Origin: an uncultured Ignavibacteria bacterium
GTDB taxonomy: Bacteria > Bacteroidota > Ignavibacteria > Kapaibacteriales > Kapaibacteriaceae
Length of the DNA: 64,000 bases
Reading direction: 5' to 3'
Assembly: GCA_937870915.1 (NCBI GenBank)
Contig: CALMZQ010000003.1
Coordinates: 62,001 to 126,000, forward strand
Shown here: positions 1 through 64,000 of the stretch, one piece after another
Layout: each line of letters begins with the position of its first letter
Numbering within the stretch: the first letter of the stretch is position 1
Position numbers and translations under genes: made by a program
Notes under the pieces: generated by a model
Database searches by the model: none
What the model was told of the DNA's origin: nothing
What the model saw: only the letters and a program-made list of their open reading frames with translations

Positions 1-834
1 TGATACCTCAATCTCGAGCGCTAACTGGATATCGGCACATCGTCCATAGAGCGGGTCAAGTGCGGTACGGATAAGAGTAGCACGATCGATGTTGTTGAAC
101 GAAGAACCATTCATCAACGATGCAGCGGTATCCGCCAGACTCATGGCGTTGTTCAGGAGAGCCCCTTTCCCTCGAGATGTGAGTGCCGGACCGAAGAGTT
201 CTAGCGAGCGCTTGATTGTTTTTAGAGCAGGGATGTCGTCTGTGATGTGCGGTTCTGATGCAGGACGGTCGAAGCCGGTGATACCCATGGCTGTAATGCG
301 TAGCACACCGGAACGAGCTGCCTCGATAATCATTCTGTCGGTCCATGGGGCGGAGATCATCACCCCGGATATTGCCTGCATTGATGTGCGTAGGCTTGAA
401 GAAAGGGCGCGCAGTTGGAGTAGGTCTTCGTTCGAGAGTGAGTCATCGTTATAGAGCACCTCATCAATGACCTGGAGGCCCTGTGGTTCGATGATGTCAA
501 CGAACTGCGACTTTACATCAAGTTTCGGAAGGGGCGAACCATTGATGTAGGTTGATACAGCACTTGGATCGATGTATTCAACAAGGGGCTCCATGGACTT
601 GTATACCGATCGAAGTTCCTCATACGAACGACGTATCTGTGTGAGATCTACCGTCGTACTCGCGTTGATACATGTATCGTCGAATGCAGAACTCTGTGCT
701 CGAACGTTTGAGGATATCTCAGCGATCATTGCTCGAAATGACTCTCTGCGCCTGACATGTTCATCCGGAACAAGCCACGCAATGACGAACGGAATGCTGG
801 CGATAGCGAGGAACGCAAGTAATGTGTGCTTCAT
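1..834 (-). CDS. Cytochrome-c peroxidase/MauG-like protein, N-terminal part (runs off the window edge)
   Basis: An open frame of 278 codons runs from an ATG at 834 to the window edge without a stop. Residues 1-20 form a hydrophobic signal-like segment. Residues ~65-125 contain the pattern YEELRSVYKSMEPLVEYIDP, then NGSPLPK and IEPQGLQVIDE, which I recognise as the N-terminal region found ahead of the di-haem peroxidase domain in many Bacteroidota/Chlorobiota 'cytochrome-c peroxidase' proteins. Haem-binding CxxCH motifs would lie beyond the edge, so the enzymatic part is not seen. The likely role is a periplasmic haem peroxidase or MauG-type oxidase. It lies downstream of the PhoX-like gene but is separated from it by a strong palindrome, so it may be transcribed separately. 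The family call is by motif memory only. Confidence 0.65.
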   Translation of the reverse strand, partial: MKHTLLAFLAIASIPFVIAWLVPDEHVRRRESFRAMIAEISSNVRAQSSAFDDTCINASTTVDLTQIRRSYEELRSVYKSMEPLVEYIDPSAVSTYINGSPLPKLDVKSQFVDIIEPQGLQVIDEVLYNDDSLSNEDLLQLRALSSSLRTSMQAISGVMISAPWTDRMIIEAARSGVLRITAMGITGFDRPASEPHITDDIPALKTIKRSLELFGPALTSRGKGALLNNAMSLADTAASLMNGSSFNNIDRATLIRTALDPLYGRCADIQLALEIEVS

Positions 835-865
835 GAGGTTGATCGGTAGGGTCTATCTGAAAAGA

Positions 866-897
866 CGGGACCGATGGTCATATGACCATCGGTCCCG
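866..897 (-). terminator. Perfect 32-nt palindrome, probable terminator of the PhoX-like gene
   Basis: Two 16-nt arms (CGGGACCGATGGTCAT and its exact complement) abut with no spacer. Read on the minus strand it is followed by TCTTTTC. It lies 27 nt past the stop of the PhoX-like gene and 31 nt upstream of the peroxidase-like start, as expected for an intrinsic terminator between two minus-strand genes. Confidence 0.7.
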
Positions 898-924
898 CAC
901 TCTTCAACGAAAGAAACGTGAGGC

Positions 925-2769
925 TTAGCGCTGAATCACAACCAGTTGTGTTGCTCCGTCGGCTGTTCGGATGTAGTACACACCCGAGGCTAGGTCCGCG
1001 ATGTCCACCGTGGTAGCGCTACGAACAACACGCACACGAGCTCCGGAGGCATCGTAGAGTGCAGCGTCTGTTGGCTCAGAGAAGTTGAGTTGTGAAGATG
1101 TTGGATTTGGGTACACCATAACAACACCTTGAGGGCGATCCTCTTGGTCCTTGTCTATGCTGCTAACGAGTTGCTTCATGCCCGTGATGGCAAAGGTGAG
1201 TGAGTTCTTTGCAGCTGCATCTCCAATGGTTGCATTGTCTGGGTGTTGGGAGTTGATAAGTACCGTGTTGCCATCGTCGAAGGAGGCAAAGCCTGTGATT
1301 TCAGACCCATAAGGGGAGATAGCAAGGCGATAGAGGTTATCGAAAGTTGGTGCCTTGGACATATCAAGCAACCATGCCTCGCAGTTCGTTCCGCGCATAC
1401 CCGTGTTTGGCATACGTCCAAAGTTTGTGCCGTTCAGATCTTCTTCGATGACCATGAAGGTCTTGCCGTTCACATAGAGGAACCCTATGCCATCGGGATT
1501 CGAAAGATGTTTCTCCGGATATAGTCCCGGAACTGCTTGTGCATCGGTGATATATGGTCCGCCCTCAATGTATGACTTCACGGAGTTGTCTGTTGGATCG
1601 AAGACAAGAACGCGACCATAATAGTCCCAGTATGCAGAGCTATCTACAGCGAATCCTTGAGCGGCTGCACGATCATACGTGTGCTTTGGGAGGGTCCAGC
1701 CTTCTGCCAATGCGCTCTTGTAACGGCTTCCTGGCTTGTCGTTGCCAGTCTCGGTAATGTAGATCTTGCCGTCAGTCTTGTTGATCTGGCCCCACTCAAG
1801 GCGCGTGAAACCGGTGATGCCTTGTGTTTTTGCCCATGCGTGCGGAGCAACGAGGATGTTCCAATCCGTTGCAGGGTTGTTGGGAACCTTTACCCATGTG
1901 CCCGTAAACTGTCCGGCATCCTGCTTGTAGAAGTAGAGATCACCCTTTGTGAAGTCACCCGGTGTTTCTGCAACAAACTTCGAAAGAAGGGACTTCCCTG
2001 CATCGCCGTCTTCAAAGAGGTAGACCGTTTTTTGGTCGTCCATAATTACACCGGCTTCAAAGCCCTGACGTCCCCAATTGTATTGCTTGCGCACAGCCTT
2101 AGCGTTCTTTGGATCAATCTCAACCATCCAGTTAAGATTCTCATAACGCTTGATCTTCTTGCCGTCGAGTCCTGCAAAGCCGGAAGGCTGCATTTTCCCA
2201 ATCTCAAAGTCTGTTGTGTCGCGGAAGCCCTTCCCATCGGAATAGATCGCCTTGTTGTTTGTTTGGTACCATTCTTCGGCCGTCCACACGCGACCACTCC
2301 ACGAGATACCGCCGCAGTTCATGCCCGTTTCGCCAACGGTGTTGGCAAAGTCAACATTGAAGAACTTACCGCTGCGTCCGTCTGACAACGTCTGTGGAAG
2401 AACTTCTACTGTGCCGTCTGCCTTCTTGCCTAGTTTGAACATCGTCATGCCGCCACCATCACCGATCTTGTCATTGGACTCAATCATTTCGTGGTTGACG
2501 ATTGCCCAACCAAGAGACGTTCCGGTAGGATCGGAGACATATCCGATATAATCATGCCATTGTTTCGCTGCTGCCCGTCCGGTTCCCGTTTCTACTGTAT
2601 CAACACCACCAACAAAGATGTTCTGGTATTTGAGGGGGGAAGGGGGCACAACAACCCGACCCTGGAGATACGGTGTCATGGTAACGGGTTCGATGCGAAC
2701 CGGAAAGTCTTGCGCTCGCATGGCAAACGTGGCAGCAACAAGTGCTGCAATTAGGATCAACATTCTCAT
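925..2769 (-). CDS. PhoX/DUF839-like secreted protein with T9SS sorting domain
   Basis: The product is 614 aa. The start at 2769 is chosen because MRMLILIAALVAATFAMRAQ is a good signal peptide and GGAG lies about 9 nt upstream; an ATG 51 nt further out adds a non-signal extension. The body resembles the DUF839/PhoX family: an early NHE motif (AIVNHEMIE), repeated Gly/Asp-rich segments, WMVEIDP, and FVDPTDN-like blades expected of a beta-propeller. The last ~75 residues have the T9SS type A pattern: VYPNPTSSQLNF, then LYDASGARV, then LASGVYYIR and a terminal VVIQR. Members of the PhoX family are Ca-dependent phosphatases, but metal ligands were not checked, so phosphatase activity is a family inference. 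It is probably exported and anchored or released by T9SS. Confidence 0.75.
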   Translation of the reverse strand: MRMLILIAALVAATFAMRAQDFPVRIEPVTMTPYLQGRVVVPPSPLKYQNIFVGGVDTVETGTGRAAAKQWHDYIGYVSDPTGTSLGWAIVNHEMIESNDKIGDGGGMTMFKLGKKADGTVEVLPQTLSDGRSGKFFNVDFANTVGETGMNCGGISWSGRVWTAEEWYQTNNKAIYSDGKGFRDTTDFEIGKMQPSGFAGLDGKKIKRYENLNWMVEIDPKNAKAVRKQYNWGRQGFEAGVIMDDQKTVYLFEDGDAGKSLLSKFVAETPGDFTKGDLYFYKQDAGQFTGTWVKVPNNPATDWNILVAPHAWAKTQGITGFTRLEWGQINKTDGKIYITETGNDKPGSRYKSALAEGWTLPKHTYDRAAAQGFAVDSSAYWDYYGRVLVFDPTDNSVKSYIEGGPYITDAQAVPGLYPEKHLSNPDGIGFLYVNGKTFMVIEEDLNGTNFGRMPNTGMRGTNCEAWLLDMSKAPTFDNLYRLAISPYGSEITGFASFDDGNTVLINSQHPDNATIGDAAAKNSLTFAITGMKQLVSSIDKDQEDRPQGVVMVYPNPTSSQLNFSEPTDAALYDASGARVRVVRSATTVDIADLASGVYYIRTADGATQLVVIQR

Positions 2770-2873
2770 AGTCCTACTCCGAAATGAAGTGTGATAAAGT
2801 TCGAGGTGCAGAATCAGCACGCGAACCTAGGTGGCACACATCACCGGAGTATTAGAACTGCGTTATGCTTGCG

Positions 2874-3380
2874 TCACTCGATGTTACCAGGTGTTACGTA
2901 GTTGTTAACTACCTGCCTAGCCCCCTCAACATCCATTGTTGTGATGACCACAACCTTGCCGTTTGTAAGGAATAGTTCGAGTGCCTGCTCTCCGTTCCAG
3001 ATATAACCAGTCCTCTTTCCGAGATCCCAGCGGATGCCCCAACCGCCGAATTCTCTGATCGGGCGTACTGGCCGGATCACGGCATATTGTATTCCTGTCC
3101 AAGGGATGAGCCTACCCTTGATCTGAAAGGGACGAAGTCGGACGAAGACTCCCTGATCACTTATTCGCACAATGAGCCTCGTTGCGCGAAAAAGAGGAAT
3201 GACGACAATCAACTGTGCAGCCACAACGATGAGAATGGTGGTTAGTGCTTCAGTCATGTCGCCAGAATCACGTGCGACTAACAAGACTGTTAACGTAACG
3301 AACAGTGTTGATATTCCCGAGGTCCAGGCAAGAAACTTTACGAGGCCTAGCGGAGCTCTTTGAACTTCAGAGTGTTCCAT
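2874..3380 (-). CDS. Small membrane protein with PH-like C-terminal region (hypothetical)
   Basis: The product is 168 aa when started at MEHSEVQRAPLG (3380); the open frame extends upstream but this start removes a non-hydrophobic tail. Two hydrophobic segments (about residues 15-35 and 45-65) are followed by a soluble domain containing RLRPFQIKGRLIPW, EFGGWGIRW, GYIWNGEQALELFL and GKVVVITT. This order (two helices, then a beta-rich domain with GGWG) resembles bacterial PH-like membrane proteins of unknown function. Its start codon lies only 16 nt from the divergent transporter start at 3397, so the two promoters must overlap the opposite coding starts. No function is proposed. Confidence 0.6.
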   Translation of the reverse strand: MEHSEVQRAPLGLVKFLAWTSGISTLFVTLTVLLVARDSGDMTEALTTILIVVAAQLIVVIPLFRATRLIVRISDQGVFVRLRPFQIKGRLIPWTGIQYAVIRPVRPIREFGGWGIRWDLGKRTGYIWNGEQALELFLTNGKVVVITTMDVEGARQVVNNYVTPGNIE

Positions 3381-3385
3381 GACCC

Positions 3386-3392
3386 TAATTTG
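3386..3392 (+). promoter_or_regulatory. Possible -7 box (TAATTTG) for a leaderless transcript
   Basis: TAATTTG ends 4 nt before the ATG at 3397. It is one base shorter than the Bacteroidota TAnnTTTG consensus but sits at the same distance from the start codon as the boxes at 31418 and 33332. Confidence 0.35.
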
Positions 3393-3396
3393 CAGA

Positions 3397-4689
3397 ATGA
3401 TAACGCAGCGTGATGTTGTACGGTTCTGGATACCGTTGAGTTTGACGTGGATGATGATGGCTATCGAAGGCCCCATCCTCACGTCTGTAGTTGCGCGACT
3501 TCCCTTTGACAAGCTCAATTTGGCGGCTTATGGTGTTGCTGTTGCGCTAGCTATGCTCATCGAATCACCGGTGATCCACCTGCTAAGTACCTCTGTTGCG
3601 CTGGCTCGAGACAAAAGATCGGTCATCGTCCTCAAGGCTTTCACACTCCGCATCAATGCCTTAGTAACGCTTGGTATGTGCCTGGTCTCAATCCCGTGGG
3701 TGTATGACAGAGTGGCTTACGACCTGATCCATCTTCCTACAGATGTAGCCGTCCTTATGTATTGGGGCTTTGTTTGCATGATTCCTTGGCCTGCGGCCAT
3801 AGGGTACCGGCGGTTCTATCAAGGGTTGTTGATACGCAACGGTCGAACCAGACTGGTGGCCTACGGCACCGTTGTTCGTCTCATTGGTATGCTCATCTCC
3901 GCTGTGGCACTTGTGATGATAGGGGGCTTGCCGGGCGTTGTTGTTGGCACTCTGAGCCTCACCATCGGTGTGATCTTCGAAGCAGTGGCAACGCGTTTCA
4001 TGGCTAGTGAAGTTTTGAGGATGTATGAGCGAACGTCAGATCCCTCCCACGTTGCACTTACAAATGCCGAGATCGTACGTTTCTGGCTTCCACTAGCGGC
4101 AACATCAGCCATTGGTTTTGCCGTAACACCTATGTTGGCATTCTTCATGAGTCGGGCTCCAGACCCGCTAGCATCGCTGGCTGTCTTGCCTGTGGTGGAC
4201 TCATTTGTCTTCTTCTTCCGCAGCTTTGGGTTCTCGTATCAGGAGGTTGGGATAGCCCTCATTGGTGACCGACAGCAGAACTACGACGCAGTACGGAGCG
4301 TTGGCAACCGCATCATTCTTGTAACAACCGTGCTTTTAGCCTGTATCGCCTTTACGCCCCTTCTCAATGTGATCTATGAGGGGGCGTACGGATTGCGGCC
4401 AGAGCTGTCAGATTTTGCCACCTATCCCACGATGGTCCTGATCGTTTTGCCGTTTATTGCCGTGGCGTATTCTGTGTATCGGTCCGTGCTGATCACTGCC
4501 CGACAGAATCTGAAGGTGACAATCTCCACCGTTTTAGAGGTGGTTGGCATTGCTCTGACCATGGTCTTGCTCGTTGCATTCACGCAACTCAATGGGGCCC
4601 TCTCAGCCGCCATCTCCATGGCCGTAGGGCGGATAGCCTCAACTGTATACTTGAAATGGAGCGCCGGGGTGGTGCTGGCCCACCGTTAG
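3397..4689 (+). CDS. MOP-superfamily-like multispan transporter (possibly ANKH-like)
   Basis: The product is 430 aa with about 12 hydrophobic segments in two similar halves: FWIPLSLTWMMMAIEGPI near the N-terminus and FWLPLAATSAIGF near residue 225. The duplicated FW(I/L)PL start of each half, with helix-rich repeats, is typical of the MATE/MOP flippase superfamily; the EGPI and YRRFYQG motifs look like the prokaryotic branch related to the ANKH (progressive ankylosis) family. The substrate is unknown. ATG 3397 is preferred over 3379 because the latter overlaps the divergent start and a TAATTTG box lies 4 nt upstream of 3397. The ABC gene follows after 30 nt with its own putative promoter. Confidence 0.6.
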   Translation: MITQRDVVRFWIPLSLTWMMMAIEGPILTSVVARLPFDKLNLAAYGVAVALAMLIESPVIHLLSTSVALARDKRSVIVLKAFTLRINALVTLGMCLVSIPWVYDRVAYDLIHLPTDVAVLMYWGFVCMIPWPAAIGYRRFYQGLLIRNGRTRLVAYGTVVRLIGMLISAVALVMIGGLPGVVVGTLSLTIGVIFEAVATRFMASEVLRMYERTSDPSHVALTNAEIVRFWLPLAATSAIGFAVTPMLAFFMSRAPDPLASLAVLPVVDSFVFFFRSFGFSYQEVGIALIGDRQQNYDAVRSVGNRIILVTTVLLACIAFTPLLNVIYEGAYGLRPELSDFATYPTMVLIVLPFIAVAYSVYRSVLITARQNLKVTISTVLEVVGIALTMVLLVAFTQLNGALSAAISMAVGRIASTVYLKWSAGVVLAHR

Positions 4690-4704
4690 GATGCTGAGGT
4701 TCGG

Positions 4705-4712
4705 TATCTTTG
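4705..4712 (+). promoter_or_regulatory. TATCTTTG -7 promoter box
   Basis: Exact match to the Bacteroidota -7 consensus TAnnTTTG, ending 7 nt before the ATG at 4720 with no Shine-Dalgarno between, which suggests transcription starts at or beside the start codon. Confidence 0.5.
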
Positions 4713-4719
4713 CCGCCTT

Positions 4720-6513
4720 ATGGCACCACTACTTGAGGTTCGCAACCTCGTAACGGAATTCCGCTCTGACATCTATGACGTCAAGGCGGTTAATGATGTC
4801 TCATTCACGGTCCACAAGGGCCGAACGTTGGGCATCGTTGGTGAGTCCGGCTCTGGCAAGTCAGTAACAAGCCTGAGCATAATGCGGCTCATCCAAACTC
4901 CTCCCGGGCGTATCACGGGCGGCCAGGCACTCTTCCACGAAGACGATGGTTCCGTTACCGACCTCTTGACCATCTCCGAAGAGAAGATGCGGACCTACAG
5001 AGGAAACAAGATCGCGATGATCTTTCAGGAGCCAATGACATCTCTGAACCCCGTGTTCACGTGTGGTGACCAGATCATCGAAGCCATCCGCCTGCACCAA
5101 AAGGTGAGCAAGGACGTAGCCCGTAGTCGCACGCTGCAGCTCCTGAAGGAAGTAAAGCTGCCAAGGCCGGAATCGATGATGACGTCGTATCCGCACCAGC
5201 TTTCCGGCGGACAGAAACAACGCGTGATGATTGCCATGGCAATGTCGTGCAACCCGTCGTTACTAATCGCCGATGAACCAACAACCGCACTTGATGTAAC
5301 CGTACAGGCCACGATCCTCGATCTCATGAGGAATCTCCAACAGCAGCATGGCATGTCCATGATGTTCATCACCCACGACCTTGGTGTGATCGCCGAGATA
5401 GCCGATGACGTGATCGTGATGTATAAAGGGAAGATCGTTGAGACCGGCACAGTACAAGAGATCTTTGAGAATCCTCAGCATCCATATACAAAGGGGCTCC
5501 TTGCCTGCCGACCACGACTAGATAAGAAACTGAAGATCCTTCCAACCGTGCGCGACTTCATGGACGAGTCGGAGACGGGAGAGATCACACTACGCTCACA
5601 AGGGTCGGTTGATCAACTTGTGCACGAACTAGAGTTTTCTCACGATGAGATCTCTGCGCGAAATGCTGCGCTGGCAACCGAGAAGCCCCTTCTCGATGTG
5701 AAAGATCTCCAGGTTTATTTTCCGATCAAGTCTGGCATCTTTGGTCGCACAGCTGGACATGTAAAGGCAGTAGACGGCATCACGTTCAATGTAAAGCCCG
5801 GTGAAACACTTGGACTTGTAGGAGAATCAGGGTGTGGGAAGACCACTACAGGCCGTGCCGTATTGCGTTTGGTTGAGCCAACCGGTGGAAGTGTAATGTT
5901 CGATGGTAAAGATGTTCGAGGACTCTCGTCGAGCGATCTCAAGACCATGCGTAAAGACTTCCAGATCATCTTCCAAGATCCGTATTCATCTCTCAACCCA
6001 CGTCTGAGCGTTGGCAGTGCTATCATGGAAGTACTGTCTGTACATAACATTGGTGCCAATGATGCAGAACGTAAGGAACACGTACTGTACCTGCTCAATA
6101 AGGTGAATCTTCTTCCTCGTCACTTCTCGAATTACCCGCATGAATTCTCTGGTGGACAACGCCAACGGATCTGTATTGCACGTGCACTAGCATTGAAGCC
6201 AAAGTTGTTGATCTGTGATGAGAGTGTGAGTGCTCTTGACGTATCTGTTCAAGCACAAGTTCTGAATCTGCTCGTGGACCTGCGAGACGAGTTCAAACTG
6301 ACGTACATTTTCATCTCTCACGACCTATCGGTTGTGAAGTTCATCAGTGATCGTATCGCCGTGATGAATGCAGGGAAGATCGTGGAGATGGACACATCAA
6401 ATGAGTTGTACGATAAGCCAAAAGACGACTACACACGCAGGCTTATCAATGCCATTCCAACCGGAACGCTTGATGCGATCCGTGCGAGAACAAAGGAGCG
6501 TCCGATAGTATGA
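4720..6513 (+). CDS. Peptide-type ABC transporter, two ATPase domains fused (DppD-DppF/GsiA-like)
   Basis: The 597-aa protein holds two complete ABC ATPases. Domain 1 has Walker A GESGSGKS (about residue 41), signature LSGGQKQR and Walker B LLIADEPTTALD. Domain 2 starts near residue 330 with Walker A GESGCGKT, signature FSGGQRQR and Walker B LLICDESVSALD, where the usual DEP is DES. A C-terminal NPQHPYTKGLL segment after domain 1 is typical of oligopeptide/dipeptide importers. It would energise uptake of peptides or similar solutes, but no permease or binding-protein gene is present nearby. It overlaps the next ATPase gene by 4 nt (ATGA), so both are co-translated. Confidence 0.85.
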   Translation: MAPLLEVRNLVTEFRSDIYDVKAVNDVSFTVHKGRTLGIVGESGSGKSVTSLSIMRLIQTPPGRITGGQALFHEDDGSVTDLLTISEEKMRTYRGNKIAMIFQEPMTSLNPVFTCGDQIIEAIRLHQKVSKDVARSRTLQLLKEVKLPRPESMMTSYPHQLSGGQKQRVMIAMAMSCNPSLLIADEPTTALDVTVQATILDLMRNLQQQHGMSMMFITHDLGVIAEIADDVIVMYKGKIVETGTVQEIFENPQHPYTKGLLACRPRLDKKLKILPTVRDFMDESETGEITLRSQGSVDQLVHELEFSHDEISARNAALATEKPLLDVKDLQVYFPIKSGIFGRTAGHVKAVDGITFNVKPGETLGLVGESGCGKTTTGRAVLRLVEPTGGSVMFDGKDVRGLSSSDLKTMRKDFQIIFQDPYSSLNPRLSVGSAIMEVLSVHNIGANDAERKEHVLYLLNKVNLLPRHFSNYPHEFSGGQRQRICIARALALKPKLLICDESVSALDVSVQAQVLNLLVDLRDEFKLTYIFISHDLSVVKFISDRIAVMNAGKIVEMDTSNELYDKPKDDYTRRLINAIPTGTLDAIRARTKERPIV

Positions 6514-7289
6514 TCGAACTGCGTGGCATCAAAAAAGCTTTTGGATCCAAGGTCGTGCTTAGTGGCGTGAACATGGTGATCCCCAATGGTAAGACCACCT
6601 GCATCATTGGTAGGTCTGGCTGTGGGAAAAGCGTTCTCCTCAAGCACATCGTTGGACTGCTACGAGCTGATGCCGGCACGGTTACTATCGATGGCAACGA
6701 TGTAAGTAAGCTCTCGAAGTCGCAGCTTTTTGATCTGCGTAGGCGGATCGGCTACGTCTTTCAAGCGGCTGCGTTGTTCGATTCGATGTCCGTTTTTGAA
6801 AATGTTGTTATCGGACTGGTTGAACACGGAGAAACCAACCAGGCCTTGCTTGATGCGGAGGGACGTAGGGTTCTCAGTGCCGTTGGCCTAGTGCCAGACC
6901 CGGCAACGACCGATGCCGAGACGTTTGAGCGTGAATATCGGATCTTATCAACTAAGAAGCCAAGCGATCTCTCCGGCGGTATGAAAAAGCGAGTTGGTGT
7001 TGCACGGGCCTTGGTAGGCCAGCCAACCTACATCTTCTACGACGAGCCCACAACCGGACTCGACCCCGTCACTTCGCAGCAGATCGATGATCTCCTGGGA
7101 TATGTGGCAGACTCGCAGAATGTGACGTCCGTTGTGATTACACACGATATGTTCAGCGTGTACAACATTGCTGACCACGTGATCATGCTCGATAGTGGAG
7201 TGGTGCAGTTCTCCGGAACTGTGCCCGAGTTGCAGGCATCTAGCGATCCTGTAGTTGTTGAATTCCTGGCAAGATTTGTTCCGTCCTAA
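6510..7289 (+). CDS. Mce/Mla-type ABC transporter ATPase
   Basis: The 259-aa protein has Walker A GRSGCGKSVLLKH (about residue 34), the signature LSGGMKKRVGVARAL and Walker B IFYDEPTTGLDP. GGMKKRV with the adjacent ARAL is characteristic of MlaF-like ATPases that power Mce phospholipid transport between membranes. No MlaE permease or MlaD gene adjoins it in this window, so its partners must lie elsewhere. It starts inside the stop of the peptide ABC gene (ATGA), an unexpected pairing because the two ATPases normally serve different transporters. The next gene begins 64 nt downstream. Confidence 0.8.
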   Translation: MIELRGIKKAFGSKVVLSGVNMVIPNGKTTCIIGRSGCGKSVLLKHIVGLLRADAGTVTIDGNDVSKLSKSQLFDLRRRIGYVFQAAALFDSMSVFENVVIGLVEHGETNQALLDAEGRRVLSAVGLVPDPATTDAETFEREYRILSTKKPSDLSGGMKKRVGVARALVGQPTYIFYDEPTTGLDPVTSQQIDDLLGYVADSQNVTSVVITHDMFSVYNIADHVIMLDSGVVQFSGTVPELQASSDPVVVEFLARFVPS

Positions 7290-7353
7290 CCTCCTGCGGT
7301 GTAACCGTATGAGGCGGCACAGCGTCTCTACGGCTCACAGGAAAGTATACTTG

Positions 7354-10300
7354 ATGTCTACTACGACGACAACCACCCTTCATAGCCGATTTCTCGTGGC
7401 CTGCCTTTTGGTGGGTCTCTTCGCTTTTGCGAAGCAGGAAGTTGTTGCACAGCTTACACTTACCGGTGTCTCGATCCCTGGCGTGGGGTCCTATATCGAT
7501 GCAACGCAATACCCGGTTCTGCGTGTCAGATTCCGTGCAACACGAGCCGGACAACCTGTTACACTTCGCCTAAGCGACATCTACGTTTTGGAAGTGAATG
7601 CCTACAAGGGTATTTCCAAGCTAGTAGAAGAGTCCAATGGTACATACACAGCCGAGTTCGCTACGTCGCAATTCAATCCGGTTCTCAATTCTATTCCTAC
7701 ATCCGTAAGTGGCGGAGTGTTTCTCTACGGTGTGAATAGCGGCGACGTTGGGTCATTGCCAGTAACGTGGAGCATCACTCCAGATCGTGGTGGATCAGTA
7801 TTTGTAATGGACAGTTCATTTAAACGTGTGCCCTTATACATAGACTTTGGCGACGTACCAATTGGTGTAGACTCGATGCGTAAGCTCAATGTCCGTGCCT
7901 TTGAGGCCACACGTGCACCCAATGGCAATGAACGTAATCTTCGGATCGACACTATCATGACGAAGTCCAACAACTTCCGGATAGTGTGGAAGGGGTCCTA
8001 TGGTACAAAGCCCCCTCCAGTCTCTGTTGAAGCTGGCGGTGATTATCGGTTCGATCTCTATTGCTCGCCACAAGCAACGGGTCCAATCAGTGACGTGCTC
8101 ACTGTTGTTTATGAGGGTGGATCACGATTTGATGTGATGGTGTTTGCAAATGCCCCATCATACAGCGCAACAACCATACTTCAGGTTGTATCTCCGAATG
8201 GTGGTGAAAACCTTACACCCTGTCAGAACGTGAACATCCGATGGACAGGTGCCATCCAAGGATTCCACACACACGCCGAATACACAACGGATAATGGTCG
8301 AACATGGAAGTACATTGACTCCACGCTCGACTCCGTTATCGTATGGCGTATTCCACCCGAGTATTCGGATAGTTCGCGGATCCGTATCTACCAAAAGCAA
8401 GGGGCTTCAGGAGCACGATGGTTACGCGGACCGAGTGAATCGGCTACGAACCTCGCATTCAGCGCGAACGGCAGGTATCTAGCTGTTGCTTATGCTGATG
8501 GCACTATCGCCGAATGGGACATCGTTACATCTACGATTGTGAATTCGTACATGGCTGAAGGTGTAGCAGCGCCGATCACCAAGATATCAGGGCTCGCCTA
8601 CGTAGGACCCTCAAGAAATATTCTCGCGGTGATAGACCGCCAGAGTCCGGCTAAGGACCAGATCCAACATTTCGCCTCCGGGATAGTAGCACCAGATGCT
8701 CGTGCGGATGTTGATCTGCCAAATGTTATCGAGATCGGTACTGATAGCCTCGGAACCTCTGCCTTTGTTGTTGGTTCCATGGGTGGTAGAATTCGTGTCT
8801 ATAATGCACTCACCCTCACAGAACAGACCCCAATCGTCCTCAGTGCTCCGTCCAGTGCAGCAAAACTTTCGGCCAATGTCTTGACCGTTTCGTTGATTGA
8901 TGGTACCGTGTTGCGCCTTGATCCACTCACGAGACAAGAGATCTCGCGATACAGTACGGATCTACCCAACTCAGGAGGTCCTGCAACGAACTTTGTAGGA
9001 ATGTCTCGCAGTACACGTTTGATCGCTCTAGCTGGGATAGCCAACCCTGGTGCCGGCAACAACCCACAAGAGCAGCGTACGATGATCTATGACACGCAGG
9101 CTGAAACACTTATTCGTGTTGTCTATCGCGAAGGCAGCAACTCTGTTGGTCTCACGTTCAATCCAAGTGAGACGTTTCTTACACTTGGGTTTGCTGGCCA
9201 ACCACAGATTCAGCAGTATGACATTCTCAAGCGTACAATGGCCGGCCCTATCGCCAATATGCCTGGTCATGGTGATCTCATGTCGGATATCGAGTATGGA
9301 CCGGACGGGTCGACGCTGGCATCGTGCTCAGTAGATAAACAAGACAACCTTCTGCTCCGCCGCATCATCACACCGGAGAATGACATGAGTGATGGTGTCT
9401 TCCGTATCCTTCCACTTGACTTGTCTTCCGTGACCATTTCCATGGGCACCAGATTCATCGGAACCAACCTCGATACCACGGTCACGGCAACGATCTGTAA
9501 CAACGGTCCCGTTCCTGCTGTGTTCGAAAACGGTGCACTCCTAACTGGTTCGTGGCTTGTTCTCAGGGATACCATTGCTAACGACACTCTTCCGCCTGGC
9601 CAATGTCTCAGTGTTCGATTCACTGCTATGCCACGGGACACGGGGCTCCTTGTTGATTCATTACTTCTCTCTGCCTGCAACGTTCGGTTCTCTATTCCGG
9701 TGACCATCCAATCACAAGATCGCGATCTCACTCTCGGTGGAGACATGACGGACTTCGGCAACATTTGCGTTGGAGACACATTCGCGATGATGCTCCCAAT
9801 CGTCCGTAATAACGATCCGATCGGAGTGACCATCGATGGTATCTCGATGAGCAAGGGCGTAGCCTCGCAATTCAGAGTTCGCGGATATACACCTGGCGCT
9901 ACACTTGCCAGTGGAGCAACATTAAATGTTGAGATCCTCTTTGTTCCGAGAACAGCGGGTAGAGATACCGATGATGTAGTGATCACCTATGCCGGACAGG
10001 TGAATGTAACCCGCAGCATCCGTGTAACGGGATATGGCTCCGGTGCAGACATTAACATCTCACATCCGGTTCTCGCCTTCATCCCGGAGATCGCAGAACG
10101 TGATGTTGTGCTTACAAACCGCTCATCCAATGACGTTGTGCTTGGCTCCGCAGTGGTAAATACCGGAGCCCCTTTCACACTTTTAACGCCGGTGCCCATC
10201 ACCATCCGAGGCAACGATTCCATTGTCCTTCGCATTCGCTATGATGGTGGTGTGATCGGTTCGAATGATGCACTGGCCCTCGCCTTTACACCGTGCGCAT

Positions 10301-11019
10301 CGGCTCTGAACATCAAGCTTGCGGCGTACATCGGTTCTTCAACTGTTGCGGCACCCACGGTAGGTGCAGACCCACGTGGTGACGTTGTGATCCCGATCAC
10401 TGCCACTACGGTGGAAAATATTGCGTATAACGGTGATCGTACGTTCGAAGGCACATTGATTGTGAATCCGCGACTCTTCCTAGCTCGCACGATCGTAAGC
10501 GACCTCGGTGCATCAGAGATCATCTCTCAGGATATCATCGGCGATCTCAGACATATTCGGTTCCGCGTAAACGGCTCATTTACCCGGACTCAAGAAATCG
10601 CGCGTCTTACGGGGCCGGCAGGACTTGCCGAGACGGACTCCTCACTTCTCTCGTTCGATACCTCTGCCGTTGCATATGGCTCTGCCGTGTCTATGACGTA
10701 TGAAAAGGGGCTTCTCAGGATCCTCAACCCTGATCCCAATAGGCGTATCCTGCATCCAGCCGCATTGGCTGTGAAGAGTGTGGCTCCTCAACCTGCTTCT
10801 GATGACGTACAGATCTCGGTTGTATCGAATATCGAAACAACCGCAGTGCTCACCATGAGTGACCAACAGGGCGTAGTGCATACGATGCGTACAGTACCAC
10901 TTGCTCGTGGAACAACAGTCATCGATATAGATGCACGTGATCTGCCGCCCGGAATTCATATGGTTCTCCTTAACGCAGGACTGAACAGAACATCAACTTC
11001 TGTGGTTGTTATCCGATGA
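7354..11019 (+). CDS. Large secreted protein with WD40-like and choice-of-anchor regions, T9SS tail
   Basis: The product is 1221 aa. The start at 7354 gives MSTTTTTTLHSRFLVACLLV, a signal peptide ending near VVAQ, with AGGAAAG upstream. An earlier in-frame start at 7255 would overlap the ATPase gene. Around residue 280 is VSPNGGENLTPC, a secreted-protein motif. Residues ~350-660 contain repeats like LAFSANGRYLAVAYADGTIAEWD and YGPDGSTLASCSVD, which are WD40-like blades. Residues ~690-1000 contain ICVGDTFAMMLPI and similar beta-sandwich segments. The C-terminal ~80 residues (APQPASDDVQISV ... LPPGIHMVLLNAG) resemble a T9SS sorting domain. It overlaps the OmpA-like gene by ATGA. The function is probably surface or extracellular; no enzyme domain is seen. 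Confidence 0.7.
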   Translation: MSTTTTTTLHSRFLVACLLVGLFAFAKQEVVAQLTLTGVSIPGVGSYIDATQYPVLRVRFRATRAGQPVTLRLSDIYVLEVNAYKGISKLVEESNGTYTAEFATSQFNPVLNSIPTSVSGGVFLYGVNSGDVGSLPVTWSITPDRGGSVFVMDSSFKRVPLYIDFGDVPIGVDSMRKLNVRAFEATRAPNGNERNLRIDTIMTKSNNFRIVWKGSYGTKPPPVSVEAGGDYRFDLYCSPQATGPISDVLTVVYEGGSRFDVMVFANAPSYSATTILQVVSPNGGENLTPCQNVNIRWTGAIQGFHTHAEYTTDNGRTWKYIDSTLDSVIVWRIPPEYSDSSRIRIYQKQGASGARWLRGPSESATNLAFSANGRYLAVAYADGTIAEWDIVTSTIVNSYMAEGVAAPITKISGLAYVGPSRNILAVIDRQSPAKDQIQHFASGIVAPDARADVDLPNVIEIGTDSLGTSAFVVGSMGGRIRVYNALTLTEQTPIVLSAPSSAAKLSANVLTVSLIDGTVLRLDPLTRQEISRYSTDLPNSGGPATNFVGMSRSTRLIALAGIANPGAGNNPQEQRTMIYDTQAETLIRVVYREGSNSVGLTFNPSETFLTLGFAGQPQIQQYDILKRTMAGPIANMPGHGDLMSDIEYGPDGSTLASCSVDKQDNLLLRRIITPENDMSDGVFRILPLDLSSVTISMGTRFIGTNLDTTVTATICNNGPVPAVFENGALLTGSWLVLRDTIANDTLPPGQCLSVRFTAMPRDTGLLVDSLLLSACNVRFSIPVTIQSQDRDLTLGGDMTDFGNICVGDTFAMMLPIVRNNDPIGVTIDGISMSKGVASQFRVRGYTPGATLASGATLNVEILFVPRTAGRDTDDVVITYAGQVNVTRSIRVTGYGSGADINISHPVLAFIPEIAERDVVLTNRSSNDVVLGSAVVNTGAPFTLLTPVPITIRGNDSIVLRIRYDGGVIGSNDALALAFTPCASALNIKLAAYIGSSTVAAPTVGADPRGDVVIPITATTVENIAYNGDRTFEGTLIVNPRLFLARTIVSDLGASEIISQDIIGDLRHIRFRVNGSFTRTQEIARLTGPAGLAETDSSLLSFDTSAVAYGSAVSMTYEKGLLRILNPDPNRRILHPAALAVKSVAPQPASDDVQISVVSNIETTAVLTMSDQQGVVHTMRTVPLARGTTVIDIDARDLPPGIHMVLLNAGLNRTSTSVVVIR

Positions 11020-12956
11020 GCGTACGAACATTTCTTAGCACGTGCGCCATCCTCAGTGCTCTACTTTTCGGTTCGACTGTCGGCTTTGCACAAGCTATCG
11101 ACTCTACCCATACACCGTTGCGCCTCTTTGGCAGCGCCTTTGTAGGTCCAAACCTTCATAGTGGTGAATTCACAGCACTGCCCGGTGTGCCTAACTGCTG
11201 CGTCACTTTTTCATCCGGAGTTGGATTCGGACTCACGATCAATGCCGGGATAGAGACGGAACTCTCGTTAACGGTCTTTGATCGCCCTGTCTATCTTGGG
11301 ATCGGTGCATCGTATCAAATGCTCTCCGGAACCTTCACTGAATCCGAATTCGTTGGGAATATCATCAACGGACCTCTGGTAACACAAGGTGTAGTGGAAC
11401 ACGAACTTGATGCTTCCTACGGTGTAGTAGGAGTTGAACCCTACGTCTCTATACCGATCCTACCAACTGTTCCGCTGAATGTCCATCTGGGTATGATGGC
11501 GGGTATACCACTTGGTGCTACGTACGATCAGAAGCAGACACTGACTTCACCATCCGATCCGGGCTTCACGTTTGAGAATGGGTCTCGTGAACGCAACACC
11601 TCAACGGGTAATCTCGTGGATGCTTCCGGGCTGTATGCCGGTCTCGTTCTTGGATTGTCCTATGAGATCAATTGTGGCAGTGACCTGACGGTATCGCCGG
11701 AGCTCCGATATCAACTTGGCTTGACGAACATCGTATCATCACTCTCGTGGACGGCGAGCTCACTTCGTGGTGGCGCAACGGTGCAGTACAGACTTCCGAA
11801 GTCACCACCACCACCACCACCACCTCCACCACCGCCTCCTCCGGCGCCGGAACCACCACCACCACCTCCGCCAAGTGTCGCTGAGTTGCGATCGCAGGTA
11901 CGAATTGAAGGTCGATCTGAACGCGGAGACACGATAGAGGTTGCTGCGATCAACGAGGTTGTGGCAACCGTGATATACGATGCAGCACCTGTGCTCTACT
12001 TTGAGAAGAACAGCACAGTACCGGTTTCGTCCACGTCGCAGCTAGGAATGTATCAGCAGAACATTATCAGGGCTATCAGATCGTACGTACTGGACCATCC
12101 CAATGATCGACTCACGATCATTGGATCGTCAGCAGCAGATGAAGTCGCCCAACTGTCGCGTGAGCGTGTTTCATGGGCAGTTCGTGAGCTCGGCCTTGGA
12201 GAGGCCAGACTTACAGTGCGTACAGAGCGGCAGACAGCAGCGAAATACCCCGAGCTTCTGGACGAACAACGGTCTATCACCTTCTTGATTAATGATCGTG
12301 CAGTGGTGATTCCGGTGATCCAACGTGATACCACGAGATCTGCATCAGACATCGTACTACCGGTGGCTCACCTCGTGACATGTGAGGCCGGGCCATGCAA
12401 GACGGAGCTCCGTGCTCGCTTTGCGGGAACCGACCTTTCCATTCAAGGATCAGGGCCAGTGTATTCAATTGTTCTTCCGCAGCGATTGCTTCTCACGGAA
12501 GGTCAGACGGAGATACTTGAAGCGAAGGGAACGGTTAAGGATACTACCGGACGCAGTGTTTCATCGTCTGATGTAGTCATCATTGCACCACGTGTGAAGT
12601 CAAGATCTGAAGTTCGCACTACTGTTACGCCTCAACGTCTTGACGGAGAGCCTATTCTACTTGGGCACTTTGCATTCGACGGCACGAGCTTCATCACAAC
12701 CAACGATGCTGGTGTGGAGGTCGTTCGGAAGGCTCTCAAGGACGGCAAGAAGGTATCGTTGCTTGCAAGTGCTGATAACTGTGGACTTGCAGAGTACAAC
12801 CAAGAGCTTGTTCAGCGTAGGGCTCGGGCCGCCCTTGAGCTTCTAGGCGTTCGAGAACAAGATGTGTTCATCTCAACCATCTGCACCACGGCAGACGCCA
12901 ATACGACACCAATGGACCGCATTTCCAATCGCAGTGTCCGTGCAATCATTCGATAG
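11016..12956 (+). CDS. OmpA-family envelope protein: N-terminal barrel, polyproline linker, OmpA-like C-terminus
   Basis: The 646-aa protein starts with a signal peptide ending near GFAQ. Residues ~30-260 have alternating hydrophobic strands and a conserved YQMLSG/GLVLGLSYEI pattern typical of outer-membrane beta-barrels. A proline run (residues ~264-286) separates this from a C-terminal half with two OmpA-like peptidoglycan-binding-type segments: LYFEKNSTVPVS ... LTIIGSSAADE ... SRERV, and HFAFDGTSFITTNDAG ... ASADNCG ... QRRARAALELLGV. The expected role is anchoring the outer membrane to peptidoglycan. It is translationally coupled to the preceding secreted protein, which suggests the two act together at the surface. 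Confidence 0.75.
   Translation: MSVRTFLSTCAILSALLFGSTVGFAQAIDSTHTPLRLFGSAFVGPNLHSGEFTALPGVPNCCVTFSSGVGFGLTINAGIETELSLTVFDRPVYLGIGASYQMLSGTFTESEFVGNIINGPLVTQGVVEHELDASYGVVGVEPYVSIPILPTVPLNVHLGMMAGIPLGATYDQKQTLTSPSDPGFTFENGSRERNTSTGNLVDASGLYAGLVLGLSYEINCGSDLTVSPELRYQLGLTNIVSSLSWTASSLRGGATVQYRLPKSPPPPPPPPPPPPPAPEPPPPPPPSVAELRSQVRIEGRSERGDTIEVAAINEVVATVIYDAAPVLYFEKNSTVPVSSTSQLGMYQQNIIRAIRSYVLDHPNDRLTIIGSSAADEVAQLSRERVSWAVRELGLGEARLTVRTERQTAAKYPELLDEQRSITFLINDRAVVIPVIQRDTTRSASDIVLPVAHLVTCEAGPCKTELRARFAGTDLSIQGSGPVYSIVLPQRLLLTEGQTEILEAKGTVKDTTGRSVSSSDVVIIAPRVKSRSEVRTTVTPQRLDGEPILLGHFAFDGTSFITTNDAGVEVVRKALKDGKKVSLLASADNCGLAEYNQELVQRRARAALELLGVREQDVFISTICTTADANTTPMDRISNRSVRAIIR
11805..11872 (+). repeat. 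CCA/CCT microsatellite encoding a polyproline linker
   Basis: About 23 mostly CCN proline codons, beginning with eight CCA units in a row, encode an almost pure proline spacer interrupted by APE. Runs of identical triplets are prone to slippage, which would change linker length in whole codons without a frameshift. Confidence 0.8.
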
Positions 12957-12963
12957 GAAGCTT

Positions 12964-14112
12964 ATGCTCTTGCGCACAGACTTTCTGCTTCGTGACGATG
13001 TTGTCTTTCTCAATCATGGTTCGTTTGGAGCTTGCCCACGGGTGATCCTCGATGAACAGCGTAGGTGGATTGACCGACTCGAACATCAACCGGTGTTGTT
13101 CTTTCGGCAACTCACAGGACTGATGCGTACGGCACGTGAGGCCATGGCAGACTACATTGGCGCGCGTCCAGAGGATCTCGTCTTTGTAACGAACTCCACC
13201 TTCGGAGTGAACGTTGCAGCTCATGCATTTGGCGAGATGCTAACGACCGGAGACGAGGTCCTTACAACCGATCATGAGTATGGAGCTTGTGATCGCGCAT
13301 GGTCGCAGTATTGCACAGCAAAGGGCATACGTTACATACGGGCCGAGATTCCATTCCCAGCGCCACATTCAGACGAGATCGCAGATATCATTTGGAAGAA
13401 GGTAACACCACTGACAAAGGTGCTCTTTGTCAGTCATATCACTTCACCAACAGCAATTCGTTTGCCCATAGAAGAGCTTTGTAAACGAGCGCGAGCGGGC
13501 GGGATCAAGACCGTGATCGATGGATCACATGCACCAGGACACATTCCGCTCGATCTCTCAACCCTTCAAGCGGATATCTATACTGCAAACTGTCACAAAT
13601 GGATGTGTACGCCTAAAGGCTCTGCCTTTTTATGGATCACACCTGAACTCAAGAATTCCATACCACCGCTGGTTGTGAGTTGGGGAGACGTGATACCCAC
13701 ACATGGTGATGGTGCATTTGTAGATGAACATGAATATCTCGGTACACGAGATGTGAGCCCCTTCCTCACTGTTCCATTTGCGATCTCATGGATGAAGGAC
13801 CAAGATTGGCCAAGCGTCCAACAGAACGCACGATACCTAGCTAGTGAGGCAATGAAGGGGCTAATGTCTATACCGGGGATCCAAGCGATCCGTGTGAATG
13901 GTCAGGACCCTCTCCTTCAAATGACAACGGTGCTGCTTCCTGAAAGGACGGATACCGACCATATGAAGGAGTGGCTCTATACAGAACAAGCCATCGAGGT
14001 TGTTGTCCATCGATGGCTTGGCCGTCCAATTCTTCGTTGCAGTACTCATGCTCATACATCTGCTTCAGACATCGAAAGACTCGTACAGGCTGTGCAGACG
14101 TATCTGCAGTAG
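12964..14112 (+). CDS. Class V PLP-dependent aminotransferase (isopenicillin-N epimerase-like)
   Basis: The 382-aa protein is started at 12964 because AGGAAG lies just upstream and the N-terminus then reads MLLRTDFLLRDDVVFLNHGSFG, with the NHGS(F)G motif of the class V family. The cofactor lysine is in TANCHKWMCTPKG, and the aspartate that contacts the pyridine ring is in VIDGSHAPGHIPLDL. These are the standard fold-type I landmarks. The enzyme family covers isopenicillin-N epimerases, cysteine desulfurases and related aminotransferases; the substrate cannot be told. The start is 7 nt after the OmpA-like stop, so it may be co-transcribed. It converges on a minus-strand gene 4 nt beyond its stop. 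Confidence 0.8.
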   Translation: MLLRTDFLLRDDVVFLNHGSFGACPRVILDEQRRWIDRLEHQPVLFFRQLTGLMRTAREAMADYIGARPEDLVFVTNSTFGVNVAAHAFGEMLTTGDEVLTTDHEYGACDRAWSQYCTAKGIRYIRAEIPFPAPHSDEIADIIWKKVTPLTKVLFVSHITSPTAIRLPIEELCKRARAGGIKTVIDGSHAPGHIPLDLSTLQADIYTANCHKWMCTPKGSAFLWITPELKNSIPPLVVSWGDVIPTHGDGAFVDEHEYLGTRDVSPFLTVPFAISWMKDQDWPSVQQNARYLASEAMKGLMSIPGIQAIRVNGQDPLLQMTTVLLPERTDTDHMKEWLYTEQAIEVVVHRWLGRPILRCSTHAHTSASDIERLVQAVQTYLQ

Positions 14113-14116
14113 CAGA

Positions 14117-14332
14117 TCAGGCTTGAACTTGAATATCCTTTTCCTCACGGATCTTCTTCAGGAATTGTTCCATGAAGGTCAATGAGTCTGGTAGATTAAG
14201 GCTAAGCTGTGCGCCACCGTTGAGCTCGAGATCAACATAGATCTCCATGTCGTGGTACTTATAAACCACATTGATGTCATGGATGTCTGTGAATGGCACT
14301 ACATGCTTGCCAAAACGAAATATTGTCGTCAT
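14117..14332 (-). CDS. 71-aa conserved-looking hypothetical protein
   Basis: A strong AAGGAGG Shine-Dalgarno sits 6 nt before the ATG at 14332, which fixes the start; a longer open frame upstream has no support. The product, starting MTTIFRFGKHVVPFTDIH, is small, has no signal peptide and ends with a lysine-rich EQFLKKIREEKD helix. No family is recognised. It is downstream of upp in the same direction, 88 nt from the upp stop. Confidence 0.6.
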   Translation of the reverse strand: MTTIFRFGKHVVPFTDIHDINVVYKYHDMEIYVDLELNGGAQLSLNLPDSLTFMEQFLKKIREEKDIQVQA

Positions 14333-14420
14333 ATCGGCCTCCTTCCATCTGGAAGTTCGTACAAGATGAATGAACTGCCAGTAACATAATAAGGTTTGGG
14401 ATTTACAACACTGACTTTTG

Positions 14421-15041
14421 TCACAGTGTACCGAAAAGTCTGTCGCCCGCATCACCAAGCCCCGGCATGATATAGCCGACATCGTTGAGCTGTCGGTCAA
14501 GGGCAGCAGAGACAATCAAGACGTTGGGATGTTCATCTTGAATGCGCGTGATTCCTTCAGGAGCGGCAATCAAACACGCTGCGATGATGCGCTGATGGGG
14601 GAGTTCACGGAGCAGACCGAGGGTTGCCGTCATACTTCCGCCCGTTGCCAACATGGGGTCGATCACAATAAACGTTGTTGCACTGTCTGAGGGCGGGAGG
14701 TTTCGATAATATTCGGCCGGGGCAAGAGTTTCCTCGTTGCGTTTGAGTCCAATGAAACCTACGGAGGCATCCGGACAGATCGTTAGGAACGGGTCGAGAA
14801 GTCCAAGGCCAGCTCTGAGAATAGGAACGATCACCACCCTGCCATCGATCACCGAACACGTCGTTGTTTCGATCGGAGTTGTGACGGATATCTCCTTGCT
14901 AGGTATGTGACGCGAGGTCTCAACAGCGAGATGAAGTCCGATGCGATGAACAGCGGCCCGAAAAACGTCGATAGGAGTGGAACTGTTACGGATAGTTGCT
15001 AGATCCGTAGACAAGGCCGTACCTGAGAGGATGATCGACAT
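14421..15041 (-). CDS. upp: Uracil phosphoribosyltransferase
   Basis: The 206-aa protein matches the usual length of Upp. The PRPP-binding loop is visible as VIDPMLATGGSMTATL, and the uracil-binding C-terminal segment as YIMPGLGDAGDRLFGT. The segment VPILRAGLGLLDP is also diagnostic. It converts uracil and PRPP to UMP for pyrimidine salvage. It lies 3 nt after the tatD-fusion stop, the fourth gene of the dnaX-bcp-tatD-upp run. Confidence 0.95.
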   Translation of the reverse strand: MSIILSGTALSTDLATIRNSSTPIDVFRAAVHRIGLHLAVETSRHIPSKEISVTTPIETTTCSVIDGRVVIVPILRAGLGLLDPFLTICPDASVGFIGLKRNEETLAPAEYYRNLPPSDSATTFIVIDPMLATGGSMTATLGLLRELPHQRIIAACLIAAPEGITRIQDEHPNVLIVSAALDRQLNDVGYIMPGLGDAGDRLFGTL

Positions 15042-15044
15042 TGC

Positions 15045-16649
15045 TTAGAACTGCGGGAAGAACATGATGGAAAGCCGAGGGATCGAATATATCGTTGTGA
15101 TGTCGGCTTTATCCACGGAATGCTGCGAGGGATTCTCAGGATTGTAATGCAGCATCACTCCCGGTCGATTTGGGTCTTCAACGATGTAGGTCTGATCTTC
15201 ACCCTCGATTACAGGATACGTAGCGATGATCACATCGCGGTTTGTACCAAACATGAAGTTAAACCGAACATTGACCATTGGATAGAAGAGGCCAATGGGA
15301 GTTGGAATGTTTACACCGATCCCCATTCCAACGTTGACACCAAACTGCGTGCTCGATACCTTCCCATCGCTCTGTGCTGCAAACGTTGCACCTGCTTGAG
15401 GAACAAAGTTCACCTTGTTGTAGGGGTTAAGTGAGTAGAGGAACGACCCCTCTATGATGTTCGTAACGATAGGTGCTAGGCCATACAACTCACGATCGCC
15501 AACGTTCTCTGTATAGAGGTAGGTTGCTTCGAGGATGATACGGTCTGAGGCCTGGTACATCGCGGTACCGCCAAGGCTTAGGAGTCCGTTATACGAGAAC
15601 GAGGCAGACGGACCACTATCCTGTGGGAATGTAACCCAGCTTTGTGGAGTGGTTGTTCCTTGTATAGCCCGATAATACCGTTGGGTATACGTCTGCTGCT
15701 CTACAACCGTATTTGAACCGATAGTGATGCCAAAGGCGTACGTACGCGGCTTGACGAATTTTGACCAGCCGATCGAATCGATCTCATAGTTCTCGATAGC
15801 GATCTCCCAATCCGTGTCATTCTCGTAGTCTTCGTCGATAGGTTTCTTGGGCTGCGCCGAGGCGGCTAGCGACCACAGGAGAAGAACGACCGACAGGGCG
15901 AAGAATCGCCGTGCCGTTGCCGTTGTTGTGGTCAGGACTTCCATCAGGGACATACCTTTGATCTCCGCTAGTTTCTCCGCAACGAGGCGGACATAGAATG
16001 GTTCGTTTCTGGTGCCTCGATGAGGCACCGGCGTCATATACGGGGCGTCTGTCTCGATCATCACTCGACCAATCGGTACACGTTGCACCACATCGTTGAG
16101 TGTAGACTTCTTGAACGTGATATTCCCCGTGAACGAGATATGCATGTCTAGGGAAAGCGCACGTTCAAGAACCGAAACATCACTTGAGAAACAGTGGAGG
16201 ACTCCGCGAAGAGTTCCGTCCTGCTCCTCCTCAATAATGTTGAGAACGTCCTGATCCGAGTCGCGATTATGCACGATGATCGGCAGGTTATGCCGTTTCG
16301 CAATGCGAATCTGCTCGCGAAAGTACAACTTCTGCACGTCGGGACTGCAGAAGTCGTAGTAGTAGTCCAGGCCGATCTCACCAATGGCTACAACCTTTGG
16401 TTCTGTGCATTGGGCTTCTACGTCTGCGAGATCCGACTCGTTCACCTCTCCGGCATGATGAGGGTGAATGCCCACACCACGGACGAGGAATGGGTACGAA
16501 TCCACAATGGATTTGAGTTTCGCTCTGCGTGCGGGCTGGATATCTGGGACCACGATCATCTCAATACCAGAATCGTGGGCGCGGTGCAACATTTCGTCGC
16601 GATCGTCATCAAATGCATCCGCGTCGATATGGGAGTGCGTATCGATCAC
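15045..16649 (-). CDS. tatD: TatD-family nuclease fused in frame to a predicted outer-membrane protein
   Basis: One open frame of 534 codons starts with GTG at 16649, overlapping the bcp stop (GTGA). Residues 1-252 are a full-length TatD metal-dependent DNase: DTHSHID, GEIGLDYYY, IVHNRD, LHCFSSD and ETDAPY give the metal ligands, and it ends with the family-typical TATARRFFAL. With no stop, the frame continues as SVVLLLWSLAASAQ, a perfect signal-peptide core and cleavage site, then about 270 residues of alternating polar/hydrophobic strands (YRAIQGTTTPQSW, FVPQAGATFAA, FYPMVNVRFNFMFG) ending in FPQF, like an outer-membrane barrel. An internal ATG at 15944 (M236), with AAAGG about 10 nt upstream, could start the second protein with tatD's last codons doubling as its signal peptide. 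Confidence 0.75.
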   Translation of the reverse strand: MIDTHSHIDADAFDDDRDEMLHRAHDSGIEMIVVPDIQPARRAKLKSIVDSYPFLVRGVGIHPHHAGEVNESDLADVEAQCTEPKVVAIGEIGLDYYYDFCSPDVQKLYFREQIRIAKRHNLPIIVHNRDSDQDVLNIIEEEQDGTLRGVLHCFSSDVSVLERALSLDMHISFTGNITFKKSTLNDVVQRVPIGRVMIETDAPYMTPVPHRGTRNEPFYVRLVAEKLAEIKGMSLMEVLTTTTATARRFFALSVVLLLWSLAASAQPKKPIDEDYENDTDWEIAIENYEIDSIGWSKFVKPRTYAFGITIGSNTVVEQQTYTQRYYRAIQGTTTPQSWVTFPQDSGPSASFSYNGLLSLGGTAMYQASDRIILEATYLYTENVGDRELYGLAPIVTNIIEGSFLYSLNPYNKVNFVPQAGATFAAQSDGKVSSTQFGVNVGMGIGVNIPTPIGLFYPMVNVRFNFMFGTNRDVIIATYPVIEGEDQTYIVEDPNRPGVMLHYNPENPSQHSVDKADITTIYSIPRLSIMFFPQF

Positions 16650-17116
16650 GCGCCAAACTCGGAGAGGGCTTCAAACACGGCATCAACATGCCCCTTCACT
16701 TTCACCTTTTCAAACGTACGAGTGATAACACCCTTAGGATCGATGAGATAGGTAGTGCGGACAACACCCATATAGGTTCTGCCATACATGGACTTCTCCT
16801 TCCACACATCGAACGATTCACAGATGGAATGGTCTGGGTCTGAAAGGAGCGGAAAGGTAAGGTCAAATTTCTTCTTGAACTTGTCGTGTGATACAACAGA
16901 GTCCGGGCTCACACCAACAACCTGAACGCCCTTGCGTTTGAGGCGCTTCAAGGAGTCACGAAAGTCACAGGCTTCCGCTGTACACGCCGTTGTATCGTCC
17001 TTTGGATAGAAGTACAGAACCGTCCAAAGCCCCTTACAATCCTTCAATGCGAATGATCCATTTCCATCCGTGGCTCCTTTGAATGCAGGTGCCTTTGTTC
17101 CTTCTGCCAGTGCCAT
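16646..17116 (-). CDS. bcp: Thioredoxin-dependent peroxiredoxin (BCP/PrxQ type)
   Basis: The 156-aa protein has the peroxidatic cysteine C45 and resolving cysteine C50 in DDTTACTAEACDFRD, the spacing of the BCP/PrxQ class, and the conserved FYPKDDT just before. It reduces peroxides using thioredoxin, in the cytoplasm. It follows dnaX after 5 nt and overlaps the GTG start of tatD by 4 nt, so it belongs to the dnaX operon. The active site has TACT where TPGCT is more common. Confidence 0.92.
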   Translation of the reverse strand: MALAEGTKAPAFKGATDGNGSFALKDCKGLWTVLYFYPKDDTTACTAEACDFRDSLKRLKRKGVQVVGVSPDSVVSHDKFKKKFDLTFPLLSDPDHSICESFDVWKEKSMYGRTYMGVVRTTYLIDPKGVITRTFEKVKVKGHVDAVFEALSEFGA

Positions 17117-17121
17117 GATGT

Positions 17122-18834
17122 TCAGTTCCCGGGCGTAGAAGCCCTGCGTGCTTTGAAGAGGTCGATGAGCGTGCGCTCAATAGGCAGCAAATCTTCGTCC
17201 ATCGCTGCCGGTGCCTGCGAAGACGATGAAGGCGCTGCATTATCGTTTGTGGTAACAGAGCGCTCAATGGCACGTGGCATCACTAACTGGACGCCAAGTG
17301 CAACTCCATACGTAGCAACGAGATGAGCCTTTAGCGCGGGCAACTTGTCATCCAAACGGTGATGGACAATCTCTGCTTGTGGACGGAGAACGATACCTAC
17401 GTCCGTGAAGTCAACAGTGAGCATGTTTTGCTTCACGGACGATCTCACAAAGGATAGATGCTCCGGAAGTGACTCAAGCACATCGGCCCAGCGTTTTGCA
17501 AGGTTGCCAGACGTCATGGAGTTCACCGGGGCCTGGTGAGCCCGCACCACAACCGGGTTCCCGATGCGAATGGGAAGGGGCTGGGCAGCTGCCACGCCCC
17601 CTACGATATTTTGTGAGGCGGAACTGGGGATGGATGGAGGGGGTGATACCGGTCTTGGCACACCTTGGCCGGTTGATCCGATCTGAGCCAGAACCCTGCC
17701 GAGATCTACAGCGGAATCCATAGACGCCAGTTGTACCAGTGTAAACTCAAAACGTACACGAGGCTGTGGTGGGTTCTGACGGAGAACTGCCTCGCCTTGG
17801 GTGATGAACGTCATGATCCGAAGGACGTCTGCCTTGGTGAACAGGGCTGCCTCGGCTGTGTATCGATCAAGATCCGACGCGGATTCCTCGATCAGTCCAG
17901 TGCCTTGCGTTGTGATTACCGTGAGGATGTTGCGGAAGTGTTCTAACAGTCCAATCAAACACTCCTGAAGATCGTAACCTCGTTGTACCACCTGACGTGC
18001 CAGGTGGAACATCTTTGGTATGTCGTGCAGACGTACGGCCTCACTTAGTGCAAAGAAAAAGTCGAGGTCGATCAGGTGGAGCGCTGCACTTACATCAGAA
18101 ATCGTGATAGACTTCCCGCAGAACGACACAACTTGGTCGAAGATCGACTGCGAGTCGCGCATCGATCCATCTGCCTTTTTGGCAACTGACACTAGTGAGG
18201 CATCGTCTACTTCAATGCCCTCTGCGTCTGCGATGTGACGGAGGTGTCCGGTGATGGTCTCAATCTCCATCCGCCGGAAATCAAAACGTTGACATCTGCT
18301 CAGGATGGTGGCCGGTACCTTGTGGATCTCCGTTGTAGCAAAGACGAATATCAAGTGTTCAGGGGGCTCTTCTAACGTCTTGAGGAGGGCGTTGAAAGCC
18401 GCAGTGGACAGCATGTGGACTTCGTCGATGATGTACATCTTGTAGCGACCGGACATCGGCGCATATTTCGCGTTGTCGCGTAGTTTGCGCACATCGTCCA
18501 CCGAGTTGTTCGATGCCCCGTCGATTTCAATGATGTCCACACTCCGGCCATCAAGCATGTCCGTACAGGATGGGCAGGCATTACATGGCTCGTGGTCGAC
18601 GCTATTGGTACAGTTCAAGGCTCGCGCCAAGATCCGGGCACAGGTCGTTTTGCCCACACCACGAGGTCCGGTGAACAGGTATGCATGATGTATGCGCCCA
18701 GTACCGATCGCGTTTTTGAGTGTGGTTGTGATATGCTCCTGGCCAACCACATCGGAAAACCGAAGTGGACGCCATTTTCGAGCTGTAACGATGTAACGTT
18801 GTTCTTCTGACATAGTCTTCTGTGATGCAACCAT
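17122..18834 (-). CDS. dnaX: DNA polymerase III subunit gamma/tau
   Basis: The protein is 570 aa from ATG 18834, or 563 aa from the in-frame ATG at 18813, which gives the family-typical MSEEQRYIVTARKWRP. Visible are Walker A GPRGVGKTTCARILARALNC, the zinc-binding CNACPSC loop, Walker B IIDEVHML and SRCQRFDFRR. It is the clamp-loader ATPase of the replicative polymerase. Residues ~380-450 are a Pro/Ser-rich linker, with a tau-like tail after it. A TATTTCG box lies 8 nt upstream of 18834 (minus strand), which slightly favours the longer start as leaderless; the shorter one has only a weak AGAAG. It heads the operon dnaX-bcp-tatD-upp. Confidence 0.93.
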   Translation of the reverse strand: MVASQKTMSEEQRYIVTARKWRPLRFSDVVGQEHITTTLKNAIGTGRIHHAYLFTGPRGVGKTTCARILARALNCTNSVDHEPCNACPSCTDMLDGRSVDIIEIDGASNNSVDDVRKLRDNAKYAPMSGRYKMYIIDEVHMLSTAAFNALLKTLEEPPEHLIFVFATTEIHKVPATILSRCQRFDFRRMEIETITGHLRHIADAEGIEVDDASLVSVAKKADGSMRDSQSIFDQVVSFCGKSITISDVSAALHLIDLDFFFALSEAVRLHDIPKMFHLARQVVQRGYDLQECLIGLLEHFRNILTVITTQGTGLIEESASDLDRYTAEAALFTKADVLRIMTFITQGEAVLRQNPPQPRVRFEFTLVQLASMDSAVDLGRVLAQIGSTGQGVPRPVSPPPSIPSSASQNIVGGVAAAQPLPIRIGNPVVVRAHQAPVNSMTSGNLAKRWADVLESLPEHLSFVRSSVKQNMLTVDFTDVGIVLRPQAEIVHHRLDDKLPALKAHLVATYGVALGVQLVMPRAIERSVTTNDNAAPSSSSQAPAAMDEDLLPIERTLIDLFKARRASTPGN

Positions 18835-18857
18835 TCAAACTGCGAAATAGGACCGCC

Positions 18858-21740
18858 ATGGGCAAACTCATGAGGCATCTACTTGTCCACGTCATCATCG
18901 GCTTGACAGTTTTTGGCGTTGCTCCAGCCTTCGCCCAGTTTTCTGAACAACAGGTCACTCTTGCTTGGAATGGTAGAGATCTCAAGATCCGGGCCCACCA
19001 TATCATCGTGCGCATGCGCCTTATACGCTCTGCTAAAGAGGTTTCGGCCGCTCTCCCTCAGGGATTTACGGTAGAAGGGCAATATCTGGCTCCTGAGAGG
19101 ACTGTGTACTTTCGGTCATTGAAGGTCGACGAGACAGAGCTGTTGAAAACAACTCCTCAGAAAAGAGATCTCTACGAGGCCGAAGAAAAACTTACTCGGA
19201 CCTTCTCTATTGCTCTCGATGGTGGACGTCATCCGCAATCTGCCGTGAATCTTCTTCTGACGAAATACCGAGATGTTGTAGAGTTGGCCGAACCGTGGTA
19301 CGTGGCAGACGTTTTGGACGCCCCGAATGATCCAGAAGCGTCAAGTCAGGAATATCTCCCGGTGATCAGGGCACTCGAGGCATGGTCGGTCTATGAAGGC
19401 AATGCCAACGTTGTGATAGGGATCAGTGATGATGGCGTTTCTCAAACCCACGAAGATCTTGCCCCGAACATTGCGCCGAATACAGCGGAAATCCCCAATA
19501 ACTCTGTTGACGATGACCAAAACGGATACGTCGACGACTACATCGGCTGTAACCTGACATCTGATCTGGATGGTACACTTCCTGGCAATACCTTCAACTC
19601 GGCCAACAGTGGTCATGGCACTAAGGTCACCGGTTTAGCCGCTGCAACAACCAACAATGGCAAGGGTATCATCGGTACTGGGTTCCGCTCGAGGTTCTTC
19701 CCGATGAAGGCCGGTATGCGTAATGCCAGCGGGATCATCTACGGTTATCAATCTCTGATCTATGCCGCACAACGCCGATTCAAAGTTGTAAATACCAGCT
19801 GGGGCGTTGTAAAGCCGGCTTCAGATGTAGACCAATCGGTGATCGACTATTGCACGGCGAATGATGTACTCATTGTGGCCTCTGCCGGAAATCACGGAGA
19901 TGGTTTCAGCGGTGCTGGCTGGCGAGAGTTGAACTATCCGGCTGCATATGAGGGAGTATTGGGAGTTGGTGAAACGGACCGCTTCGATAATGTAGATTTT
20001 GGTTCTGGGCTTGGGCTCAATGCGGACTTGATGGCCCCTGGTAGTGGGGCGTATACCACCGAGGTTGGTGGAGGATATACGTCAAATGGCATCAGTGGTA
20101 CATCCTTTGCATCTCCGATGGTGGCCGGACTTGCTGGACTTGTGCGCGGCAAGTATCCGCAACTCTCTGCTGCGCAGACAGCCGCCTTGATCCGCCGCAC
20201 ATCCGATGATATCTCTTTAATGAATGTGAACTATGCCCAGGTTCTCTTTGGTAGAATGAACATGCTACGTGCAGTTCAAACAGAACCGATGTCAATTCCT
20301 GCCGTGCGTATATCGCATGTGTTTACGAAGCGATCCAACGGAAGATCGGCGGATCGGTTTTTTGTTGGTGATACACTCTACATTTCGTTTGACCTCGTGA
20401 ACGATTTGGGTCCCGTCAATAACCTCACCACAAAACTTTCGATGGCCGAAGAAAATGGATGGACTATCCGGTTTTTGCAGGATGCCTCGTCAATTGGCTC
20501 ACTTGCAACCGGAGAAACAAAACGCACCGGAGACTTTATCGTTATCGTCGACGGGATCAGTCCGGATCGTCCCTTAATCTTCACACTAGATATCACAAAC
20601 GGAGACTACATAGACCGAGCGTTGTGGTATTTACAGAAGCCGGCGTTTATGACGCAGTTTGAGAATAGTCAGCTTACGTACTCCATGGGCGATAATGGTG
20701 CTGTTGGGTATAGTTCCGTTCAAACCACACGTCAGGGCAGTGGATTTGGGTGGAAGGAGGGCTACAACCTTATCTCTCCAAGCGGATTTATACTCTCAGA
20801 AAACGGAGTACGTGCTATTTCCGCATATAAGAGTAGCGAGCCATTCATCTCAGATTTTACAACGGTGAAGCCGTTCAGCGCACCACAACAAAACACGGCC
20901 ATTATGACGGATGACAATGCTGGATCCCGTCGAATAGGTGTGAACGTCACTCAGAAGTGCACCTTCCCGGGAAGTGATATTGCAGCAACAGTGTTCAGTG
21001 TTAGAGTGCAGAGTGCACCAGGCTTTAGTCTTACCGACGTAGCCTCAGGCTATTTTCTAGACTGGGACATCAGTCCCAATGGCGCGAGTAACACAACGCG
21101 CCTCGCGCCGGAAGCAATACCGGCCGCCTTGCAAGGACCCAATGCCGTTGCTCAGATGTTCAGCAGACAAGATTTCCCCGTAGCACTATGTATGGCCGCA
21201 TATAGCACTACATCAAATGCCATAGCACAATCAGCGACAATGCTCTATGATGAACGCGTTGGAGACACGGACGGACTTTCGGATAGTGACATCTCGTTGT
21301 TCTTAAAGAGTGGCACGAGCATCCAAACATCTGCAATCGGCGACCTCTCAGGTGTGATCGGTATGAGATTCGCGGGACCATTAACCGGTCAAGACTTTCA
21401 CACGTACATTGTTGTCATTGGCGTTGGAGAGACCGAGTCCGATGCAGCCCAGGTTGTGCGTGAGACGTTGATCTCACCCAACAGCGTTACGGAAGACGTG
21501 GGCAACTCAACCGTTCTGGTAATGCCACATCCTGCAACTGAACGCATGACGATCGTGAATACTGTTCCGATGTATGTGCTTGAATTGTGGGACCTCACCG
21601 GAAGAGTTGTCTTGGCTGTTGATGCAGGGGGCTCCATGAGCACCGATGTTAACGTCTCCGGACTTCCTTCAGGAACCTACACAGTGATGATGAACACCGG
21701 ATCCGCCATTATTGCACGCCCAGTTGTTGTGATACACTGA
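18858..21740 (+). CDS. Subtilisin-like serine protease (S8) with T9SS sorting domain, copy 1
   Basis: The 960-aa protein is started at 18858 because ATAGGACCGCC ends just before the ATG, and the signal peptide MGKLMRHLLVHVIIGL follows; an ATG at 18822 would overlap dnaX. The catalytic triad is visible: D191 in ISDDGVSQTHEDL, H253 in SGHGTKVTGLAA and S416 in ISGTSFASPMVAGL, plus the oxyanion asparagine in SAGNHGD. About 170 residues of propeptide precede it and ~450 residues of beta-rich domain follow. The C-terminus MPHPATERMTIV ... GLPSGTYTVMM is a T9SS type A sorting domain. It is the first of two adjacent paralogues, the second starting 1 nt after its stop. Confidence 0.9.
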   Translation: MGKLMRHLLVHVIIGLTVFGVAPAFAQFSEQQVTLAWNGRDLKIRAHHIIVRMRLIRSAKEVSAALPQGFTVEGQYLAPERTVYFRSLKVDETELLKTTPQKRDLYEAEEKLTRTFSIALDGGRHPQSAVNLLLTKYRDVVELAEPWYVADVLDAPNDPEASSQEYLPVIRALEAWSVYEGNANVVIGISDDGVSQTHEDLAPNIAPNTAEIPNNSVDDDQNGYVDDYIGCNLTSDLDGTLPGNTFNSANSGHGTKVTGLAAATTNNGKGIIGTGFRSRFFPMKAGMRNASGIIYGYQSLIYAAQRRFKVVNTSWGVVKPASDVDQSVIDYCTANDVLIVASAGNHGDGFSGAGWRELNYPAAYEGVLGVGETDRFDNVDFGSGLGLNADLMAPGSGAYTTEVGGGYTSNGISGTSFASPMVAGLAGLVRGKYPQLSAAQTAALIRRTSDDISLMNVNYAQVLFGRMNMLRAVQTEPMSIPAVRISHVFTKRSNGRSADRFFVGDTLYISFDLVNDLGPVNNLTTKLSMAEENGWTIRFLQDASSIGSLATGETKRTGDFIVIVDGISPDRPLIFTLDITNGDYIDRALWYLQKPAFMTQFENSQLTYSMGDNGAVGYSSVQTTRQGSGFGWKEGYNLISPSGFILSENGVRAISAYKSSEPFISDFTTVKPFSAPQQNTAIMTDDNAGSRRIGVNVTQKCTFPGSDIAATVFSVRVQSAPGFSLTDVASGYFLDWDISPNGASNTTRLAPEAIPAALQGPNAVAQMFSRQDFPVALCMAAYSTTSNAIAQSATMLYDERVGDTDGLSDSDISLFLKSGTSIQTSAIGDLSGVIGMRFAGPLTGQDFHTYIVVIGVGETESDAAQVVRETLISPNSVTEDVGNSTVLVMPHPATERMTIVNTVPMYVLELWDLTGRVVLAVDAGGSMSTDVNVSGLPSGTYTVMMNTGSAIIARPVVVIH

Positions 21741-21741
21741 C

Positions 21742-24555
21742 ATGCGATTCCTCGTCCACGTGATTGTGTGGTTGTATGTTGTGCAATTGTGTAGTGCGCA
21801 GCTTTCCTATCTCCCTGCTGAGCCCCCTTATCGACCTGACCCTGTTGTGTCGGGAATGATAAAGGTGAGACTCACTCCGGAAGGAGCTCTTTCTGCTGAA
21901 ACTACACTCGCATCTCTTGGACTGCACATCGTTCGCCCGCTATTGCCTTTTGAACAGTCTGTCACCTATCGTGAACTGCAAGACAGGAGTTTCCGAATGC
22001 GGTCTCGGAAGCGAGATCGTGTATTAGAGATCGAGAGCAGACTCCTGCGCACATATGTTGTGAGCTACAACAACCCCGCCATTACTCCCGAACGCATGAT
22101 CGCAATGTTGCACGTTGGGTGTGGGCCCGTTGAATGTGCAGCGCCCTGGTGTGTGATGGAGTTGGCAGGTGAGCCAAATGATCCGCAACGAGATAGGCAG
22201 GCACTCTTGCGCACAATTAGCATCTTCGATGCATGGGATGTAGAGTCGGGCTCTGATACTGTTGTGATCGGCATCAGTGATAGCGGACTGTTTCAAGACC
22301 ACGAAGATCTTCGATCAGTTTTGTATGAGCGAACGAGAGAGATCCCAGATAACGAACTCGACGATGACGGCAACGGTTATGTGGATGATAATAGGGGTTA
22401 CAATCTCTGCGCAGTAGCCGGAGACATGTCATTTGGCAACACCTTTAACCCGAACAATAATCACGGTACAGGAGTAGGGGGCATCTGTGGTGCCGCAGTG
22501 AATAACAACATCGGTATCTCCGGAATCGCACGGAACTGCAGACTCTTTCCACTCCGTACGATGCCCGACAACAGCACTGGCATTGTATACGGGTACGAGT
22601 CCATCATGTATTGTGCGTTGAATGAGATCGATGTTGTGAATTGTTCATGGGGCGGTCAGTCTCCCTCTTGCATAGATGAGGATGTGGTTGCCTACGCCAT
22701 TGCACGTGGGACAGCAGTTGTTGCAGCGGCAGGCAATCATGGATCAGCATCGCCATTCTACCCGGCCAGCTATCCTGGGGTGCTCAGTGTTGGCGTGGTA
22801 GATCCGGCGGATAATGTGATCTCGATGTCGGGTCATGGTCCACTGGTGGATGTGATGGCTCCCGGTCACGACTCGTGGACTACAGACAACAATGGACTCT
22901 ACTTTGGTTTCTGCTGCACGAGCGGATCGGCGCCCATCGCATCTGCCCTTGTTGCCTTGGTTCGTTCAAAGCATCCAATGTTGGATCCGTTGGAGGCATG
23001 CGCAATGGTGCGTGAAGGAGTTGATGAACGGCCTTGGAAGGACATTCCTGTCACAATTGATTCCTTGTTGTTGCCTCGCGGTAGAGTGAATGCACTTCTC
23101 GCTGTAATGAACAGTCCAGACTCCGTTGTATCCATCGCTCTCGATACCGTGGCGTTTCGTGCAGCAAGTGGTGCACAACGCTGGACGGTAGGAGATACGG
23201 TGCTTGCAACGGTTTCTATGACGAATTCTCTTGCACCATGGACGATATCCCAACGAAGCAACGTGGCATTGGCAGGCACTTCACTACCCGGAGTACGTCC
23301 CGTCACAACGTCCACTGAACTCGGCATAAAAGCAAAACGAGGAGAAGACATAACTCTATCGCCCCTTTCTTTTATTGTGGAAAGACAAACCGATACGGCT
23401 ACGTATGCCGTTGTAGACCTCATTGGCTTTGACGTCAACGATGTTCCCGTGGATCGTCGATTTTCGTTTTCCATCACACCGTCTCCGGCATTTACAACGT
23501 TGTACAACCAGCGTATGCTCGTAAGCATCGGTGATAGGGGGCGCATCGGTAACACGGACATTCAGAGAGGTCAAGGTGCAGGCCTTACATACGGCCAATT
23601 CTGCGGCCAACTCTATGAAGGGGGCTTGATGGTCTACGCCAACAACCGCGTTGTGGATGCCGTACGAGCGAAGCGAGGGGTGAATGATCATTTCCTACCC
23701 GTAAAGCGATTTGTTGCACCTGATGAACATCGCGGTATTGTCCGCGACGATGATGCGCCTGATTCGTTGAAGATCGGCGTTGAGGTAGAATTACATGTTG
23801 AGCTCGATTCAATCGCGTCATTACTTGTGATTGACGCAACAATCACGAATACGAGTACACAAACGTTGCATGACCTGGCAGTTGCTTGGTTCTACGACTG
23901 GGACCTTGGAACACAGCCAGCAAAGAATGCCACGTGGCTCTCGGGAGACGGTTCACAGGTCATTGCTTCAACAAAAGGATCCGAGCCGGTGGTGGTCCTG
24001 CGAAGTGCGTCGAGATACCAAGATGCCGAACCTGTCCACTGCGGATTAGATAACACCACTACGTATGGCGGGTTTACCACGGAGATGAAACTGAAGATCT
24101 TCCAGGATCCGGATTCCGTGCAGTATGGAGGTGTGAATGATGTCTCGGCCATCGTAGGTATGAGATTCACAAGCCCCGTACCACCTGGACATCGCAGATC
24201 GTTCCGGCATGTAGTTGCTATCGATACTACCATTGAGAATGCTATGGAAATCGCTTCGAAAGGCGACGCTCAGGCACTACCCGTAGATACGCTCTTTGTG
24301 TCGGGTGGAACACTCGTCTTTCCAAATCCAACGGCCTCAGTGCTCTACGTTCCGGTAGAGAATGTCACGGTAGGCACGGCTGTTTTCACGATCCATAACG
24401 CGCTAGGACAGATCGTGCAGCAGCTTTCTCCGCGTAACGTTTCTTCGGCCTTTATCCAGCCCTTAGACGTAAGTGACTTGGCGTCCGGGACATATGAGAT
24501 TCGGTACTCAGACGATGTTCTGTTTCGCTCTTGGTCATTCGTTGTTGTTCGGTAG
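21742..24555 (+). CDS. Subtilisin-like serine protease (S8) with T9SS sorting domain, copy 2
   Basis: The 937-aa protein shares its layout with copy 1: signal peptide, propeptide (YRELQDRSFRMRSRKRD versus the KVDETELLKTTPQKRD region of copy 1), protease domain and C-terminal tail. The triad is D180 in ISDSGLFQDHEDL, H241 in NNHGTGVGGICGA and S396 in TSGSAPIASALVAL; the last differs from the standard GTS(F)ASP by a shortened loop and SGS instead of GTS. Extra cysteines (CGPVECAAPWC, FCCTSG, MYCAL) are absent from copy 1 and suggest disulfides. The tail VFPNPTASVLYVPV ... LASGTYEIRY is a T9SS sorting domain. The order and 1-nt spacing point to an old tandem duplication with co-expression. Confidence 0.88.
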   Translation: MRFLVHVIVWLYVVQLCSAQLSYLPAEPPYRPDPVVSGMIKVRLTPEGALSAETTLASLGLHIVRPLLPFEQSVTYRELQDRSFRMRSRKRDRVLEIESRLLRTYVVSYNNPAITPERMIAMLHVGCGPVECAAPWCVMELAGEPNDPQRDRQALLRTISIFDAWDVESGSDTVVIGISDSGLFQDHEDLRSVLYERTREIPDNELDDDGNGYVDDNRGYNLCAVAGDMSFGNTFNPNNNHGTGVGGICGAAVNNNIGISGIARNCRLFPLRTMPDNSTGIVYGYESIMYCALNEIDVVNCSWGGQSPSCIDEDVVAYAIARGTAVVAAAGNHGSASPFYPASYPGVLSVGVVDPADNVISMSGHGPLVDVMAPGHDSWTTDNNGLYFGFCCTSGSAPIASALVALVRSKHPMLDPLEACAMVREGVDERPWKDIPVTIDSLLLPRGRVNALLAVMNSPDSVVSIALDTVAFRAASGAQRWTVGDTVLATVSMTNSLAPWTISQRSNVALAGTSLPGVRPVTTSTELGIKAKRGEDITLSPLSFIVERQTDTATYAVVDLIGFDVNDVPVDRRFSFSITPSPAFTTLYNQRMLVSIGDRGRIGNTDIQRGQGAGLTYGQFCGQLYEGGLMVYANNRVVDAVRAKRGVNDHFLPVKRFVAPDEHRGIVRDDDAPDSLKIGVEVELHVELDSIASLLVIDATITNTSTQTLHDLAVAWFYDWDLGTQPAKNATWLSGDGSQVIASTKGSEPVVVLRSASRYQDAEPVHCGLDNTTTYGGFTTEMKLKIFQDPDSVQYGGVNDVSAIVGMRFTSPVPPGHRRSFRHVVAIDTTIENAMEIASKGDAQALPVDTLFVSGGTLVFPNPTASVLYVPVENVTVGTAVFTIHNALGQIVQQLSPRNVSSAFIQPLDVSDLASGTYEIRYSDDVLFRSWSFVVVR

Positions 24556-24557
24556 AG

Positions 24558-24565
24558 TATCTTTG
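24558..24565 (+). promoter_or_regulatory. TATCTTTG -7 promoter box
   Basis: Exact TAnnTTTG match ending 5 nt before the ATG at 24571, inside the 15-nt gap after the protease gene; no Shine-Dalgarno is present. It suggests an internal promoter giving a leaderless enoyl-CoA hydratase transcript. Confidence 0.5.
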
Positions 24566-24570
24566 ACTTC

Positions 24571-25338
24571 ATGAACACCGTTCTTACGTCGGTTGCGGAT
24601 AGTATCGGTACGATCACTATGAATCGGGCCGAAAAACGAAATGCGCTCAGCTCTGAACTCGTTACGTCCTTGCACGAGGCTTTCCTGCAAATGTCTACAG
24701 ACGAATCTGTAAAGGTGATCGTTCTCACCGGCGCGGGTTCGGCTTTTTGCGCCGGTGCTGATTTGACATATCTCCAGCGCATCTCTCAAAATTCTCCGTT
24801 GGAGAATCTGGCAGACTCTACAGCACTGAAGAACATGTTTCAGTCCATTGTGGACTGCCCAAAGCCCGTAATCGCAATGGTACACGGTGCCGCCATTGCC
24901 GGCGGATGCGGATTGGCTACAGTATGCGATATCGTGATCGCCGGGAGAGAAAAGGCCCTCTTTGGATATTCTGAAGTGCGCATTGGTTTTATCCCGGCCA
25001 TCGTCTTAGTCTATCTCGTCCGCAAGATCGGAGATACACAGTCAAGGCGGCTTATCCTCACTGCCGAGAACATCAGTCCAGAAGAAGCTTTGCGCCTAGG
25101 CCTTATTACGAAGGTTGTTGATGATGGCTCTCTAGAGGAAGAGACATGGGCCATGGCTCGTTCGATCGCCAAGAACAGTGGGTCTGCTATGGCCATGAGT
25201 AAGATGATGCTCGGTGCCGTTCAAGGCATGTCTATGGACGCCGGACTACACTATGCAACTGTTATGAACGCCTTGGCAAGACAGACAGACGACTGCAAAA
25301 AAGGAATCGAATCATTTCTGAATTCATCGAAGGGTTGA
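24571..25338 (+). CDS. Enoyl-CoA hydratase/isomerase family protein (LiuC/methylglutaconyl-CoA hydratase-like)
   Basis: The 255-aa protein has the crotonase-fold landmarks: NRAEKRNALSSEL near the N-terminus, LTGAGSAFCAGADL and HGAAIAGGCGLATVCDI (oxyanion hole), and YSEVRIGFIPAIV carrying the catalytic glutamate. SEVRIGFIPA resembles methylglutaconyl-CoA or related short-chain hydratases, but the substrate is not assignable. It acts on CoA thioesters in the cytoplasm. It is preceded by a probable own promoter and followed after 4 nt by a secreted-protein gene that starts with GTG. Confidence 0.85.
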   Translation: MNTVLTSVADSIGTITMNRAEKRNALSSELVTSLHEAFLQMSTDESVKVIVLTGAGSAFCAGADLTYLQRISQNSPLENLADSTALKNMFQSIVDCPKPVIAMVHGAAIAGGCGLATVCDIVIAGREKALFGYSEVRIGFIPAIVLVYLVRKIGDTQSRRLILTAENISPEEALRLGLITKVVDDGSLEEETWAMARSIAKNSGSAMAMSKMMLGAVQGMSMDAGLHYATVMNALARQTDDCKKGIESFLNSSKG

Positions 25339-25342
25339 AGCT

Positions 25343-26266
25343 GTGGTTGGGACAACATTTGCAATACGACGAACCATAATGATACTTGCTGTGTGTGCGA
25401 TGGCCTCGACCATTGCCATGGCACAACAAGCAAATCTCAATTTAGAGGGCTTCGTCCGAGATGAATCAACAGGACAACCCGTTGGTTGTAAAATCTTCAT
25501 CTTTACGCCATCCGGAAAACGCATCTCCATTTCTTCGAACTCTAAGGACGGCTCGTATCTCCAGACGCTTTCCGAAGCCGGCACACATAAGCTCGCTCTG
25601 TCCGGATACAACATCTACCGTAAAGAAGTCAACGTAGAGATCCCTGTTGCTCAGAAGTACCGGATCATCAAGAACGACATTACCGTTCGTTCACTTGTTG
25701 AAGGGGCTTCTTTAGGCGTAGTACAACATGGGTTTGATAAAAACTCGTCAAATCTGTCTGAGCCCGGTAGGAAACAGATCACCGACGTTGCCGATATCCT
25801 ACGTGCTAACCAGGAGATGAATGTTGTGATCAGTATTGCTCCGGACGAAGATCAATTGGCTTCTTTGAAGGCAAAGTCAGATGCAGAATACAAGAAACAA
25901 CATGACGCCTGGGCAAAAGCAATAAAGAAGGTGAAGAAGGGGCAGACACCACCGGAAGAACCCATTCGTCCGGCAAATCCCGCCGACCCGAACATTCAGC
26001 TTGTGCAGGAGCGCATCACCGTGGTGAAACAACTGTTGAGGGACGTAAAATCTGGTGATGTTCGAATCTCGTATGTCTCCGTGCCATTGCCTGCATCTGT
26101 TGTCCCTGTGACTCCTACGCAAGTAGTTGTGAAGGACAAAAAGGCGAAGAAGCCAAAGAAGGGTGCCGCAAAGGCATCACCCCAAGCCGAGATACCCGTA
26201 ACATCGGCCGCACACATTCCCACCCTTACTGTCAAGGTTGGAAAGGTAAAGAAGCTCTACGATTGA
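25343..26266 (+). CDS. Secreted protein with carboxypeptidase-regulatory-like N-terminus and lysine-rich tail (hypothetical)
   Basis: The 307-aa product starts with GTG at 25343 (AGGGTTGAAG upstream), giving a signal peptide that ends near TIAMAQ; an ATG at 25379 would shorten it to MILAVCAMAS. Residues ~35-110 (LEGFVRDESTGQPVGCKI ... SNSKDGSYLQTL ... HKLALSGY) match the beta-sandwich of carboxypeptidase-regulatory-like domains found in envelope proteins. Residues ~130-240 (FDKNSSNLSEPGRKQITDVADIL) recall OmpA-type segments, but the full motif is not convincing. A Lys/Pro/Ala-rich segment (KDKKAKKPKKGAA) precedes the end. Periplasmic or outer-membrane location is inferred; the function is unknown. 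Confidence 0.6.
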   Translation: MVGTTFAIRRTIMILAVCAMASTIAMAQQANLNLEGFVRDESTGQPVGCKIFIFTPSGKRISISSNSKDGSYLQTLSEAGTHKLALSGYNIYRKEVNVEIPVAQKYRIIKNDITVRSLVEGASLGVVQHGFDKNSSNLSEPGRKQITDVADILRANQEMNVVISIAPDEDQLASLKAKSDAEYKKQHDAWAKAIKKVKKGQTPPEEPIRPANPADPNIQLVQERITVVKQLLRDVKSGDVRISYVSVPLPASVVPVTPTQVVVKDKKAKKPKKGAAKASPQAEIPVTSAAHIPTLTVKVGKVKKLYD

Positions 26267-26336
26267 GTGCCTGTGAATAACCTCTCTCCAAGAGCGATGA
26301 CCTGCGGCAGTATATTTCTTGGGTAAAAAAGTAACA

Positions 26337-26352
26337 GAACACCGCGGTGTTC
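26337..26352 (+). promoter_or_regulatory. 16-bp perfect palindrome upstream of clpC (candidate operator)
   Basis: GAACACCGCGGTGTTC is an exact palindrome 41 nt before the clpC ATG, downstream of a TATATTTC stretch (26311 onward) that could be the -7 region. The position is that of a repressor site in the 5' leader; the cognate regulator is unknown. Confidence 0.4.
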
Positions 26353-26393
26353 GTCTTTTAAGGGAACAGACCACGTTCCAAGGGACATCCGCC

Positions 26394-28907
26394 ATGGAAG
26401 GCAACTTTTCAAACCGTGTTCAAGACGTCATCCGGCTTAGCCGAGAAGAAGCGTTGCGGCTCGGACATGACTATATCGGAACGGAGCATCTGCTGCTCGG
26501 TATCATTCGCGAAGGTGAAGGTATCGGAGTGAAGATCCTCCGTAATCTCGGTGTAGATCTCAGCAAGCTCAAGCGGGCGGTAGAAGATACCGTGCGATCC
26601 ATGAGTGGACCATTAACGATCGGGAACATCCCGCTCACCAAACAAGCAGAAAAGGTCCTCAAGATCACGTATCTGGAGGCGAAGCTCTATAAGTCCGATG
26701 TGATCGGTACCGAACACCTACTACTTTCGTTGTTGCGGGACGAAGACAACATCGCTGCTCAGATCCTCGGTCAGTTCTCGGTGAACTATGATGCCGTGCG
26801 CAAGGAACTTGATGCCTACCTCAGCGGTAAACCCAGCTCAGGGCCGCAACGTCAAGAAAAGGGCACAGGTCGGACAAAATCTGCTCCAGAACGCGCGAAG
26901 ACGCCCGTACTGGACAACTTCGGGCGGGATCTGACGAAGCTTGCAGTAGAAGGTAAACTGGACCCCGTTATCGGCCGTGAAAAGGAGATTCAGCGTGTAG
27001 CTCAAGTCCTTTCACGACGTAAGAAGAACAACCCAGTACTCATTGGAGAGCCTGGTGTTGGCAAAACGGCCATCGTGGAGGGTCTTGCCTTGCGCATCAT
27101 TGACCGCAAGGTGTCCAGAGTCCTCTTTGACAAACGGATTGTGACCTTGGACCTGGCTGCACTGGTTGCAGGTACCAAATACCGCGGTCAGTTCGAAGAG
27201 CGTATGAAGGCCGTGATGAATGAGCTAGAGAAGGCTAAGGACGTTATCCTCTTCATTGATGAGCTCCACACCATCGTTGGAGCAGGGGGCGCAAGTGGCT
27301 CTCTCGACGCGTCGAACATGTTCAAGCCTGCCTTGGCGCGGGGGGACATCCAATGTATCGGCGCAACTACGCTAGATGAATATCGGCAGTACATCGAAAA
27401 GGATGGAGCTCTTGACCGTCGATTCCAGAAGATCATTGTAGAGCCCCCTACTCCTGAAGAAGCTGTGCAGATACTCACTAATGTGAAGGATCGTTACGAG
27501 AAACACCACGGCGTGCGGTACTCTGATGAGGCTGTAAAGGCCTGTGTCGTAATGGCCGACAGATACATCACGGACCGATTCCTACCGGACAAAGCTCTTG
27601 ATGTTATGGACGAATCTGGTGCTCGTGTGCACCTGGCACACATCCATGTGCCGAAGGAAGTCCTTGAACTCGAAGAAAAAATCGAAGAAGTGCGTGTGTT
27701 GAAGAACAGCGTTGTGAAGTCGCAGAACTTCGAAGAAGCTGCTCGGTTGCGCGATCTGGAGAAGAAGCACCAGGCGGATCTTGAGCTTGCTAAGGAAGAC
27801 TGGGAGAACAAGGCCGGCGATGTTGTTTTTGACGTAACAGAAGACGACGTGGCAGACGTGATCGCAATGATCACCGGGATCCCTGTGAACCGTATTGCTG
27901 AAGGAGAGACCGCAAAGCTCCTGAAGATGGCAGAGGAACTTAAAACACAGGTGATAGGGCAGGATGAGGCTGTGGAGCACCTTGCAAAGGCCATCCGCCG
28001 TGCACGTGCCGGGCTCAAAGATCCAAACCGCCCTATCGGCTCATTTATGTTCTTGGGTCCAACAGGAGTTGGGAAGACGGAATTAGCAAAAGCGCTATCG
28101 CGCTACATGTTCGATAGTGAAGACGCACTCATTCGCATCGATATGTCTGAGTACATGGAGAAGTTCTCCGTCTCCAGACTTGTGGGTGCTCCTCCGGGAT
28201 ACGTTGGGTATGAAGAAGGCGGACAACTCACGGAGAAGGTGCGACGCAAACCGTATTCGATCATCTTGTTGGATGAGATCGAAAAGGCACATCCGGATGT
28301 TTTCAACATTCTCCTACAAGTTTTCGATGACGGTCAGTTGACTGATGGACTCGGAAGACGTGTCGACTTCAAGAACACCATCATCATCATGACGTCTAAC
28401 GTTGGCATGCGTGATGTGAAAGCCGGCGGTAAGATCGGCTTTACAACCGATGCAGTAGACGATGACTATGAGAATATGAAGTCCACCGTTGAAGAAACGA
28501 TGAAACGTCTCTTCAATCCGGAATTCATAAACCGTATCGATGAGTATGTGATCTTCCGCTCCCTCAAAAAGGAGCATATGTACAAGATCATCGATCTGCA
28601 GCTCAAGCGTGTGCTCAAAAGACTCGAGTCGCGCGATATCACAATCGATCTGGCAAAGTCCGCCAAAGACTACCTTGCCGATAAAGGCTTTGATGAAAAG
28701 TATGGGGCACGCCCCCTTCGCCGTACCATTCAACGGTTTGTTGAAGATCCGGTAGCCGAAGAACTTCTGAGAGGTCACTTCACGGACGGTGCCCAAATCA
28801 AGGGCAAGCTCGACAAAAAAACGGGGCTTCTTGTTTTCTCTGCTGCCAAGGCTAAGGGTGGAGACACACAGGAGGAACCAGAAGAGGCCGAAGCTCACGA
28901 GGAGTGA
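26394..28907 (+). CDS. clpC: ATP-dependent Clp protease ATPase subunit ClpC
   Basis: The 837-aa protein starts at ATG 26394 ([16 protein letters not shown]), preceded by AAGGGA. The N-domain (residues ~1-145) has the two Clp repeats ([17 protein letters not shown]). AAA domain 1 has Walker A GEPGVGKT near residue 218, and AAA domain 2 has Walker [15 protein letters not shown] near 555 with Walker [14 protein letters not shown]. Between them, LEEKIEEVR ... [16 protein letters not shown] is the UVR/middle domain of ClpC. It unfolds proteins for ClpP and disaggregates them. A 32-nt hairpin terminator follows. Its last ~730 bp occur again at 30020-30755. Confidence 0.97.
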
Positions 28908-29047
28908 ACGTCCTAGATTTGTAGAAACACAAAAGCCTCTCCCGATCACTCGGGAGAGGCTTTTTCATTTACGGATCTGGAAAGAAAGGTGGAGAGAGGT
29001 CAATCGTTGTAGAGGTCATCGGCATCACGCTTAACGTCAAAGACGCC
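28172..29047. repeat. Segmental duplication, copy 1 (clpC 3' end, terminator, lipoprotein tail)
   Basis: 876 bp recur at 30020-30895, offset exactly 1848 bp. Only six mismatches were found by reading: four synonymous ones within the first ~85 bp, one in the terminator T-run (28964) and one near the lipoprotein end (29034). Outside the block the similarity stops abruptly on the clpC side. Confidence 0.95.
28931..28965 (+). terminator. Bidirectional intrinsic terminator after clpC
   Basis: Stem AAAGCCTCTCCCGA / TCGGGAGAGGCTTT with loop TCAC, flanked by A and T runs on both sides. It lies between clpC and the convergent lipoprotein gene and can serve both. Confidence 0.9.
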
Positions 29048-29521
29048 ATTAATGATCTCTACTTGGGCTCCGTCGATAGTGCTGACAAATGATCCTGAGA
29101 AGGTACCCTTAATACGCCCGCCAATTGCTTCATAGTCTGTGATAGTTACGTAACCGCCGGTTGTAGTATAGGGGACCGAAGAAACGATCAACCTCAACGT
29201 GCAGCCATCATCTCCAGTGGTCCAAGTCCCCAACGGCGTCAGGGGCTCTCCGGGCACCATTAACACTAACATGTTCGCTACTGCCCCTGTTGTGAGTGCC
29301 ACATCAGACCCAACAATATATGTGTCATTCTTTGGAGTACTATAGCTTCCAAAGGAATAAAATGAGTAGTCCGACGTACCTGTCAAACTTCCACTTTTGG
29401 TGAAAGTAAAAGTCTCAACAGATGAGGGGTTTGGACTGTCTGGACTTTGACTCGAGCAAGACGAGATAACAAAGTTGGCAGTGATAGCAAGCACCGAAAC
29501 TAGTCGCGTTATGAGATGCAT
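29000..29521 (-). CDS. Putative lipoprotein, copy 1 (diverged paralogue of the one at 30848)
   Basis: The 173-aa protein begins MHLITRLVSVLAITANFVISSC, an export signal ending in a lipobox-like ISSC, then a Ser/Pro linker and a beta-rich body (ETFTFTKSGSLTGTSDYS, GGRIKGTFSGSFVS) ending INGVFDVKRDADDLYND. The paralogue 1.8 kb away shares this order and an identical last 16 residues (NGVFDVKRDADDLYND), but the bodies differ strongly. The outer-membrane or periplasmic location is from the lipobox; the function is unknown. The identical tail lies in the duplicated block shared with clpC's end. Confidence 0.7.
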   Translation of the reverse strand: MHLITRLVSVLAITANFVISSCSSQSPDSPNPSSVETFTFTKSGSLTGTSDYSFYSFGSYSTPKNDTYIVGSDVALTTGAVANMLVLMVPGEPLTPLGTWTTGDDGCTLRLIVSSVPYTTTGGYVTITDYEAIGGRIKGTFSGSFVSTIDGAQVEIINGVFDVKRDADDLYND

Positions 29522-29571
29522 TTAAAAGCTCTTTCATTGATGGTCTATGTCCGAATTTCGGTTGAAATTCT

Positions 29572-29976
29572 CTACGACTTCAGGCTTGATGTTTGCCCAA
29601 GTGACCGTTTACCAATTTCCTTTTGAACGTCCTCTTGCAACATAGGCAATCGCAGGAAATTGTAAACCCTCTTCCAATCTGGCTCCATTCCTAATAGTGC
29701 AAATGCAGCCCATCGTTGCCGTTGATCGGTAGTTCGCCACATGGTAATATGTCGCTCATAGCGGGCGATCCCAGAGTTGATGCTCTCAACGGCATTCGTG
29801 GTATCGAAGCTTGTATCAAGAATGTGGTGAAGACGTAGGCGAGCCAGAGACAGTACGTCCTCGATCCGTTCGTTGAATGAGCGAACCGAGGGTACACTCT
29901 CCTTCTGATGATCGCAATGAATCTTCTTGGTTTGGATAATAGCTTCGTAATAGTCTTCACAGCAGAAGTGGTTCTT
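29572..29976 (-). pseudogene. IS256/Mutator-type transposase, C-terminal remnant
   Basis: An open frame of 134 residues without a proper start reads FNERIEDVLSLARLRLHHIL, then TTNAVESINSGIARYERHI, RWAAFALLG and DWKRVYNFLRLPM, matching the C-terminal catalytic region of IS256/Mutator transposases (TTNxxESxNS ... RWAA). An upstream TAG (29977-29979) and the missing N-terminal two thirds show it is a relic. It lies between the first lipoprotein gene and the clpC fragment, so it is probably connected with the duplication. Confidence 0.75.
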
Positions 29977-30029
29977 CTAGATCTTCTGCCAATCCTGTTG
30001 TTCACTCTCGCTCAGGCAACTCCAGACTT

Positions 30030-30755
30030 GTGGGTGCTCCTCCGGGTTACGTTGGGTACGAAGAAGGCGGACAACTCACGGAAAAGGTGCGGCGCAAACC
30101 GTATTCGATCATCTTGTTGGATGAGATCGAAAAGGCACATCCGGATGTTTTCAACATTCTCCTACAAGTTTTCGATGACGGTCAGTTGACTGATGGACTC
30201 GGAAGACGTGTCGACTTCAAGAACACCATCATCATCATGACGTCTAACGTTGGCATGCGTGATGTGAAAGCCGGCGGTAAGATCGGCTTTACAACCGATG
30301 CAGTAGACGATGACTATGAGAATATGAAGTCCACCGTTGAAGAAACGATGAAACGTCTCTTCAATCCGGAATTCATAAACCGTATCGATGAGTATGTGAT
30401 CTTCCGCTCCCTCAAAAAGGAGCATATGTACAAGATCATCGATCTGCAGCTCAAGCGTGTGCTCAAAAGACTCGAGTCGCGCGATATCACAATCGATCTG
30501 GCAAAGTCCGCCAAAGACTACCTTGCCGATAAAGGCTTTGATGAAAAGTATGGGGCACGCCCCCTTCGCCGTACCATTCAACGGTTTGTTGAAGATCCGG
30601 TAGCCGAAGAACTTCTGAGAGGTCACTTCACGGACGGTGCCCAAATCAAGGGCAAGCTCGACAAAAAAACGGGGCTTCTTGTTTTCTCTGCTGCCAAGGC
30701 TAAGGGTGGAGACACACAGGAGGAACCAGAAGAGGCCGAAGCTCACGAGGAGTGA
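30030..30755 (+). pseudogene. clpC 3' fragment (truncated AAA domain 2)
   Basis: The frame encodes the last 241 residues of ClpC, starting at [11 protein letters not shown], about 40 residues after Walker A of the second AAA domain. The ATP-binding loop is missing while Walker B ([11 protein letters not shown]) and the C-terminal D2 small domain remain. It has no Shine-Dalgarno and starts with GTG by chance, so it is probably not translated. The reading frame is intact because the duplication is recent or was homogenised. Confidence 0.85.
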
Positions 30756-30778
30756 ACGTCCTAGATTTGTAGAAACAC

Positions 30779-30813
30779 AAAAGCCTCTCCCGATCACTCG
30801 GGAGAGGCTTTCT
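30779..30813 (+). terminator. Copy 2 of the clpC terminator hairpin
   Basis: Same stem-loop as at 28931-28965, with one T-to-C change in the tail (TTTCTC), which weakens the plus-strand T-run but not the minus-strand one used by the second lipoprotein gene. Confidence 0.8.
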
Positions 30814-30847
30814 CATTTACGGATCTGGAAAGAAAGGTGGAGAGAGG

Positions 30848-31360
30848 TCAATCGTTGTAGAGGTCATCGGCATCACGCTTTACGTCAAAGACGCCGTTTG
30901 TGATGGTTACTCCGGCCCCACCCGTTGCACTGATCATGGAACCGGAGAATGTACCCTTGATCTGCGAACCCACGGCTCCGAAGGAGGAGACAACCACCGT
31001 GCCTGATGTGGCGATGTAAGGAACGGAGTTCACAAACATGGTCAGAGTGCACTCGCTCTCACCAAGCGTATACGTGCCTGTTGTTTTCCCTGGTACGGTG
31101 ATGATGACCATGTTAGCTGTGGGGCCGGCAGTGATGGCTACATCGGACCCCAAAAGGTACGTAGCATCGTTCTCAGTGCTGAAGCTGGCGAGTGTGTAGG
31201 ACGAATAATTCGAATTGCCGGTAAGACCACCACTTTTCGTAAAAGTAAAGGTCTCGCCAGACGTAGTGTTTGGATTACTTGGACTATCACTGGAGCATGA
31301 CATCGCAAAAGCCGACGCCGCTATCAGGAGGATCGATAGCATTCGAGATGTAGTAGTCAT
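30848..31360 (-). CDS. Putative lipoprotein, copy 2
   Basis: The 170-aa protein starts at 31360 (AAGGAAAAG 4 nt upstream) as MTTTSRMLSILLIAASAFAMSC, with a lipobox-like AMSC. The body FTFTKSGGLTGNSNYSSYTLASFST ... GSQIKGTFSGSM mirrors copy 1 in order, and the last residues NGVFDVKRDADDLYND are identical to it. It faces the divergent uracil-DNA glycosylase gene. The function is unknown. Confidence 0.7.
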   Translation of the reverse strand: MTTTSRMLSILLIAASAFAMSCSSDSPSNPNTTSGETFTFTKSGGLTGNSNYSSYTLASFSTENDATYLLGSDVAITAGPTANMVIITVPGKTTGTYTLGESECTLTMFVNSVPYIATSGTVVVSSFGAVGSQIKGTFSGSMISATGGAGVTITNGVFDVKRDADDLYND

Positions 31361-31417
31361 GATACTTTTCCTTCGACATGAATAATGGAATCGTGTCAAC
31401 CAATCGCCTTGAACCGG

Positions 31418-31425
31418 TATCTTCG
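31418..31425 (+). promoter_or_regulatory. TATCTTCG -7-like box
   Basis: One mismatch from TAnnTTTG, ending 4 nt before GTG 31430, and in the same context as other leaderless-looking starts. It decides the GTG start of the glycosylase over the ATG at 31385. Confidence 0.45.
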
Positions 31426-31429
31426 CACC

Positions 31430-32161
31430 GTGCTGTCACAACAAGAAATACTCGTTCGGTATCTCCAGCAACAGATACAGATGTACGGCCAAGAAATGTA
31501 CGTTGTTCCTGCGGAATTAATCGTCAAAGCAGACGTACGTCAAGAAATACCGCAATCCGTGGAGGCCGATGTAATGCCCATTCTTTCCAAAGCGTCAACA
31601 TGGCAATCAACAACATCGCTTGAGGCTCTCCAGCAGGAGATCCACACGTGTATGGAGTGTCCTCTAGGGTTTACACGTAATTCGTTTGTATTCGGTAGCG
31701 GAAATCCTCATGCGGATATCATGGTGATCGGTGAAGCGCCCGGTGCTGATGAGGATGAACAGGGCCTACCATTTGTTGGAAGAGCCGGACAGCTACTCAC
31801 CAAGATCCTTGAAGCGATCGAGCTTCGTCGCGACGAAGTATACATTTGCAACATCCTCAAGTGCCGTCCACCAAATAATCGCAAGCCCCTTGCTATGGAA
31901 ACGGATCAGTGTGAGCCTTATCTATGGAAACAGATAGAGCTTGTAAAACCCAAACTGATCCTAGCGCTTGGTCTCACAGCAGCAAACACCTTGTTGAAGA
32001 ACAAAGAATCAATGACAAATCTGCGTGGGAAGATTCACGACTATCAAGGCATTCGTACCCTTGTAACCTATCATCCTGCAGCACTGCTCCGAAATCCTGA
32101 ATGGAAGAAGCTTGCATGGGAAGATGTTAAGTTTCTTCGAACACTATACGACGCATCATGA
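31430..32161 (+). CDS. Type-4 uracil-DNA glycosylase (4Fe-4S)
   Basis: The 243-aa form starts at GTG 31430, chosen because a TATCTTCG box lies 4 nt upstream; the in-frame ATG at 31385 has no ribosome-binding site. The iron-sulfur cysteines are in CMECPLG, KCRPP and CEPYLW. The uracil-pocket motif is [15 protein letters not shown], and the second motif is [11 protein letters not shown]. It removes uracil from DNA in base excision repair. It overlaps ddl by 4 nt (ATGA). The N-terminal helix [14 protein letters not shown] and a linker precede the catalytic core. Confidence 0.9.
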
Positions 32162-33171
32162 ACATAGCTGTACTCCTTGGTGGGCTTAGTCCCGAACGCA
32201 ATATCTCCTACCTCAGCGGGCGGGCAGCCGTCACTGCCTTGCGAGAACGAGGCCACTCTGTTGTAGCCATCGATCCGGCACGTGGCGCGAACGGTGCTGT
32301 ATCTGACGAAGAACTCAAGGCCGCTACAGCAAACGAAGTAACAGCCGAAGAACTGGCTTCCTTCAGTCCATTGCGCTTGATGGAGTGTATCACCTCTGCG
32401 CAGTTCGACAACATCGATCTCGTCTTTATCCTTCTACATGGCCAATACGGCGAAGACGGGTACGTACAGTCACTCCTGGACCTGCGAGGAATCCCCTATA
32501 CCGGCAGTACAATGCTGGCCAGCGCTGCAGCAATGGATAAGGGGCTTTCAAAAATGCTCTTTCAAGTGGCTGGAATTCCAACGCCCTATTGGGTAAGTGT
32601 TACGCCTGAACAAGCAGACGATGCTGACCTGCTCAATGAAGTGATCAAAGAGATCAACGGTCCAATGGTGATCAAGCCAAACGACCAAGGCTCTACCGTT
32701 GGAATGACCATACTGCAAAGGGTGTCTGAAGAGGATCTAGCCACCGCTGTTCGCCTTGCAGGCCAATTCACAACGTCAATCCTCATTGAGCGCTACATCC
32801 CCGGACGCGAGCTCACCGTGGCGGTGCTTGGAAACGAAGCATTACCCATCATTGAGATCGAACCCAAGGAAGGGTATTACGACTACGCAAACAAGTACAC
32901 CAAGGGCAAAACTGAGTACCACTGCCCGGCAGATCTTTCTGAAGAAGTCAGAGACCATGTCCAGAACCTCGCCGTTGCAGCCCACCATATCCTTGGTTGC
33001 CGTGCCTACAGCCGCATTGACTTCCGACTGACCGAGGACAACATCCCGTATTGCCTCGAAGTGAACACCATTCCCGGCTTCACCGAGACCAGCCTGGTCC
33101 CTATGGCCGCCCGTGCCGCAGGAATCGAGTTCGCAGAGCTGTGCGAGGAGATAATACGACTTTCGGAATAG
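32158..33171 (+). CDS. ddl: D-alanine--D-alanine ligase
   Basis: The 337-aa protein has the ATP-grasp landmarks of Ddl: LHGQYGEDGYVQSLLDLRGI, GIPYTGSTMLASAAAMDK, VIKPNDQGSTVGMT and the C-terminal EVNTIPGFTETSLVP. It makes the D-Ala-D-Ala dipeptide for peptidoglycan. Its TAG stop (33169-33171) is part of the first unit of a 7-bp repeat array, so the array may have supplied the stop codon. It starts within the glycosylase stop (ATGA). Confidence 0.97.
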   Translation: MNIAVLLGGLSPERNISYLSGRAAVTALRERGHSVVAIDPARGANGAVSDEELKAATANEVTAEELASFSPLRLMECITSAQFDNIDLVFILLHGQYGEDGYVQSLLDLRGIPYTGSTMLASAAAMDKGLSKMLFQVAGIPTPYWVSVTPEQADDADLLNEVIKEINGPMVIKPNDQGSTVGMTILQRVSEEDLATAVRLAGQFTTSILIERYIPGRELTVAVLGNEALPIIEIEPKEGYYDYANKYTKGKTEYHCPADLSEEVRDHVQNLAVAAHHILGCRAYSRIDFRLTEDNIPYCLEVNTIPGFTETSLVPMAARAAGIEFAELCEEIIRLSE

Positions 33172-33322
33172 CGAATAGTGAATAGCGAATAGTGAATAGC
33201 GAACAGTGAATAGCGAATAGTGAATAGTGAACATTCTACTCGTTAGAGGGCAATAACTCTAGGTTTACTCTTTACGATTCACTATTCACGGTTCGCTATT
33301 CGCTGTTCGCTATTCGCTGTTC
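33166..33322. repeat. Inverted pair of 7-bp repeat arrays (GAATAGY / GCTATTC)
   Basis: The left array, 33166-33228, is nine 7-bp units, mostly GAATAGC and GAATAGT alternating. After ~50 bp the right array, about 33281-33322, has six units of the reverse complement (ACTATTC, GCTATTC, GCTGTTC). The arrays can fold into a long stem. They sit between ddl and the PfkB gene and may terminate transcription. The period 7 is exact by reading. Confidence 0.9.
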
Positions 33323-33331
33323 AGGAATAGC

Positions 33332-33339
33332 TATTTTCG
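33332..33339 (+). promoter_or_regulatory. TATTTTCG -7-like box
   Basis: Directly after the right repeat array and ending 4 nt before GTG 33344. The same octamer with the same preceding GC occurs at 51045. Confidence 0.4.
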
Positions 33340-33343
33340 CACT

Positions 33344-34348
33344 GTGAAAAACATCCTTCTTACAGGGGTAGGTAATGCCCTTGTTGACCTCGAATACCGC
33401 GTTACTGAGGCCGAGCTTGAAGAGTTCGGTGTTACCAAGGGCGCGATGACCTTAACTGACACTTCTCGGCAGCATGAGATGATCTCTGCGCTCGGAGACA
33501 GAGAGGCACATCATTGTAGTGGTGGATCTGCTGCCAATACGATCATTGCCTTTGCTCAATTCGGAGGAAGTGGAGCCTACAGTTCCCTTCTTGGAGCAGA
33601 TCGGTTCGGAGATTTCTATGCTTCGGAATTCAAGGATTTGGGCATTGTTCTGGCTGCCGAACAGGTGAAGGGGGCAAGCACGGGATCGTGCCTTGTGCTC
33701 ATAACGCCGGACAGTGAGCGAACCATGAATACAACGCTAGCGATTAACACCGAATTCTCGCGTGACAACATCAGCGAGGAGTTGATCAAGGCTAGTGAGT
33801 GGATCTATGTAGAAGGCTACAAGCTCACCGATGATAATGGTGCTGAAGCAGTTGACCTAGCGTTGTTCTATGCGCGAAAGCATGGTACCAACGTTGCTGT
33901 GAGCTGCTCAGATGGGTTTATCATCGATGTTTTTGGAGACCGCCTACGGCACGTTTTGAAGGGGGCGGACCTTGTCTTCTGCAATGAACATGAAGGCACC
34001 TCACTTGCAGGGGCAGAGACCATGGACGATGCCTATAAGCAGCTCGTGGATCGCTACCCCAATGTTGTCCTCACGGCTGGCCCCCATGGGTCGCGCGTAC
34101 GGTGGAATGGGCTCGACGTAGAGATCCCCGCCTATAAGGTAACTCCTGTTGACACAACAGGTGCCGGTGATATGTATGCTGGCGCCTTCCTTTATGGTGT
34201 GCTTCATCGCCATCATCCGGAACATGCTGGTAGGTTGGCGTCGTATGCATCTGCGCAGGTTGTTGCACAATTCGGTGCACGGCTGAAGGCAGATCATATC
34301 GAAGTGAGGGACATTGTCCTCTCTTCAGCCGATACCATTTATCCGTGA
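33344..34348 (+). CDS. PfkB-family carbohydrate/adenosine kinase
   Basis: The 334-aa protein starts with GTG 33344. The PfkB signatures are CSGGSAANTIIAFAQFGG near residue 58 and DTTGAGDMYAGAFLYG near residue 270, the latter with the catalytic aspartate in the GAGD motif. ILLTGVGNALVDLEYRV at the N-terminus resembles the adenosine/ribokinase branch; the substrate is unassigned. It overlaps the next gene by 4 nt (GTGA). Confidence 0.85.
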   Translation: MKNILLTGVGNALVDLEYRVTEAELEEFGVTKGAMTLTDTSRQHEMISALGDREAHHCSGGSAANTIIAFAQFGGSGAYSSLLGADRFGDFYASEFKDLGIVLAAEQVKGASTGSCLVLITPDSERTMNTTLAINTEFSRDNISEELIKASEWIYVEGYKLTDDNGAEAVDLALFYARKHGTNVAVSCSDGFIIDVFGDRLRHVLKGADLVFCNEHEGTSLAGAETMDDAYKQLVDRYPNVVLTAGPHGSRVRWNGLDVEIPAYKVTPVDTTGAGDMYAGAFLYGVLHRHHPEHAGRLASYASAQVVAQFGARLKADHIEVRDIVLSSADTIYP

Positions 34349-35703
34349 CACCATTGAAAACCATTCTTACCTCTGTCCTTTGCGTGTTTGCCCTTGTTGT
34401 GGCAAGCCCCCTCTCGACCTCTGCTCAATCGGGCATGGACTTTGACGAATTCGCGCGCAAGATCGATCCATATTTTGCAGAAGATCTCATTGCTGATGTG
34501 CGTGCATCCATGCCACAGGGTTCGCAGTACCGCATCTGGGGATGGGACGTTGGTGACTTTAGCGGAGACGGGTTCTACGATCTTGCCATGTCTGTGAACA
34601 TTCTCGGTACACGAAAACGAGAATGTGTGGTCTATCTTTTTGTCGATAACGAAGGGTTCTTGGTGAATATTTCCAAGATGCCCCTTCTGTACGTTGATCT
34701 CCCCTTGGAGATTGGAGTCGTAATCAAGGACATAACAGCCTACGTAACCCAGAAGCGGCGAGCAGAGGACTGGACCATTCGCGGATACCGCTTTGCCGAA
34801 GGCAGTGTGATCCTTGTGGATGAGTTTGTGAGCAACCGAATAGAGAGTTTCGGTCACGAGACCTTTCGTTCCTACAAAACCTTAGAAACACGAGAACGAT
34901 TTTTAACCGCAGAAGGCGACCTTGCCTTTTCTGCCGAGTACCTCACTATTCCGTGCTACGGTAGAGGCCGCCAGGTCTTTGCCGGATTTGTACCGGAGGT
35001 AGGGATCGGAGCCGTAAAAAATGTAGTGAATGGGGCATTTTGGTGGCAAGGAGAAGAGGATGCCTCCTTCCGGGCCCGTGTGGTTTATGATGATGACTAT
35101 CTCTATTTCCGCATCGCCGTTCGAGATTCCACGATCATAACGGGATGGTGTGATACCTGTGCTGCAGATAAACTTGACATTTGGCTCGATGTGACCCCGG
35201 CTCAAGAAGTAGGGGGCAATCGGTACATTTCCAAGGTGGACCGTAACAAACTTGTTGTGCGGTCAAGCAGTGATTCCGGCCTGTTTGCCTTCTCTGTTCG
35301 TATCGGTGATTTTGCTGATCGGCGGCCGAGTATCAAGGTGAAAACCACAGATGAGCTAGACCCAGCCCAGGATGAGGCTGTTCAACTCGTCCGCGTTGTA
35401 ACTGCGCCCCGTGTAGACGGTTACGTCGTTAAGGTGCGCGTTCCCTTTGTCCTTCTCGGATACGAAAAAGCGCCAATCGAAGAGCGTGTTCTCACTGAAC
35501 TTGGGTGCACCATAGCCTTGTACGACGTTGACAATGAATTTCGGATCGACGAGACAACGGTAGTGGCCACAAGCCCAATTCAACCCCTCAATCCATCCAC
35601 GTACGGAGCCATCAGATTCGTGCCGGAGGGGAAGTGGTATGGTGAAACAGCCAACATCTACACCGATGCTGTGCTAAATGCACTACGAGAATTGGGTTTT
35701 TAG
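34345..35703 (+). CDS. Secreted protein with CBM9-like domain (hypothetical)
   Basis: The 452-aa protein starts with GTG 34345 inside the kinase stop and has a signal peptide ending near STSAQ. Residues ~225-400 (VVNGAFWWQGEEDASFRARV, then YDDDYLYFRIAV, DKLDIWLDV, VKVRVPFVLLGYEK) have the layout of a family 9-like carbohydrate-binding or DOMON-type beta-sandwich: binding-face YLYFRI and later DIWLD. The first half (YRIWGWDVGDFSGDGFYDLAM) contains an FG-GAP-like DxxGDG segment. It is probably periplasmic or exported. No catalytic motif is seen. Confidence 0.65.
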   Translation: MTPLKTILTSVLCVFALVVASPLSTSAQSGMDFDEFARKIDPYFAEDLIADVRASMPQGSQYRIWGWDVGDFSGDGFYDLAMSVNILGTRKRECVVYLFVDNEGFLVNISKMPLLYVDLPLEIGVVIKDITAYVTQKRRAEDWTIRGYRFAEGSVILVDEFVSNRIESFGHETFRSYKTLETRERFLTAEGDLAFSAEYLTIPCYGRGRQVFAGFVPEVGIGAVKNVVNGAFWWQGEEDASFRARVVYDDDYLYFRIAVRDSTIITGWCDTCAADKLDIWLDVTPAQEVGGNRYISKVDRNKLVVRSSSDSGLFAFSVRIGDFADRRPSIKVKTTDELDPAQDEAVQLVRVVTAPRVDGYVVKVRVPFVLLGYEKAPIEERVLTELGCTIALYDVDNEFRIDETTVVATSPIQPLNPSTYGAIRFVPEGKWYGETANIYTDAVLNALRELGF

Positions 35704-35716
35704 CCCCATACCGACC

Positions 35717-35724
35717 TATTTTTG
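35717..35724 (+). promoter_or_regulatory. TATTTTTG -7 box of the ATP synthase cluster
   Basis: Exact TAnnTTTG match with a TTG about 22 nt upstream (35692), 25 nt before the atpZ start; the spacing is close to the -33/-7 arrangement of Bacteroidota promoters. Confidence 0.55.
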
Positions 35725-35749
35725 CGCGCCATTTCAACTCGGCTGAATA

Positions 35750-36001
35750 ATGCAGTCTACAGATTCTGCCATGCGACAGGCTGCACCGTACCTTCTTCTG
35801 GGAACTCAGATGGCGGCAACGGTAATCGTGCTTGGCGGAATTGGGTGGTGGATTGACTCCATCGCCTCAACAGATCCATTGATCCTTGTGATCGGGCTGT
35901 CTGTGGGAAGTGGTGTTGGCCTTGTTCAGTTCTTACGCTCGGTTCATCGGCTTGGCGAAGAAGACAAACAGCGAAAACGTGATCAACAAGAACAGGAGTA
36001 A
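35750..36001 (+). CDS. atpZ: AtpZ-like F0F1 assembly protein
   Basis: The 83-aa protein has two hydrophobic segments (YLLLGTQMAATVIVLGGIGW and PLILVIGLSVGSGVGLVQFL) with a short loop and a charged tail (EEDKQRKRDQQEQE). This is the architecture of AtpZ/AtpI-type small membrane proteins at the head of ATP synthase operons, thought to help assemble the c-ring. It is followed 6 nt later by a second AtpI-like gene. Confidence 0.7.
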   Translation: MQSTDSAMRQAAPYLLLGTQMAATVIVLGGIGWWIDSIASTDPLILVIGLSVGSGVGLVQFLRSVHRLGEEDKQRKRDQQEQE

Positions 36002-36007
36002 GTACGC

Positions 36008-36382
36008 GTGGATGTGAAGGGGCCTCTTGTTGGCGTGCTAACGGCACTAGGAATCTGTGTGGTGAACACAGCTCTTGGATACGTTGTATCGCGCGTTGCA
36101 TTCGGTAAGGACCTTAACGTCTTTCTCGCACTTGTCTTCGGTAGCCTTGGAATCAGATCGATCTTTGTAATGGCTGCGGCGTGGTACTTTCTCAGCATCG
36201 TTGAAATGCATCAAGTTGGATTCGCATTATCATTTGCGATAGCCTGCTTTGTTCTCTTGCTGGGGGAGATCCTTTTTTTTCATCGATCGTACGAGGTCGC
36301 CAAACGCCAAACCAGGCGCCCGGTGACAGACCTACTTAAAAAAAAAACCTCTGACCTGACGTTCGCAATAAGCACTCCATGA
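36008..36382 (+). CDS. AtpI-like membrane protein
   Basis: The 124-aa protein starts with GTG 36008, with AGGAG overlapping the atpZ end. Four hydrophobic stretches fit the ATP synthase I family. An A10 tract (36338-36347) encodes KKK close to the C-terminus and could slip. It overlaps atpB by ATGA. Confidence 0.6.
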   Translation: MDVKGPLVGVLTALGICVVNTALGYVVSRVAFGKDLNVFLALVFGSLGIRSIFVMAAAWYFLSIVEMHQVGFALSFAIACFVLLLGEILFFHRSYEVAKRQTRRPVTDLLKKKTSDLTFAISTP

Positions 36383-37413
36383 GTCAAGACACCACAAAAC
36401 CACTCCAAGACAGCACCAGCCACGGCGCACACGAGGCTACGGCAGCAGCCGCAGATCCTCATGCTAGCCCTCAGGGTGGTGAAGTCTTTACAACGCTTCT
36501 CGGCTCACTTGGTGACCACCACGAGCTGAATATCTTCTTTAATCACCTACCGGTGTTGCCGGTGATATTTGTTGACAACGGACTTCATGTCTATGCCAAC
36601 GAACATGCGATGGAAGAAGCAGGCGTGTACTCATTGCATACGGGTCACCCGGTTCGCGTATCTGATGGTAAAGCGCCAATGCTTGACCTCTCCATCACGA
36701 ACTTTGTTGCGTATGAGTGGATCGCCATGGCGATCGTAACGATTCTCTTGGCATTCGCACGAGGCCGCTACATCAAGCAGCCACTTGCTGCGCCAAAGGG
36801 CATTCAGAATGTGATCGAGTCTATTGTTCTCTACGTTCGGGATGAGATCGTTCGTCCAAATGTTGGAACAATCAAGCGTACACACCGGCTCATGCCGTTT
36901 GTGCTTGGAATCTTCTTCTTTGTGCTGACGCTGAATCTTGTTGGTCTGCTTCCTGGATGTCATGCCGCCACCGGGGCCCTCGGTGTTACGGCAGCCCTGG
37001 CTCTGTCCACCTTCGTTCTGGTGAATTATGTGGCCATCAAGGATGCTGGTATCAAATCTTGGTTGCATCACCTCCTTGGTGGCGCACCATGGTACATGTT
37101 CCCGATCATGGTACCCATTGAGATTATTTCGCTCTTCACAAAGCCTTTCGCTCTCATGATTCGTTTGTTTGCGAACATGACGGCAGGCCATATCGTGTTG
37201 ATGTCGCTCGTTGGTCTCATTTTCTTTTTCAAGTCGTGGGCGGTGACGCCGGTGAGTGTTTCATTCTCCGTCTTCATCTACCTCCTTGAGCTACTCGTTG
37301 CATTTCTTCAAGCATACATCTTTGCTATGCTGACGTCCGTGTTTGTAGGCCTTGCACTTGGTGATCACGTCAAAGACGACGGTCATCATCATGCAGATGC
37401 TCACGCTCATTGA
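36379..37413 (+). CDS. atpB: F0F1 ATP synthase subunit a
   Basis: The 344-aa protein carries the key arginine in PFALMIRLFANMTAGH, the family signature of subunit a, and the motif VGLLPG in an earlier helix. It is the proton channel part of F0. The N-terminal ~120 residues, rich in His and Ala before the first helix, are longer than in Escherichia coli and typical of FCB-group AtpB. The C-terminus is His-rich (DDGHHHADAHAH). Confidence 0.95.
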   Translation: MSQDTTKPLQDSTSHGAHEATAAAADPHASPQGGEVFTTLLGSLGDHHELNIFFNHLPVLPVIFVDNGLHVYANEHAMEEAGVYSLHTGHPVRVSDGKAPMLDLSITNFVAYEWIAMAIVTILLAFARGRYIKQPLAAPKGIQNVIESIVLYVRDEIVRPNVGTIKRTHRLMPFVLGIFFFVLTLNLVGLLPGCHAATGALGVTAALALSTFVLVNYVAIKDAGIKSWLHHLLGGAPWYMFPIMVPIEIISLFTKPFALMIRLFANMTAGHIVLMSLVGLIFFFKSWAVTPVSVSFSVFIYLLELLVAFLQAYIFAMLTSVFVGLALGDHVKDDGHHHADAHAH

Positions 37414-37462
37414 TGTCTTTCATTCGAAACCAATTCACATCACTATTCAAGGAGGTTTGACT

Positions 37463-37699
37463 ATGGATCCAGTAGCATTCGCATGGCTCTCTGCCGGTCT
37501 CGGCGTGGGCGTTACGGTTTTCGGTGTTGGTACCGGTATCGGCCGTTTGGCTGCAGCCGCTCTCGAAGCATCGAGCCGTCAACCTGAAAATGCAGGCGAC
37601 ATCCGCACAACGATGATCATCGGTGCGGCTCTGATTGAAGGCGTAGCCCTTCTCGCAGGCGTTATCTGTATTCTTCTCGCCGTGAAGAACGCAGGCTAA
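37463..37699 (+). CDS. atpE: F0F1 ATP synthase subunit c
   Basis: The start at 37463 is set by AAGGAGG 7 nt upstream; an in-frame ATG at 37352 lies within atpB and is rejected. The 78-aa protein has two helices joined by a polar loop (ASSRQPENAGD). The ion-carrying glutamate is E59 in AALIEGVALL; the Gln/Ser ligands of sodium-binding c-rings are absent, so proton coupling is likely. Hairpins follow the gene. Confidence 0.95.
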   Translation: MDPVAFAWLSAGLGVGVTVFGVGTGIGRLAAAALEASSRQPENAGDIRTTMIIGAALIEGVALLAGVICILLAVKNAG

Positions 37700-37714
37700 G
37701 CGACGACATTCCAC

Positions 37715-37768
37715 GGCCCCGCATGCCGGGGCCGGTCGTAGATCTCAATAAGTTTGAGACCTACGACC
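37715..37768 (+). promoter_or_regulatory. Two adjacent hairpins after atpE
   Basis: Hairpin 1 is GGCCCCG/CGGGGCC with loop CATGC. Hairpin 2 is GGTCGTAGATCTCAA paired with TTGAGACCTACGACC with one mismatch. No T-run follows, so they may be mRNA-stabilising or attenuating structures rather than terminators. The nearby TCTCGACTCCGCTCGAGA (37780-37797) is a further small hairpin of a type I recall as a dispersed repeat in related genomes. Confidence 0.6.
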
Positions 37769-37850
37769 GATGTGGTTTGTCTCTCGACTCCGCTCGAGAT
37801 GACGAACGCGTCATTCAGTCATTCCGCCATTCCGTAACTGACTCACTGCC

Positions 37851-38345
37851 ATGCCATCATTCTTAGAGATGAATCCGGGTCTAATCATTTGGACCCTCAT
37901 CAACTTCGGCTTCTTTGTTTTCATCATCGCAAAGTTCTTTTACAAGCCGATGCGTCAAGGACTCGAAGCCCGCGAGAATTCTATTGCGGAGGCGATCTCA
38001 AATGCAGACAAGGCTAATGCCGAAGCTCTTTCTATCCTTCGCGAAAGCAAGGAGAAAATCGCCGGTGCACAGCAAGAGATGATGGCCATCGTGCGCGAAG
38101 GTAAGGTCCAAGCTGAAGCCATGGTTCGTAAGGCAGCCGACGAAGCAGAACTTGTGAAGCAACAGAAGCTCGCTGAATCAGCACGCGAAATCGAACGCCA
38201 AAAGGATGATGCCATTAAAGCGCTTCGCACAGAAGTTTCTACGCTCGTTGTTGATGCAACGGAGAAGCTTCTTGGTCGCAATCTCCAAGGAGAAGATCAC
38301 AAGCGGATCGTGGATGGTTATGTGAACGAACTCTCGAAGAACTGA
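37851..38345 (+). CDS. atpF: F0F1 ATP synthase subunit b
   Basis: The 164-aa protein has one N-terminal helix (LIIWTLINFGFFVFIIAKFF) and a long charged coiled-coil of Ala, Glu and Lys, the stator stalk layout. The start ATG 37851 has no clear Shine-Dalgarno; M7 (37869) is an alternative. It follows the hairpin region, 151 nt from atpE. Confidence 0.93.
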   Translation: MPSFLEMNPGLIIWTLINFGFFVFIIAKFFYKPMRQGLEARENSIAEAISNADKANAEALSILRESKEKIAGAQQEMMAIVREGKVQAEAMVRKAADEAELVKQQKLAESAREIERQKDDAIKALRTEVSTLVVDATEKLLGRNLQGEDHKRIVDGYVNELSKN

Positions 38346-38352
38346 GCATACA

Positions 38353-38892
38353 ATGTCAACACTGAAAATTGCCCGCCGTTATGCGAAGGCCATCCTCTCA
38401 ACGGCTGTCGAGGGGAAGATCGCAGACGAAGTAGCAAAGGATATGGAGTATTTCGGTCGCACCGGAGAATCTTCCAAGGATCTGCGTGCTATGCTTCGAA
38501 GCCCCATTATCGATGTAGGCGTAAAGAAACAAGTAGTGCGTGATGTGTTCGCATCAAATCTGAACCCCCTTACACTTGATTTCTTGATGCTGATCCTCGA
38601 TAAGGGTAGGGGGCATCTATGGCGCGAGATTGTAATGGAATACAGAGCCATGCTCGACGATGTGAAGAACATCGAACGGGTGCGTGTGACGTCGGCCGTT
38701 GATCTTGCGGAGCCGGAGCGCACGCAACTGGAAAAGACACTTGCTCTACGACTCAACAAAACCGTTATCGCTACCTACGACGTAGACCCAACCATCCTTG
38801 GTGGGGCCGTGGTGAGAGTTGGCGATGAAGTATTGGACGGCTCTCTTCGGCACCAACTTGGTGTACTGAAGGAGAAGTTGGCCAACGCTTAA
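38353..38892 (+). CDS. atpH: F0F1 ATP synthase subunit delta
   Basis: The 179-aa protein starts with IARRYAKAILSTAVEGK and ends with GGAVVRVGDEVLDGSLRHQLGVLKEKL, the two conserved ends of the delta/OSCP family. It connects F1 to the stator stalk. It lies 7 nt after atpF and 42 nt before atpA. Confidence 0.95.
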   Translation: MSTLKIARRYAKAILSTAVEGKIADEVAKDMEYFGRTGESSKDLRAMLRSPIIDVGVKKQVVRDVFASNLNPLTLDFLMLILDKGRGHLWREIVMEYRAMLDDVKNIERVRVTSAVDLAEPERTQLEKTLALRLNKTVIATYDVDPTILGGAVVRVGDEVLDGSLRHQLGVLKEKLANA

Positions 38893-38934
38893 CCCTCTAC
38901 GTGAACATGAACAAACTCTCAAGGAATCACAACG

Positions 38935-40485
38935 ATGTCTGAAGTACGTCCCGATGAGATCTCTGCGATCCTCCGTCGCCAGCTGACGGGGTTCGAAAAA
39001 GAGACCGACATTTATGAAGTAGGAACCGTCCTCCAGGTGGGCGATGGTGTCGCCCGCATCTACGGCCTCACAAATGTGATGGCTTCGGAGCTCGTTGAGT
39101 TCCCAAATGGTGTGATGGGTATGGTCCTCAACCTCGAAGAAGACAACGTGGGTGTTGTGTTGTTCGGAGAGGACTCCCTGATCAAAGAAGGTGATCAAGC
39201 ACGGCGTACAGGCCGGATCGCATCTGTACCAGTTGGCGAAGGACTCATCGGACGTGTTGTTGATCCACTAGGTAGACCACTCGATGGTAAAGGGCCGATC
39301 AAGGAATCTGCGTTCTATCCGATTGAGCGTAAAGCTCTCGGTGTAATCGATCGCCAACCAGTGACAGAACCGCTTCAAACTGGTATTAAGGCCATTGATG
39401 CACTCATCCCAATTGGTCGTGGCCAACGTGAGTTGATCATCGGAGACCGTCAGACAGGGAAGACCGTTGTTGCTCTTGATGCGATCATCAATCAGCGCTT
39501 TACTCACACGAAGGAAGCTGCCGAACAAGGCATCAAGCCAGTCTACTGCTTCTACGTCGCCATTGGCCAGAAGGGCTCAACAGTAGCGAACGTTGTGGCA
39601 ACACTCGAGAAGTATGGGGCCATGGCCTACACAACTGTGGTCTGTGCAACTGCGTCCGATCCAGCTCCATTGCAGTTTATCGCTCCGTATAGCGGTTGCT
39701 CGATGGGTGAGTACTTCCGTGACTCAGGTCGTCATGCTCTCGTCGTGTATGATGATCTTTCTAAGCAAGCGGCATCCTATCGTCAAGTTTCGCTGCTCCT
39801 TCGCCGTCCACCAGGACGTGAAGCGTACCCAGGCGACGTGTTCTATCTCCACTCGCGTCTTCTGGAGCGTGCTGCAAAACTCAGTGACGCTCTCGGCGGC
39901 GGCTCACTTACGGCCCTGCCTGTGATCGAAACGCAAGCGGGTGACGTGTCTGCATATATCCCAACAAACGTGATCTCGATCACAGATGGTCAGATCTACC
40001 TCGAACCAAACCTCTTCAATGCAGGTGTACGCCCGGCTCTTAACGTGGGTATCTCTGTATCTCGTGTGGGTGGTAATGCTCAGATCAAGGCAATGAAGAA
40101 AGTTGCCGGACCGCTCAAGCTCGACCTTGCACAATTCCGTGCACTTGAGGCATTCGCACGATTCGGTTCGGACCTCGACAAGACAACTCTTCAGCAACTT
40201 CGTCGTGGTGCACGCCTGCTCGAAGTGATGAAGCAGCCTCAATATTCGCCGGTACCGGTTGAGGACCAGATCGTTGTGATCTATGCAGCCTCGAGTGGAT
40301 TTATGGATGAGCTTCCTGTGGAGAGCATCAAGAAGTATGAAACAGAACTCCTCGAGTTCGTCCATGCTGGGCATGCGGATATTATTGAAGGTCTCCGTGT
40401 GAAAAAGGCGCTTACAGATGAGATCGTGGCAAATCTTAATGCGACACTGAAGAGCTTCACAGAGCGCTTCGCGTCGGCACTTTAA
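38935..40485 (+). CDS. atpA: F0F1 ATP synthase subunit alpha
   Basis: The 516-aa protein has the P-loop GDRQTGKT (from residue 170), VYDDLSKQA and the C-terminal [12 protein letters not shown]. It is the regulatory nucleotide-binding subunit of F1. AAGGAATC lies just upstream of the start. Confidence 0.98.
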
Positions 40486-40500
40486 GACAAGGTTCACACG

Positions 40501-41460
40501 ATGATCGTCCTCACAGGCGGCGCGGGCTTCATTGGAAGCTGCTTCCTTGCGTCGCTCAATGCCGCAGGACGCGGGGACGTGTTGATCGTGGACACTTTGG
40601 GAACCGGAGACAAGTGGAAGAATCTTGTAGATCGGACGTTCATTGGCATAGTTGGCAAGGAAGAATTCAGGGATATGATGGCCGTTGGTGACGTTGAGGA
40701 CGTTGAAGCTGTTGTACATATGGGTGCCTGCTCATCCACTACGGAGCTGGATGCTGATTACCTGTACGACAACAACTACCTCTACAGCATCGATGTTGCT
40801 GAATTCGCGATCGAACGTGGGGCACGTTTTATCTACGCCAGCAGTGCGGCAACGTACGGCAGTGGCACACGAGGATATGCAGACACGTCAACGGATCTGC
40901 GTCCATTGAATATGTATGGGTATTCCAAGCATTTGTTCGACCGCTGGATCAGGGACCAAAACCTCACGGAGTCTTGTGTTGGTCTGAAGTTCTTCAATGT
41001 GTTCGGCCCGAATGAATACCACAAGGGTGGTATGTCCAGCATGGTATTCAAGGCCGTATCCCAGATCCAAGCATCCGGGAGTGTGAGCCTGTTCAAGAGT
41101 GTAGATCCCACATTTGAAGACGGCGGACAGATGCGAGACTTTGTCTACGTGAAAGATGTCTGCAAGGTGATGATGACGCTTCTGGAACGGCCTGACGTGA
41201 ATGGAATCATGAACCTTGGAACCGGTGTAGCACGAACATGGAATGACCTCATGGCAGCAGTGTTCACCGCCATGGGTCGAGAACCGAACATCGTGTATAC
41301 GGATATGCCGTTAGATCTCGCGAAGCAGTACCAAAACTTTACGCTGGCCGATATGTCCACCATGCAGCGCTTGTTGCCTGATGTACACTTTGGTTCTCTA
41401 GAATCGACCGTTGCCGACTACGTCCAAGAGCATTTGCTCAAGGACTGGCCGTATTTGTGA
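40501..41460 (+). CDS. hldD: ADP-L-glycero-D-manno-heptose-6-epimerase
   Basis: The 319-aa protein has the Rossmann motif LTGGAGFIGS, the conserved SSAATYGSG and the catalytic YGYSKHLFD, matching HldD (RfaD). It makes the heptose for LPS core, so the organism probably has heptose-containing LPS. It is placed between atpA and atpG on the same strand, 15 nt after atpA with AAGG upstream, and is thus an insertion in the F1 gene order. Confidence 0.9.
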   Translation: MIVLTGGAGFIGSCFLASLNAAGRGDVLIVDTLGTGDKWKNLVDRTFIGIVGKEEFRDMMAVGDVEDVEAVVHMGACSSTTELDADYLYDNNYLYSIDVAEFAIERGARFIYASSAATYGSGTRGYADTSTDLRPLNMYGYSKHLFDRWIRDQNLTESCVGLKFFNVFGPNEYHKGGMSSMVFKAVSQIQASGSVSLFKSVDPTFEDGGQMRDFVYVKDVCKVMMTLLERPDVNGIMNLGTGVARTWNDLMAAVFTAMGREPNIVYTDMPLDLAKQYQNFTLADMSTMQRLLPDVHFGSLESTVADYVQEHLLKDWPYL

Positions 41461-41489
41461 AAATCAACTGACCAGAACGGAAAAGACGG

Positions 41490-42371
41490 ATGGCAACCCT
41501 ACGTGAAACACGCGACCGGATAACTTCGGTCAAGAATACATCGAAGATCACCCAAGCCATGAGCATGGTTGCAACGGCAAAGTTGCGTCGTGCTCAAGAT
41601 GCGATCATTGCCGCTCGCCCCTTTGCAAAACAGGTGCAGAAGATCCTCGGAAATCTCTCTTCCGCTGATACGGAGTTCGTTCACCCGTTCTTCGAAACGC
41701 GCAAGACCGTGTCTTCAATCGCGATCATCGTAATCTCGTCTGACCGCGGCCTTTGTGGAGCGTTTAACACAAACCTCTTGCGTGCCGCTGGAATTCGCAT
41801 GGCGGAGTTACGGAGAGAGTATCCTCAGGCCTCAATCCAGTTGATCCCTGTTGGAAAGCGAGCAGTAAACTCTGCCCGCAAAGGTCACGACGAGGTTGTT
41901 CGTGAATTCAACGACGTGTTCTCAAAACTTGATTACAGCACTGCAGTTGACATTGCAGAACTCGTTTCCGACTCATTCCTTGCACAACGATTTGACCAAG
42001 TGGAACTCATGTCGAATGAGTTTGTAACGGTCATGCGTCAGGAAGTGCGTAGAATGCAACTGCTTCCCATAATCCCCGATGTAAAGCAGGAGAAGTCGCA
42101 ACACAACGTTGAGTACATCTTTGAGCCCACGCGAGCAGAGATCTTAGACACGTTGCTACCGATGTACATCAAGCTTCAAGTGTGGAGATCACTTCTCGAC
42201 TCGAATGCTGCTGAGCATGCCGCACGAAGGATGGCCATGGAGAATGCAACAACAAATGCGCGGGACCTGATCAAGTCTCTCCAACTCATTTACAACCGAG
42301 AACGCCAAGCAGCGATCACCAAGGAAATGTTGGAGATCGTGGGTGGTGCCGAGGCACTATCCGGCAACTGA
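41490..42371 (+). CDS. atpG: F0F1 ATP synthase subunit gamma
   Basis: The 293-aa protein begins MATLRETRDRITSVKNTSKI and has SSDRGLCGAFN and the C-terminal RMAMENATTNARDLI ... YNRERQAAITKEMLEIVGGAEAL, all typical of AtpG. It is the rotor shaft. atpD and atpC are not next to it; they must be elsewhere in the genome, as is common in this bacterial group. Confidence 0.97.
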   Translation: MATLRETRDRITSVKNTSKITQAMSMVATAKLRRAQDAIIAARPFAKQVQKILGNLSSADTEFVHPFFETRKTVSSIAIIVISSDRGLCGAFNTNLLRAAGIRMAELRREYPQASIQLIPVGKRAVNSARKGHDEVVREFNDVFSKLDYSTAVDIAELVSDSFLAQRFDQVELMSNEFVTVMRQEVRRMQLLPIIPDVKQEKSQHNVEYIFEPTRAEILDTLLPMYIKLQVWRSLLDSNAAEHAARRMAMENATTNARDLIKSLQLIYNRERQAAITKEMLEIVGGAEALSGN

Positions 42372-42384
42372 TACATACGTTGCA

Positions 42385-42888
42385 ATGAACGAGCGCCCGC
42401 CGATCTTCTCCCTGCGTGGTCTCATCCTCGCCATCATAATGGTGGTGATTCTCACGGTATTGATCACAGCCGAATTCAACGGCTTCAATACGTATGCCAC
42501 AGCATACGACGCCCGAATTGGCCTCTATGGGGATAAGCTGGACTCCTTGAACAAGATCCGATCGTGGAAGGATCGTCTCTTCATGCGCCATGTTGCCAAT
42601 GTGGAGATACCTAACTATATCGTGAGTCATCTTCGTCCTACCGATGTAGTGCTACTGCCTTCAATGAGCTATGCAACCCGGTACATGCAGACAAATGCTA
42701 TATGGACCGACCCACGGATCTTTGCGTGGATGGTTGGCTTCCACCCAGTTGTAGCATGGACAGACACTACTCGTCGATCCACTGCCAATGCATTCGTTGT
42801 GCTCACGGGCAACCAGATCTGGATCACTCGTAGAGGAGGGAATACAAATATTGACTCTCTCCTAGTCGAATACGGGAGGGGGCAATAA
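42385..42888 (+). CDS. Single-span membrane protein (hypothetical)
   Basis: The 167-aa product is started at ATG 42385; a GTG at 42343 would overlap atpG by 29 nt but has GGAG upstream, so it cannot be excluded. One hydrophobic helix (LILAIIMVVILTVLI) is followed by a soluble domain with YIVSHLRPTDVVLLPSMSY. Its stop overlaps the next start by one base, so the two are coupled. No family is recognised. Confidence 0.5.
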   Translation: MNERPPIFSLRGLILAIIMVVILTVLITAEFNGFNTYATAYDARIGLYGDKLDSLNKIRSWKDRLFMRHVANVEIPNYIVSHLRPTDVVLLPSMSYATRYMQTNAIWTDPRIFAWMVGFHPVVAWTDTTRRSTANAFVVLTGNQIWITRRGGNTNIDSLLVEYGRGQ

Positions 42889-44261
42889 TGAACGTTGGTA
42901 TCCCGTTGATCATGATGATCGGCTTGCAGTGGATTGCAGGCTTTGCAACTATGGGTGCACTCCGGATCGAAATGCCTCGGTCGCAATCCGTTCCATTGGC
43001 ATTACTGGCGGGAATGTTTCTTCACACGTTTGCATTCTTCGGTTGTGAGCTACTGAACATTCCATTGTCGATGGGTACGCTGTTGATCTCGGGCACCTTG
43101 GTTGCTGTACTTCCTCATGTTTGGTGGAAGAATGTATCGGCATTCTACGGTAGGCTCCTCTCTCGTCCAACGTGGACATTTACGATTTACGACATGATCG
43201 CGTTGGGTGTTGCCCTCTATGTCGCCTTTATTGCAACATGGGCTGCATGGTATTGGCCCGTTACTCCATTTGATGCAATGGCAGGAATCGACCTCGTGGC
43301 ACGGCAGACCGTTGATGAGGGGACCATTGTCAATCGTGTTTTCACAGATCCATCCTTAGTTGGCCACCTATCCAACCAGCCCTTCTACGCCCCCTTCGCG
43401 ATGTTGCTGCAGGTGATGTACAGACTTGTTGGATTTACGTATGGTCAGCTCTGGGTGCCCATCGTAGCCATTGCTCTTGCATGGTATCTCTGGTCTGTAT
43501 TGCGTGAGTTGATACATCCCTTTATCGCGGATATACTGTGGATCTGCTATATCCTAACACCGGAGATGTTGGGGTATTCGTACCTCGTGCAGACTGATCA
43601 CATCAATGCTGCGTTCTTTGCAATAGGCGCAATCCTTGTGTGGCAGGCAATTGCTCGTGATCAGAAGGCTTATCTGTGGTTGTCGGTGATCATGTTGAGT
43701 GGTGCATGTTGGTCTCGCTCAGAGTCCATTCTCCTTGTTACCATAGGTGTTGCTGCCTCACTGATTTTTATCACACGCGCTTGGTCATGGCGAACGGCAA
43801 TCGTATATGCTGGCGTTGCAGGCATTGCATCACTTGTGACATTTGGTCTGTGGCATGTGCTCTTTTTCAATGCCTATCTCCCGGTTCATCCGTCTACAGC
43901 TGATCAGATCATTGGATTTGATCTTGCTCGTTTTGTTCAGGTCATAAGCGATACGATTACGAATGTTGTCGCTGATAAGGGGCTATGGGCGGGCTCGTTC
44001 CTATTGTTGGCAACGATCGTTGTCGTGAATGCAATTGTAACGAGGAAGGCAGCCCCTACGATGCCGTTGGTGTGGATCGGTGTTGTGTTCCTGGGATTGT
44101 GGATCGTTGGAACAACGTTCAGTGCGGCCATTGTTGAGCAGACGCTACGCCGTGGACTCTTTAAAGTGATACCGCTGATCTTCGTGTATGTTGCAGCAAC
44201 AGAACTACTTCAGCGTGCTTCACGCAGCCTGACGCAGTGGGAGGCAGGACGTACGTCCTGA
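42888..44261 (+). CDS. Polytopic membrane protein, GT-C-like glycosyltransferase candidate
   Basis: The 457-aa protein has ~11 hydrophobic segments. The first large loop (WYWPVTPFDAMAGIDLVARQ, then VDEGTIVNRVFTDP) holds acidic residues in the place where GT-C enzymes carry their catalytic DxD/ED pair, and the tail is amphipathic. Such proteins commonly transfer lipid-linked sugars. The call is only by fold pattern. It is translationally coupled to the preceding small membrane protein. Confidence 0.5.
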   Translation: MNVGIPLIMMIGLQWIAGFATMGALRIEMPRSQSVPLALLAGMFLHTFAFFGCELLNIPLSMGTLLISGTLVAVLPHVWWKNVSAFYGRLLSRPTWTFTIYDMIALGVALYVAFIATWAAWYWPVTPFDAMAGIDLVARQTVDEGTIVNRVFTDPSLVGHLSNQPFYAPFAMLLQVMYRLVGFTYGQLWVPIVAIALAWYLWSVLRELIHPFIADILWICYILTPEMLGYSYLVQTDHINAAFFAIGAILVWQAIARDQKAYLWLSVIMLSGACWSRSESILLVTIGVAASLIFITRAWSWRTAIVYAGVAGIASLVTFGLWHVLFFNAYLPVHPSTADQIIGFDLARFVQVISDTITNVVADKGLWAGSFLLLATIVVVNAIVTRKAAPTMPLVWIGVVFLGLWIVGTTFSAAIVEQTLRRGLFKVIPLIFVYVAATELLQRASRSLTQWEAGRTS

Positions 44262-44267
44262 CACATC

Positions 44268-45110
44268 ATGCCAAAGATCCTCGTTATTCTCCTTGCTTCG
44301 ATCGGCACAATCGTGTTCTTGGTGTCGATAAGTGCACTTGTGTCTCGCATCTTCGTTGCGCGTGCAATCAGAAAACTTATTAACTCTGTAGGCAAGGAGC
44401 CCCTTCCTCACTTCTCGTCGGAACTTGCTCGCAGGCTACCGGAGCCGGTGAGGAGATATCTGCATTATGCATTGAAGGAAGGCCAGCCGAATATTCGATA
44501 TGCGGTATTGCAACAGACAGCGAGATTCAGACATCGTCCAGGCAGCCCGTGGTTCACAGTGAAGGCCAAAGAAGTGTTGTCGGGAATGGAACCGGGTTTT
44601 GTATGGGACGCTGTGCTGAAGCATCATACTGTATGGTGGCGCACCGCAAAACTCAGTTACATGAACGGGACTGGACACGGGCATCTTAAGCTCTTCGGTG
44701 CACTCACGCTTCAAGAGTATGAAGGGCCGGAGACGGACACCTCGATGTTGTTCCGATTCCTTAGTGAGCTTGTTTGGTTGCCAACCGGACTGTTGCCTAC
44801 AAACACCTTGCGGTGGGAAGCTATCGACGATTCAACAGCACGGGCTGTGATCATCGATGGAGACACCCAGGTGCAGGCAACGTTTCACGTGAACGAGATA
44901 GGCGAAGTAGATCGCATTGTTACCGGCGATAAATATCGCGATCATAAGAGTGGCTTTGAGCAGGCTACATTTACGCTGCATTGCCGCAACTATCGCGAGA
45001 TTGAAGGCGTGATGATTCCAACGGAGGTAGACTTCGTATGGAATCTTGAATCCGGAGATTTTGACTACGGTCAGTTTAGCATCACAGATATCACGTTCTA
45101 CTACGAGTGA
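44268..45110 (+). CDS. DUF6544/DUF6920-like protein
   Basis: The 280-aa protein has one N-terminal helix (ILVILLASIGTIVFLVSISALV) and a domain with LPEPVRRYLHYALKEGQ, then GPETDTSMLFRFLSELVWLPTGLL and a WEAIDD element, the order typical of the DUF6544-type family (LPEPVRRYL motif). Its role is unknown. It converges on the synthase gene and overlaps its end by 10 nt. Confidence 0.6.
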   Translation: MPKILVILLASIGTIVFLVSISALVSRIFVARAIRKLINSVGKEPLPHFSSELARRLPEPVRRYLHYALKEGQPNIRYAVLQQTARFRHRPGSPWFTVKAKEVLSGMEPGFVWDAVLKHHTVWWRTAKLSYMNGTGHGHLKLFGALTLQEYEGPETDTSMLFRFLSELVWLPTGLLPTNTLRWEAIDDSTARAVIIDGDTQVQATFHVNEIGEVDRIVTGDKYRDHKSGFEQATFTLHCRNYREIEGVMIPTEVDFVWNLESGDFDYGQFSITDITFYYE

Positions 45111-46081
45111 ACGTGTGGTAGCCTGCGTGATTCAAGATAGGCGGATGGTATAGCCAATAACTTTTCGAGAGTTGATGTGCTTGCTCTTCGTAGGAATACG
45201 TTGTAGTCCATGGACTCCACAACACGAAGGATGCGACGGTAGTTTCTGCTCATGAGCATCACAGTGATGCGGCTATCTCTGGACAACATCGCGATGCCGG
45301 GTTCTGCTGCATCGTAATATTCATGTGCACGATCTACGTAGCTGCGAAGAAGGGATCGAACATTGGGTGTGAATCGATGGGAGAGAATGTCCTCTTCGCT
45401 CACATCGTATCGGTCCAGATCCTCTTGAGGAAGATAAATGCGCCCCCTATTTGCATCCTCACCAACATCTCGAATGATGTTCGTTAACTGCATAGCGATG
45501 CCTAGGTCCACTGCTCGAGGGAGTGCGGTCTCACATGAGTATCCGAAGATCTCGGATGTCATGAGCCCAACAACAGAGGCCACCTTGTAGCAGTAGGTCC
45601 ATAGATCATCGAAGGATTCAAACCGTGTGACTGATGTATCCATCAAGACCCCTTCGATCAACTCGTTGGGTAGGTTGCGTGGGATGTGATGCCTACTAAG
45701 AGTGTCTTCCCATGCAAGAAGTATCGCTGCACGGTCTGATGTATCCGAAGATTGTTTGGCTGCGTCTGAAGTGTTGACAGAAGACACAATCCTTTCAGAG
45801 CTATAGATGTTATCGAGATCAATTCTCCACTGAGAGACGAGCCGAACGGCATCGTCTCGCGTCACGTTTCCCTGCTCCATCGCCACATCTATAAGGTCAT
45901 CTACGTATCTGCAGAACGCATACACAGCATAACATGCGTTTCGTTTATCGCGTGGAATGAACCTGGATGCGAAATAGAAGGTTTTCGCATGGATGTACGT
46001 TATCCTGCGGCAGACTCTATACGCATCTGATATGTCGATCAATGTCGAGTTCACGCGGCGAACATTCCCTAGCTTTGACAT
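45101..46081 (-). CDS. Phytoene/squalene synthase-family protein
   Basis: The 326-aa protein has both aspartate-rich motifs: AFCRYVDDLIDV (first) and NIIRDVGEDANRGRIYLP (second), flanking SRFIPRDKRNACYAVYAFCR. It condenses two prenyl diphosphates, as in carotenoid or squalene/hopanoid synthesis; the product is not known. The start at 46081 is only 17 nt from the divergent radA start at 46099 and has no Shine-Dalgarno. Confidence 0.85.
   Translation of the reverse strand: MSKLGNVRRVNSTLIDISDAYRVCRRITYIHAKTFYFASRFIPRDKRNACYAVYAFCRYVDDLIDVAMEQGNVTRDDAVRLVSQWRIDLDNIYSSERIVSSVNTSDAAKQSSDTSDRAAILLAWEDTLSRHHIPRNLPNELIEGVLMDTSVTRFESFDDLWTYCYKVASVVGLMTSEIFGYSCETALPRAVDLGIAMQLTNIIRDVGEDANRGRIYLPQEDLDRYDVSEEDILSHRFTPNVRSLLRSYVDRAHEYYDAAEPGIAMLSRDSRITVMLMSRNYRRILRVVESMDYNVFLRRASTSTLEKLLAIPSAYLESRRLPHVHS
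46070..46077 (+). promoter_or_regulatory. TAGCTTTG -7 box of radA
   Basis: Exact TAnnTTTG match, 21 nt before the radA ATG, overlapping the divergent synthase start codon, so both genes share a tiny regulatory space. Confidence 0.45.
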
Positions 46082-46098
46082 TCACAAAAGAGACACCA

Positions 46099-47463
46099 AT
46101 GAAGATACGCACCGTCTATCGCTGTTCATCCTGCGGACATGTTGCTCCGAAATGGCTTGGACGTTGTCCAGCTTGTGGAACATGGGAATCCATGATCGAA
46201 GAGGTTGACGCACAAACGTCGAAGGGCAAGAGTAGGTCACAGCGAACATCTACTAACCTTGTAGCAGGGGCTGCTACGCTCCTTGCCAACGTGATGGCAG
46301 ACCAAGCTCCTCGCATTCATACAGGTATGGATGAGTTGGATCGAGTACTTGGCGGTGGGCTTGTGCCTGGCAGTATGGTGTTGGTAGGGGGCGATCCTGG
46401 CATGGGTAAGAGCACACTCATGCTGCAGCTTGCTGCCTTTGCGGGATCTCAGACACCTGATAGGGCATGTTTGTACGTAACAGGCGAAGAAAGCCTACAC
46501 CAAATCAAGCAGCGTGCTGAACGGCTCGGTGTAAAGAGCGAGGGAATCATCGTTGCTTCGGAGACGAATGTTGAGCGGATTGTTGCATTGATCGATCAAA
46601 CAACGCCATCGCTTGTGGTGGTGGACTCTGTGCAAACGATCACAACCGATTTGATGGAATCATCAGCCGGAAGTGTTGCTCAGGTTCGTGAGTGTACGTC
46701 GCTACTCACAAGGGTTGCCAAACGCAGCGGAATACCGATCATCATCATTGGTCACGTTACTAAGGATGGACTCATAGCCGGACCGAAGGTACTGGAGCAC
46801 ATGGTAGATGCCGTGCTGCAATTCGAGGGAGAGGGCACGTATTCATATCGTGTTTTGCGGGCATTGAAGAATCGGTATGGATCTACCAATGAGATTGGAG
46901 TGTTTGACATGACCTCCGGCGGACTCCGTGAGGTTCACAATCCAAGCGAGGTGTTGTTGTCCAACCGTAGCATGGATGAGCCAGGTACAGCTGTTGTAGC
47001 TGTTATGGAAGGCACTCGACCGTTGTTGGTTGAAGTGCAGGCGTTGGTTTCACCAACCGGATATAGTGTACCGCAGAGGGTGAGTACCGGATATGACGCC
47101 AAACGGCTCCAGATGATTCTGGCAGTTCTTGAGAAGCGAGGGGGCGTTCAGGTTCGTCAGAGTGACGTGTTCGTCAATGTGGCCGGGGGAATAGCCGTAC
47201 AGGACCCTGCAATTGACCTAGGAGTGGCTATGGCCATTGCTTCCAGCGTAACGGATAAGGCCATTCCAGCCGGTGTGGCGTTTGTTGGAGAGTTAGGTTT
47301 AACTGGTGAAGTGCGCAGAGTAGCGTATCTTGACCAGCGCGTTGGGGAAGCGGTACGGCTGGGGCTGAATGTTGTGTACGCTCCGAAGTCGGCAGAAGCC
47401 CCCTCTAAGAACATTGTTGCTGTTGAGCGGCTTTCAAATGTGCTTAGCGTTCTTTTTAAGTAG
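46099..47463 (+). CDS. radA: DNA repair protein RadA
   Basis: The 454-aa protein starts at 46099 (AAAAGAG upstream). The zinc finger is C9, C12, C23, C26 in YRCSSCGHVAPKW and RCPACGTW. Walker A is GGDPGMGKST near residue 96, and the RadA signature KNRYG occurs in ALKNRYGSTNEIGVF. The C-terminal ~170 residues are a Lon-like domain. It processes branched recombination intermediates. The sigma factor gene follows by 14 nt. Confidence 0.96.
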   Translation: MKIRTVYRCSSCGHVAPKWLGRCPACGTWESMIEEVDAQTSKGKSRSQRTSTNLVAGAATLLANVMADQAPRIHTGMDELDRVLGGGLVPGSMVLVGGDPGMGKSTLMLQLAAFAGSQTPDRACLYVTGEESLHQIKQRAERLGVKSEGIIVASETNVERIVALIDQTTPSLVVVDSVQTITTDLMESSAGSVAQVRECTSLLTRVAKRSGIPIIIIGHVTKDGLIAGPKVLEHMVDAVLQFEGEGTYSYRVLRALKNRYGSTNEIGVFDMTSGGLREVHNPSEVLLSNRSMDEPGTAVVAVMEGTRPLLVEVQALVSPTGYSVPQRVSTGYDAKRLQMILAVLEKRGGVQVRQSDVFVNVAGGIAVQDPAIDLGVAMAIASSVTDKAIPAGVAFVGELGLTGEVRRVAYLDQRVGEAVRLGLNVVYAPKSAEAPSKNIVAVERLSNVLSVLFK

Positions 47464-47477
47464 GGTTAGGAACATTC

Positions 47478-48116
47478 ATGGCTCGAGCTAGTCTAAAGAC
47501 GGAATCAGTGCAAGTAGCCCGAAATAGCGCTTCTGACGAAGATCTCTTGCGATGGTTCCTAGAAGGTGACGAGGCAGCATTTGTTGCCTTGATGCGCCGG
47601 TATAAGGAGCCTATCACAACGTATACGTATCGATTCCTTGGTAACTATGACGATGCAGTAGACGTTGCTCAAGAAACCTTTGTCCGTTTGTATAGGTTTG
47701 GACATTCGTTTGTAGGCGAGGTGAAGTTCTCTACGTGGCTATACACGATAGCATCAAATCTCGCGCGGACGGAACTTAAACGGTATAGGCGTCGTAATGG
47801 AGTTAGCCTTAGTGAGGCCTTCAGCATCGGGGACGATGAATCATCGTGGGAAATCCCGGATGAAACATATTTACCCGATGAATTGGTCGATAGTACGCGA
47901 ATCGCTCAAGACGTTCAAAAGGCACTCTTGAGTATCTCGCCATCTTATCGAGAAATGGTCGTGTTGCGTGATGTGCAACAACTGACGTACGAGGAGATCG
48001 CAGTGATTACCAACACTGAGATGGGGACGGTAAAGAGTCGGATAAATCGGGGTCGTGCGCAGCTGCAAGTGTTGTTGCGCAGTCTATACAACGAAGTATT
48101 TCCTTCTCAGGAATAG
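47478..48116 (+). CDS. ECF RNA polymerase sigma factor
   Basis: The 212-aa protein has sigma region 2 (YRFLGNYDDAVDVAQETFVRLYRFG) and region 4 (VVLRDVQQLTYEEIAVITNT, then GTVKSRINRGRAQL), the size and layout of extracytoplasmic-function factors. AGGA lies upstream. The next gene, a small membrane protein starting 2 nt after the stop, could be its regulator. Confidence 0.92.
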   Translation: MARASLKTESVQVARNSASDEDLLRWFLEGDEAAFVALMRRYKEPITTYTYRFLGNYDDAVDVAQETFVRLYRFGHSFVGEVKFSTWLYTIASNLARTELKRYRRRNGVSLSEAFSIGDDESSWEIPDETYLPDELVDSTRIAQDVQKALLSISPSYREMVVLRDVQQLTYEEIAVITNTEMGTVKSRINRGRAQLQVLLRSLYNEVFPSQE

Positions 48117-48118
48117 TA

Positions 48119-48529
48119 ATGTCCACGCTTCCGCCCATCAATCCGCCCGAAGACTTTGAAAGCACTGTGCTTCTGCGGTCCCTCCTCACCTCGTTGCCGT
48201 CGATATCTCCTCCCGATACATTCGAGACACAAGTTTTACGGTCAGCTCAGCGTCCCAGATGGACAATCAAAATCGTTGCGGCCGTAGCAGGCACAATATT
48301 GGTGGTCTCCAGCTTCTACATCTTGAACAACGAACCCAAGCTCGTAGTAGTGAAACCAAGTGCATCTGTGGACGCACCACAATCGGTTGATCTGTACAAT
48401 CTTGCTCCCGTTGCTGTAATGCAGGATACTCGTTACAAGGATCTGCCACCTGCTGTGATCCACAGACTCGCTGCAAAGATCAAGGCAAAACCGAATATGC
48501 GTGCACCATATGGTGTAGCTGGGTATTGA
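48119..48529 (+). CDS. Small single-span membrane protein, candidate anti-sigma factor
   Basis: The 136-aa protein has a short cytoplasmic N-terminus (residues 1-48, with two similar PPxxFE/TxVL segments: PPEDFESTVLLRS and PPDTFETQVLRSA), one helix (IVAAVAGTILVVSSFYIL) and a periplasmic tail. It lacks the zinc-binding HxxxCxxC motif of many anti-sigma factors. The tight spacing to the sigma gene makes an anti-sigma role plausible but unproven. Confidence 0.5.
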   Translation: MSTLPPINPPEDFESTVLLRSLLTSLPSISPPDTFETQVLRSAQRPRWTIKIVAAVAGTILVVSSFYILNNEPKLVVVKPSASVDAPQSVDLYNLAPVAVMQDTRYKDLPPAVIHRLAAKIKAKPNMRAPYGVAGY

Positions 48530-48544
48530 GCCCTTGGGATGTCG

Positions 48545-48552
48545 TATCTTGC
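48545..48552 (+). promoter_or_regulatory. TATCTTGC -7-like box
   Basis: Close to TAnnTTTG, 25 nt before the ATG at 48578; no better candidate is seen in the 48-nt gap. Confidence 0.3.
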
Positions 48553-48577
48553 ATATTAGCACAGAGATACAGACTCC

Positions 48578-49777
48578 ATGTTTGAAAAGGAACTTGACCG
48601 TGTCCGCAAACAGCTGAAACAACAGCTCGACACGCGTCAGCCCAGCATCCCCCTCTCGGCCATTATGGCCAATGAGAACGTTCATCCCGCCTACCGCGCG
48701 TATTTCCGTGCGGAAGCCGAGTGGTGGCTCCATGAAGAGAGGGCAATCCGTTCGTCCAATCCGCGATTCGACACCGCGAATGAGGCGCTTCGAGCCCTAT
48801 TTCCTAAGCTCGATGAACTCTATATAAAGTCTGCGCGGTTCGACCATGAAGAACTCACGGCCGCCATAGATGCTGCTGTGAAGACTCGCCTGAACTTTCT
48901 TGTCAGACCTCGCACTACACTCAAGTGGTTTGTGTTTCGAGGGGAGCCCACCAAGCCCCTTTACGAGATCCTTCTCCGACTGAACTTTCTAACCGACAAC
49001 ACCTATTTGCTTGACGGGATCCGTCAGTGGGCCAAGTCACGGCCAACGGAATCCTCGGCAAATGAGATCCTCAGCGTGGTAGAATTTGAGCGGATCGTAG
49101 AAAAAGTAGACAACGACGCCATCCTCGACCTCTCACAGGACGAGTTTGTGCGCCTGCTTGATGGCATCTATGCCTTTTTTGCTGAAGCAGACCCAGACCT
49201 TCCTCCGGAATCAGTACCCACCGAGGCCGTTATTATCTTTCTCGACGATAAGGGGGCTGTACCGATCTCACAAGCTCTGGAGCGCCTTCTCTACCGCGAA
49301 GAACTTCGTACACTTACCAGACTCAAATTCTTCGATGTAATCGATACGGTCATCGCCCATATTGAAACAACACCGCCGGCCGATACACAGCTGGAGTCAG
49401 TACACGACGTTGTATCCGAGCCCGAGTCGGTGCCGGACCAAGCTCCCGAGCCAGAATCTATGACAGCGTTCGAACCAGAACTCGAGCCAGCGCTCGAACC
49501 AGAGCTCGAACCAGCGCAGGATGTAGTGTCCGTGGAGCAAGTACGGGGCGAGCGCTTCCGTTCAATGCTCGATACAAGTACGAGAGATCGAGTAATTCGG
49601 AAGGTGTTTAATAAGGATATGGACGCATTTGACGCCGTGGTGTCCGATGTGTTGAGTTCGAGTCAGTGGAAAGAAGCCGCCGGCGTTTTAGATCGATTTT
49701 TTGCCCGTCAGGGAGTGGCGCCGGACAGTACGGCAGCCATGGAATTTGCCCAGGCCCTGCACAGGAGTTTCGTATGA
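48578..49777 (+). CDS. Hypothetical protein with EPE repeat region, coupled to obgE
   Basis: The 399-aa protein has no signal peptide. Residues ~1-270 are alpha-helical (FEKELDRVRKQLKQQLD; AYFRAEAEWWLHEERAI). Residues ~285-315 are an acidic Pro/Glu-rich linker (FEPELEPALEPELEPA). The last ~70 residues (RDRVIRKVFNKDMDAFDAVV, SQWKEAAGVLDRFF) form a helical domain. It overlaps obgE by 4 nt (ATGA) with a Shine-Dalgarno inside it, so the two are co-translated. No family is recognised. Confidence 0.65.
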   Translation: MFEKELDRVRKQLKQQLDTRQPSIPLSAIMANENVHPAYRAYFRAEAEWWLHEERAIRSSNPRFDTANEALRALFPKLDELYIKSARFDHEELTAAIDAAVKTRLNFLVRPRTTLKWFVFRGEPTKPLYEILLRLNFLTDNTYLLDGIRQWAKSRPTESSANEILSVVEFERIVEKVDNDAILDLSQDEFVRLLDGIYAFFAEADPDLPPESVPTEAVIIFLDDKGAVPISQALERLLYREELRTLTRLKFFDVIDTVIAHIETTPPADTQLESVHDVVSEPESVPDQAPEPESMTAFEPELEPALEPELEPAQDVVSVEQVRGERFRSMLDTSTRDRVIRKVFNKDMDAFDAVVSDVLSSSQWKEAAGVLDRFFARQGVAPDSTAAMEFAQALHRSFV

Positions 49778-50799
49778 ACTTTATCGATACCGCTTGGATC
49801 AACGTAAAAGCCGGAGACGGCGGACCAGGCCACATTTCCTTCCGCCGAGAAAAATACGTCCCCAAGGGCGGTCCGGATGGTGGCAACGGTGGCAAGGGCG
49901 GATCCATCATCATCGAGGCTGACCGTCAGCTTGGTACCCTGCTCGACTTTACCTACCGCAGGCACTATAAGGCCGTAAGTGGTGCCCGGGGTGGTCAGAG
50001 CAATTGTACCGGCAAGAGTGGAGACGATGTGATCATTCGTGTCCCGGTAGGAACCGTCATTCGGGACAAGGTGACCAAGGAGCAGATTGCAGATCTGACC
50101 CAACAAGGTCAGCGCGTTACCGTGGCACATGGAGGCATGGGCGGAAGAGGTAACTCTGAGTTTGTAACCTCTATCAACCAGGCGCCCCGTATGTCTGATC
50201 CCGGCACTCCGGGTGAGGAGCGGGACATCGAGTTTGAGTTGAAGATCTTGGCAGATGTTGGACTCGTAGGATTCCCAAACGCCGGAAAAAGCACGCTGAT
50301 CGCAACAATCTCAGCCGCTCGGCCGAAAATCGCCGACTATCCATTCACAACCCTGGTGCCAAACCTCGGCTTAGTACGGGCCGGTGAATATCGAAGCTTT
50401 ACTGTAGCAGACATCCCAGGACTCATTGAGGGGGCTCATGAGGGTAAGGGGCTAGGAATTCAGTTCCTCAGACATATTGAGCGGACAGCTGTTCTGCTCT
50501 TCATGATCGATATCATGTCTGAGGACCCGGAAAAAGACCTGAAAACCCTCCGCAACGAATTAGGGCAATATTCAGCTTCTCTATTGAAGAAACCCTGGCT
50601 CGTACGTCTGACCAAGGCCGATACCCTAACACCTGAGGAACTAACCGTAGTGGCCAAGAGCAAGTTTGTGAAGAAGCACTCTGCCAAGATCATTTCATCG
50701 GTAGCTCATGACGGCATGACCGAACTCGTTGAGGACCTTTGGAAATACGTTCAGGATATGAGAAACTCCCAGGAATTTGGCACGGGGCTTGTGGAATAG
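49774..50799 (+). CDS. obgE: Obg family GTPase
   Basis: The 341-aa protein is set to start at 49774 by CAGGAGTTTCGT just upstream (MNFIDTAWINVKAGDGG). Residues ~1-158 are the glycine-rich Obg fold; the G domain has G1 GFPNAGKST, G3 DIPGLIEGAHEGKGLG and G4 TKAD. It stops soon after the G domain, lacking the OCT extension. It acts in ribosome assembly and stress control. Confidence 0.96.
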   Translation: MNFIDTAWINVKAGDGGPGHISFRREKYVPKGGPDGGNGGKGGSIIIEADRQLGTLLDFTYRRHYKAVSGARGGQSNCTGKSGDDVIIRVPVGTVIRDKVTKEQIADLTQQGQRVTVAHGGMGGRGNSEFVTSINQAPRMSDPGTPGEERDIEFELKILADVGLVGFPNAGKSTLIATISAARPKIADYPFTTLVPNLGLVRAGEYRSFTVADIPGLIEGAHEGKGLGIQFLRHIERTAVLLFMIDIMSEDPEKDLKTLRNELGQYSASLLKKPWLVRLTKADTLTPEELTVVAKSKFVKKHSAKIISSVAHDGMTELVEDLWKYVQDMRNSQEFGTGLVE

Positions 50800-51301
50800 C
50801 TCCTGCCATCAAGGTGGGCTGGGTTTCGGGGGGTATCCCACCGTTATCTGGTTCAATGTCCTTGGCGGTGTGGAATCCGTTCCACAGGTTTGTCTACGTA
50901 CAACCACGTAGCGGCGTGTCAAATCAAAGCTGAATGAAGAGAATGACCCAGGCGACGCAGTACATATTCGCGAAAAACGCTAGCCCCATGGCATATAACA
51001 TGCTTTGTGGCAAAGTCATGTTTGGTGGAACCGCTCCGTCAAGCTATTTTCGCGACGATGTACACGCCTCTGGCAACGGGGGTGTTGTGCGCCGTGCCGT
51101 TTCAATCCAACGGTTCGGAAGGACATTATGACTCAACGCGACAAAGGGGCCGGGGGAATCGTGACCCGTCCAATTGCACAATCTGAAAAAACAAGGCGCC
51201 ACAGGCGCCAATTGGTGTTTGTGAATGGGGAACAGACAACGTCAACTATGAAGAATAACAGTAAGAGTAACAGTATTTCAAAGTCTCATTTGGAGGATCG
51301 T
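50800..51301 (+). promoter_or_regulatory. ~500-nt leader region of the giant adhesin
   Basis: No convincing gene fills this gap. Visible structures are a GGTGGG/CCCACC hairpin (50813-50842), a TATTTTCG -7-like box (51045-51052) and a GGCGCC-ACA-GGCGCC hairpin (51195-51209). ATG 51058, 5 nt after the box, opens a 42-codon frame (51058-51186) that is not recognisable and may be a leader peptide or chance. A transcript from 51045 would have a ~245-nt untranslated leader before ATG 51302. No riboswitch class is recognised. Confidence 0.4.
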
Positions 51302-54300
51302 ATGAATCGATTCGATTCCGCGTTCTCTTCGCGACAACGGAGTGTGGGGCGTTGGCTCCAGGCTCTGTTGTTGACGGTCATTACGACCGCCGGGTTGCTA
51401 TCTAGCATCTCGGTGAAGGCGCAAACCGTTGATCTGTTGGCCAGTCCGGGTCCTAACCCGGTCTGTGCAGGACAGAACACAACACTTCGGGCTACCCTTA
51501 CAGCACCCGGTATCAATATCGGATATGCTGTAAACGGTGCAATGCCCGCCTACGCGTTCGCCGCACCTGGCGGAGGCGTGGTTAACTTGGCATTGGACGA
51601 CGACGAGGTTTCTGCTGAGCAGAACGTTGCCGGCCAATTCCGTTATCATGGACGCCTGATCGACCTAGCAGTTGACGGTTTCTATGTAGGATCGAATGGA
51701 TTCATCACGTTCCGCAATGACCCGCTAGCAGTTCAAATCGCTCCTCGCGATCTTGGTGCTCCGGGCGCAGGCCAGACATATGATGCTATCTATCTAGCAA
51801 ATACAGACCTCTCGCCACAGGTTGGCGGACAGATCTGGTATGAACTTGTAGGTACAACGCTGATCGTCACGTTTGATGACGTTCCGTTCTTCTATCCAAA
51901 CCCACCGGGACCGATCCCACCGGGTATGCCAAATCCGGCTACTGTTTCTGTTCAGCTTGTTCTTCACCTTGAAGGTGACGCTAACGCTGGTCAGATCGAC
52001 ATATTCGTTCAGCAGATCGACGACAACCTTCTGAACGTTCAAGCAGCTCAAGACCAACACTCGATCGGTCTGCTTTCGCTTTGCCAACCTCCGGCAGCAA
52101 CAGTTGGTCAGAACCAACGCATTGGCGGCCCTTATGCTAATGAAGTGTATTCATGGGTCCCAGCTGCTCCTGCACTTGACGGTACACAGACAGCATTCTT
52201 CCGTTGCCCAACGCCAAACGTTCCGTGCGCAGGTGTTGGTGGAACTGGACTAGGAACAACTGTGAACGCAGGTCCTACATGGGATCGCGTAACGGCAACT
52301 CCGGCCGCAACTGTCAATCAAACATGGTACTATTATGGTATCACCACGCTTAACAACTGTACTACGGTCCAAACGGCTGATTATGCAGTTGTTGCAAATG
52401 CTCAACCAGTAGCGATCGCATCGATAACTGGAACACAGGACATTTGCCAAGGCGCTACTGTACAATATGTAGCGGTCCCATCGATCGCTGGATCAACCCT
52501 TGCTTGGTCAACAACGGCTCCTGGAACAACGATTATCCTTTCTGGCGCTCAGAACCAGATCGCCGATATCCAATTCCCTGCCGGTGGATCAAACGCTGGT
52601 ACGTTCTATAACATCCAGATCACGGAAACTGGTCCGGCACCAACAAACTGCCAAGCGATCAGTACGTTCGTTAACCGTGTACGCATCTATTCAACACCTG
52701 TTGGACCACTCACAGTTGCACCTGGTGCTATCTGCGCGGTTGTAGCAGGCTCGAATAACGTTACCTACACGGCACCAGCAGGATACGGTCTCTATACATG
52801 GTCGTTCGTTACGAACACTGTTGGAGCAACATTCCCTGTTGGCAACACAAACACGAAGGTTGTATCTGTTACCAACCTGCCGGTTCAGCCGACTGCACCA
52901 GCAACAGTTACGGTCCAGCTCATTCCTTCCAATGGTCCTGGCCCAGGCTTTAACCTTTGTGTAGGCCCAACGCTACAGACATCTTTCACAGTTAATCCGC
53001 TTCCGCCGACAAACGCGGTTGTAGGTTCTGTGCCAAGTGTCTGTGCTGGTACGAATATGACATACACGATTACGAACAACGGCGGAACAGGCCTTGTTGG
53101 TATCGCAGGTAATACATATACGTACACAGCCTCTGGTCTTCCATTCGCTTATACGGGCGCTTCCGCCGGATATCCAAACGGAACACCACTTGCAGCAAAC
53201 GTTGTAGCTAATCAGTCGCGCCAACTCAACTGGACTGCAGCCGGTACAGGAACAATGACTGTTCTTGAGACTACTGCAAGCGGTTGCACACGCACCTACA
53301 GCACAACAACAACGGTATTCCCGCTTCCAACTCCAGCAATTGTTGGTGCAAATACGCCTTGCCAATTCGTTGCTTCAACGGTTGGTAATCCGTCGTATCA
53401 ATCAGCTCCAACACCACAACAATACTCGTACACACTCAACACACCGAATCCTGCAAACGGATATCGTTGGGTTGTAACAAACGGTAATATTGTTGCAGTA
53501 ACTGGTGGAACCCCAACAAATGCACTTCCAAACACTGCAACTGCCCCAGGTGGTGCGGTACTTGGCGGAACATTCAATACGGGCATTACGGTAATCACGG
53601 TTCAGTGGCCAACAGTTGGCGCTGGTAGTGTTACTGTAGTCGAAAACACAGTCAACGGTTGCCAAGCTCTTTCGACACTCAACGTAACGGTAACGGCTAC
53701 TCCAACAGCTGCAAGCTTTGGTGTAACCGGCAGTATCACCCCTTGCGCCGCTCCTGGCCCGGGTAACGTTGTAGCGTATTCAACAATTGGTGGTCCTGGT
53801 ACACACACAATCACAGTTGTTGGCGGAACGATCACAGCAGTAACGGCTCCGTTTGTTATCGGTACACCAACACAGGCAACTGGTGTTGGCCCAGTAGCAA
53901 ATGCCTTCACGGTAACGTGGGGTGGTGCTGGTACTGGAACAATCTCTGATGAATACACGGACGTTGGTTGTGCTGCTGTAGAAACCTACACGGTAACGAT
54001 CAACCCGAACCCAACGTTCAGCATTGGAGCTCCGGCACCAACGCTCTGCGGTAATCAAGCTCACACATTCTCAACATTGGCTCTTGTCAATGGTGGTGGT
54101 GCTCCTACCTACTTGTGGGCAGAAGCATCTGATGTAGACGGTATTGGTACTCTTGGTGTTAACGGTAACTCAACGATGATCGTTACGTTCACCAATCCAC
54201 CAGCCGCAACATCTACGTATTCATTGACGCTTACAGTAACGAACACAACAACTGGTTGTGCCGCTACGGTAACTACGCCATTTACGATCCACCAAGTGCC

Positions 54301-57300
54301 AGCCACTCCGGTGATCACAGCTGTCCCAACGTCGTGTGCAGCTTCCCCGCAGAACCTGGTTTCTACGCAGAACTACACGATCACAACGGCACAAGCAGGT
54401 AGCCTTGCAGTTAACGTTACCGGCGCTCCTGTTGGTACTGTTGTAACCGGTAGCCCGTTTGTTCAGCCAGCAGGTGCCGTAGCCCGCACTATCACATGGG
54501 GTCAACTGCCGCAAAACGCAGCACTTGTACCACAGAGTGTGGTTGTTACGATCAACGCTCAGCTCACATCAGCCGCCGGCTGCGTAAGCTTGGTTGGTAC
54601 AAGCAACACAACGCTGTATGCACGTCCTGCACCAGCGCCTATCACGTTCAATCCAGTCCTTCCATTCTGTGTTAACACACCAGTACCGATCAACGTAGCC
54701 GTTGCAACAAACGGTGGTCTTGGTCAGCCAGGTGTTAACTACACATGGAGTGCCGCTGGTGTTACGCTTAACGCCCCTGGTGCTGCTCCAGATCTTGCTC
54801 GTCAAATCACCAACCTTGGTGGTGCCGGTGCAAAGTCGATCACAGTAACAGGAACGGACGCTATCTCTGGTTGCGCAACGGCAACAGTTACGAACTTCGT
54901 CGTTGATCCAGTTCCAACTCCATCGATCGTTCTTAACGTTCCTGCGGTTGGTCTGAATCCAAACACGGTCTGTCAGAATCTGACCGATCCTGTGGGCGTT
55001 TCGCACGCTGGACCATTCACGTATACATATGAGTACGCTACTCCGCAAGTTCTTGGAAACACGTACTCGTGGCAGGTGTCGAATGGTTATATCATCGCGT
55101 ACTCAACAAACAACGGTGGTTCGTACACGACGATCCCTGGTCTTGTTGCTCCGGTAGCAAGCCAGCTCCTCCCAGGTACGCTGAATGCTTCACGTGTACG
55201 CGTGGTATTCTATGGTGCTTCACCTGCTAAGATCAAGGTCACGGAAGTGCACCCTGGTGGTTGCGGTGCAACAACACCTGACTACAACGTAACGCTGAAC
55301 GTAATCCCAACGCAGTATGCACTTGGTGTAACACCACAGAACATCTGTAACACAGGCGCCCAAACGGCTCCACTTACCCTTGCGAACTCACAAGTTGGTT
55401 ACTCATACCAAGTACAGCGTTCTACGAACGGTGGCGGTACATGGGCTAACGCAACTGTAGCTGCGCAAAACGGTACCGGTGCTGCTTTGAACTTCGTTGT
55501 TCCAACGGCAGATCTTGCCTTCACAACGATTGCTCCTGCTCCAACGGTATATCTATTCCGCGTAGTGGCATCGAACCTTGCCCCGGTCTGCGGTCCATAT
55601 ATCGTATCAACAGGCGATGCAACGGTTAATGTTCACCAGAACCCGAATGCAGCACTTGCAGTAACGATCACTCCAACGCCTGTGTGCTTTGGTGACCTCG
55701 TGAATGTTACGGTTGCCGGTTCGGAAACATGGGTAACGTACGCACTTGAGCGTGCTCAGATCCGCGACAACTCAACAGGTGCAGCAATTGCGCCGGTATG
55801 GGCTGCAACGGGTATCTCAGCAATCGGTAATGGCGGAAATCTCCTCCTTGCTGATAACACAAACCCAACAGGTGGATATCCACTCCTTGCTAACCCGAAC
55901 TACCAGTATCGTGTTATCGCTACGTCGAACACAGCTCCACCTGCTTGCCAAGTAACGCTTACGGCCCAGCCAACTGCTACGGTCTTTGCGCTTCCACTTG
56001 TTCAAGCAAACAGCTTCACACCAAATCCGGTGTGTTGGGAACAGCCGGTGATCTTCACCCAAGCTGGTTCGCAAGACGGCGTAACATATGAGATCCTTCG
56101 CAACGGTGTTTCGATGGTTCCAGCCATTACCTTCAACGGTACTGGTGCAGCTATCGGATCCATTTCGATCCCGGCTCTCAGCGTACTTCCAACGAATCCA
56201 GCAGCTCCAACGATCGTGAACTTCACTGTACGCGCTCAACTGCGTACAGGTGTTGCTCCTTACAATCGTCCAATCCCAGTTTCAGCTTGCCCAGTGGTTT
56301 CGCCAGTTACAGCCGTAACTGTTAATCCTAAGCCAGTTGCAACATTCTCTGGTTCGAACCCAGTTTGTGGTCCATCAGTAGGAACGTACACTGCAGCTGC
56401 AGGTGCATTCCCTGCCACATATGACTGGCAGATCCTCGGTACAGTAGACGGTGCTCCAAACAATGCTCCAACTGGTACAACGCCGCTTTCAGCGAATGCT
56501 GTTCCAATGGCATGGGGTACGGTAAATCCATTCGTAACGAACTGGGGTACACACCTTCTTTCGTGCAATGGAACGTACAATCCGCTCCCAGTTTGGGTTC
56601 GCATGATCGAAACAAACATCTTCGGTTGCCCAGATACATCGATCGTAACAGTAACAGTGAACCCAACGGTTTCTGATGCTGCGATCAGCGGTCCAACTAC
56701 TGCATGTATCTATGGCGGATTCGAAGAGCACCTCACAACATATACGGTAGCACGTGCCGGAGCCTGCGTATTCCCAGCGAATACCAGCTTCCTCTGGACA
56801 ATGCCTACCGGTCCTGTTGTTGGTGTTATCCGCAGTGGTCAAAACACATCAACGATCGTTGCTGAATGGCACGCTACAGGCGGCACGAACATCGGTCAGA
56901 TCCAACTTGCAATCACACTTCCACCATCACATGGTGGTTGCGTAACAAACCTCACGTACAACGTGACGGTTTATCCACAACCACAGCCAGTGATCACCGG
57001 TCCAACACAAGTCTGCCAGAATTCAACTGGTTCACCTGTATCGACCTCGATCTACACGGCTACACTCTTCGTGGGTGATACATATAAGTGGGATGTTGTT
57101 GGCGGAACGATCACAACACCAGGTGGTGCTACAGGCACAGGTGTTGTTGGAAATCCATCAACGATCACCGGTGTAAATGGCAATAGCATCACGGTAACTT
57201 GGGGTACAACTCCTAATCCGAATGCAACGGTCACGCTCACACAAACAAGTGTTGTTGGTTGCATCAACCGTACTACACTCAACGTCAACGTTAATCCAAC

Positions 57301-60300
57301 ACCAAATCCGGTCATCAATGGCCCTGGTGTAGTGTGCGACAATGCCGTTGCTTCGTACAGCACAGCAAACAATGCACCTGCTAACAGCTATGCATGGACA
57401 GTTACATCAGGCAACGCAACGATCACAGCTGGTGCCAATCAGGCAACAGCAACGGTCCTTACCGGTGCTATCGGCGGTGGCAACTCGTTCACGCTTCAAC
57501 TCGTTGAAACAACAAATGCTACAACCTGTTCGAAGACGGTAACACGTACGATCACGATCGTGCCTACACCGGCTCCAACAATCACACGCCTCACGGCTGG
57601 TGGTGCAACAGGTGGATCATGCCTCAACCAGGTAATCCAATACGGTCAGACAGATGCAACCATTGGTACGTTCTCGTACAAGTGGACAGCAACAAGTGGT
57701 ATCATCTCGGATGTAACGGGTAACAACCCAGGTCCGGATAATGGCACTACGGTCTACGTAAAGTGGAATACTGTAGGAACCGGCACGATCACACTTGCTA
57801 AGTGGCACACATCTTCACAGTGCACAACCACTGTGTCTCAGAACGTAACGATCACAAACCCACCTGCGCCGGCCATCACTGGTCCGACAAACGTGTGTGG
57901 TGAGCAGATCGCCACGTACAGCACACCGAATGTTATTGGCAACACGTATTCGTGGAGCTTCTCAAACGGTTCAATTGTAAGTGGATCTGGTACAAACGCT
58001 CTTACGATCAAGTTCACCAATCCAGGTGCTGGTTCTACACTATCGTCGAACGTGACGGTAACAGAAACAAACACACTCAGTGGTTGCACAGGATCTGCTA
58101 CAGTTCTCGTAACGATCCGTTATCAGCCACAAGTGCAGACCATCACTGGTCCAACACAAGTGTGCGCTTATAATGCCGTTACGAATGCAGCAAGCGTTGC
58201 ATATAATGTTGCGAACAACCCGGGTGCTCAATATCAGTGGACAATCACTGGTGGCACGATCCTCTCCGGTGCAACAACAAATGCAGTTCAGGTTCGCTGG
58301 ACAACGATCGGAACACAGACTCTCACAGTTGTTGAAGAAGATGCTACCGGCCTTTGCTCAGCAACATCTACACTCAATGTATCTGTAACCTACATGCCTG
58401 CACCGTCGATCACTGGTAATCTTACCTCGTGTTCGAACACGTCTGAAACATATAGCACGCCGGCAGTAGCTGGTAGCACATATGCTTGGACCGTTTCAGG
58501 TACAGTTGCAGATCGCACAACATCGGGTCTGACGAATAACTCGATCACGATTCAGTGGCTCACAGCCGGTACACGCACACTTACGGTGGTTGAAACCGCT
58601 GGCCTTTGCACTGCAACGGCTACGGCGAATGTCGTTGTAACTGCAACACCAGCTCCGGTCATTTCGCGCACTTCGCCTTCTGGTCTTCTTAATCAAGCAT
58701 GCTTGGATGAGACGATCACCTACTCTACTCCAAACGTCGGTGGTACTACATACCTCTGGACAGTAACGGGTGGAACGATCACTGGCGTGAATAACGCAAA
58801 TGCAGTAACAGTTAATTGGACAGCAGTTGGCAATCAAACGCTGACGGTTGTTGAGAAGTCAACAGTTAACACGAACTGCGAAGGCACTACTTCACTCAGC
58901 GTTTCGGTTGAAGAGCAGCCAAACCCAGTTATCTCAGGTGGCACACCTGTTTGCTCTGGTTCTACGCAGACCTACTCGGTAACAGCAGTTCCTGGTCACA
59001 CATATAACTGGTCGATCACAGGTCTGGCAGCAGATCGCACGATCACCACAAGTGTAACTGGTAGCAGCATGTCCGTTACATGGAACAACGCCGGTTCATA
59101 TACGGTGTCGGTCCTTCAAACGAACAACTCCGGTAACTGCTCACGCACAGCAACACTTGTTGTTACGGTTCAGCAAACACCAACAGCCACGGCAATCACG
59201 CGTGTCTCTGGTACGCCCCTTAACCAAGCATGTAACGGTGAAACGATCTCCTACTCAACACCAGCTAACGGCGCAAGCTCGTATCTCTGGACTGTTGTTG
59301 GCGGATCGATCAACGGAACGGCCACAGCAAACGTTGTTTCGGTAACATGGCAGACTGTTGGTAACAACACGATCACAGTCACAGAAACCACGACGGGAAC
59401 GCCGTGCTTCAAGACCGTGACGCAGAATGTTGCAGTAACACGCATGCCTACTCCAACGATCTCCGGCAACCTCAACGCATGTTCGAACACAACAGAGGTA
59501 TATAGCACGCCAGCGCAAGCAGGTAGCACATATGCTTGGACAGTGTCGGGCACAGGCGCAGACCGCACGATCGCTTCCGGTACAACAACAAACTCGATCA
59601 CCGTACTCTGGCTCACAGCTGGTACACGTACGCTCACTGTAACGGAAACAGCAGGTCTCTGCTTCGCTACAGCAACAGCAAACGTTACTGTTACTGCCAA
59701 GCCAGCACCGGTCATCACACGTACATCACCAGCTGGACTTCTCAATCAAGCTTGCTTGGATGAGACGATCACGTACTCAACTCCAAACGTCGGAGGTACT
59801 ACATACCTCTGGACTGTAACGGGCGGTACGATCACTGGTGTAAATAATGCCAATGCAGTAACAGTGAACTGGACAGCACTTGGAAATCAGACGCTGACAG
59901 TTGTAGAGACATCAACGGTTAACACCGGTTGTGTTGGTACAACCTCGCTTAACGTCTCGGTTGAAGAGCAGCCAAACCCAGTCATCTCTGGTGGCACACC
60001 AGTCTGCTCGGGTACAACACAGACATATTCAGTAACAGCAGTTCCTGGACATTCTTACCTCTGGACCATTGGTGGAACAGCAGCCGATCGCACGATCGTC
60101 TCCTCCATCACGGGCTCAAGTGTGACAGTCACATGGAATAACGCTGGTACATATGCTGTAGGTGTAACGCAGACGAATGTCTCCGGCAACTGCTTCCGCA
60201 CAGCTACACTCAACGTCACTGTTCAACAAACACCAACGGCCACAGCAATCTCCCGCGTAACACCGGGTGGTGCAGTGAACCAAGCTTGCCAAGGTCAGAC

Positions 60301-63256
60301 GATCACGTATTCAACGCCACTCGTTGGCACGAGCTCGTATCTCTGGACTGCAACAGGTGGTGTTATTAACGGTACAGCAACGGCAAACACAGTATCGGTT
60401 ACTTGGCAGACAATCGGCAACAACACTCTGACTGTTACGGAAACCACAACGGGAACGCCGTGCTTCAAGACAGTCACGCAGAATGTTGCAGTTAGCTCCA
60501 CGCCAACTCCGAACATCACTGGTTCGACGGTCGTTTGTATCAATAAGGAACACACGTACTCAACACCAGCAGTTCCAGGTAGCACCTATAACTGGGTGAT
60601 CACGCCAACGAACTCGTTCGCTGCAATCGCAGGATATCCAACAAGTAACACGATCACAGTTCGCTGGATCCAGCCGGGTCTTCACACGATGAGTGTGACA
60701 GAAACAGCACTTGGTGGCTTCTGCTTCACGACAACTACGGTGAACATTCGTGTTAATCCGATCCCAACACCAGACATCCAGTCTGCAACTGGTTTCGGTA
60801 ACCCGATCACACGCCGCCCAGGTATCGTTTGCAACAACAGCACACATGTGTACTCTGTAACACCAACACCTGGAAACGTCTTCCAGTGGGTTGTAACAGG
60901 TGGTACCATCACTGCTGGTAGCAACACGAATCAGATCACGGTTCTTTGGGGTGCTGCCGGTACCGGTACCATCGCTTGCACCGAGACAGTACCTGGTTCT
61001 GACTGTATCACAACGGAAACTGACACGATTCTGATCCGTCCGACGCCAACGCCGGTCGTAACAGGTCAGGTCAACCCATGTGGTAACAGCGTTCAAGACT
61101 ACACAACACCACTCGTCTCGGGTAATGCATATACATGGACCGTTGTAGGCGGCACGTATGTGAATATTGCTCCGAACACGATCCGTGTAACGTGGAGCTC
61201 GCCGGTATGGCCAAACACGACAGCTGCTTCGGTTAGCGTTCGTGAAGATGTTGCTGATGTTCTTCCTGCAGGCACATGCTTCGGTTTGAACACACTCAAC
61301 GTTACCATCCGTCCGATTCCTCCAACACCAACGATCACAGGTCCTTCACCTGTATGCGCAACGGATCTTTCGGATTCACCGCAAACAGTGAACACAGCCA
61401 CGTATACATCGAGCATCCCGGTCATCACGGGTGGTTCGGGTAACCTTACGCCAAGCTGGACAGTGACAAATGGTGTTATCGTTTCCGGTCAAGGCACACT
61501 TACGATCGGTGTTCAGTGGGCAAACTCAGGATCGACACCGATCACGGGTTCACTTACAGTGACACATACATCGAGCTACGGTTGCTCTGCAACAGGTTCG
61601 CTCTCTGTAACGATCAATCCGCTTCCAAATCCAACTATCACGGGTCCAACGTCTGCTTGCCAGAATTCGCTTCAGAACTATAGCACAACCGGTATCCCTG
61701 GTAACAGCTATACATGGGCCGTTTCTGGTGGCAACATCATCCGTGCTGGCCAAGGCACACCGAACGTAACAGTTGAGTGGACGCTTCCGGGCGCTGCTAC
61801 ACTGACGGTAACGGAAGTCAACAGCTACCTCTGCACGGTAATGAATACGATCAATGTAGAAGTCAACGCTCTTCCAAACGCAATGATTACGGCCTCTGGC
61901 CAGACAACATTCTGCCAAGGTGGAGACGTTACACTTAGCGCACCGATCGGCTTCTCATCGTACGTATGGAACACTGGTGAAACAGCACGTAGCATCGTTG
62001 TTCGCACAACGGGTCAGTACTGGGTCACAGTGACAGATGATAACGGTTGTTCGAACAGCTCGGATACGATCCAAGTGAACGTATTCCCAAGCTCGCTTCC
62101 AATCATCGCTATCAATGCTCCAACAACGTTCTGTGAAGGTGGAAGCGTAACTCTTACTGCTCCTGCAGGCTTCAATGCATACCTCTGGTCAAACGGCGCA
62201 ACAACGCAATCGATCGTGGTAACGCAGTCTGGCTCGTATACAGTAACAGTTGCTGATAACAACGGCTGCACGGGTACATCAACGGAAGTTGATGTGGTCG
62301 TCAACCCAACACCAGCTCCAGTTCTTACACTCATTGGTTCGGCGAACCTCTGCTCAGGTGACAGCGTTGAAGTACGCGCACCGGCTGGCTTCGTATCGTA
62401 CTCATGGGTATCTACTTCAGGCACGAATTACGGCACATCCCGCTCGATCATCATCCGTCAAACGGATACGGTCTATTGCCAAGTTGTTGACGTGAATGGT
62501 TGCGTCGGTTCGTCCGATACCGTTGGTATCGCAGTCGCTCCGGTTGCTCCACCGGCAATCACAGCAAATGGTCCTACCACGTTCTGCGAAGGTGGTGCTG
62601 TAACTCTTACTGCTCCTGCTGGCTACGCTTCCTACATCTGGTCGAACGGAGCAACTGGCCGCTCGATCACTGTTGAAAACGGTGGCGAGTTCTGGGTTAC
62701 TGTCACGAACAACACGTCGTGCCCTGCTAACTCAACAAAGACAGTGGTAACGGTTAACAGCTTGCCTGTTGTCCCTACGATCTCCCGCATGGGTGATGTT
62801 CTCACCGCGAACTCAGCAGTTGCTCAGTCGTGGCAGTGGTTCCGCAACGGAACAATGATCGCTGGTGCTACGGCCAAGACGTACACAGTGGCTCTGCCAG
62901 GCTCGTACCGTGTTGAGATTGCAGACAACAACACCTGCGCTTCAACCTCTGAAGCATTCGATGTTATCCTTACGGATGTTGAAGAAGATGTAGTAGCCGG
63001 CCGTCAAGCCGAACTCCGCGTCTTCCCGAACCCATCGAATGGTCAGTTCTCTATCGAAACAACGATCACACAAGCTGGTCCGGTTCGCATTGAACTTGTC
63101 AATGCAGTCGGTGAGCTAGTGATGACACTCAATGAGACTGCAAACGGCGGTGCATTCCGCTCTTCAGTCGACATGGGTATCCTCGCAAACGGCGTCTACA
63201 ACGTGGTTGTAACCACTGGTAGCGAACGTTGGGTGGTCCGTCTGGTCCGTCGTTAA
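51302..63256 (+). CDS. Giant secreted PKD/Ig-like repeat protein with T9SS sorting domain
   Basis: The product is 3984 aa when started at ATG 51302, where TTGGAGGATCGT is a clear ribosome-binding site and the signal peptide (WLQALLLTVITTAGLLSSISVKAQ, split by the cleavage site region) follows; earlier ATGs at 51128 and 51248 add a charged N-terminus without one. Residues ~14-350 include a beta-rich domain (DGFYVGSNGFITF). Then come dozens of ~85-residue PKD-like modules with the pattern PVCxG ... YxW ... GGxI ... VxWxxxG ... C ... VNPxPxPxI, each with two cysteines. Near the end are four FC(E/Q)GG Ig-like repeats. The C-terminal ~85 residues (LRVFPNPSNGQFSI ... LANGVYNVVVTTG) form a T9SS type A domain. 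It is probably a surface adhesin or filament. Confidence 0.85.
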   Translation: MNRFDSAFSSRQRSVGRWLQALLLTVITTAGLLSSISVKAQTVDLLASPGPNPVCAGQNTTLRATLTAPGINIGYAVNGAMPAYAFAAPGGGVVNLALDDDEVSAEQNVAGQFRYHGRLIDLAVDGFYVGSNGFITFRNDPLAVQIAPRDLGAPGAGQTYDAIYLANTDLSPQVGGQIWYELVGTTLIVTFDDVPFFYPNPPGPIPPGMPNPATVSVQLVLHLEGDANAGQIDIFVQQIDDNLLNVQAAQDQHSIGLLSLCQPPAATVGQNQRIGGPYANEVYSWVPAAPALDGTQTAFFRCPTPNVPCAGVGGTGLGTTVNAGPTWDRVTATPAATVNQTWYYYGITTLNNCTTVQTADYAVVANAQPVAIASITGTQDICQGATVQYVAVPSIAGSTLAWSTTAPGTTIILSGAQNQIADIQFPAGGSNAGTFYNIQITETGPAPTNCQAISTFVNRVRIYSTPVGPLTVAPGAICAVVAGSNNVTYTAPAGYGLYTWSFVTNTVGATFPVGNTNTKVVSVTNLPVQPTAPATVTVQLIPSNGPGPGFNLCVGPTLQTSFTVNPLPPTNAVVGSVPSVCAGTNMTYTITNNGGTGLVGIAGNTYTYTASGLPFAYTGASAGYPNGTPLAANVVANQSRQLNWTAAGTGTMTVLETTASGCTRTYSTTTTVFPLPTPAIVGANTPCQFVASTVGNPSYQSAPTPQQYSYTLNTPNPANGYRWVVTNGNIVAVTGGTPTNALPNTATAPGGAVLGGTFNTGITVITVQWPTVGAGSVTVVENTVNGCQALSTLNVTVTATPTAASFGVTGSITPCAAPGPGNVVAYSTIGGPGTHTITVVGGTITAVTAPFVIGTPTQATGVGPVANAFTVTWGGAGTGTISDEYTDVGCAAVETYTVTINPNPTFSIGAPAPTLCGNQAHTFSTLALVNGGGAPTYLWAEASDVDGIGTLGVNGNSTMIVTFTNPPAATSTYSLTLTVTNTTTGCAATVTTPFTIHQVPATPVITAVPTSCAASPQNLVSTQNYTITTAQAGSLAVNVTGAPVGTVVTGSPFVQPAGAVARTITWGQLPQNAALVPQSVVVTINAQLTSAAGCVSLVGTSNTTLYARPAPAPITFNPVLPFCVNTPVPINVAVATNGGLGQPGVNYTWSAAGVTLNAPGAAPDLARQITNLGGAGAKSITVTGTDAISGCATATVTNFVVDPVPTPSIVLNVPAVGLNPNTVCQNLTDPVGVSHAGPFTYTYEYATPQVLGNTYSWQVSNGYIIAYSTNNGGSYTTIPGLVAPVASQLLPGTLNASRVRVVFYGASPAKIKVTEVHPGGCGATTPDYNVTLNVIPTQYALGVTPQNICNTGAQTAPLTLANSQVGYSYQVQRSTNGGGTWANATVAAQNGTGAALNFVVPTADLAFTTIAPAPTVYLFRVVASNLAPVCGPYIVSTGDATVNVHQNPNAALAVTITPTPVCFGDLVNVTVAGSETWVTYALERAQIRDNSTGAAIAPVWAATGISAIGNGGNLLLADNTNPTGGYPLLANPNYQYRVIATSNTAPPACQVTLTAQPTATVFALPLVQANSFTPNPVCWEQPVIFTQAGSQDGVTYEILRNGVSMVPAITFNGTGAAIGSISIPALSVLPTNPAAPTIVNFTVRAQLRTGVAPYNRPIPVSACPVVSPVTAVTVNPKPVATFSGSNPVCGPSVGTYTAAAGAFPATYDWQILGTVDGAPNNAPTGTTPLSANAVPMAWGTVNPFVTNWGTHLLSCNGTYNPLPVWVRMIETNIFGCPDTSIVTVTVNPTVSDAAISGPTTACIYGGFEEHLTTYTVARAGACVFPANTSFLWTMPTGPVVGVIRSGQNTSTIVAEWHATGGTNIGQIQLAITLPPSHGGCVTNLTYNVTVYPQPQPVITGPTQVCQNSTGSPVSTSIYTATLFVGDTYKWDVVGGTITTPGGATGTGVVGNPSTITGVNGNSITVTWGTTPNPNATVTLTQTSVVGCINRTTLNVNVNPTPNPVINGPGVVCDNAVASYSTANNAPANSYAWTVTSGNATITAGANQATATVLTGAIGGGNSFTLQLVETTNATTCSKTVTRTITIVPTPAPTITRLTAGGATGGSCLNQVIQYGQTDATIGTFSYKWTATSGIISDVTGNNPGPDNGTTVYVKWNTVGTGTITLAKWHTSSQCTTTVSQNVTITNPPAPAITGPTNVCGEQIATYSTPNVIGNTYSWSFSNGSIVSGSGTNALTIKFTNPGAGSTLSSNVTVTETNTLSGCTGSATVLVTIRYQPQVQTITGPTQVCAYNAVTNAASVAYNVANNPGAQYQWTITGGTILSGATTNAVQVRWTTIGTQTLTVVEEDATGLCSATSTLNVSVTYMPAPSITGNLTSCSNTSETYSTPAVAGSTYAWTVSGTVADRTTSGLTNNSITIQWLTAGTRTLTVVETAGLCTATATANVVVTATPAPVISRTSPSGLLNQACLDETITYSTPNVGGTTYLWTVTGGTITGVNNANAVTVNWTAVGNQTLTVVEKSTVNTNCEGTTSLSVSVEEQPNPVISGGTPVCSGSTQTYSVTAVPGHTYNWSITGLAADRTITTSVTGSSMSVTWNNAGSYTVSVLQTNNSGNCSRTATLVVTVQQTPTATAITRVSGTPLNQACNGETISYSTPANGASSYLWTVVGGSINGTATANVVSVTWQTVGNNTITVTETTTGTPCFKTVTQNVAVTRMPTPTISGNLNACSNTTEVYSTPAQAGSTYAWTVSGTGADRTIASGTTTNSITVLWLTAGTRTLTVTETAGLCFATATANVTVTAKPAPVITRTSPAGLLNQACLDETITYSTPNVGGTTYLWTVTGGTITGVNNANAVTVNWTALGNQTLTVVETSTVNTGCVGTTSLNVSVEEQPNPVISGGTPVCSGTTQTYSVTAVPGHSYLWTIGGTAADRTIVSSITGSSVTVTWNNAGTYAVGVTQTNVSGNCFRTATLNVTVQQTPTATAISRVTPGGAVNQACQGQTITYSTPLVGTSSYLWTATGGVINGTATANTVSVTWQTIGNNTLTVTETTTGTPCFKTVTQNVAVSSTPTPNITGSTVVCINKEHTYSTPAVPGSTYNWVITPTNSFAAIAGYPTSNTITVRWIQPGLHTMSVTETALGGFCFTTTTVNIRVNPIPTPDIQSATGFGNPITRRPGIVCNNSTHVYSVTPTPGNVFQWVVTGGTITAGSNTNQITVLWGAAGTGTIACTETVPGSDCITTETDTILIRPTPTPVVTGQVNPCGNSVQDYTTPLVSGNAYTWTVVGGTYVNIAPNTIRVTWSSPVWPNTTAASVSVREDVADVLPAGTCFGLNTLNVTIRPIPPTPTITGPSPVCATDLSDSPQTVNTATYTSSIPVITGGSGNLTPSWTVTNGVIVSGQGTLTIGVQWANSGSTPITGSLTVTHTSSYGCSATGSLSVTINPLPNPTITGPTSACQNSLQNYSTTGIPGNSYTWAVSGGNIIRAGQGTPNVTVEWTLPGAATLTVTEVNSYLCTVMNTINVEVNALPNAMITASGQTTFCQGGDVTLSAPIGFSSYVWNTGETARSIVVRTTGQYWVTVTDDNGCSNSSDTIQVNVFPSSLPIIAINAPTTFCEGGSVTLTAPAGFNAYLWSNGATTQSIVVTQSGSYTVTVADNNGCTGTSTEVDVVVNPTPAPVLTLIGSANLCSGDSVEVRAPAGFVSYSWVSTSGTNYGTSRSIIIRQTDTVYCQVVDVNGCVGSSDTVGIAVAPVAPPAITANGPTTFCEGGAVTLTAPAGYASYIWSNGATGRSITVENGGEFWVTVTNNTSCPANSTKTVVTVNSLPVVPTISRMGDVLTANSAVAQSWQWFRNGTMIAGATAKTYTVALPGSYRVEIADNNTCASTSEAFDVILTDVEEDVVAGRQAELRVFPNPSNGQFSIETTITQAGPVRIELVNAVGELVMTLNETANGGAFRSSVDMGILANGVYNVVVTTGSERWVVRLVRR
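58397..60502 (+). repeat. Higher-order tandem repeat (two ~350-residue units)
   Basis: Unit 1 (58397-59446) and unit 2 (59447-60502) each hold four PKD-like modules in the same order, starting PAPSITGNLTSCSNT and PTPTISGNLNACSNT. Matching landmarks (GCTTGGATGAGACGATCAC, GCCGTGCTTC) are spaced 1053 and 1056 bp apart, so the units differ by a single-codon indel or so. Nucleotide similarity is high, showing a block duplication of four modules. Confidence 0.85.
61866..62758 (+). repeat. Four tandem FCxGG Ig-like modules
   Basis: Each module repeats ... TTFCEGGSVTLTAPAGF, then YLWSNGATTQSIVV and VTVADNNGC. The cysteine-bearing segment recurs at about 61918, 62129, 62346 and 62581, giving a period of about 210-235 bp. 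They precede the sorting domain. Confidence 0.75.
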
Positions 63257-63280
63257 TCCGACATCCAGCATCAGATTTCA

Positions 63281-63313
63281 GCGGGGACGCACGTCAGTGC
63301 GTCCCCGCTTTTT
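63281..63313 (+). terminator. Intrinsic terminator after the giant adhesin gene
   Basis: Stem GCGGGGACGCAC / GTGCGTCCCCGC with loop GTCA, then TTTTT. It begins 24 nt after the stop. Confidence 0.95.
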
Positions 63314-63411
63314 ATTTTGGGTACATGCCGTAACACATAGCCCCCTTCGGATATCATACTCACGAACAACGATTTTCACATACTACGTTTCACCACGCCA
63401 GGATCGATCGA

Positions 63412-64000
63412 ATGCGACTTCTTGCCCTCTTCGTTTCCATGTTCATCGTAACATCAAGCCTTTTTGCCAGTAGTTCCGGCCAGGCGGGTCGGACCGCTTC
63501 CACATCGCCTGGCTGCAGTGGCTCTGGATGCCATGGTGCTGCCTCCACGGCTAATCCTGCAACGAGTCTTCGCGTTGTTCAGGCCGTAGATGGAAGGGTA
63601 TCCGCCGTAGTAGGAGAGACAATAACACTTACGGTGATCGTGTCTCACGAGTCGCGTGTTGCTTCCGGTGTAGGAATTGCCGTCAAAACAACAGAAACCG
63701 GAACAGCCAATGCCGGTACGATCGGTCTTGTTGCTGGTCAAGGACTTAGGTTGTCTGCGGGAGAACTCACTCACTCCTCGCCAAAACAGTTTGTAGATAA
63801 TGAGGCTTCTTTCTCCTTTACCTGGACAGCCCCTTCTCAGGCTGGGACGTATTTTCTACGAGCCATTGCAAACGCTGTAAATGGTGATGGCACGGCCAGT
63901 ACGCTTGACCAATGGAACCGCATGCCGGTTGTTGAGGTTGTAGTTGCACTCCCGAACTCGGTTGAGGAGTATTCACATGTGGACGTTACGGTATCTCCCG
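63412..64000 (+). CDS. Secreted protein, N-terminal part (choice-of-anchor V/reelin-like)
   Basis: An open frame runs from ATG 63412 to the window edge (196 residues seen). It has a signal peptide (LLALFVSMFIVTSSLFA), then SGQAGRTASTSPGCSGSGCHGA with a CX4CH-like cluster, then a beta-sandwich (VGETITLTVIV ... FSFTWTAPSQAGTYFLRA). Just before the edge is VEEY ... VTVSP, which looks like the beginning of a T9SS tail. The likely location is extracellular; the anchoring function is inferred. Confidence 0.6.
   Translation, partial: MRLLALFVSMFIVTSSLFASSSGQAGRTASTSPGCSGSGCHGAASTANPATSLRVVQAVDGRVSAVVGETITLTVIVSHESRVASGVGIAVKTTETGTANAGTIGLVAGQGLRLSAGELTHSSPKQFVDNEASFSFTWTAPSQAGTYFLRAIANAVNGDGTASTLDQWNRMPVVEVVVALPNSVEEYSHVDVTVSP

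What the first reader, a model, noticed from the sequence alone, without database searches (positions are those of the whole stretch)
15045..16649. TatD nuclease runs in frame into an outer-membrane protein whose signal peptide lies at tatD's end
The TatD part is complete and ends at the usual place, yet there is no stop; the next residues are a perfect signal peptide core with ASA|Q cleavage. A signal peptide at the middle of a cytoplasmic enzyme cannot work if translated from the GTG, so the second protein is probably made from an internal start (ATG 15944, M236, or ATG 15950) with AAAGG upstream. That would make the final codons of tatD do double duty.
Basis: partly seen in the sequence, partly recalled or inferred. 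Interest (0 to 1): 0.65.

Follow-up and report, generated by a model that had tools for sequence, protein, structure and literature searches.

The report
Membrane protein started inside tatD
In a whole order of mostly uncultured Kapabacteria-like bacteria, the gene for the cytoplasmic nuclease TatD has no stop codon and runs straight into an outer-membrane barrel protein, and most of these genomes keep a second ribosome start site inside tatD, so one reading frame appears to supply proteins for two different cell compartments.

Summary
Window 15045-16649(-) is one open frame of 534 codons: complete TatD, a signal peptide cut at A|Q, and a predicted 8-stranded outer-membrane barrel. It is not a sequencing error: of 123 genomes of the order, 114 are open through the junction, 1 has a stop (G249), and 8 have no usable junction. 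The sister family f16 has the fusion too. In G249 tatD ends normally between the same neighbours, and the barrel gene stands alone elsewhere with its own ATG and signal peptide.

An internal start is strongly supported by comparison. In the window's family 21/21, and in the largest family 48/49, have an in-frame ATG/GTG near the end of tatD with a Shine-Dalgarno (SD) sequence upstream, far above synonymous shuffles, other tatD ATGs and unfused TatDs. The start has moved at least six times, each time with an SD. In the window it is ATG 15953-15951 (M233) with GGAG 15966-15963, not M236.

Families f4-f7 mostly lack a recognisable start plus SD yet keep fusion and signal; there the full-length chain, cleaved by signal peptidase, may be the source. 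No expression data exist.

The parts
15045..16649 (-). single open frame TatD + signal peptide + barrel, 534 codons, GTG start (16649-16647), TAA stop (15047-15045)
   Evidence: same open frame in 113 other genomes of the order
15900..16649 (-). TatD nuclease domain, residues 1-250; D3, H5, H7, E91, H127, H152, D201 invariant in 27 relatives
   Evidence: PF01026 E=8e-78, TIGR00010, invariant columns
15963..15968 (-). internal Shine-Dalgarno GCGGAG (core GGAG 15966-15963), 9 bases before the internal ATG
   Evidence: CGGAG at the same place in 18 of 21 genomes of family f1; synonymous-shuffle test
15951..15953 (-). proposed internal start codon ATG, M233
   Evidence: in-frame ATG/GTG with SD in 21/21 of f1 and 48/49 of f2
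15855..15953 (-). signal peptide of the barrel precursor, MSLMEVLTTTTATARRFFALSVVLLLWSLAASA, cut before Q266; its first 18 codons are also TatD's C-terminal helix
   Evidence: sequence; Ala-Gln at the predicted cut in most relatives
15048..15854 (-). mature outer-membrane barrel, Q266-F534, periplasmic-side helix then 8 strands, C-terminal Phe
   Evidence: AlphaFold pLDDT 88, Foldseek to OmpA/NspA/OmpW, PF13505 in 12 of 27 relatives
16646..17116 (-). upstream gene bcp (peroxiredoxin-like); its TGA overlaps the tatD GTG (GTGA), so tatD translation may be coupled to it
14421..15041 (-). downstream gene upp (uracil phosphoribosyltransferase-like), same strand, a few bases after the barrel stop

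Best explanation
One reading frame carries two translation starts. Ribosomes entering at the tatD start (GTG overlapping the bcp stop) make TatD-signal peptide-barrel, because no stop separates the parts. Other ribosomes bind the GGAG inside tatD, start at M233 and make the barrel precursor alone. Its signal peptide begins with TatD's own last helix (TARRFF), is cut by signal peptidase I at ASA|Q, and the barrel goes to the outer membrane. Shown by comparison: the fused frame, the conserved and moving start plus SD, and the separability of the two proteins (G249). Inferred: that initiation really happens there, the cleavage, the outer-membrane location, and that the full-length product also exists and supplies TatD activity, perhaps held on the inner membrane by the signal segment.
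For: In-frame ATG/GTG with SD in 21/21 f1, 48/49 f2, 10/13 f9, 3/3 f8, 1/1 f10. Synonymous-codon shuffles: SD <= -5 kcal/mol at a junction ATG in 20/20 f1 (4.4 expected, z=-7.7), 42/49 f2 (13.7, z=-8.6), 6/13 f9 (2.3, z=-4.0), 0 of 500 shuffles as strong. Other in-frame ATGs of the same tatD genes have such an SD in 9% (f1) and 12% (f2), junction ATGs in 91% and 79%; 0 of 55 unfused TatDs has Met at -9 against 42/49 f2 and 13/13 f9. At least six relocations of the start on the TatD tree, each with an SD; about 3e-6 by the background rate if independent. Weaker local RNA structure than in shuffles in 19/21 f1 and 34/48 f2. In G249 the barrel is a separate gene with its own start and signal peptide.
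Against: Families f4, f5, f6 and most of f7 have no SD plus start at the junction, f5 has no in-frame ATG there at all, f3 is mixed. SD use at ordinary genes is weak in these genomes by a crude test, and Bacteroidia ribosomes are reported not to recognise SDs (PMC9976891). Sequences are related, so shuffle z-scores are optimistic. No transcript, ribosome or protein data.
Confidence: 0.82

Rival explanations
1. Polyprotein only. The barrel is made solely as part of the full-length chain: TatD folds in the cytoplasm, the internal signal peptide inserts as a signal-anchor with the N-terminus inside, signal peptidase I cuts at A|Q, and TatD stays as a tail-anchored inner-membrane nuclease. The internal SD plus ATG is unused.
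For: No stop between the parts in 114 genomes. Families f4-f7 keep fusion and signal largely without a recognisable internal start.
Against: Does not explain the SD plus ATG that moves together at least six times, nor Met at -9 in 55 of 62 f2/f9 sequences against 0 of 55 unfused TatDs.
Confidence: 0.12
2. The SD-like sequence is a pause site that slows the ribosome so the emerging signal peptide can be recognised; it is not a start.
For: SD sits just upstream of a signal peptide in f1, f2 and f9.
Against: A pause site needs no ATG/GTG at 5-9 bases; Met enrichment at the matching place is strong and the pair moves together. Local RNA structure is relaxed around the ATG.
Confidence: 0.04
3. A programmed frameshift at the junction releases normal TatD from some ribosomes.
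For: T-rich FF/LF codons at the junction.
Against: No conserved early stop in either shifted frame in f1 or f5; the f1 frame-2 stop about 23 codons on is explained by Asp-Asp/Glu codons (inference). Would not explain the SD plus ATG.
Confidence: 0.02
4. Sequencing or assembly error hides a stop codon.
For: The window comes from a draft assembly of 233 contigs.
Against: The same frame is open in 113 other genomes of the order and in the f16 genomes examined.
Confidence: 0.005

Closest known systems
In-frame internal translation starts, e.g. endolysin CTP1L (PMC4777826); IF2/infB and others from general knowledge
   Same: SD plus ATG/GTG inside a coding frame, giving a shorter C-terminal product alongside the full-length protein; conserved among relatives.
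   Different: Here the shorter product is a different kind of protein (outer-membrane barrel) with its own signal peptide, and the full-length frame starts with an unrelated cytoplasmic enzyme. Initiation is not yet shown by experiment.
Fused genes of tatD, e.g. tatD running into a radical-SAM domain (seen in Ignavibacteria relatives)
   Same: tatD's 3' end joined in frame to a second domain at the same place.
   Different: Partner there looks cytoplasmic and no signal peptide lies between. Here the join includes a signal peptide and the two halves belong on different sides of a membrane.
Eight-stranded outer-membrane barrels, OmpA/NspA/OmpW type (PF13505)
   Same: Fold match (best E 1e-6; TM by target about 0.6 for NspA and OmpW); PF13505 hit in 12 of 27 relatives; C-terminal F or W in most.
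   Different: Window sequence is below family cutoffs; extra helix before the barrel; its start lies inside tatD.
Viral-type polyproteins separated by signal peptidase (general knowledge)
   Same: Internal signal peptide following a cytoplasmic domain in one frame.
   Different: Not shown that the full-length chain is cleaved here; a separate internal start is present in most families.

Membership tests
TatD DNase family | TatD_DNase / TIGR00010 profile over the full domain | tested here: met
   PF01026 E=8e-78, residues 2-250 of 253 positions; TIGR00010 252 bits against cutoff 206
TatD DNase family | metal-site His/Asp/Glu residues conserved | tested here: met
   H5, H7, E91, H127, H152, D201 invariant in 27 relatives; which residues bind metal is general knowledge
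TatD DNase family | nuclease activity | not testable with these tools
   needs an assay
Outer-membrane beta-barrel protein (OmpA/OmpW-like fold) | eight-stranded antiparallel barrel | tested here: met
   AlphaFold model pLDDT 88 with eight long strands; Foldseek to OmpA, NspA, OmpW
Outer-membrane beta-barrel protein (OmpA/OmpW-like fold) | Pfam PF13505 above its gathering score | tested here: inconclusive
   window 15.1 bits against 28.7; 12 of 27 relatives hit, best E 6e-7
Outer-membrane beta-barrel protein (OmpA/OmpW-like fold) | Sec signal peptide with signal peptidase I site and C-terminal aromatic residue | tested here: met
   A|Q at the predicted cut in most of 117 sequences; 81 of 113 closed frames end in F or W; no signal-peptide predictor was available
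In-frame internal translation initiation | conserved start codon with SD inside the coding frame, beyond chance | tested here: met
   for f1, f2, f9; not met in f4-f7
In-frame internal translation initiation | shorter product or initiation shown by experiment | not testable with these tools
   needs N-terminal peptides or ribosome profiling
Signal-peptidase-processed polyprotein | full-length chain inserted and cleaved at the internal signal | not testable with these tools
   compatible with f4-f7, no direct evidence

The most novel reading that the evidence does not exclude
In this order, at least in families such as f5 that have no internal ATG, TatD-signal-barrel is a true bacterial polyprotein: an internal signal peptide is inserted after a 250-residue folded cytoplasmic enzyme, signal peptidase I separates the two, TatD remains as an inner-membrane-anchored nuclease, and the barrel goes to the outer membrane. 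In other families an internal start adds extra barrel.
Probability: 0.35. Interest if true: 0.8.

Novelty: new variant of a known kind. Interest (0 to 1): 0.64.

Why it matters
Two proteins for opposite sides of the cell envelope share one stop-less frame, kept across nearly a whole order and a sister family. It shows how a signal peptide can grow out of the last helix of a cytoplasmic enzyme. It is a clear natural case of coding sequence doing double duty as a ribosome binding site, with built-in controls: families where the start moved, families without it, and one genome (G249) where the two proteins are separate genes. It also matters for annotation: a gene caller would report one cytoplasmic nuclease and miss a conserved outer-membrane protein. 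The apparent use of SD sites here bears on how far the SD-blind behaviour of Bacteroidia ribosomes extends in the phylum.

Tried and rejected
Sequencing error: rejected, the frame is open throughout the order. My first reading, that no internal Met was conserved and this was purely a polyprotein, was dropped once codons were read: the start moves and an SD goes with it. Programmed frameshift: no conserved shifted-frame stop. Genome-wide SD use was tested only crudely because starts were guessed from ORFs (first script failed). Literature: no paper in the library holds both Kapabacteria and TatD, and searches for the same arrangement found nothing equivalent. A pattern scan of the window found no second ORF with an internal signal peptide of this form.

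Full report
What is there. The frame lies on the minus strand, 16649 down to 15045, GTG to TAA, 534 residues. Residues 2-250 are TatD (PF01026, E=8e-78; TIGR00010 above its cutoff), with D3, H5, H7, E91, H127, H152 and D201 invariant in 27 relatives. TatD ends in TARRFFAL and continues without a stop into SVVLLLWSLAASA|Q and a 269-residue mature part. AlphaFold models the second part as a helix plus eight long strands (pLDDT 88). Foldseek matches OmpA, NspA and OmpW. The chain ends in F; most relatives end in F or W. In the fusion model the junction 254-266 is low confidence and the two domains are separate.

How widespread. Titles of related contigs name Candidatus Kapaibacterium, Ignavibacteria and Bacteroidetes MAGs (NCBI places Kapaibacterium in the phylum Bacteroidota). 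Of the 123 genomes of the order, 116 match the fused alignment at E<=1e-80. Of these 114 are open through the junction, G224 is cut by a contig end before it, and G249 has a stop. The seven others have contig-edge fragments, only a weak TatD-like match, or nothing. Family f16 of the same class carries the fusion in the five genomes examined. In other families of the class the barrel profile finds at most marginal matches, and TatDs of Ignavibacteria end normally or run into what looks like a radical-SAM domain. The neighbours dnaX and bcp (upstream) and upp (downstream) are shared by many relatives.

The exception. In G249 tatD ends with a stop (HFFDVK*) between bcp and upp. The barrel homologue is on another contig as a 251-aa gene with its own ATG and signal peptide, beside genes that look like glycosyltransferases. 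So neither protein needs the fusion. Its barrel is about 37% identical to those of several families, not clearly closest to its own, so whether it is the relocated original is open.

The internal start. In family f1 (the window's), 18 genomes have ATG at residue 233 with CGGAG nine bases upstream. In three genomes M233 is gone, and ATG or GTG stands two codons later with AAAGGA or GAGGAG five or six bases upstream. In families f2, f9, f8 and f10 the ATG is usually eight codons further on (position -9 from F250) with GAGGT or similar upstream. Shuffling synonymous codons within each tatD gives 4.4 SD-bearing starts for f1 (20 of 20 seen), 13.7 for f2 (42 of 49) and 2.3 for f9 (6 of 13), with none of 500 shuffles as strong. 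Other in-frame ATGs of the same genes have such an SD in about 10%, and none of 55 unfused TatDs has Met at -9. On a tree built from the TatD part upstream of the junction, the start position changed repeatedly. I count at least six relocations in f1 and f2 (L014; L012/L019; the L167 group; L169; L181; L215), each with an SD of -4.5 kcal/mol or better. The background rate of 0.12 gives about 3e-6 if they are independent. Predicted local RNA structure is also weaker than in shuffles (19/21 f1, 34/48 f2). Relatedness makes the shuffle statistics optimistic; the separate relocations suffer less from that.

What does not fit. Families f4, f5, f6 and most of f7 have no SD plus start at the junction. 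f5 has no in-frame ATG there at all, f3 is mixed, and f16 has ATG with a weak SD. All keep a hydrophobic segment after TatD. SD use at ordinary genes is weak in these genomes by a crude test, and Bacteroidia ribosomes are reported not to recognise SDs (PMC9976891). Matches consistent with an intact 16S 3' end (GGATCACCTCCTT) are found in several of these genomes, though I did not confirm that they lie in 16S genes.

Mechanism. Best supported: two starts in one frame, the internal one giving the barrel precursor whose signal peptide begins in TatD's last helix. Since there is no stop, TatD can only be made as TatD-signal-barrel. I infer that this chain also inserts with TatD in the cytoplasm and is cut by signal peptidase at A|Q, leaving TatD on the inner membrane. 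That would explain the SD-less families, but nothing here shows it. Glutamine after the cut is the pattern known from Bacteroidetes and also reported as high in Ignavibacterium album (PMC5837995).

Relation to known things. Internal in-frame starts are known; endolysin CTP1L is a well-proven case with the same SD plus start logic (PMC4777826). Fusions of tatD to other domains are seen elsewhere. The new combination is an enzyme and an outer-membrane protein sharing one stop-less frame across an order, with a signal peptide that overlaps the enzyme's C-terminal helix. I found no paper describing it in the open library; most subscription journals are not in that library. I therefore file it as a new variant of a known kind.

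Noticed in passing
L089:3001-4827 (approx.): In an uncultured Ignavibacteriae MAG, tatD runs in frame into a signal peptide and a different envelope-like protein that does not match this barrel profile (E=0.02). Possibly an independent tatD-exported-protein join.
   Followed up: partly
L056-L060, L062-L070, L072-L074 and others: Many Ignavibacteria and some deltaproteobacterial TatDs run in frame into what looks like a radical-SAM domain at the same junction, so tatD's 3' end is fused repeatedly.
   Followed up: no
window 15852-15857 (-) and relatives: Glutamine directly after the predicted signal peptidase cut in most relatives: the Q-rule pattern described for Bacteroidetes, here in a Kapabacteria-like lineage.
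   Followed up: partly
L032 (JAGFIZ010000106.1): A record titled 'Bradyrhizobiaceae bacterium' carries a locus of this Kapabacteria-like family; the MAG looks mislabelled.
   Followed up: no
L196, L217, L219, L220, L221, L226 (family f5): These GC-rich relatives (including Bacterium HR21) keep fusion and signal segment but have no in-frame ATG at the end of tatD; how the barrel is made there is unexplained.
   Followed up: partly
window 16646-16649 (-): The bcp stop and tatD start overlap (GTGA), suggesting coupled translation of bcp and tatD.
   Followed up: no

What the first reader, a model, noticed from the sequence alone, without database searches (positions are those of the whole stretch)
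40501..41460. hldD inserted between atpA and atpG; atpD/atpC missing from the cluster
The F1 alpha and gamma genes are separated by an LPS heptose epimerase with normal operon spacing. Co-transcription would tie LPS core synthesis to ATP synthase expression, an unusual gene order.
Basis: partly seen in the sequence, partly recalled or inferred. Interest (0 to 1): 0.5.

Follow-up and report, generated by a model that had tools for sequence, protein, structure and literature searches.

The report
Sugar-epimerase gene inside ATP-synthase operon
A gene for making an outer-membrane sugar sits inside the bacterial ATP-synthase gene cluster, and nearly all examined members of this bacterial order with both genes readable have it in the same place, so the layout is real, old and specific to the lineage, while the gene itself is ordinary.

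Summary
Confirmed. The window holds atpB-E-F-H-A-hldD-atpG, with 15 and 29 nt around a full-length hldD (TIGR02197, 377 bits, cut-off 274.6). atpD and an epsilon gene lie together on another contig; that split is known for Bacteroidetes/Chlorobi (PMC4154653, PMC5709465).

The hldD insertion is the real finding and is not a quirk of this genome. Of 119 sampled genomes of the order, 103 carry hldD upstream of atpG on the same strand; two more are cut by contig ends there, two (G086, G117) are true exceptions, and 12 lack one or both genes in the lists. Outside the order: 0 of 121 genomes with both positions listed. In 8 of 9 sister atpG loci, gamma follows alpha directly.

The order's HldD form one clade (98/97), relocated copies nested inside: one ancestral insertion, one later exit. 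The atpA-hldD junction is tight (median 5 nt; 12 of 52 genomes abut or overlap), so co-transcription and coupling are likely, without RNA data. Other heptose genes found lie elsewhere, so only one enzyme is tied to the ATP synthase. Why it persists is open; operon inertia is my default.

The parts
35750..36001 (+). atpI-like gene (ATPase_gene1)
   Evidence: PF09527 39.6 bits, cut-off 26.6
36008..36382 (+). small ORF between the atpI-like gene and atpB, no family match; weak relatives lie in the same position in two other families of the order
   Evidence: tblastn hits in L150 (f7) and L151 (f2)
36379..37413 (+). atpB (subunit a)
   Evidence: TIGR01131 150.3 bits, cut-off 102.6
37466..37699 (+). 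atpE (subunit c)
   Evidence: TIGR01260 49.1 bits, cut-off 43.95
37851..38345 (+). atpF (subunit b)
   Evidence: TIGR01144 85.4 bits, cut-off 65.5
38353..38892 (+). atpH (delta)
   Evidence: TIGR01145 119.2 bits, cut-off 57.5
38935..40485 (+). atpA (alpha)
   Evidence: TIGR00962 812.9 bits, cut-off 484.45
40486..40500 (+). 15-nt spacer atpA|hldD, with an AAGG stretch before hldD
   Evidence: sequence; no terminator-like or promoter-like site
40501..41460 (+). hldD, ADP-glyceromanno-heptose 6-epimerase
   Evidence: TIGR02197 377.4 bits, cut-off 274.6; E. coli HldD 1eq2 227 bits
41461..41489 (+). 29-nt spacer hldD|atpG
   Evidence: sequence
41490..42371 (+). atpG (gamma)
   Evidence: TIGR01146 310.6 bits, cut-off 194.45

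Best explanation
hldD entered the atpA|atpG junction of the already split (atpDC-less) ATP-synthase operon once, in the common ancestor of this order, and has been inherited there since. SHOWN: the position, its near-universality in the sampled order where both genes can be placed, no case seen outside it, the single HldD clade, the tight junctions, conserved active-site residues. INFERRED: hldD is transcribed as part of atpI-B-E-F-H-A-hldD-G and, where stop and start touch, translated by ribosomes re-initiating after atpA, so its level follows alpha-subunit expression. HldD does its standard job, turning ADP-D-glycero- into ADP-L-glycero-manno-heptose for the outer envelope; the rest of that pathway is expressed from elsewhere. 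The most likely reason it persists is operon inertia: leaving without harming atpA or atpG is hard, and steady, growth-linked expression suits a housekeeping envelope enzyme. One sub-lineage did leave.
For: 103 of 119 order genomes have hldD upstream of atpG on the same strand and contig, at least one in each of the 10 sampled families; 92 of the 103 with an HMM-to-HMM gap under 200 nt (from rows). G059 and G077 are broken by contig ends at the junction. Outside the order: 0 of 121 genomes with both positions listed. In 8 of 9 sister loci with atpG (L199-L204, L217, L219) atpA is followed directly by atpG; in the ninth, L218, no atpA was seen. None of 25 sister hldD loci has an atpA or atpG match in the stretch fetched. 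The order's HldD is one side of a branch, 98/97, in 98% of 200 bootstrap trees. atpA-hldD spacing: median 5 nt in 52 genomes, 12 at 0 or less; hldD-atpG: median 24 nt in 51. The Gly, Ser, Tyr and Lys positions are unchanged in 45 of 45 order sequences.
Against: No RNA evidence: co-transcription and coupling are read from spacing alone. G086 and G117 keep hldD elsewhere, so the place is not indispensable; their HldD and that of G113 group 99/98. In family f7, 8 of 10 genomes have 446-1,385 nt between hldD and atpG, in the two looked at filled by extra genes, where atpG could have another promoter. 10 of 119 genomes show no gamma and 2 more no hldD over cut-off, mostly fragmented assemblies; these could not be tested. 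Canonical function is less sure in G028 and G054: neither an hldA-type nor a gmhA match was found there at the limits used, though both keep hldD by atpG. The tree's bootstrap had not settled, and its root is only the midpoint.
Confidence: 0.8

Rival explanations
1. Selected coupling: hldD is kept in the operon because matching heptose supply for the envelope to ATP-synthase production, and so to growth rate or energy state, is itself beneficial.
For: Retention in 103 of 105 genomes in which both genes lie on readable contigs, over 10 families, and a junction with atpA tighter than the one with atpG, even where other genes have slipped in beside atpG.
Against: Only one pathway step is in the operon: hldA- and hldC-type genes lie together on G000:C177, a gmhA-like gene on C175, and the six Glyco_transf_9 matches on C178, C26, C67, C196 (two) and a distant part of C3. 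One sub-lineage left without losing hldD. Long retention in a strong operon is also expected without such benefit.
Confidence: 0.25
2. hldD has its own promoter (for example in the 3' part of atpA) and merely sits in the operon.
For: The scan covers only sigma-70-type promoters, which may not fit this phylum.
Against: Spacer of 15 nt here and stop/start contact or overlap in 12 of 52 genomes; no promoter-like + strand site in the spacer or in atpA.
Confidence: 0.15
3. Several independent insertions, or spread of the whole arrangement by transfer.
For: HldD branches outside the order are mixed between taxa, so hldD may move between lineages.
Against: One clade for the 45 order rows, sub-clades largely following the families (f3 is in two places), and the same junction throughout.
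Confidence: 0.05
4. Assembly chimera or misannotation.
For: Most of the genomes are fragmented assemblies.
Against: Same order in 103 assemblies, including G014, G024, G057 and G075, listed with one contig each, and in the named record PGYU01000003.1.
Confidence: 0.01

Closest known systems
Split F1Fo operon of Bacteroidetes/Chlorobi: a-c-b-delta-alpha-gamma plus beta-epsilon (PMC4154653, PMC5709465)
   Same: Subunit order atpB-E-F-H-A-G, with atpD and an epsilon gene together elsewhere in the genome.
   Different: In the parts I saw (section 8 and passages of the first, passages of the second) neither paper mentions a foreign gene between alpha and gamma; the first does report a split between alpha and gamma in Aquificae and Beggiatoa. 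'Epimerase' occurs in neither main text, 'heptose' not in the second.
E. coli HldD (RfaD), ADP-L-glycero-D-manno-heptose 6-epimerase, PDB 1eq2, 2x6t
   Same: Similarity over residues 1-308 (227 bits), same nucleotide-binding and Tyr/Lys positions.
   Different: In E. coli it lies with LPS-core genes (recalled); the Escherichia locus held here, L092, shows no atpA or atpG match within 5 kb.
   Same: atpA-hldD-atpG with 1 and 21 nt spacers.
   Different: HldD 55% identical to the window's; another family (f2) of the same order.

Membership tests
HldD (TIGR02197 heptose_epim) | Score above the equivalog cut-off over the full model | tested here: met
   377.4 bits against 274.6, model 1-313 of 316
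HldD (TIGR02197 heptose_epim) | Rossmann GxxGxxG and Ser/Tyr/Lys active-site residues | tested here: met
   G6, G9, G12, S114/S115, Y139, K143, K175 unchanged in 45 of 45 order sequences (20 of 20); alignment with 1eq2. Residue roles recalled.
HldD (TIGR02197 heptose_epim) | 6-epimerase activity on ADP-heptose | not testable with these tools
   needs an enzyme assay
HldD (TIGR02197 heptose_epim) | Other heptose-pathway genes present in the genome | tested here: inconclusive
   Own genome: hldA-type G000:C177:37749-38681 (349.8, cut-off 345) and hldC-type C177:38750-39169 (205.9, cut-off 181.5) over cut-off; gmhA-like C175 below cut-off (166.4 against 209.45); Glyco_transf_9 six matches. gmhB not tested. 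Relatives: 54 of 60 have an hldA-type match (36 over cut-off), 55 of 60 a gmhA match (2 over cut-off).
Split F1Fo ATP-synthase operon (Bacteroidetes/Chlorobi type) | beta-epsilon separate from a-c-b-delta-alpha-gamma | tested here: met
   atpD on C195 with an epsilon ORF next to it
Split F1Fo ATP-synthase operon (Bacteroidetes/Chlorobi type) | alpha directly followed by gamma | tested here: not met
   hldD lies between; the order departs from the type in this respect
Polycistronic unit atpA-hldD-atpG | One transcript across both junctions | not testable with these tools
   spacing only

The most novel reading that the evidence does not exclude
In this order, HldD production is set by alpha-subunit translation on purpose: the inserted gene makes outer-envelope heptose supply track ATP-synthase output (and may lower gamma relative to alpha), an envelope-energy link kept by selection since the order's ancestor.
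Probability: 0.15. Interest if true: 0.6.

Novelty: new variant of a known kind. Interest (0 to 1): 0.4.

Why it matters
The ATP-synthase operon is among the well-kept gene orders of bacteria, and alpha and gamma are usually neighbours (a split between them is reported for Aquificae and Beggiatoa; PMC4154653). An unrelated envelope gene that has sat between them through a whole order is a clean gene-order marker for that order, points to one insertion, and offers a natural test of whether long-lived odd operons reflect regulation or inertia: the lineage that lost the arrangement (G086, G117, probably G113) is the built-in comparison.

Tried and rejected
Considered and dropped: assembly artefact (recurs in 103 assemblies); loss of atpD/atpC (on another contig); terminator or promoter in the spacer (none); a foreign base composition for hldD (GC 0.516 against 0.513 for the window; GC3 0.614 against 0.51-0.57 for five atp genes, a slight excess that I do not interpret); a fixed ancestral neighbour of hldD in sister groups (in 5 of 13 class loci it lies beside a divergent ORF that I read by eye as methionine-synthase-like; no hldA or hldC match in 25 class and phylum loci at E 1e-5). 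Naming the order: only one member has a public name in what I fetched (L065, NCBI Ignavibacteriota); that the order is GTDB Kapaibacteriales is my inference from recall, not a result (PMC10408702, passages seen, only defines the name). Literature: ten searches. The listings for atpA+atpG+hldD (5 papers) and atpA+atpG+rfaD (10 papers) held no title about such a gene order; I did not open those papers. So 'not in print' holds only for these searches of open-licence PMC papers.

Limits of the counts. In one search the lists were cut off by the tool, so 121 of 184 genomes with a listed hldD could be compared. Two genes on different contigs (107 of 121) do not prove distance; but only the order shows adjacency. 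The tree used 44 of the 55 other order genomes for which I held an hldD locus, plus the window, 13 class, 12 phylum and 20 of 80 named loci. G113 counts as relocated only in that its hldD has 161 nt before it on its contig and no atpG after it in the stretch read; no gamma was found in that genome.

Full report
CHECK. The window reads, on the + strand, an atpI-like gene (35750), a small ORF (36008), atpB, atpE, atpF, atpH, atpA (38935-40485), hldD (40501-41460) and atpG (41490-42371). hldD scores 377.4 bits against the equivalog cut-off of 274.6 and aligns over residues 1-308 with the solved E. coli enzyme 1eq2 (227 bits). Its Gly, Ser, Tyr and Lys positions are unchanged in 45 of 45 order sequences. 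That these are the catalytic ones is recalled, though the second PDB sequence (2x6t/2x86) differs from 1eq2 at that very Tyr in the printed alignment. The spacers of 15 and 29 nt carry no promoter-like or terminator-like match.

atpD AND atpC. They are not lost. atpD lies at G000:C195:4478-5866 on the minus strand, followed at once by an ORF with the epsilon-chain domain. A split between gamma and beta is described for Chlorobi and Bacteroidetes (PMC4154653, section 8 read), and 87.8% of Bacteroidetes are reported with epsilon-beta apart from gamma-alpha-delta-b-c-a (PMC5709465, passages). Of the 119 order genomes, 114 show atpD at E 1e-100; reading the lists side by side by eye, only G086 has it directly after atpG.

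HOW WIDESPREAD. I searched 119 genomes of the order (10 families) for gamma and HldD and paired the positions. In 103, hldD is upstream of atpG on the same contig and strand; in 92 of these the gap between the HMM matches is under 200 nt. All 23 sampled genomes of the window's family have it. Of the remaining 16, 4 have the two genes on different contigs, 8 show neither gene in the rows used, 2 no hldD and 2 no gamma. Two of the four different-contig cases (G059, G077) are assemblies that end at the junction, with atpA-hldD at one contig end and atpG at another. The other two, G086 and G117, are true exceptions: hldD stands apart, and no atpA precedes atpG in the stretch read, 5 kb in G086 and 0.9 kb in G117.

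OUTSIDE THE ORDER. Of 245 class genomes (46 from the order) and 218 phylum genomes, I could pair positions for 70 and 51 genomes outside the order. None has the genes adjacent: 107 have them on different contigs, 14 on one contig but 266 kb or more apart. In six class loci and two phylum loci gamma follows alpha directly (L199-L204, L217, L219); in a ninth locus, L218, only gamma was seen. None of 25 hldD loci outside the order has an atpA or atpG match within the stretch fetched. Of 80 named loci, only L065, Ignavibacteriae bacterium HGW-Ignavibacteriae-1, has the arrangement; its contig length and hldD position agree with those of G079, a member of the order. About half of those 80 are distant epimerases and weak controls.

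ORIGIN. A tree of 90 HldD proteins puts the 45 order sequences on one side of a branch with support 98/97, in 98% of 200 bootstrap trees. The copies of G086, G113 and G117 group together (99/98) inside family f2. This fits one entry at the base of the order and one later exit. The root is the midpoint and the bootstrap had not settled, so the direction of change rests mainly on the outgroup gene order.

JUNCTIONS. One value per genome: atpA-hldD has a median of 5 nt in 52 genomes, 12 of them at zero or overlapping, 50 at 63 or less; hldD-atpG has a median of 24 nt in 51 genomes, 41 at 78 or less. Ten genomes have more than 200 nt between hldD and atpG, 8 of them in family f7. In the two looked at, G036 has a RidA-like gene there, and G028 RidA-like, YCII and DUF559 genes. 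hldD thus stays with atpA while the atpG side accepts further genes. This argues for transcription with, and translation after, atpA; it is an inference without RNA data.

PATHWAY. In the same genome an hldA-type kinase gene (C177:37749-38681) is followed by an hldC-type gene (C177:38750-39169), a gmhA-like gene is on C175 (below its curated cut-off), and six Glyco_transf_9 (heptosyltransferase-type) matches lie outside the operon; gmhB was not sought. Against a simple picture: of 60 relatives, 6 show no hldA-type match at E 1e-20 and 5 no gmhA match at E 1e-10, and G028 and G054, 99 and 96% complete, show neither although hldD still lies between atpA and atpG in G028 and upstream of atpG in G054. 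There HldD may persist by inertia alone, work with other partners, or the genes may have diverged or be missing from the assembly.

VERDICT. A real, order-wide gene-order innovation in a well-known operon, made of two well-known parts. I found no description of it in ten searches of the open-licence library, which misses most subscription papers. Function is most likely canonical; the reason for its persistence is not known, and I favour operon inertia over selected coupling.

Noticed in passing
L156:3199-3588 (G036) and L153:2670-3907 (G028), family f7: A RidA-like gene (PF01042), and in G028 also YCII and DUF559 genes, lie between hldD and atpG: the same junction has taken up further genes in one family.
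   Followed up: partly
G028 and G054 (L153, L008), family f7: No hldA-type and no gmhA match was found although hldD is kept upstream of atpG with its active-site residues; L153 alone has Thr for Asn at window position 166. What HldD does there is unclear.
   Followed up: partly
L144:5038-7001 (G086:C84): In G086 atpG is followed directly by atpD with no atpA in the 5 kb upstream, a partition of the ATP-synthase genes seen in no other genome of the order by eye.
   Followed up: partly
window 42385-45110: Three ORFs in the same direction follow atpG closely: one without a match, one weakly like LA_3751/PMT_2 glycosyltransferases, one DUF6544/DUF6920; the atp transcript may run on.
   Followed up: no
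G057:C1:2140349-2141743(+) and 2076213-2077607(-) (L168 holds the first): Two nearly equal-scoring atpD copies on one contig in opposite directions: duplication or assembly effect.
   Followed up: no
G069:C76:2419-3150(-) and 6929-8344(-): A second, divergent gamma match and a below-cut-off atpD-like match near each other, possibly an alternative F-type ATPase.
   Followed up: no
window 36008-36382: Unannotated small ORF between the atpI-like gene and atpB, with weak relatives in the same place in L150 and L151 (29-32% identity).
   Followed up: no
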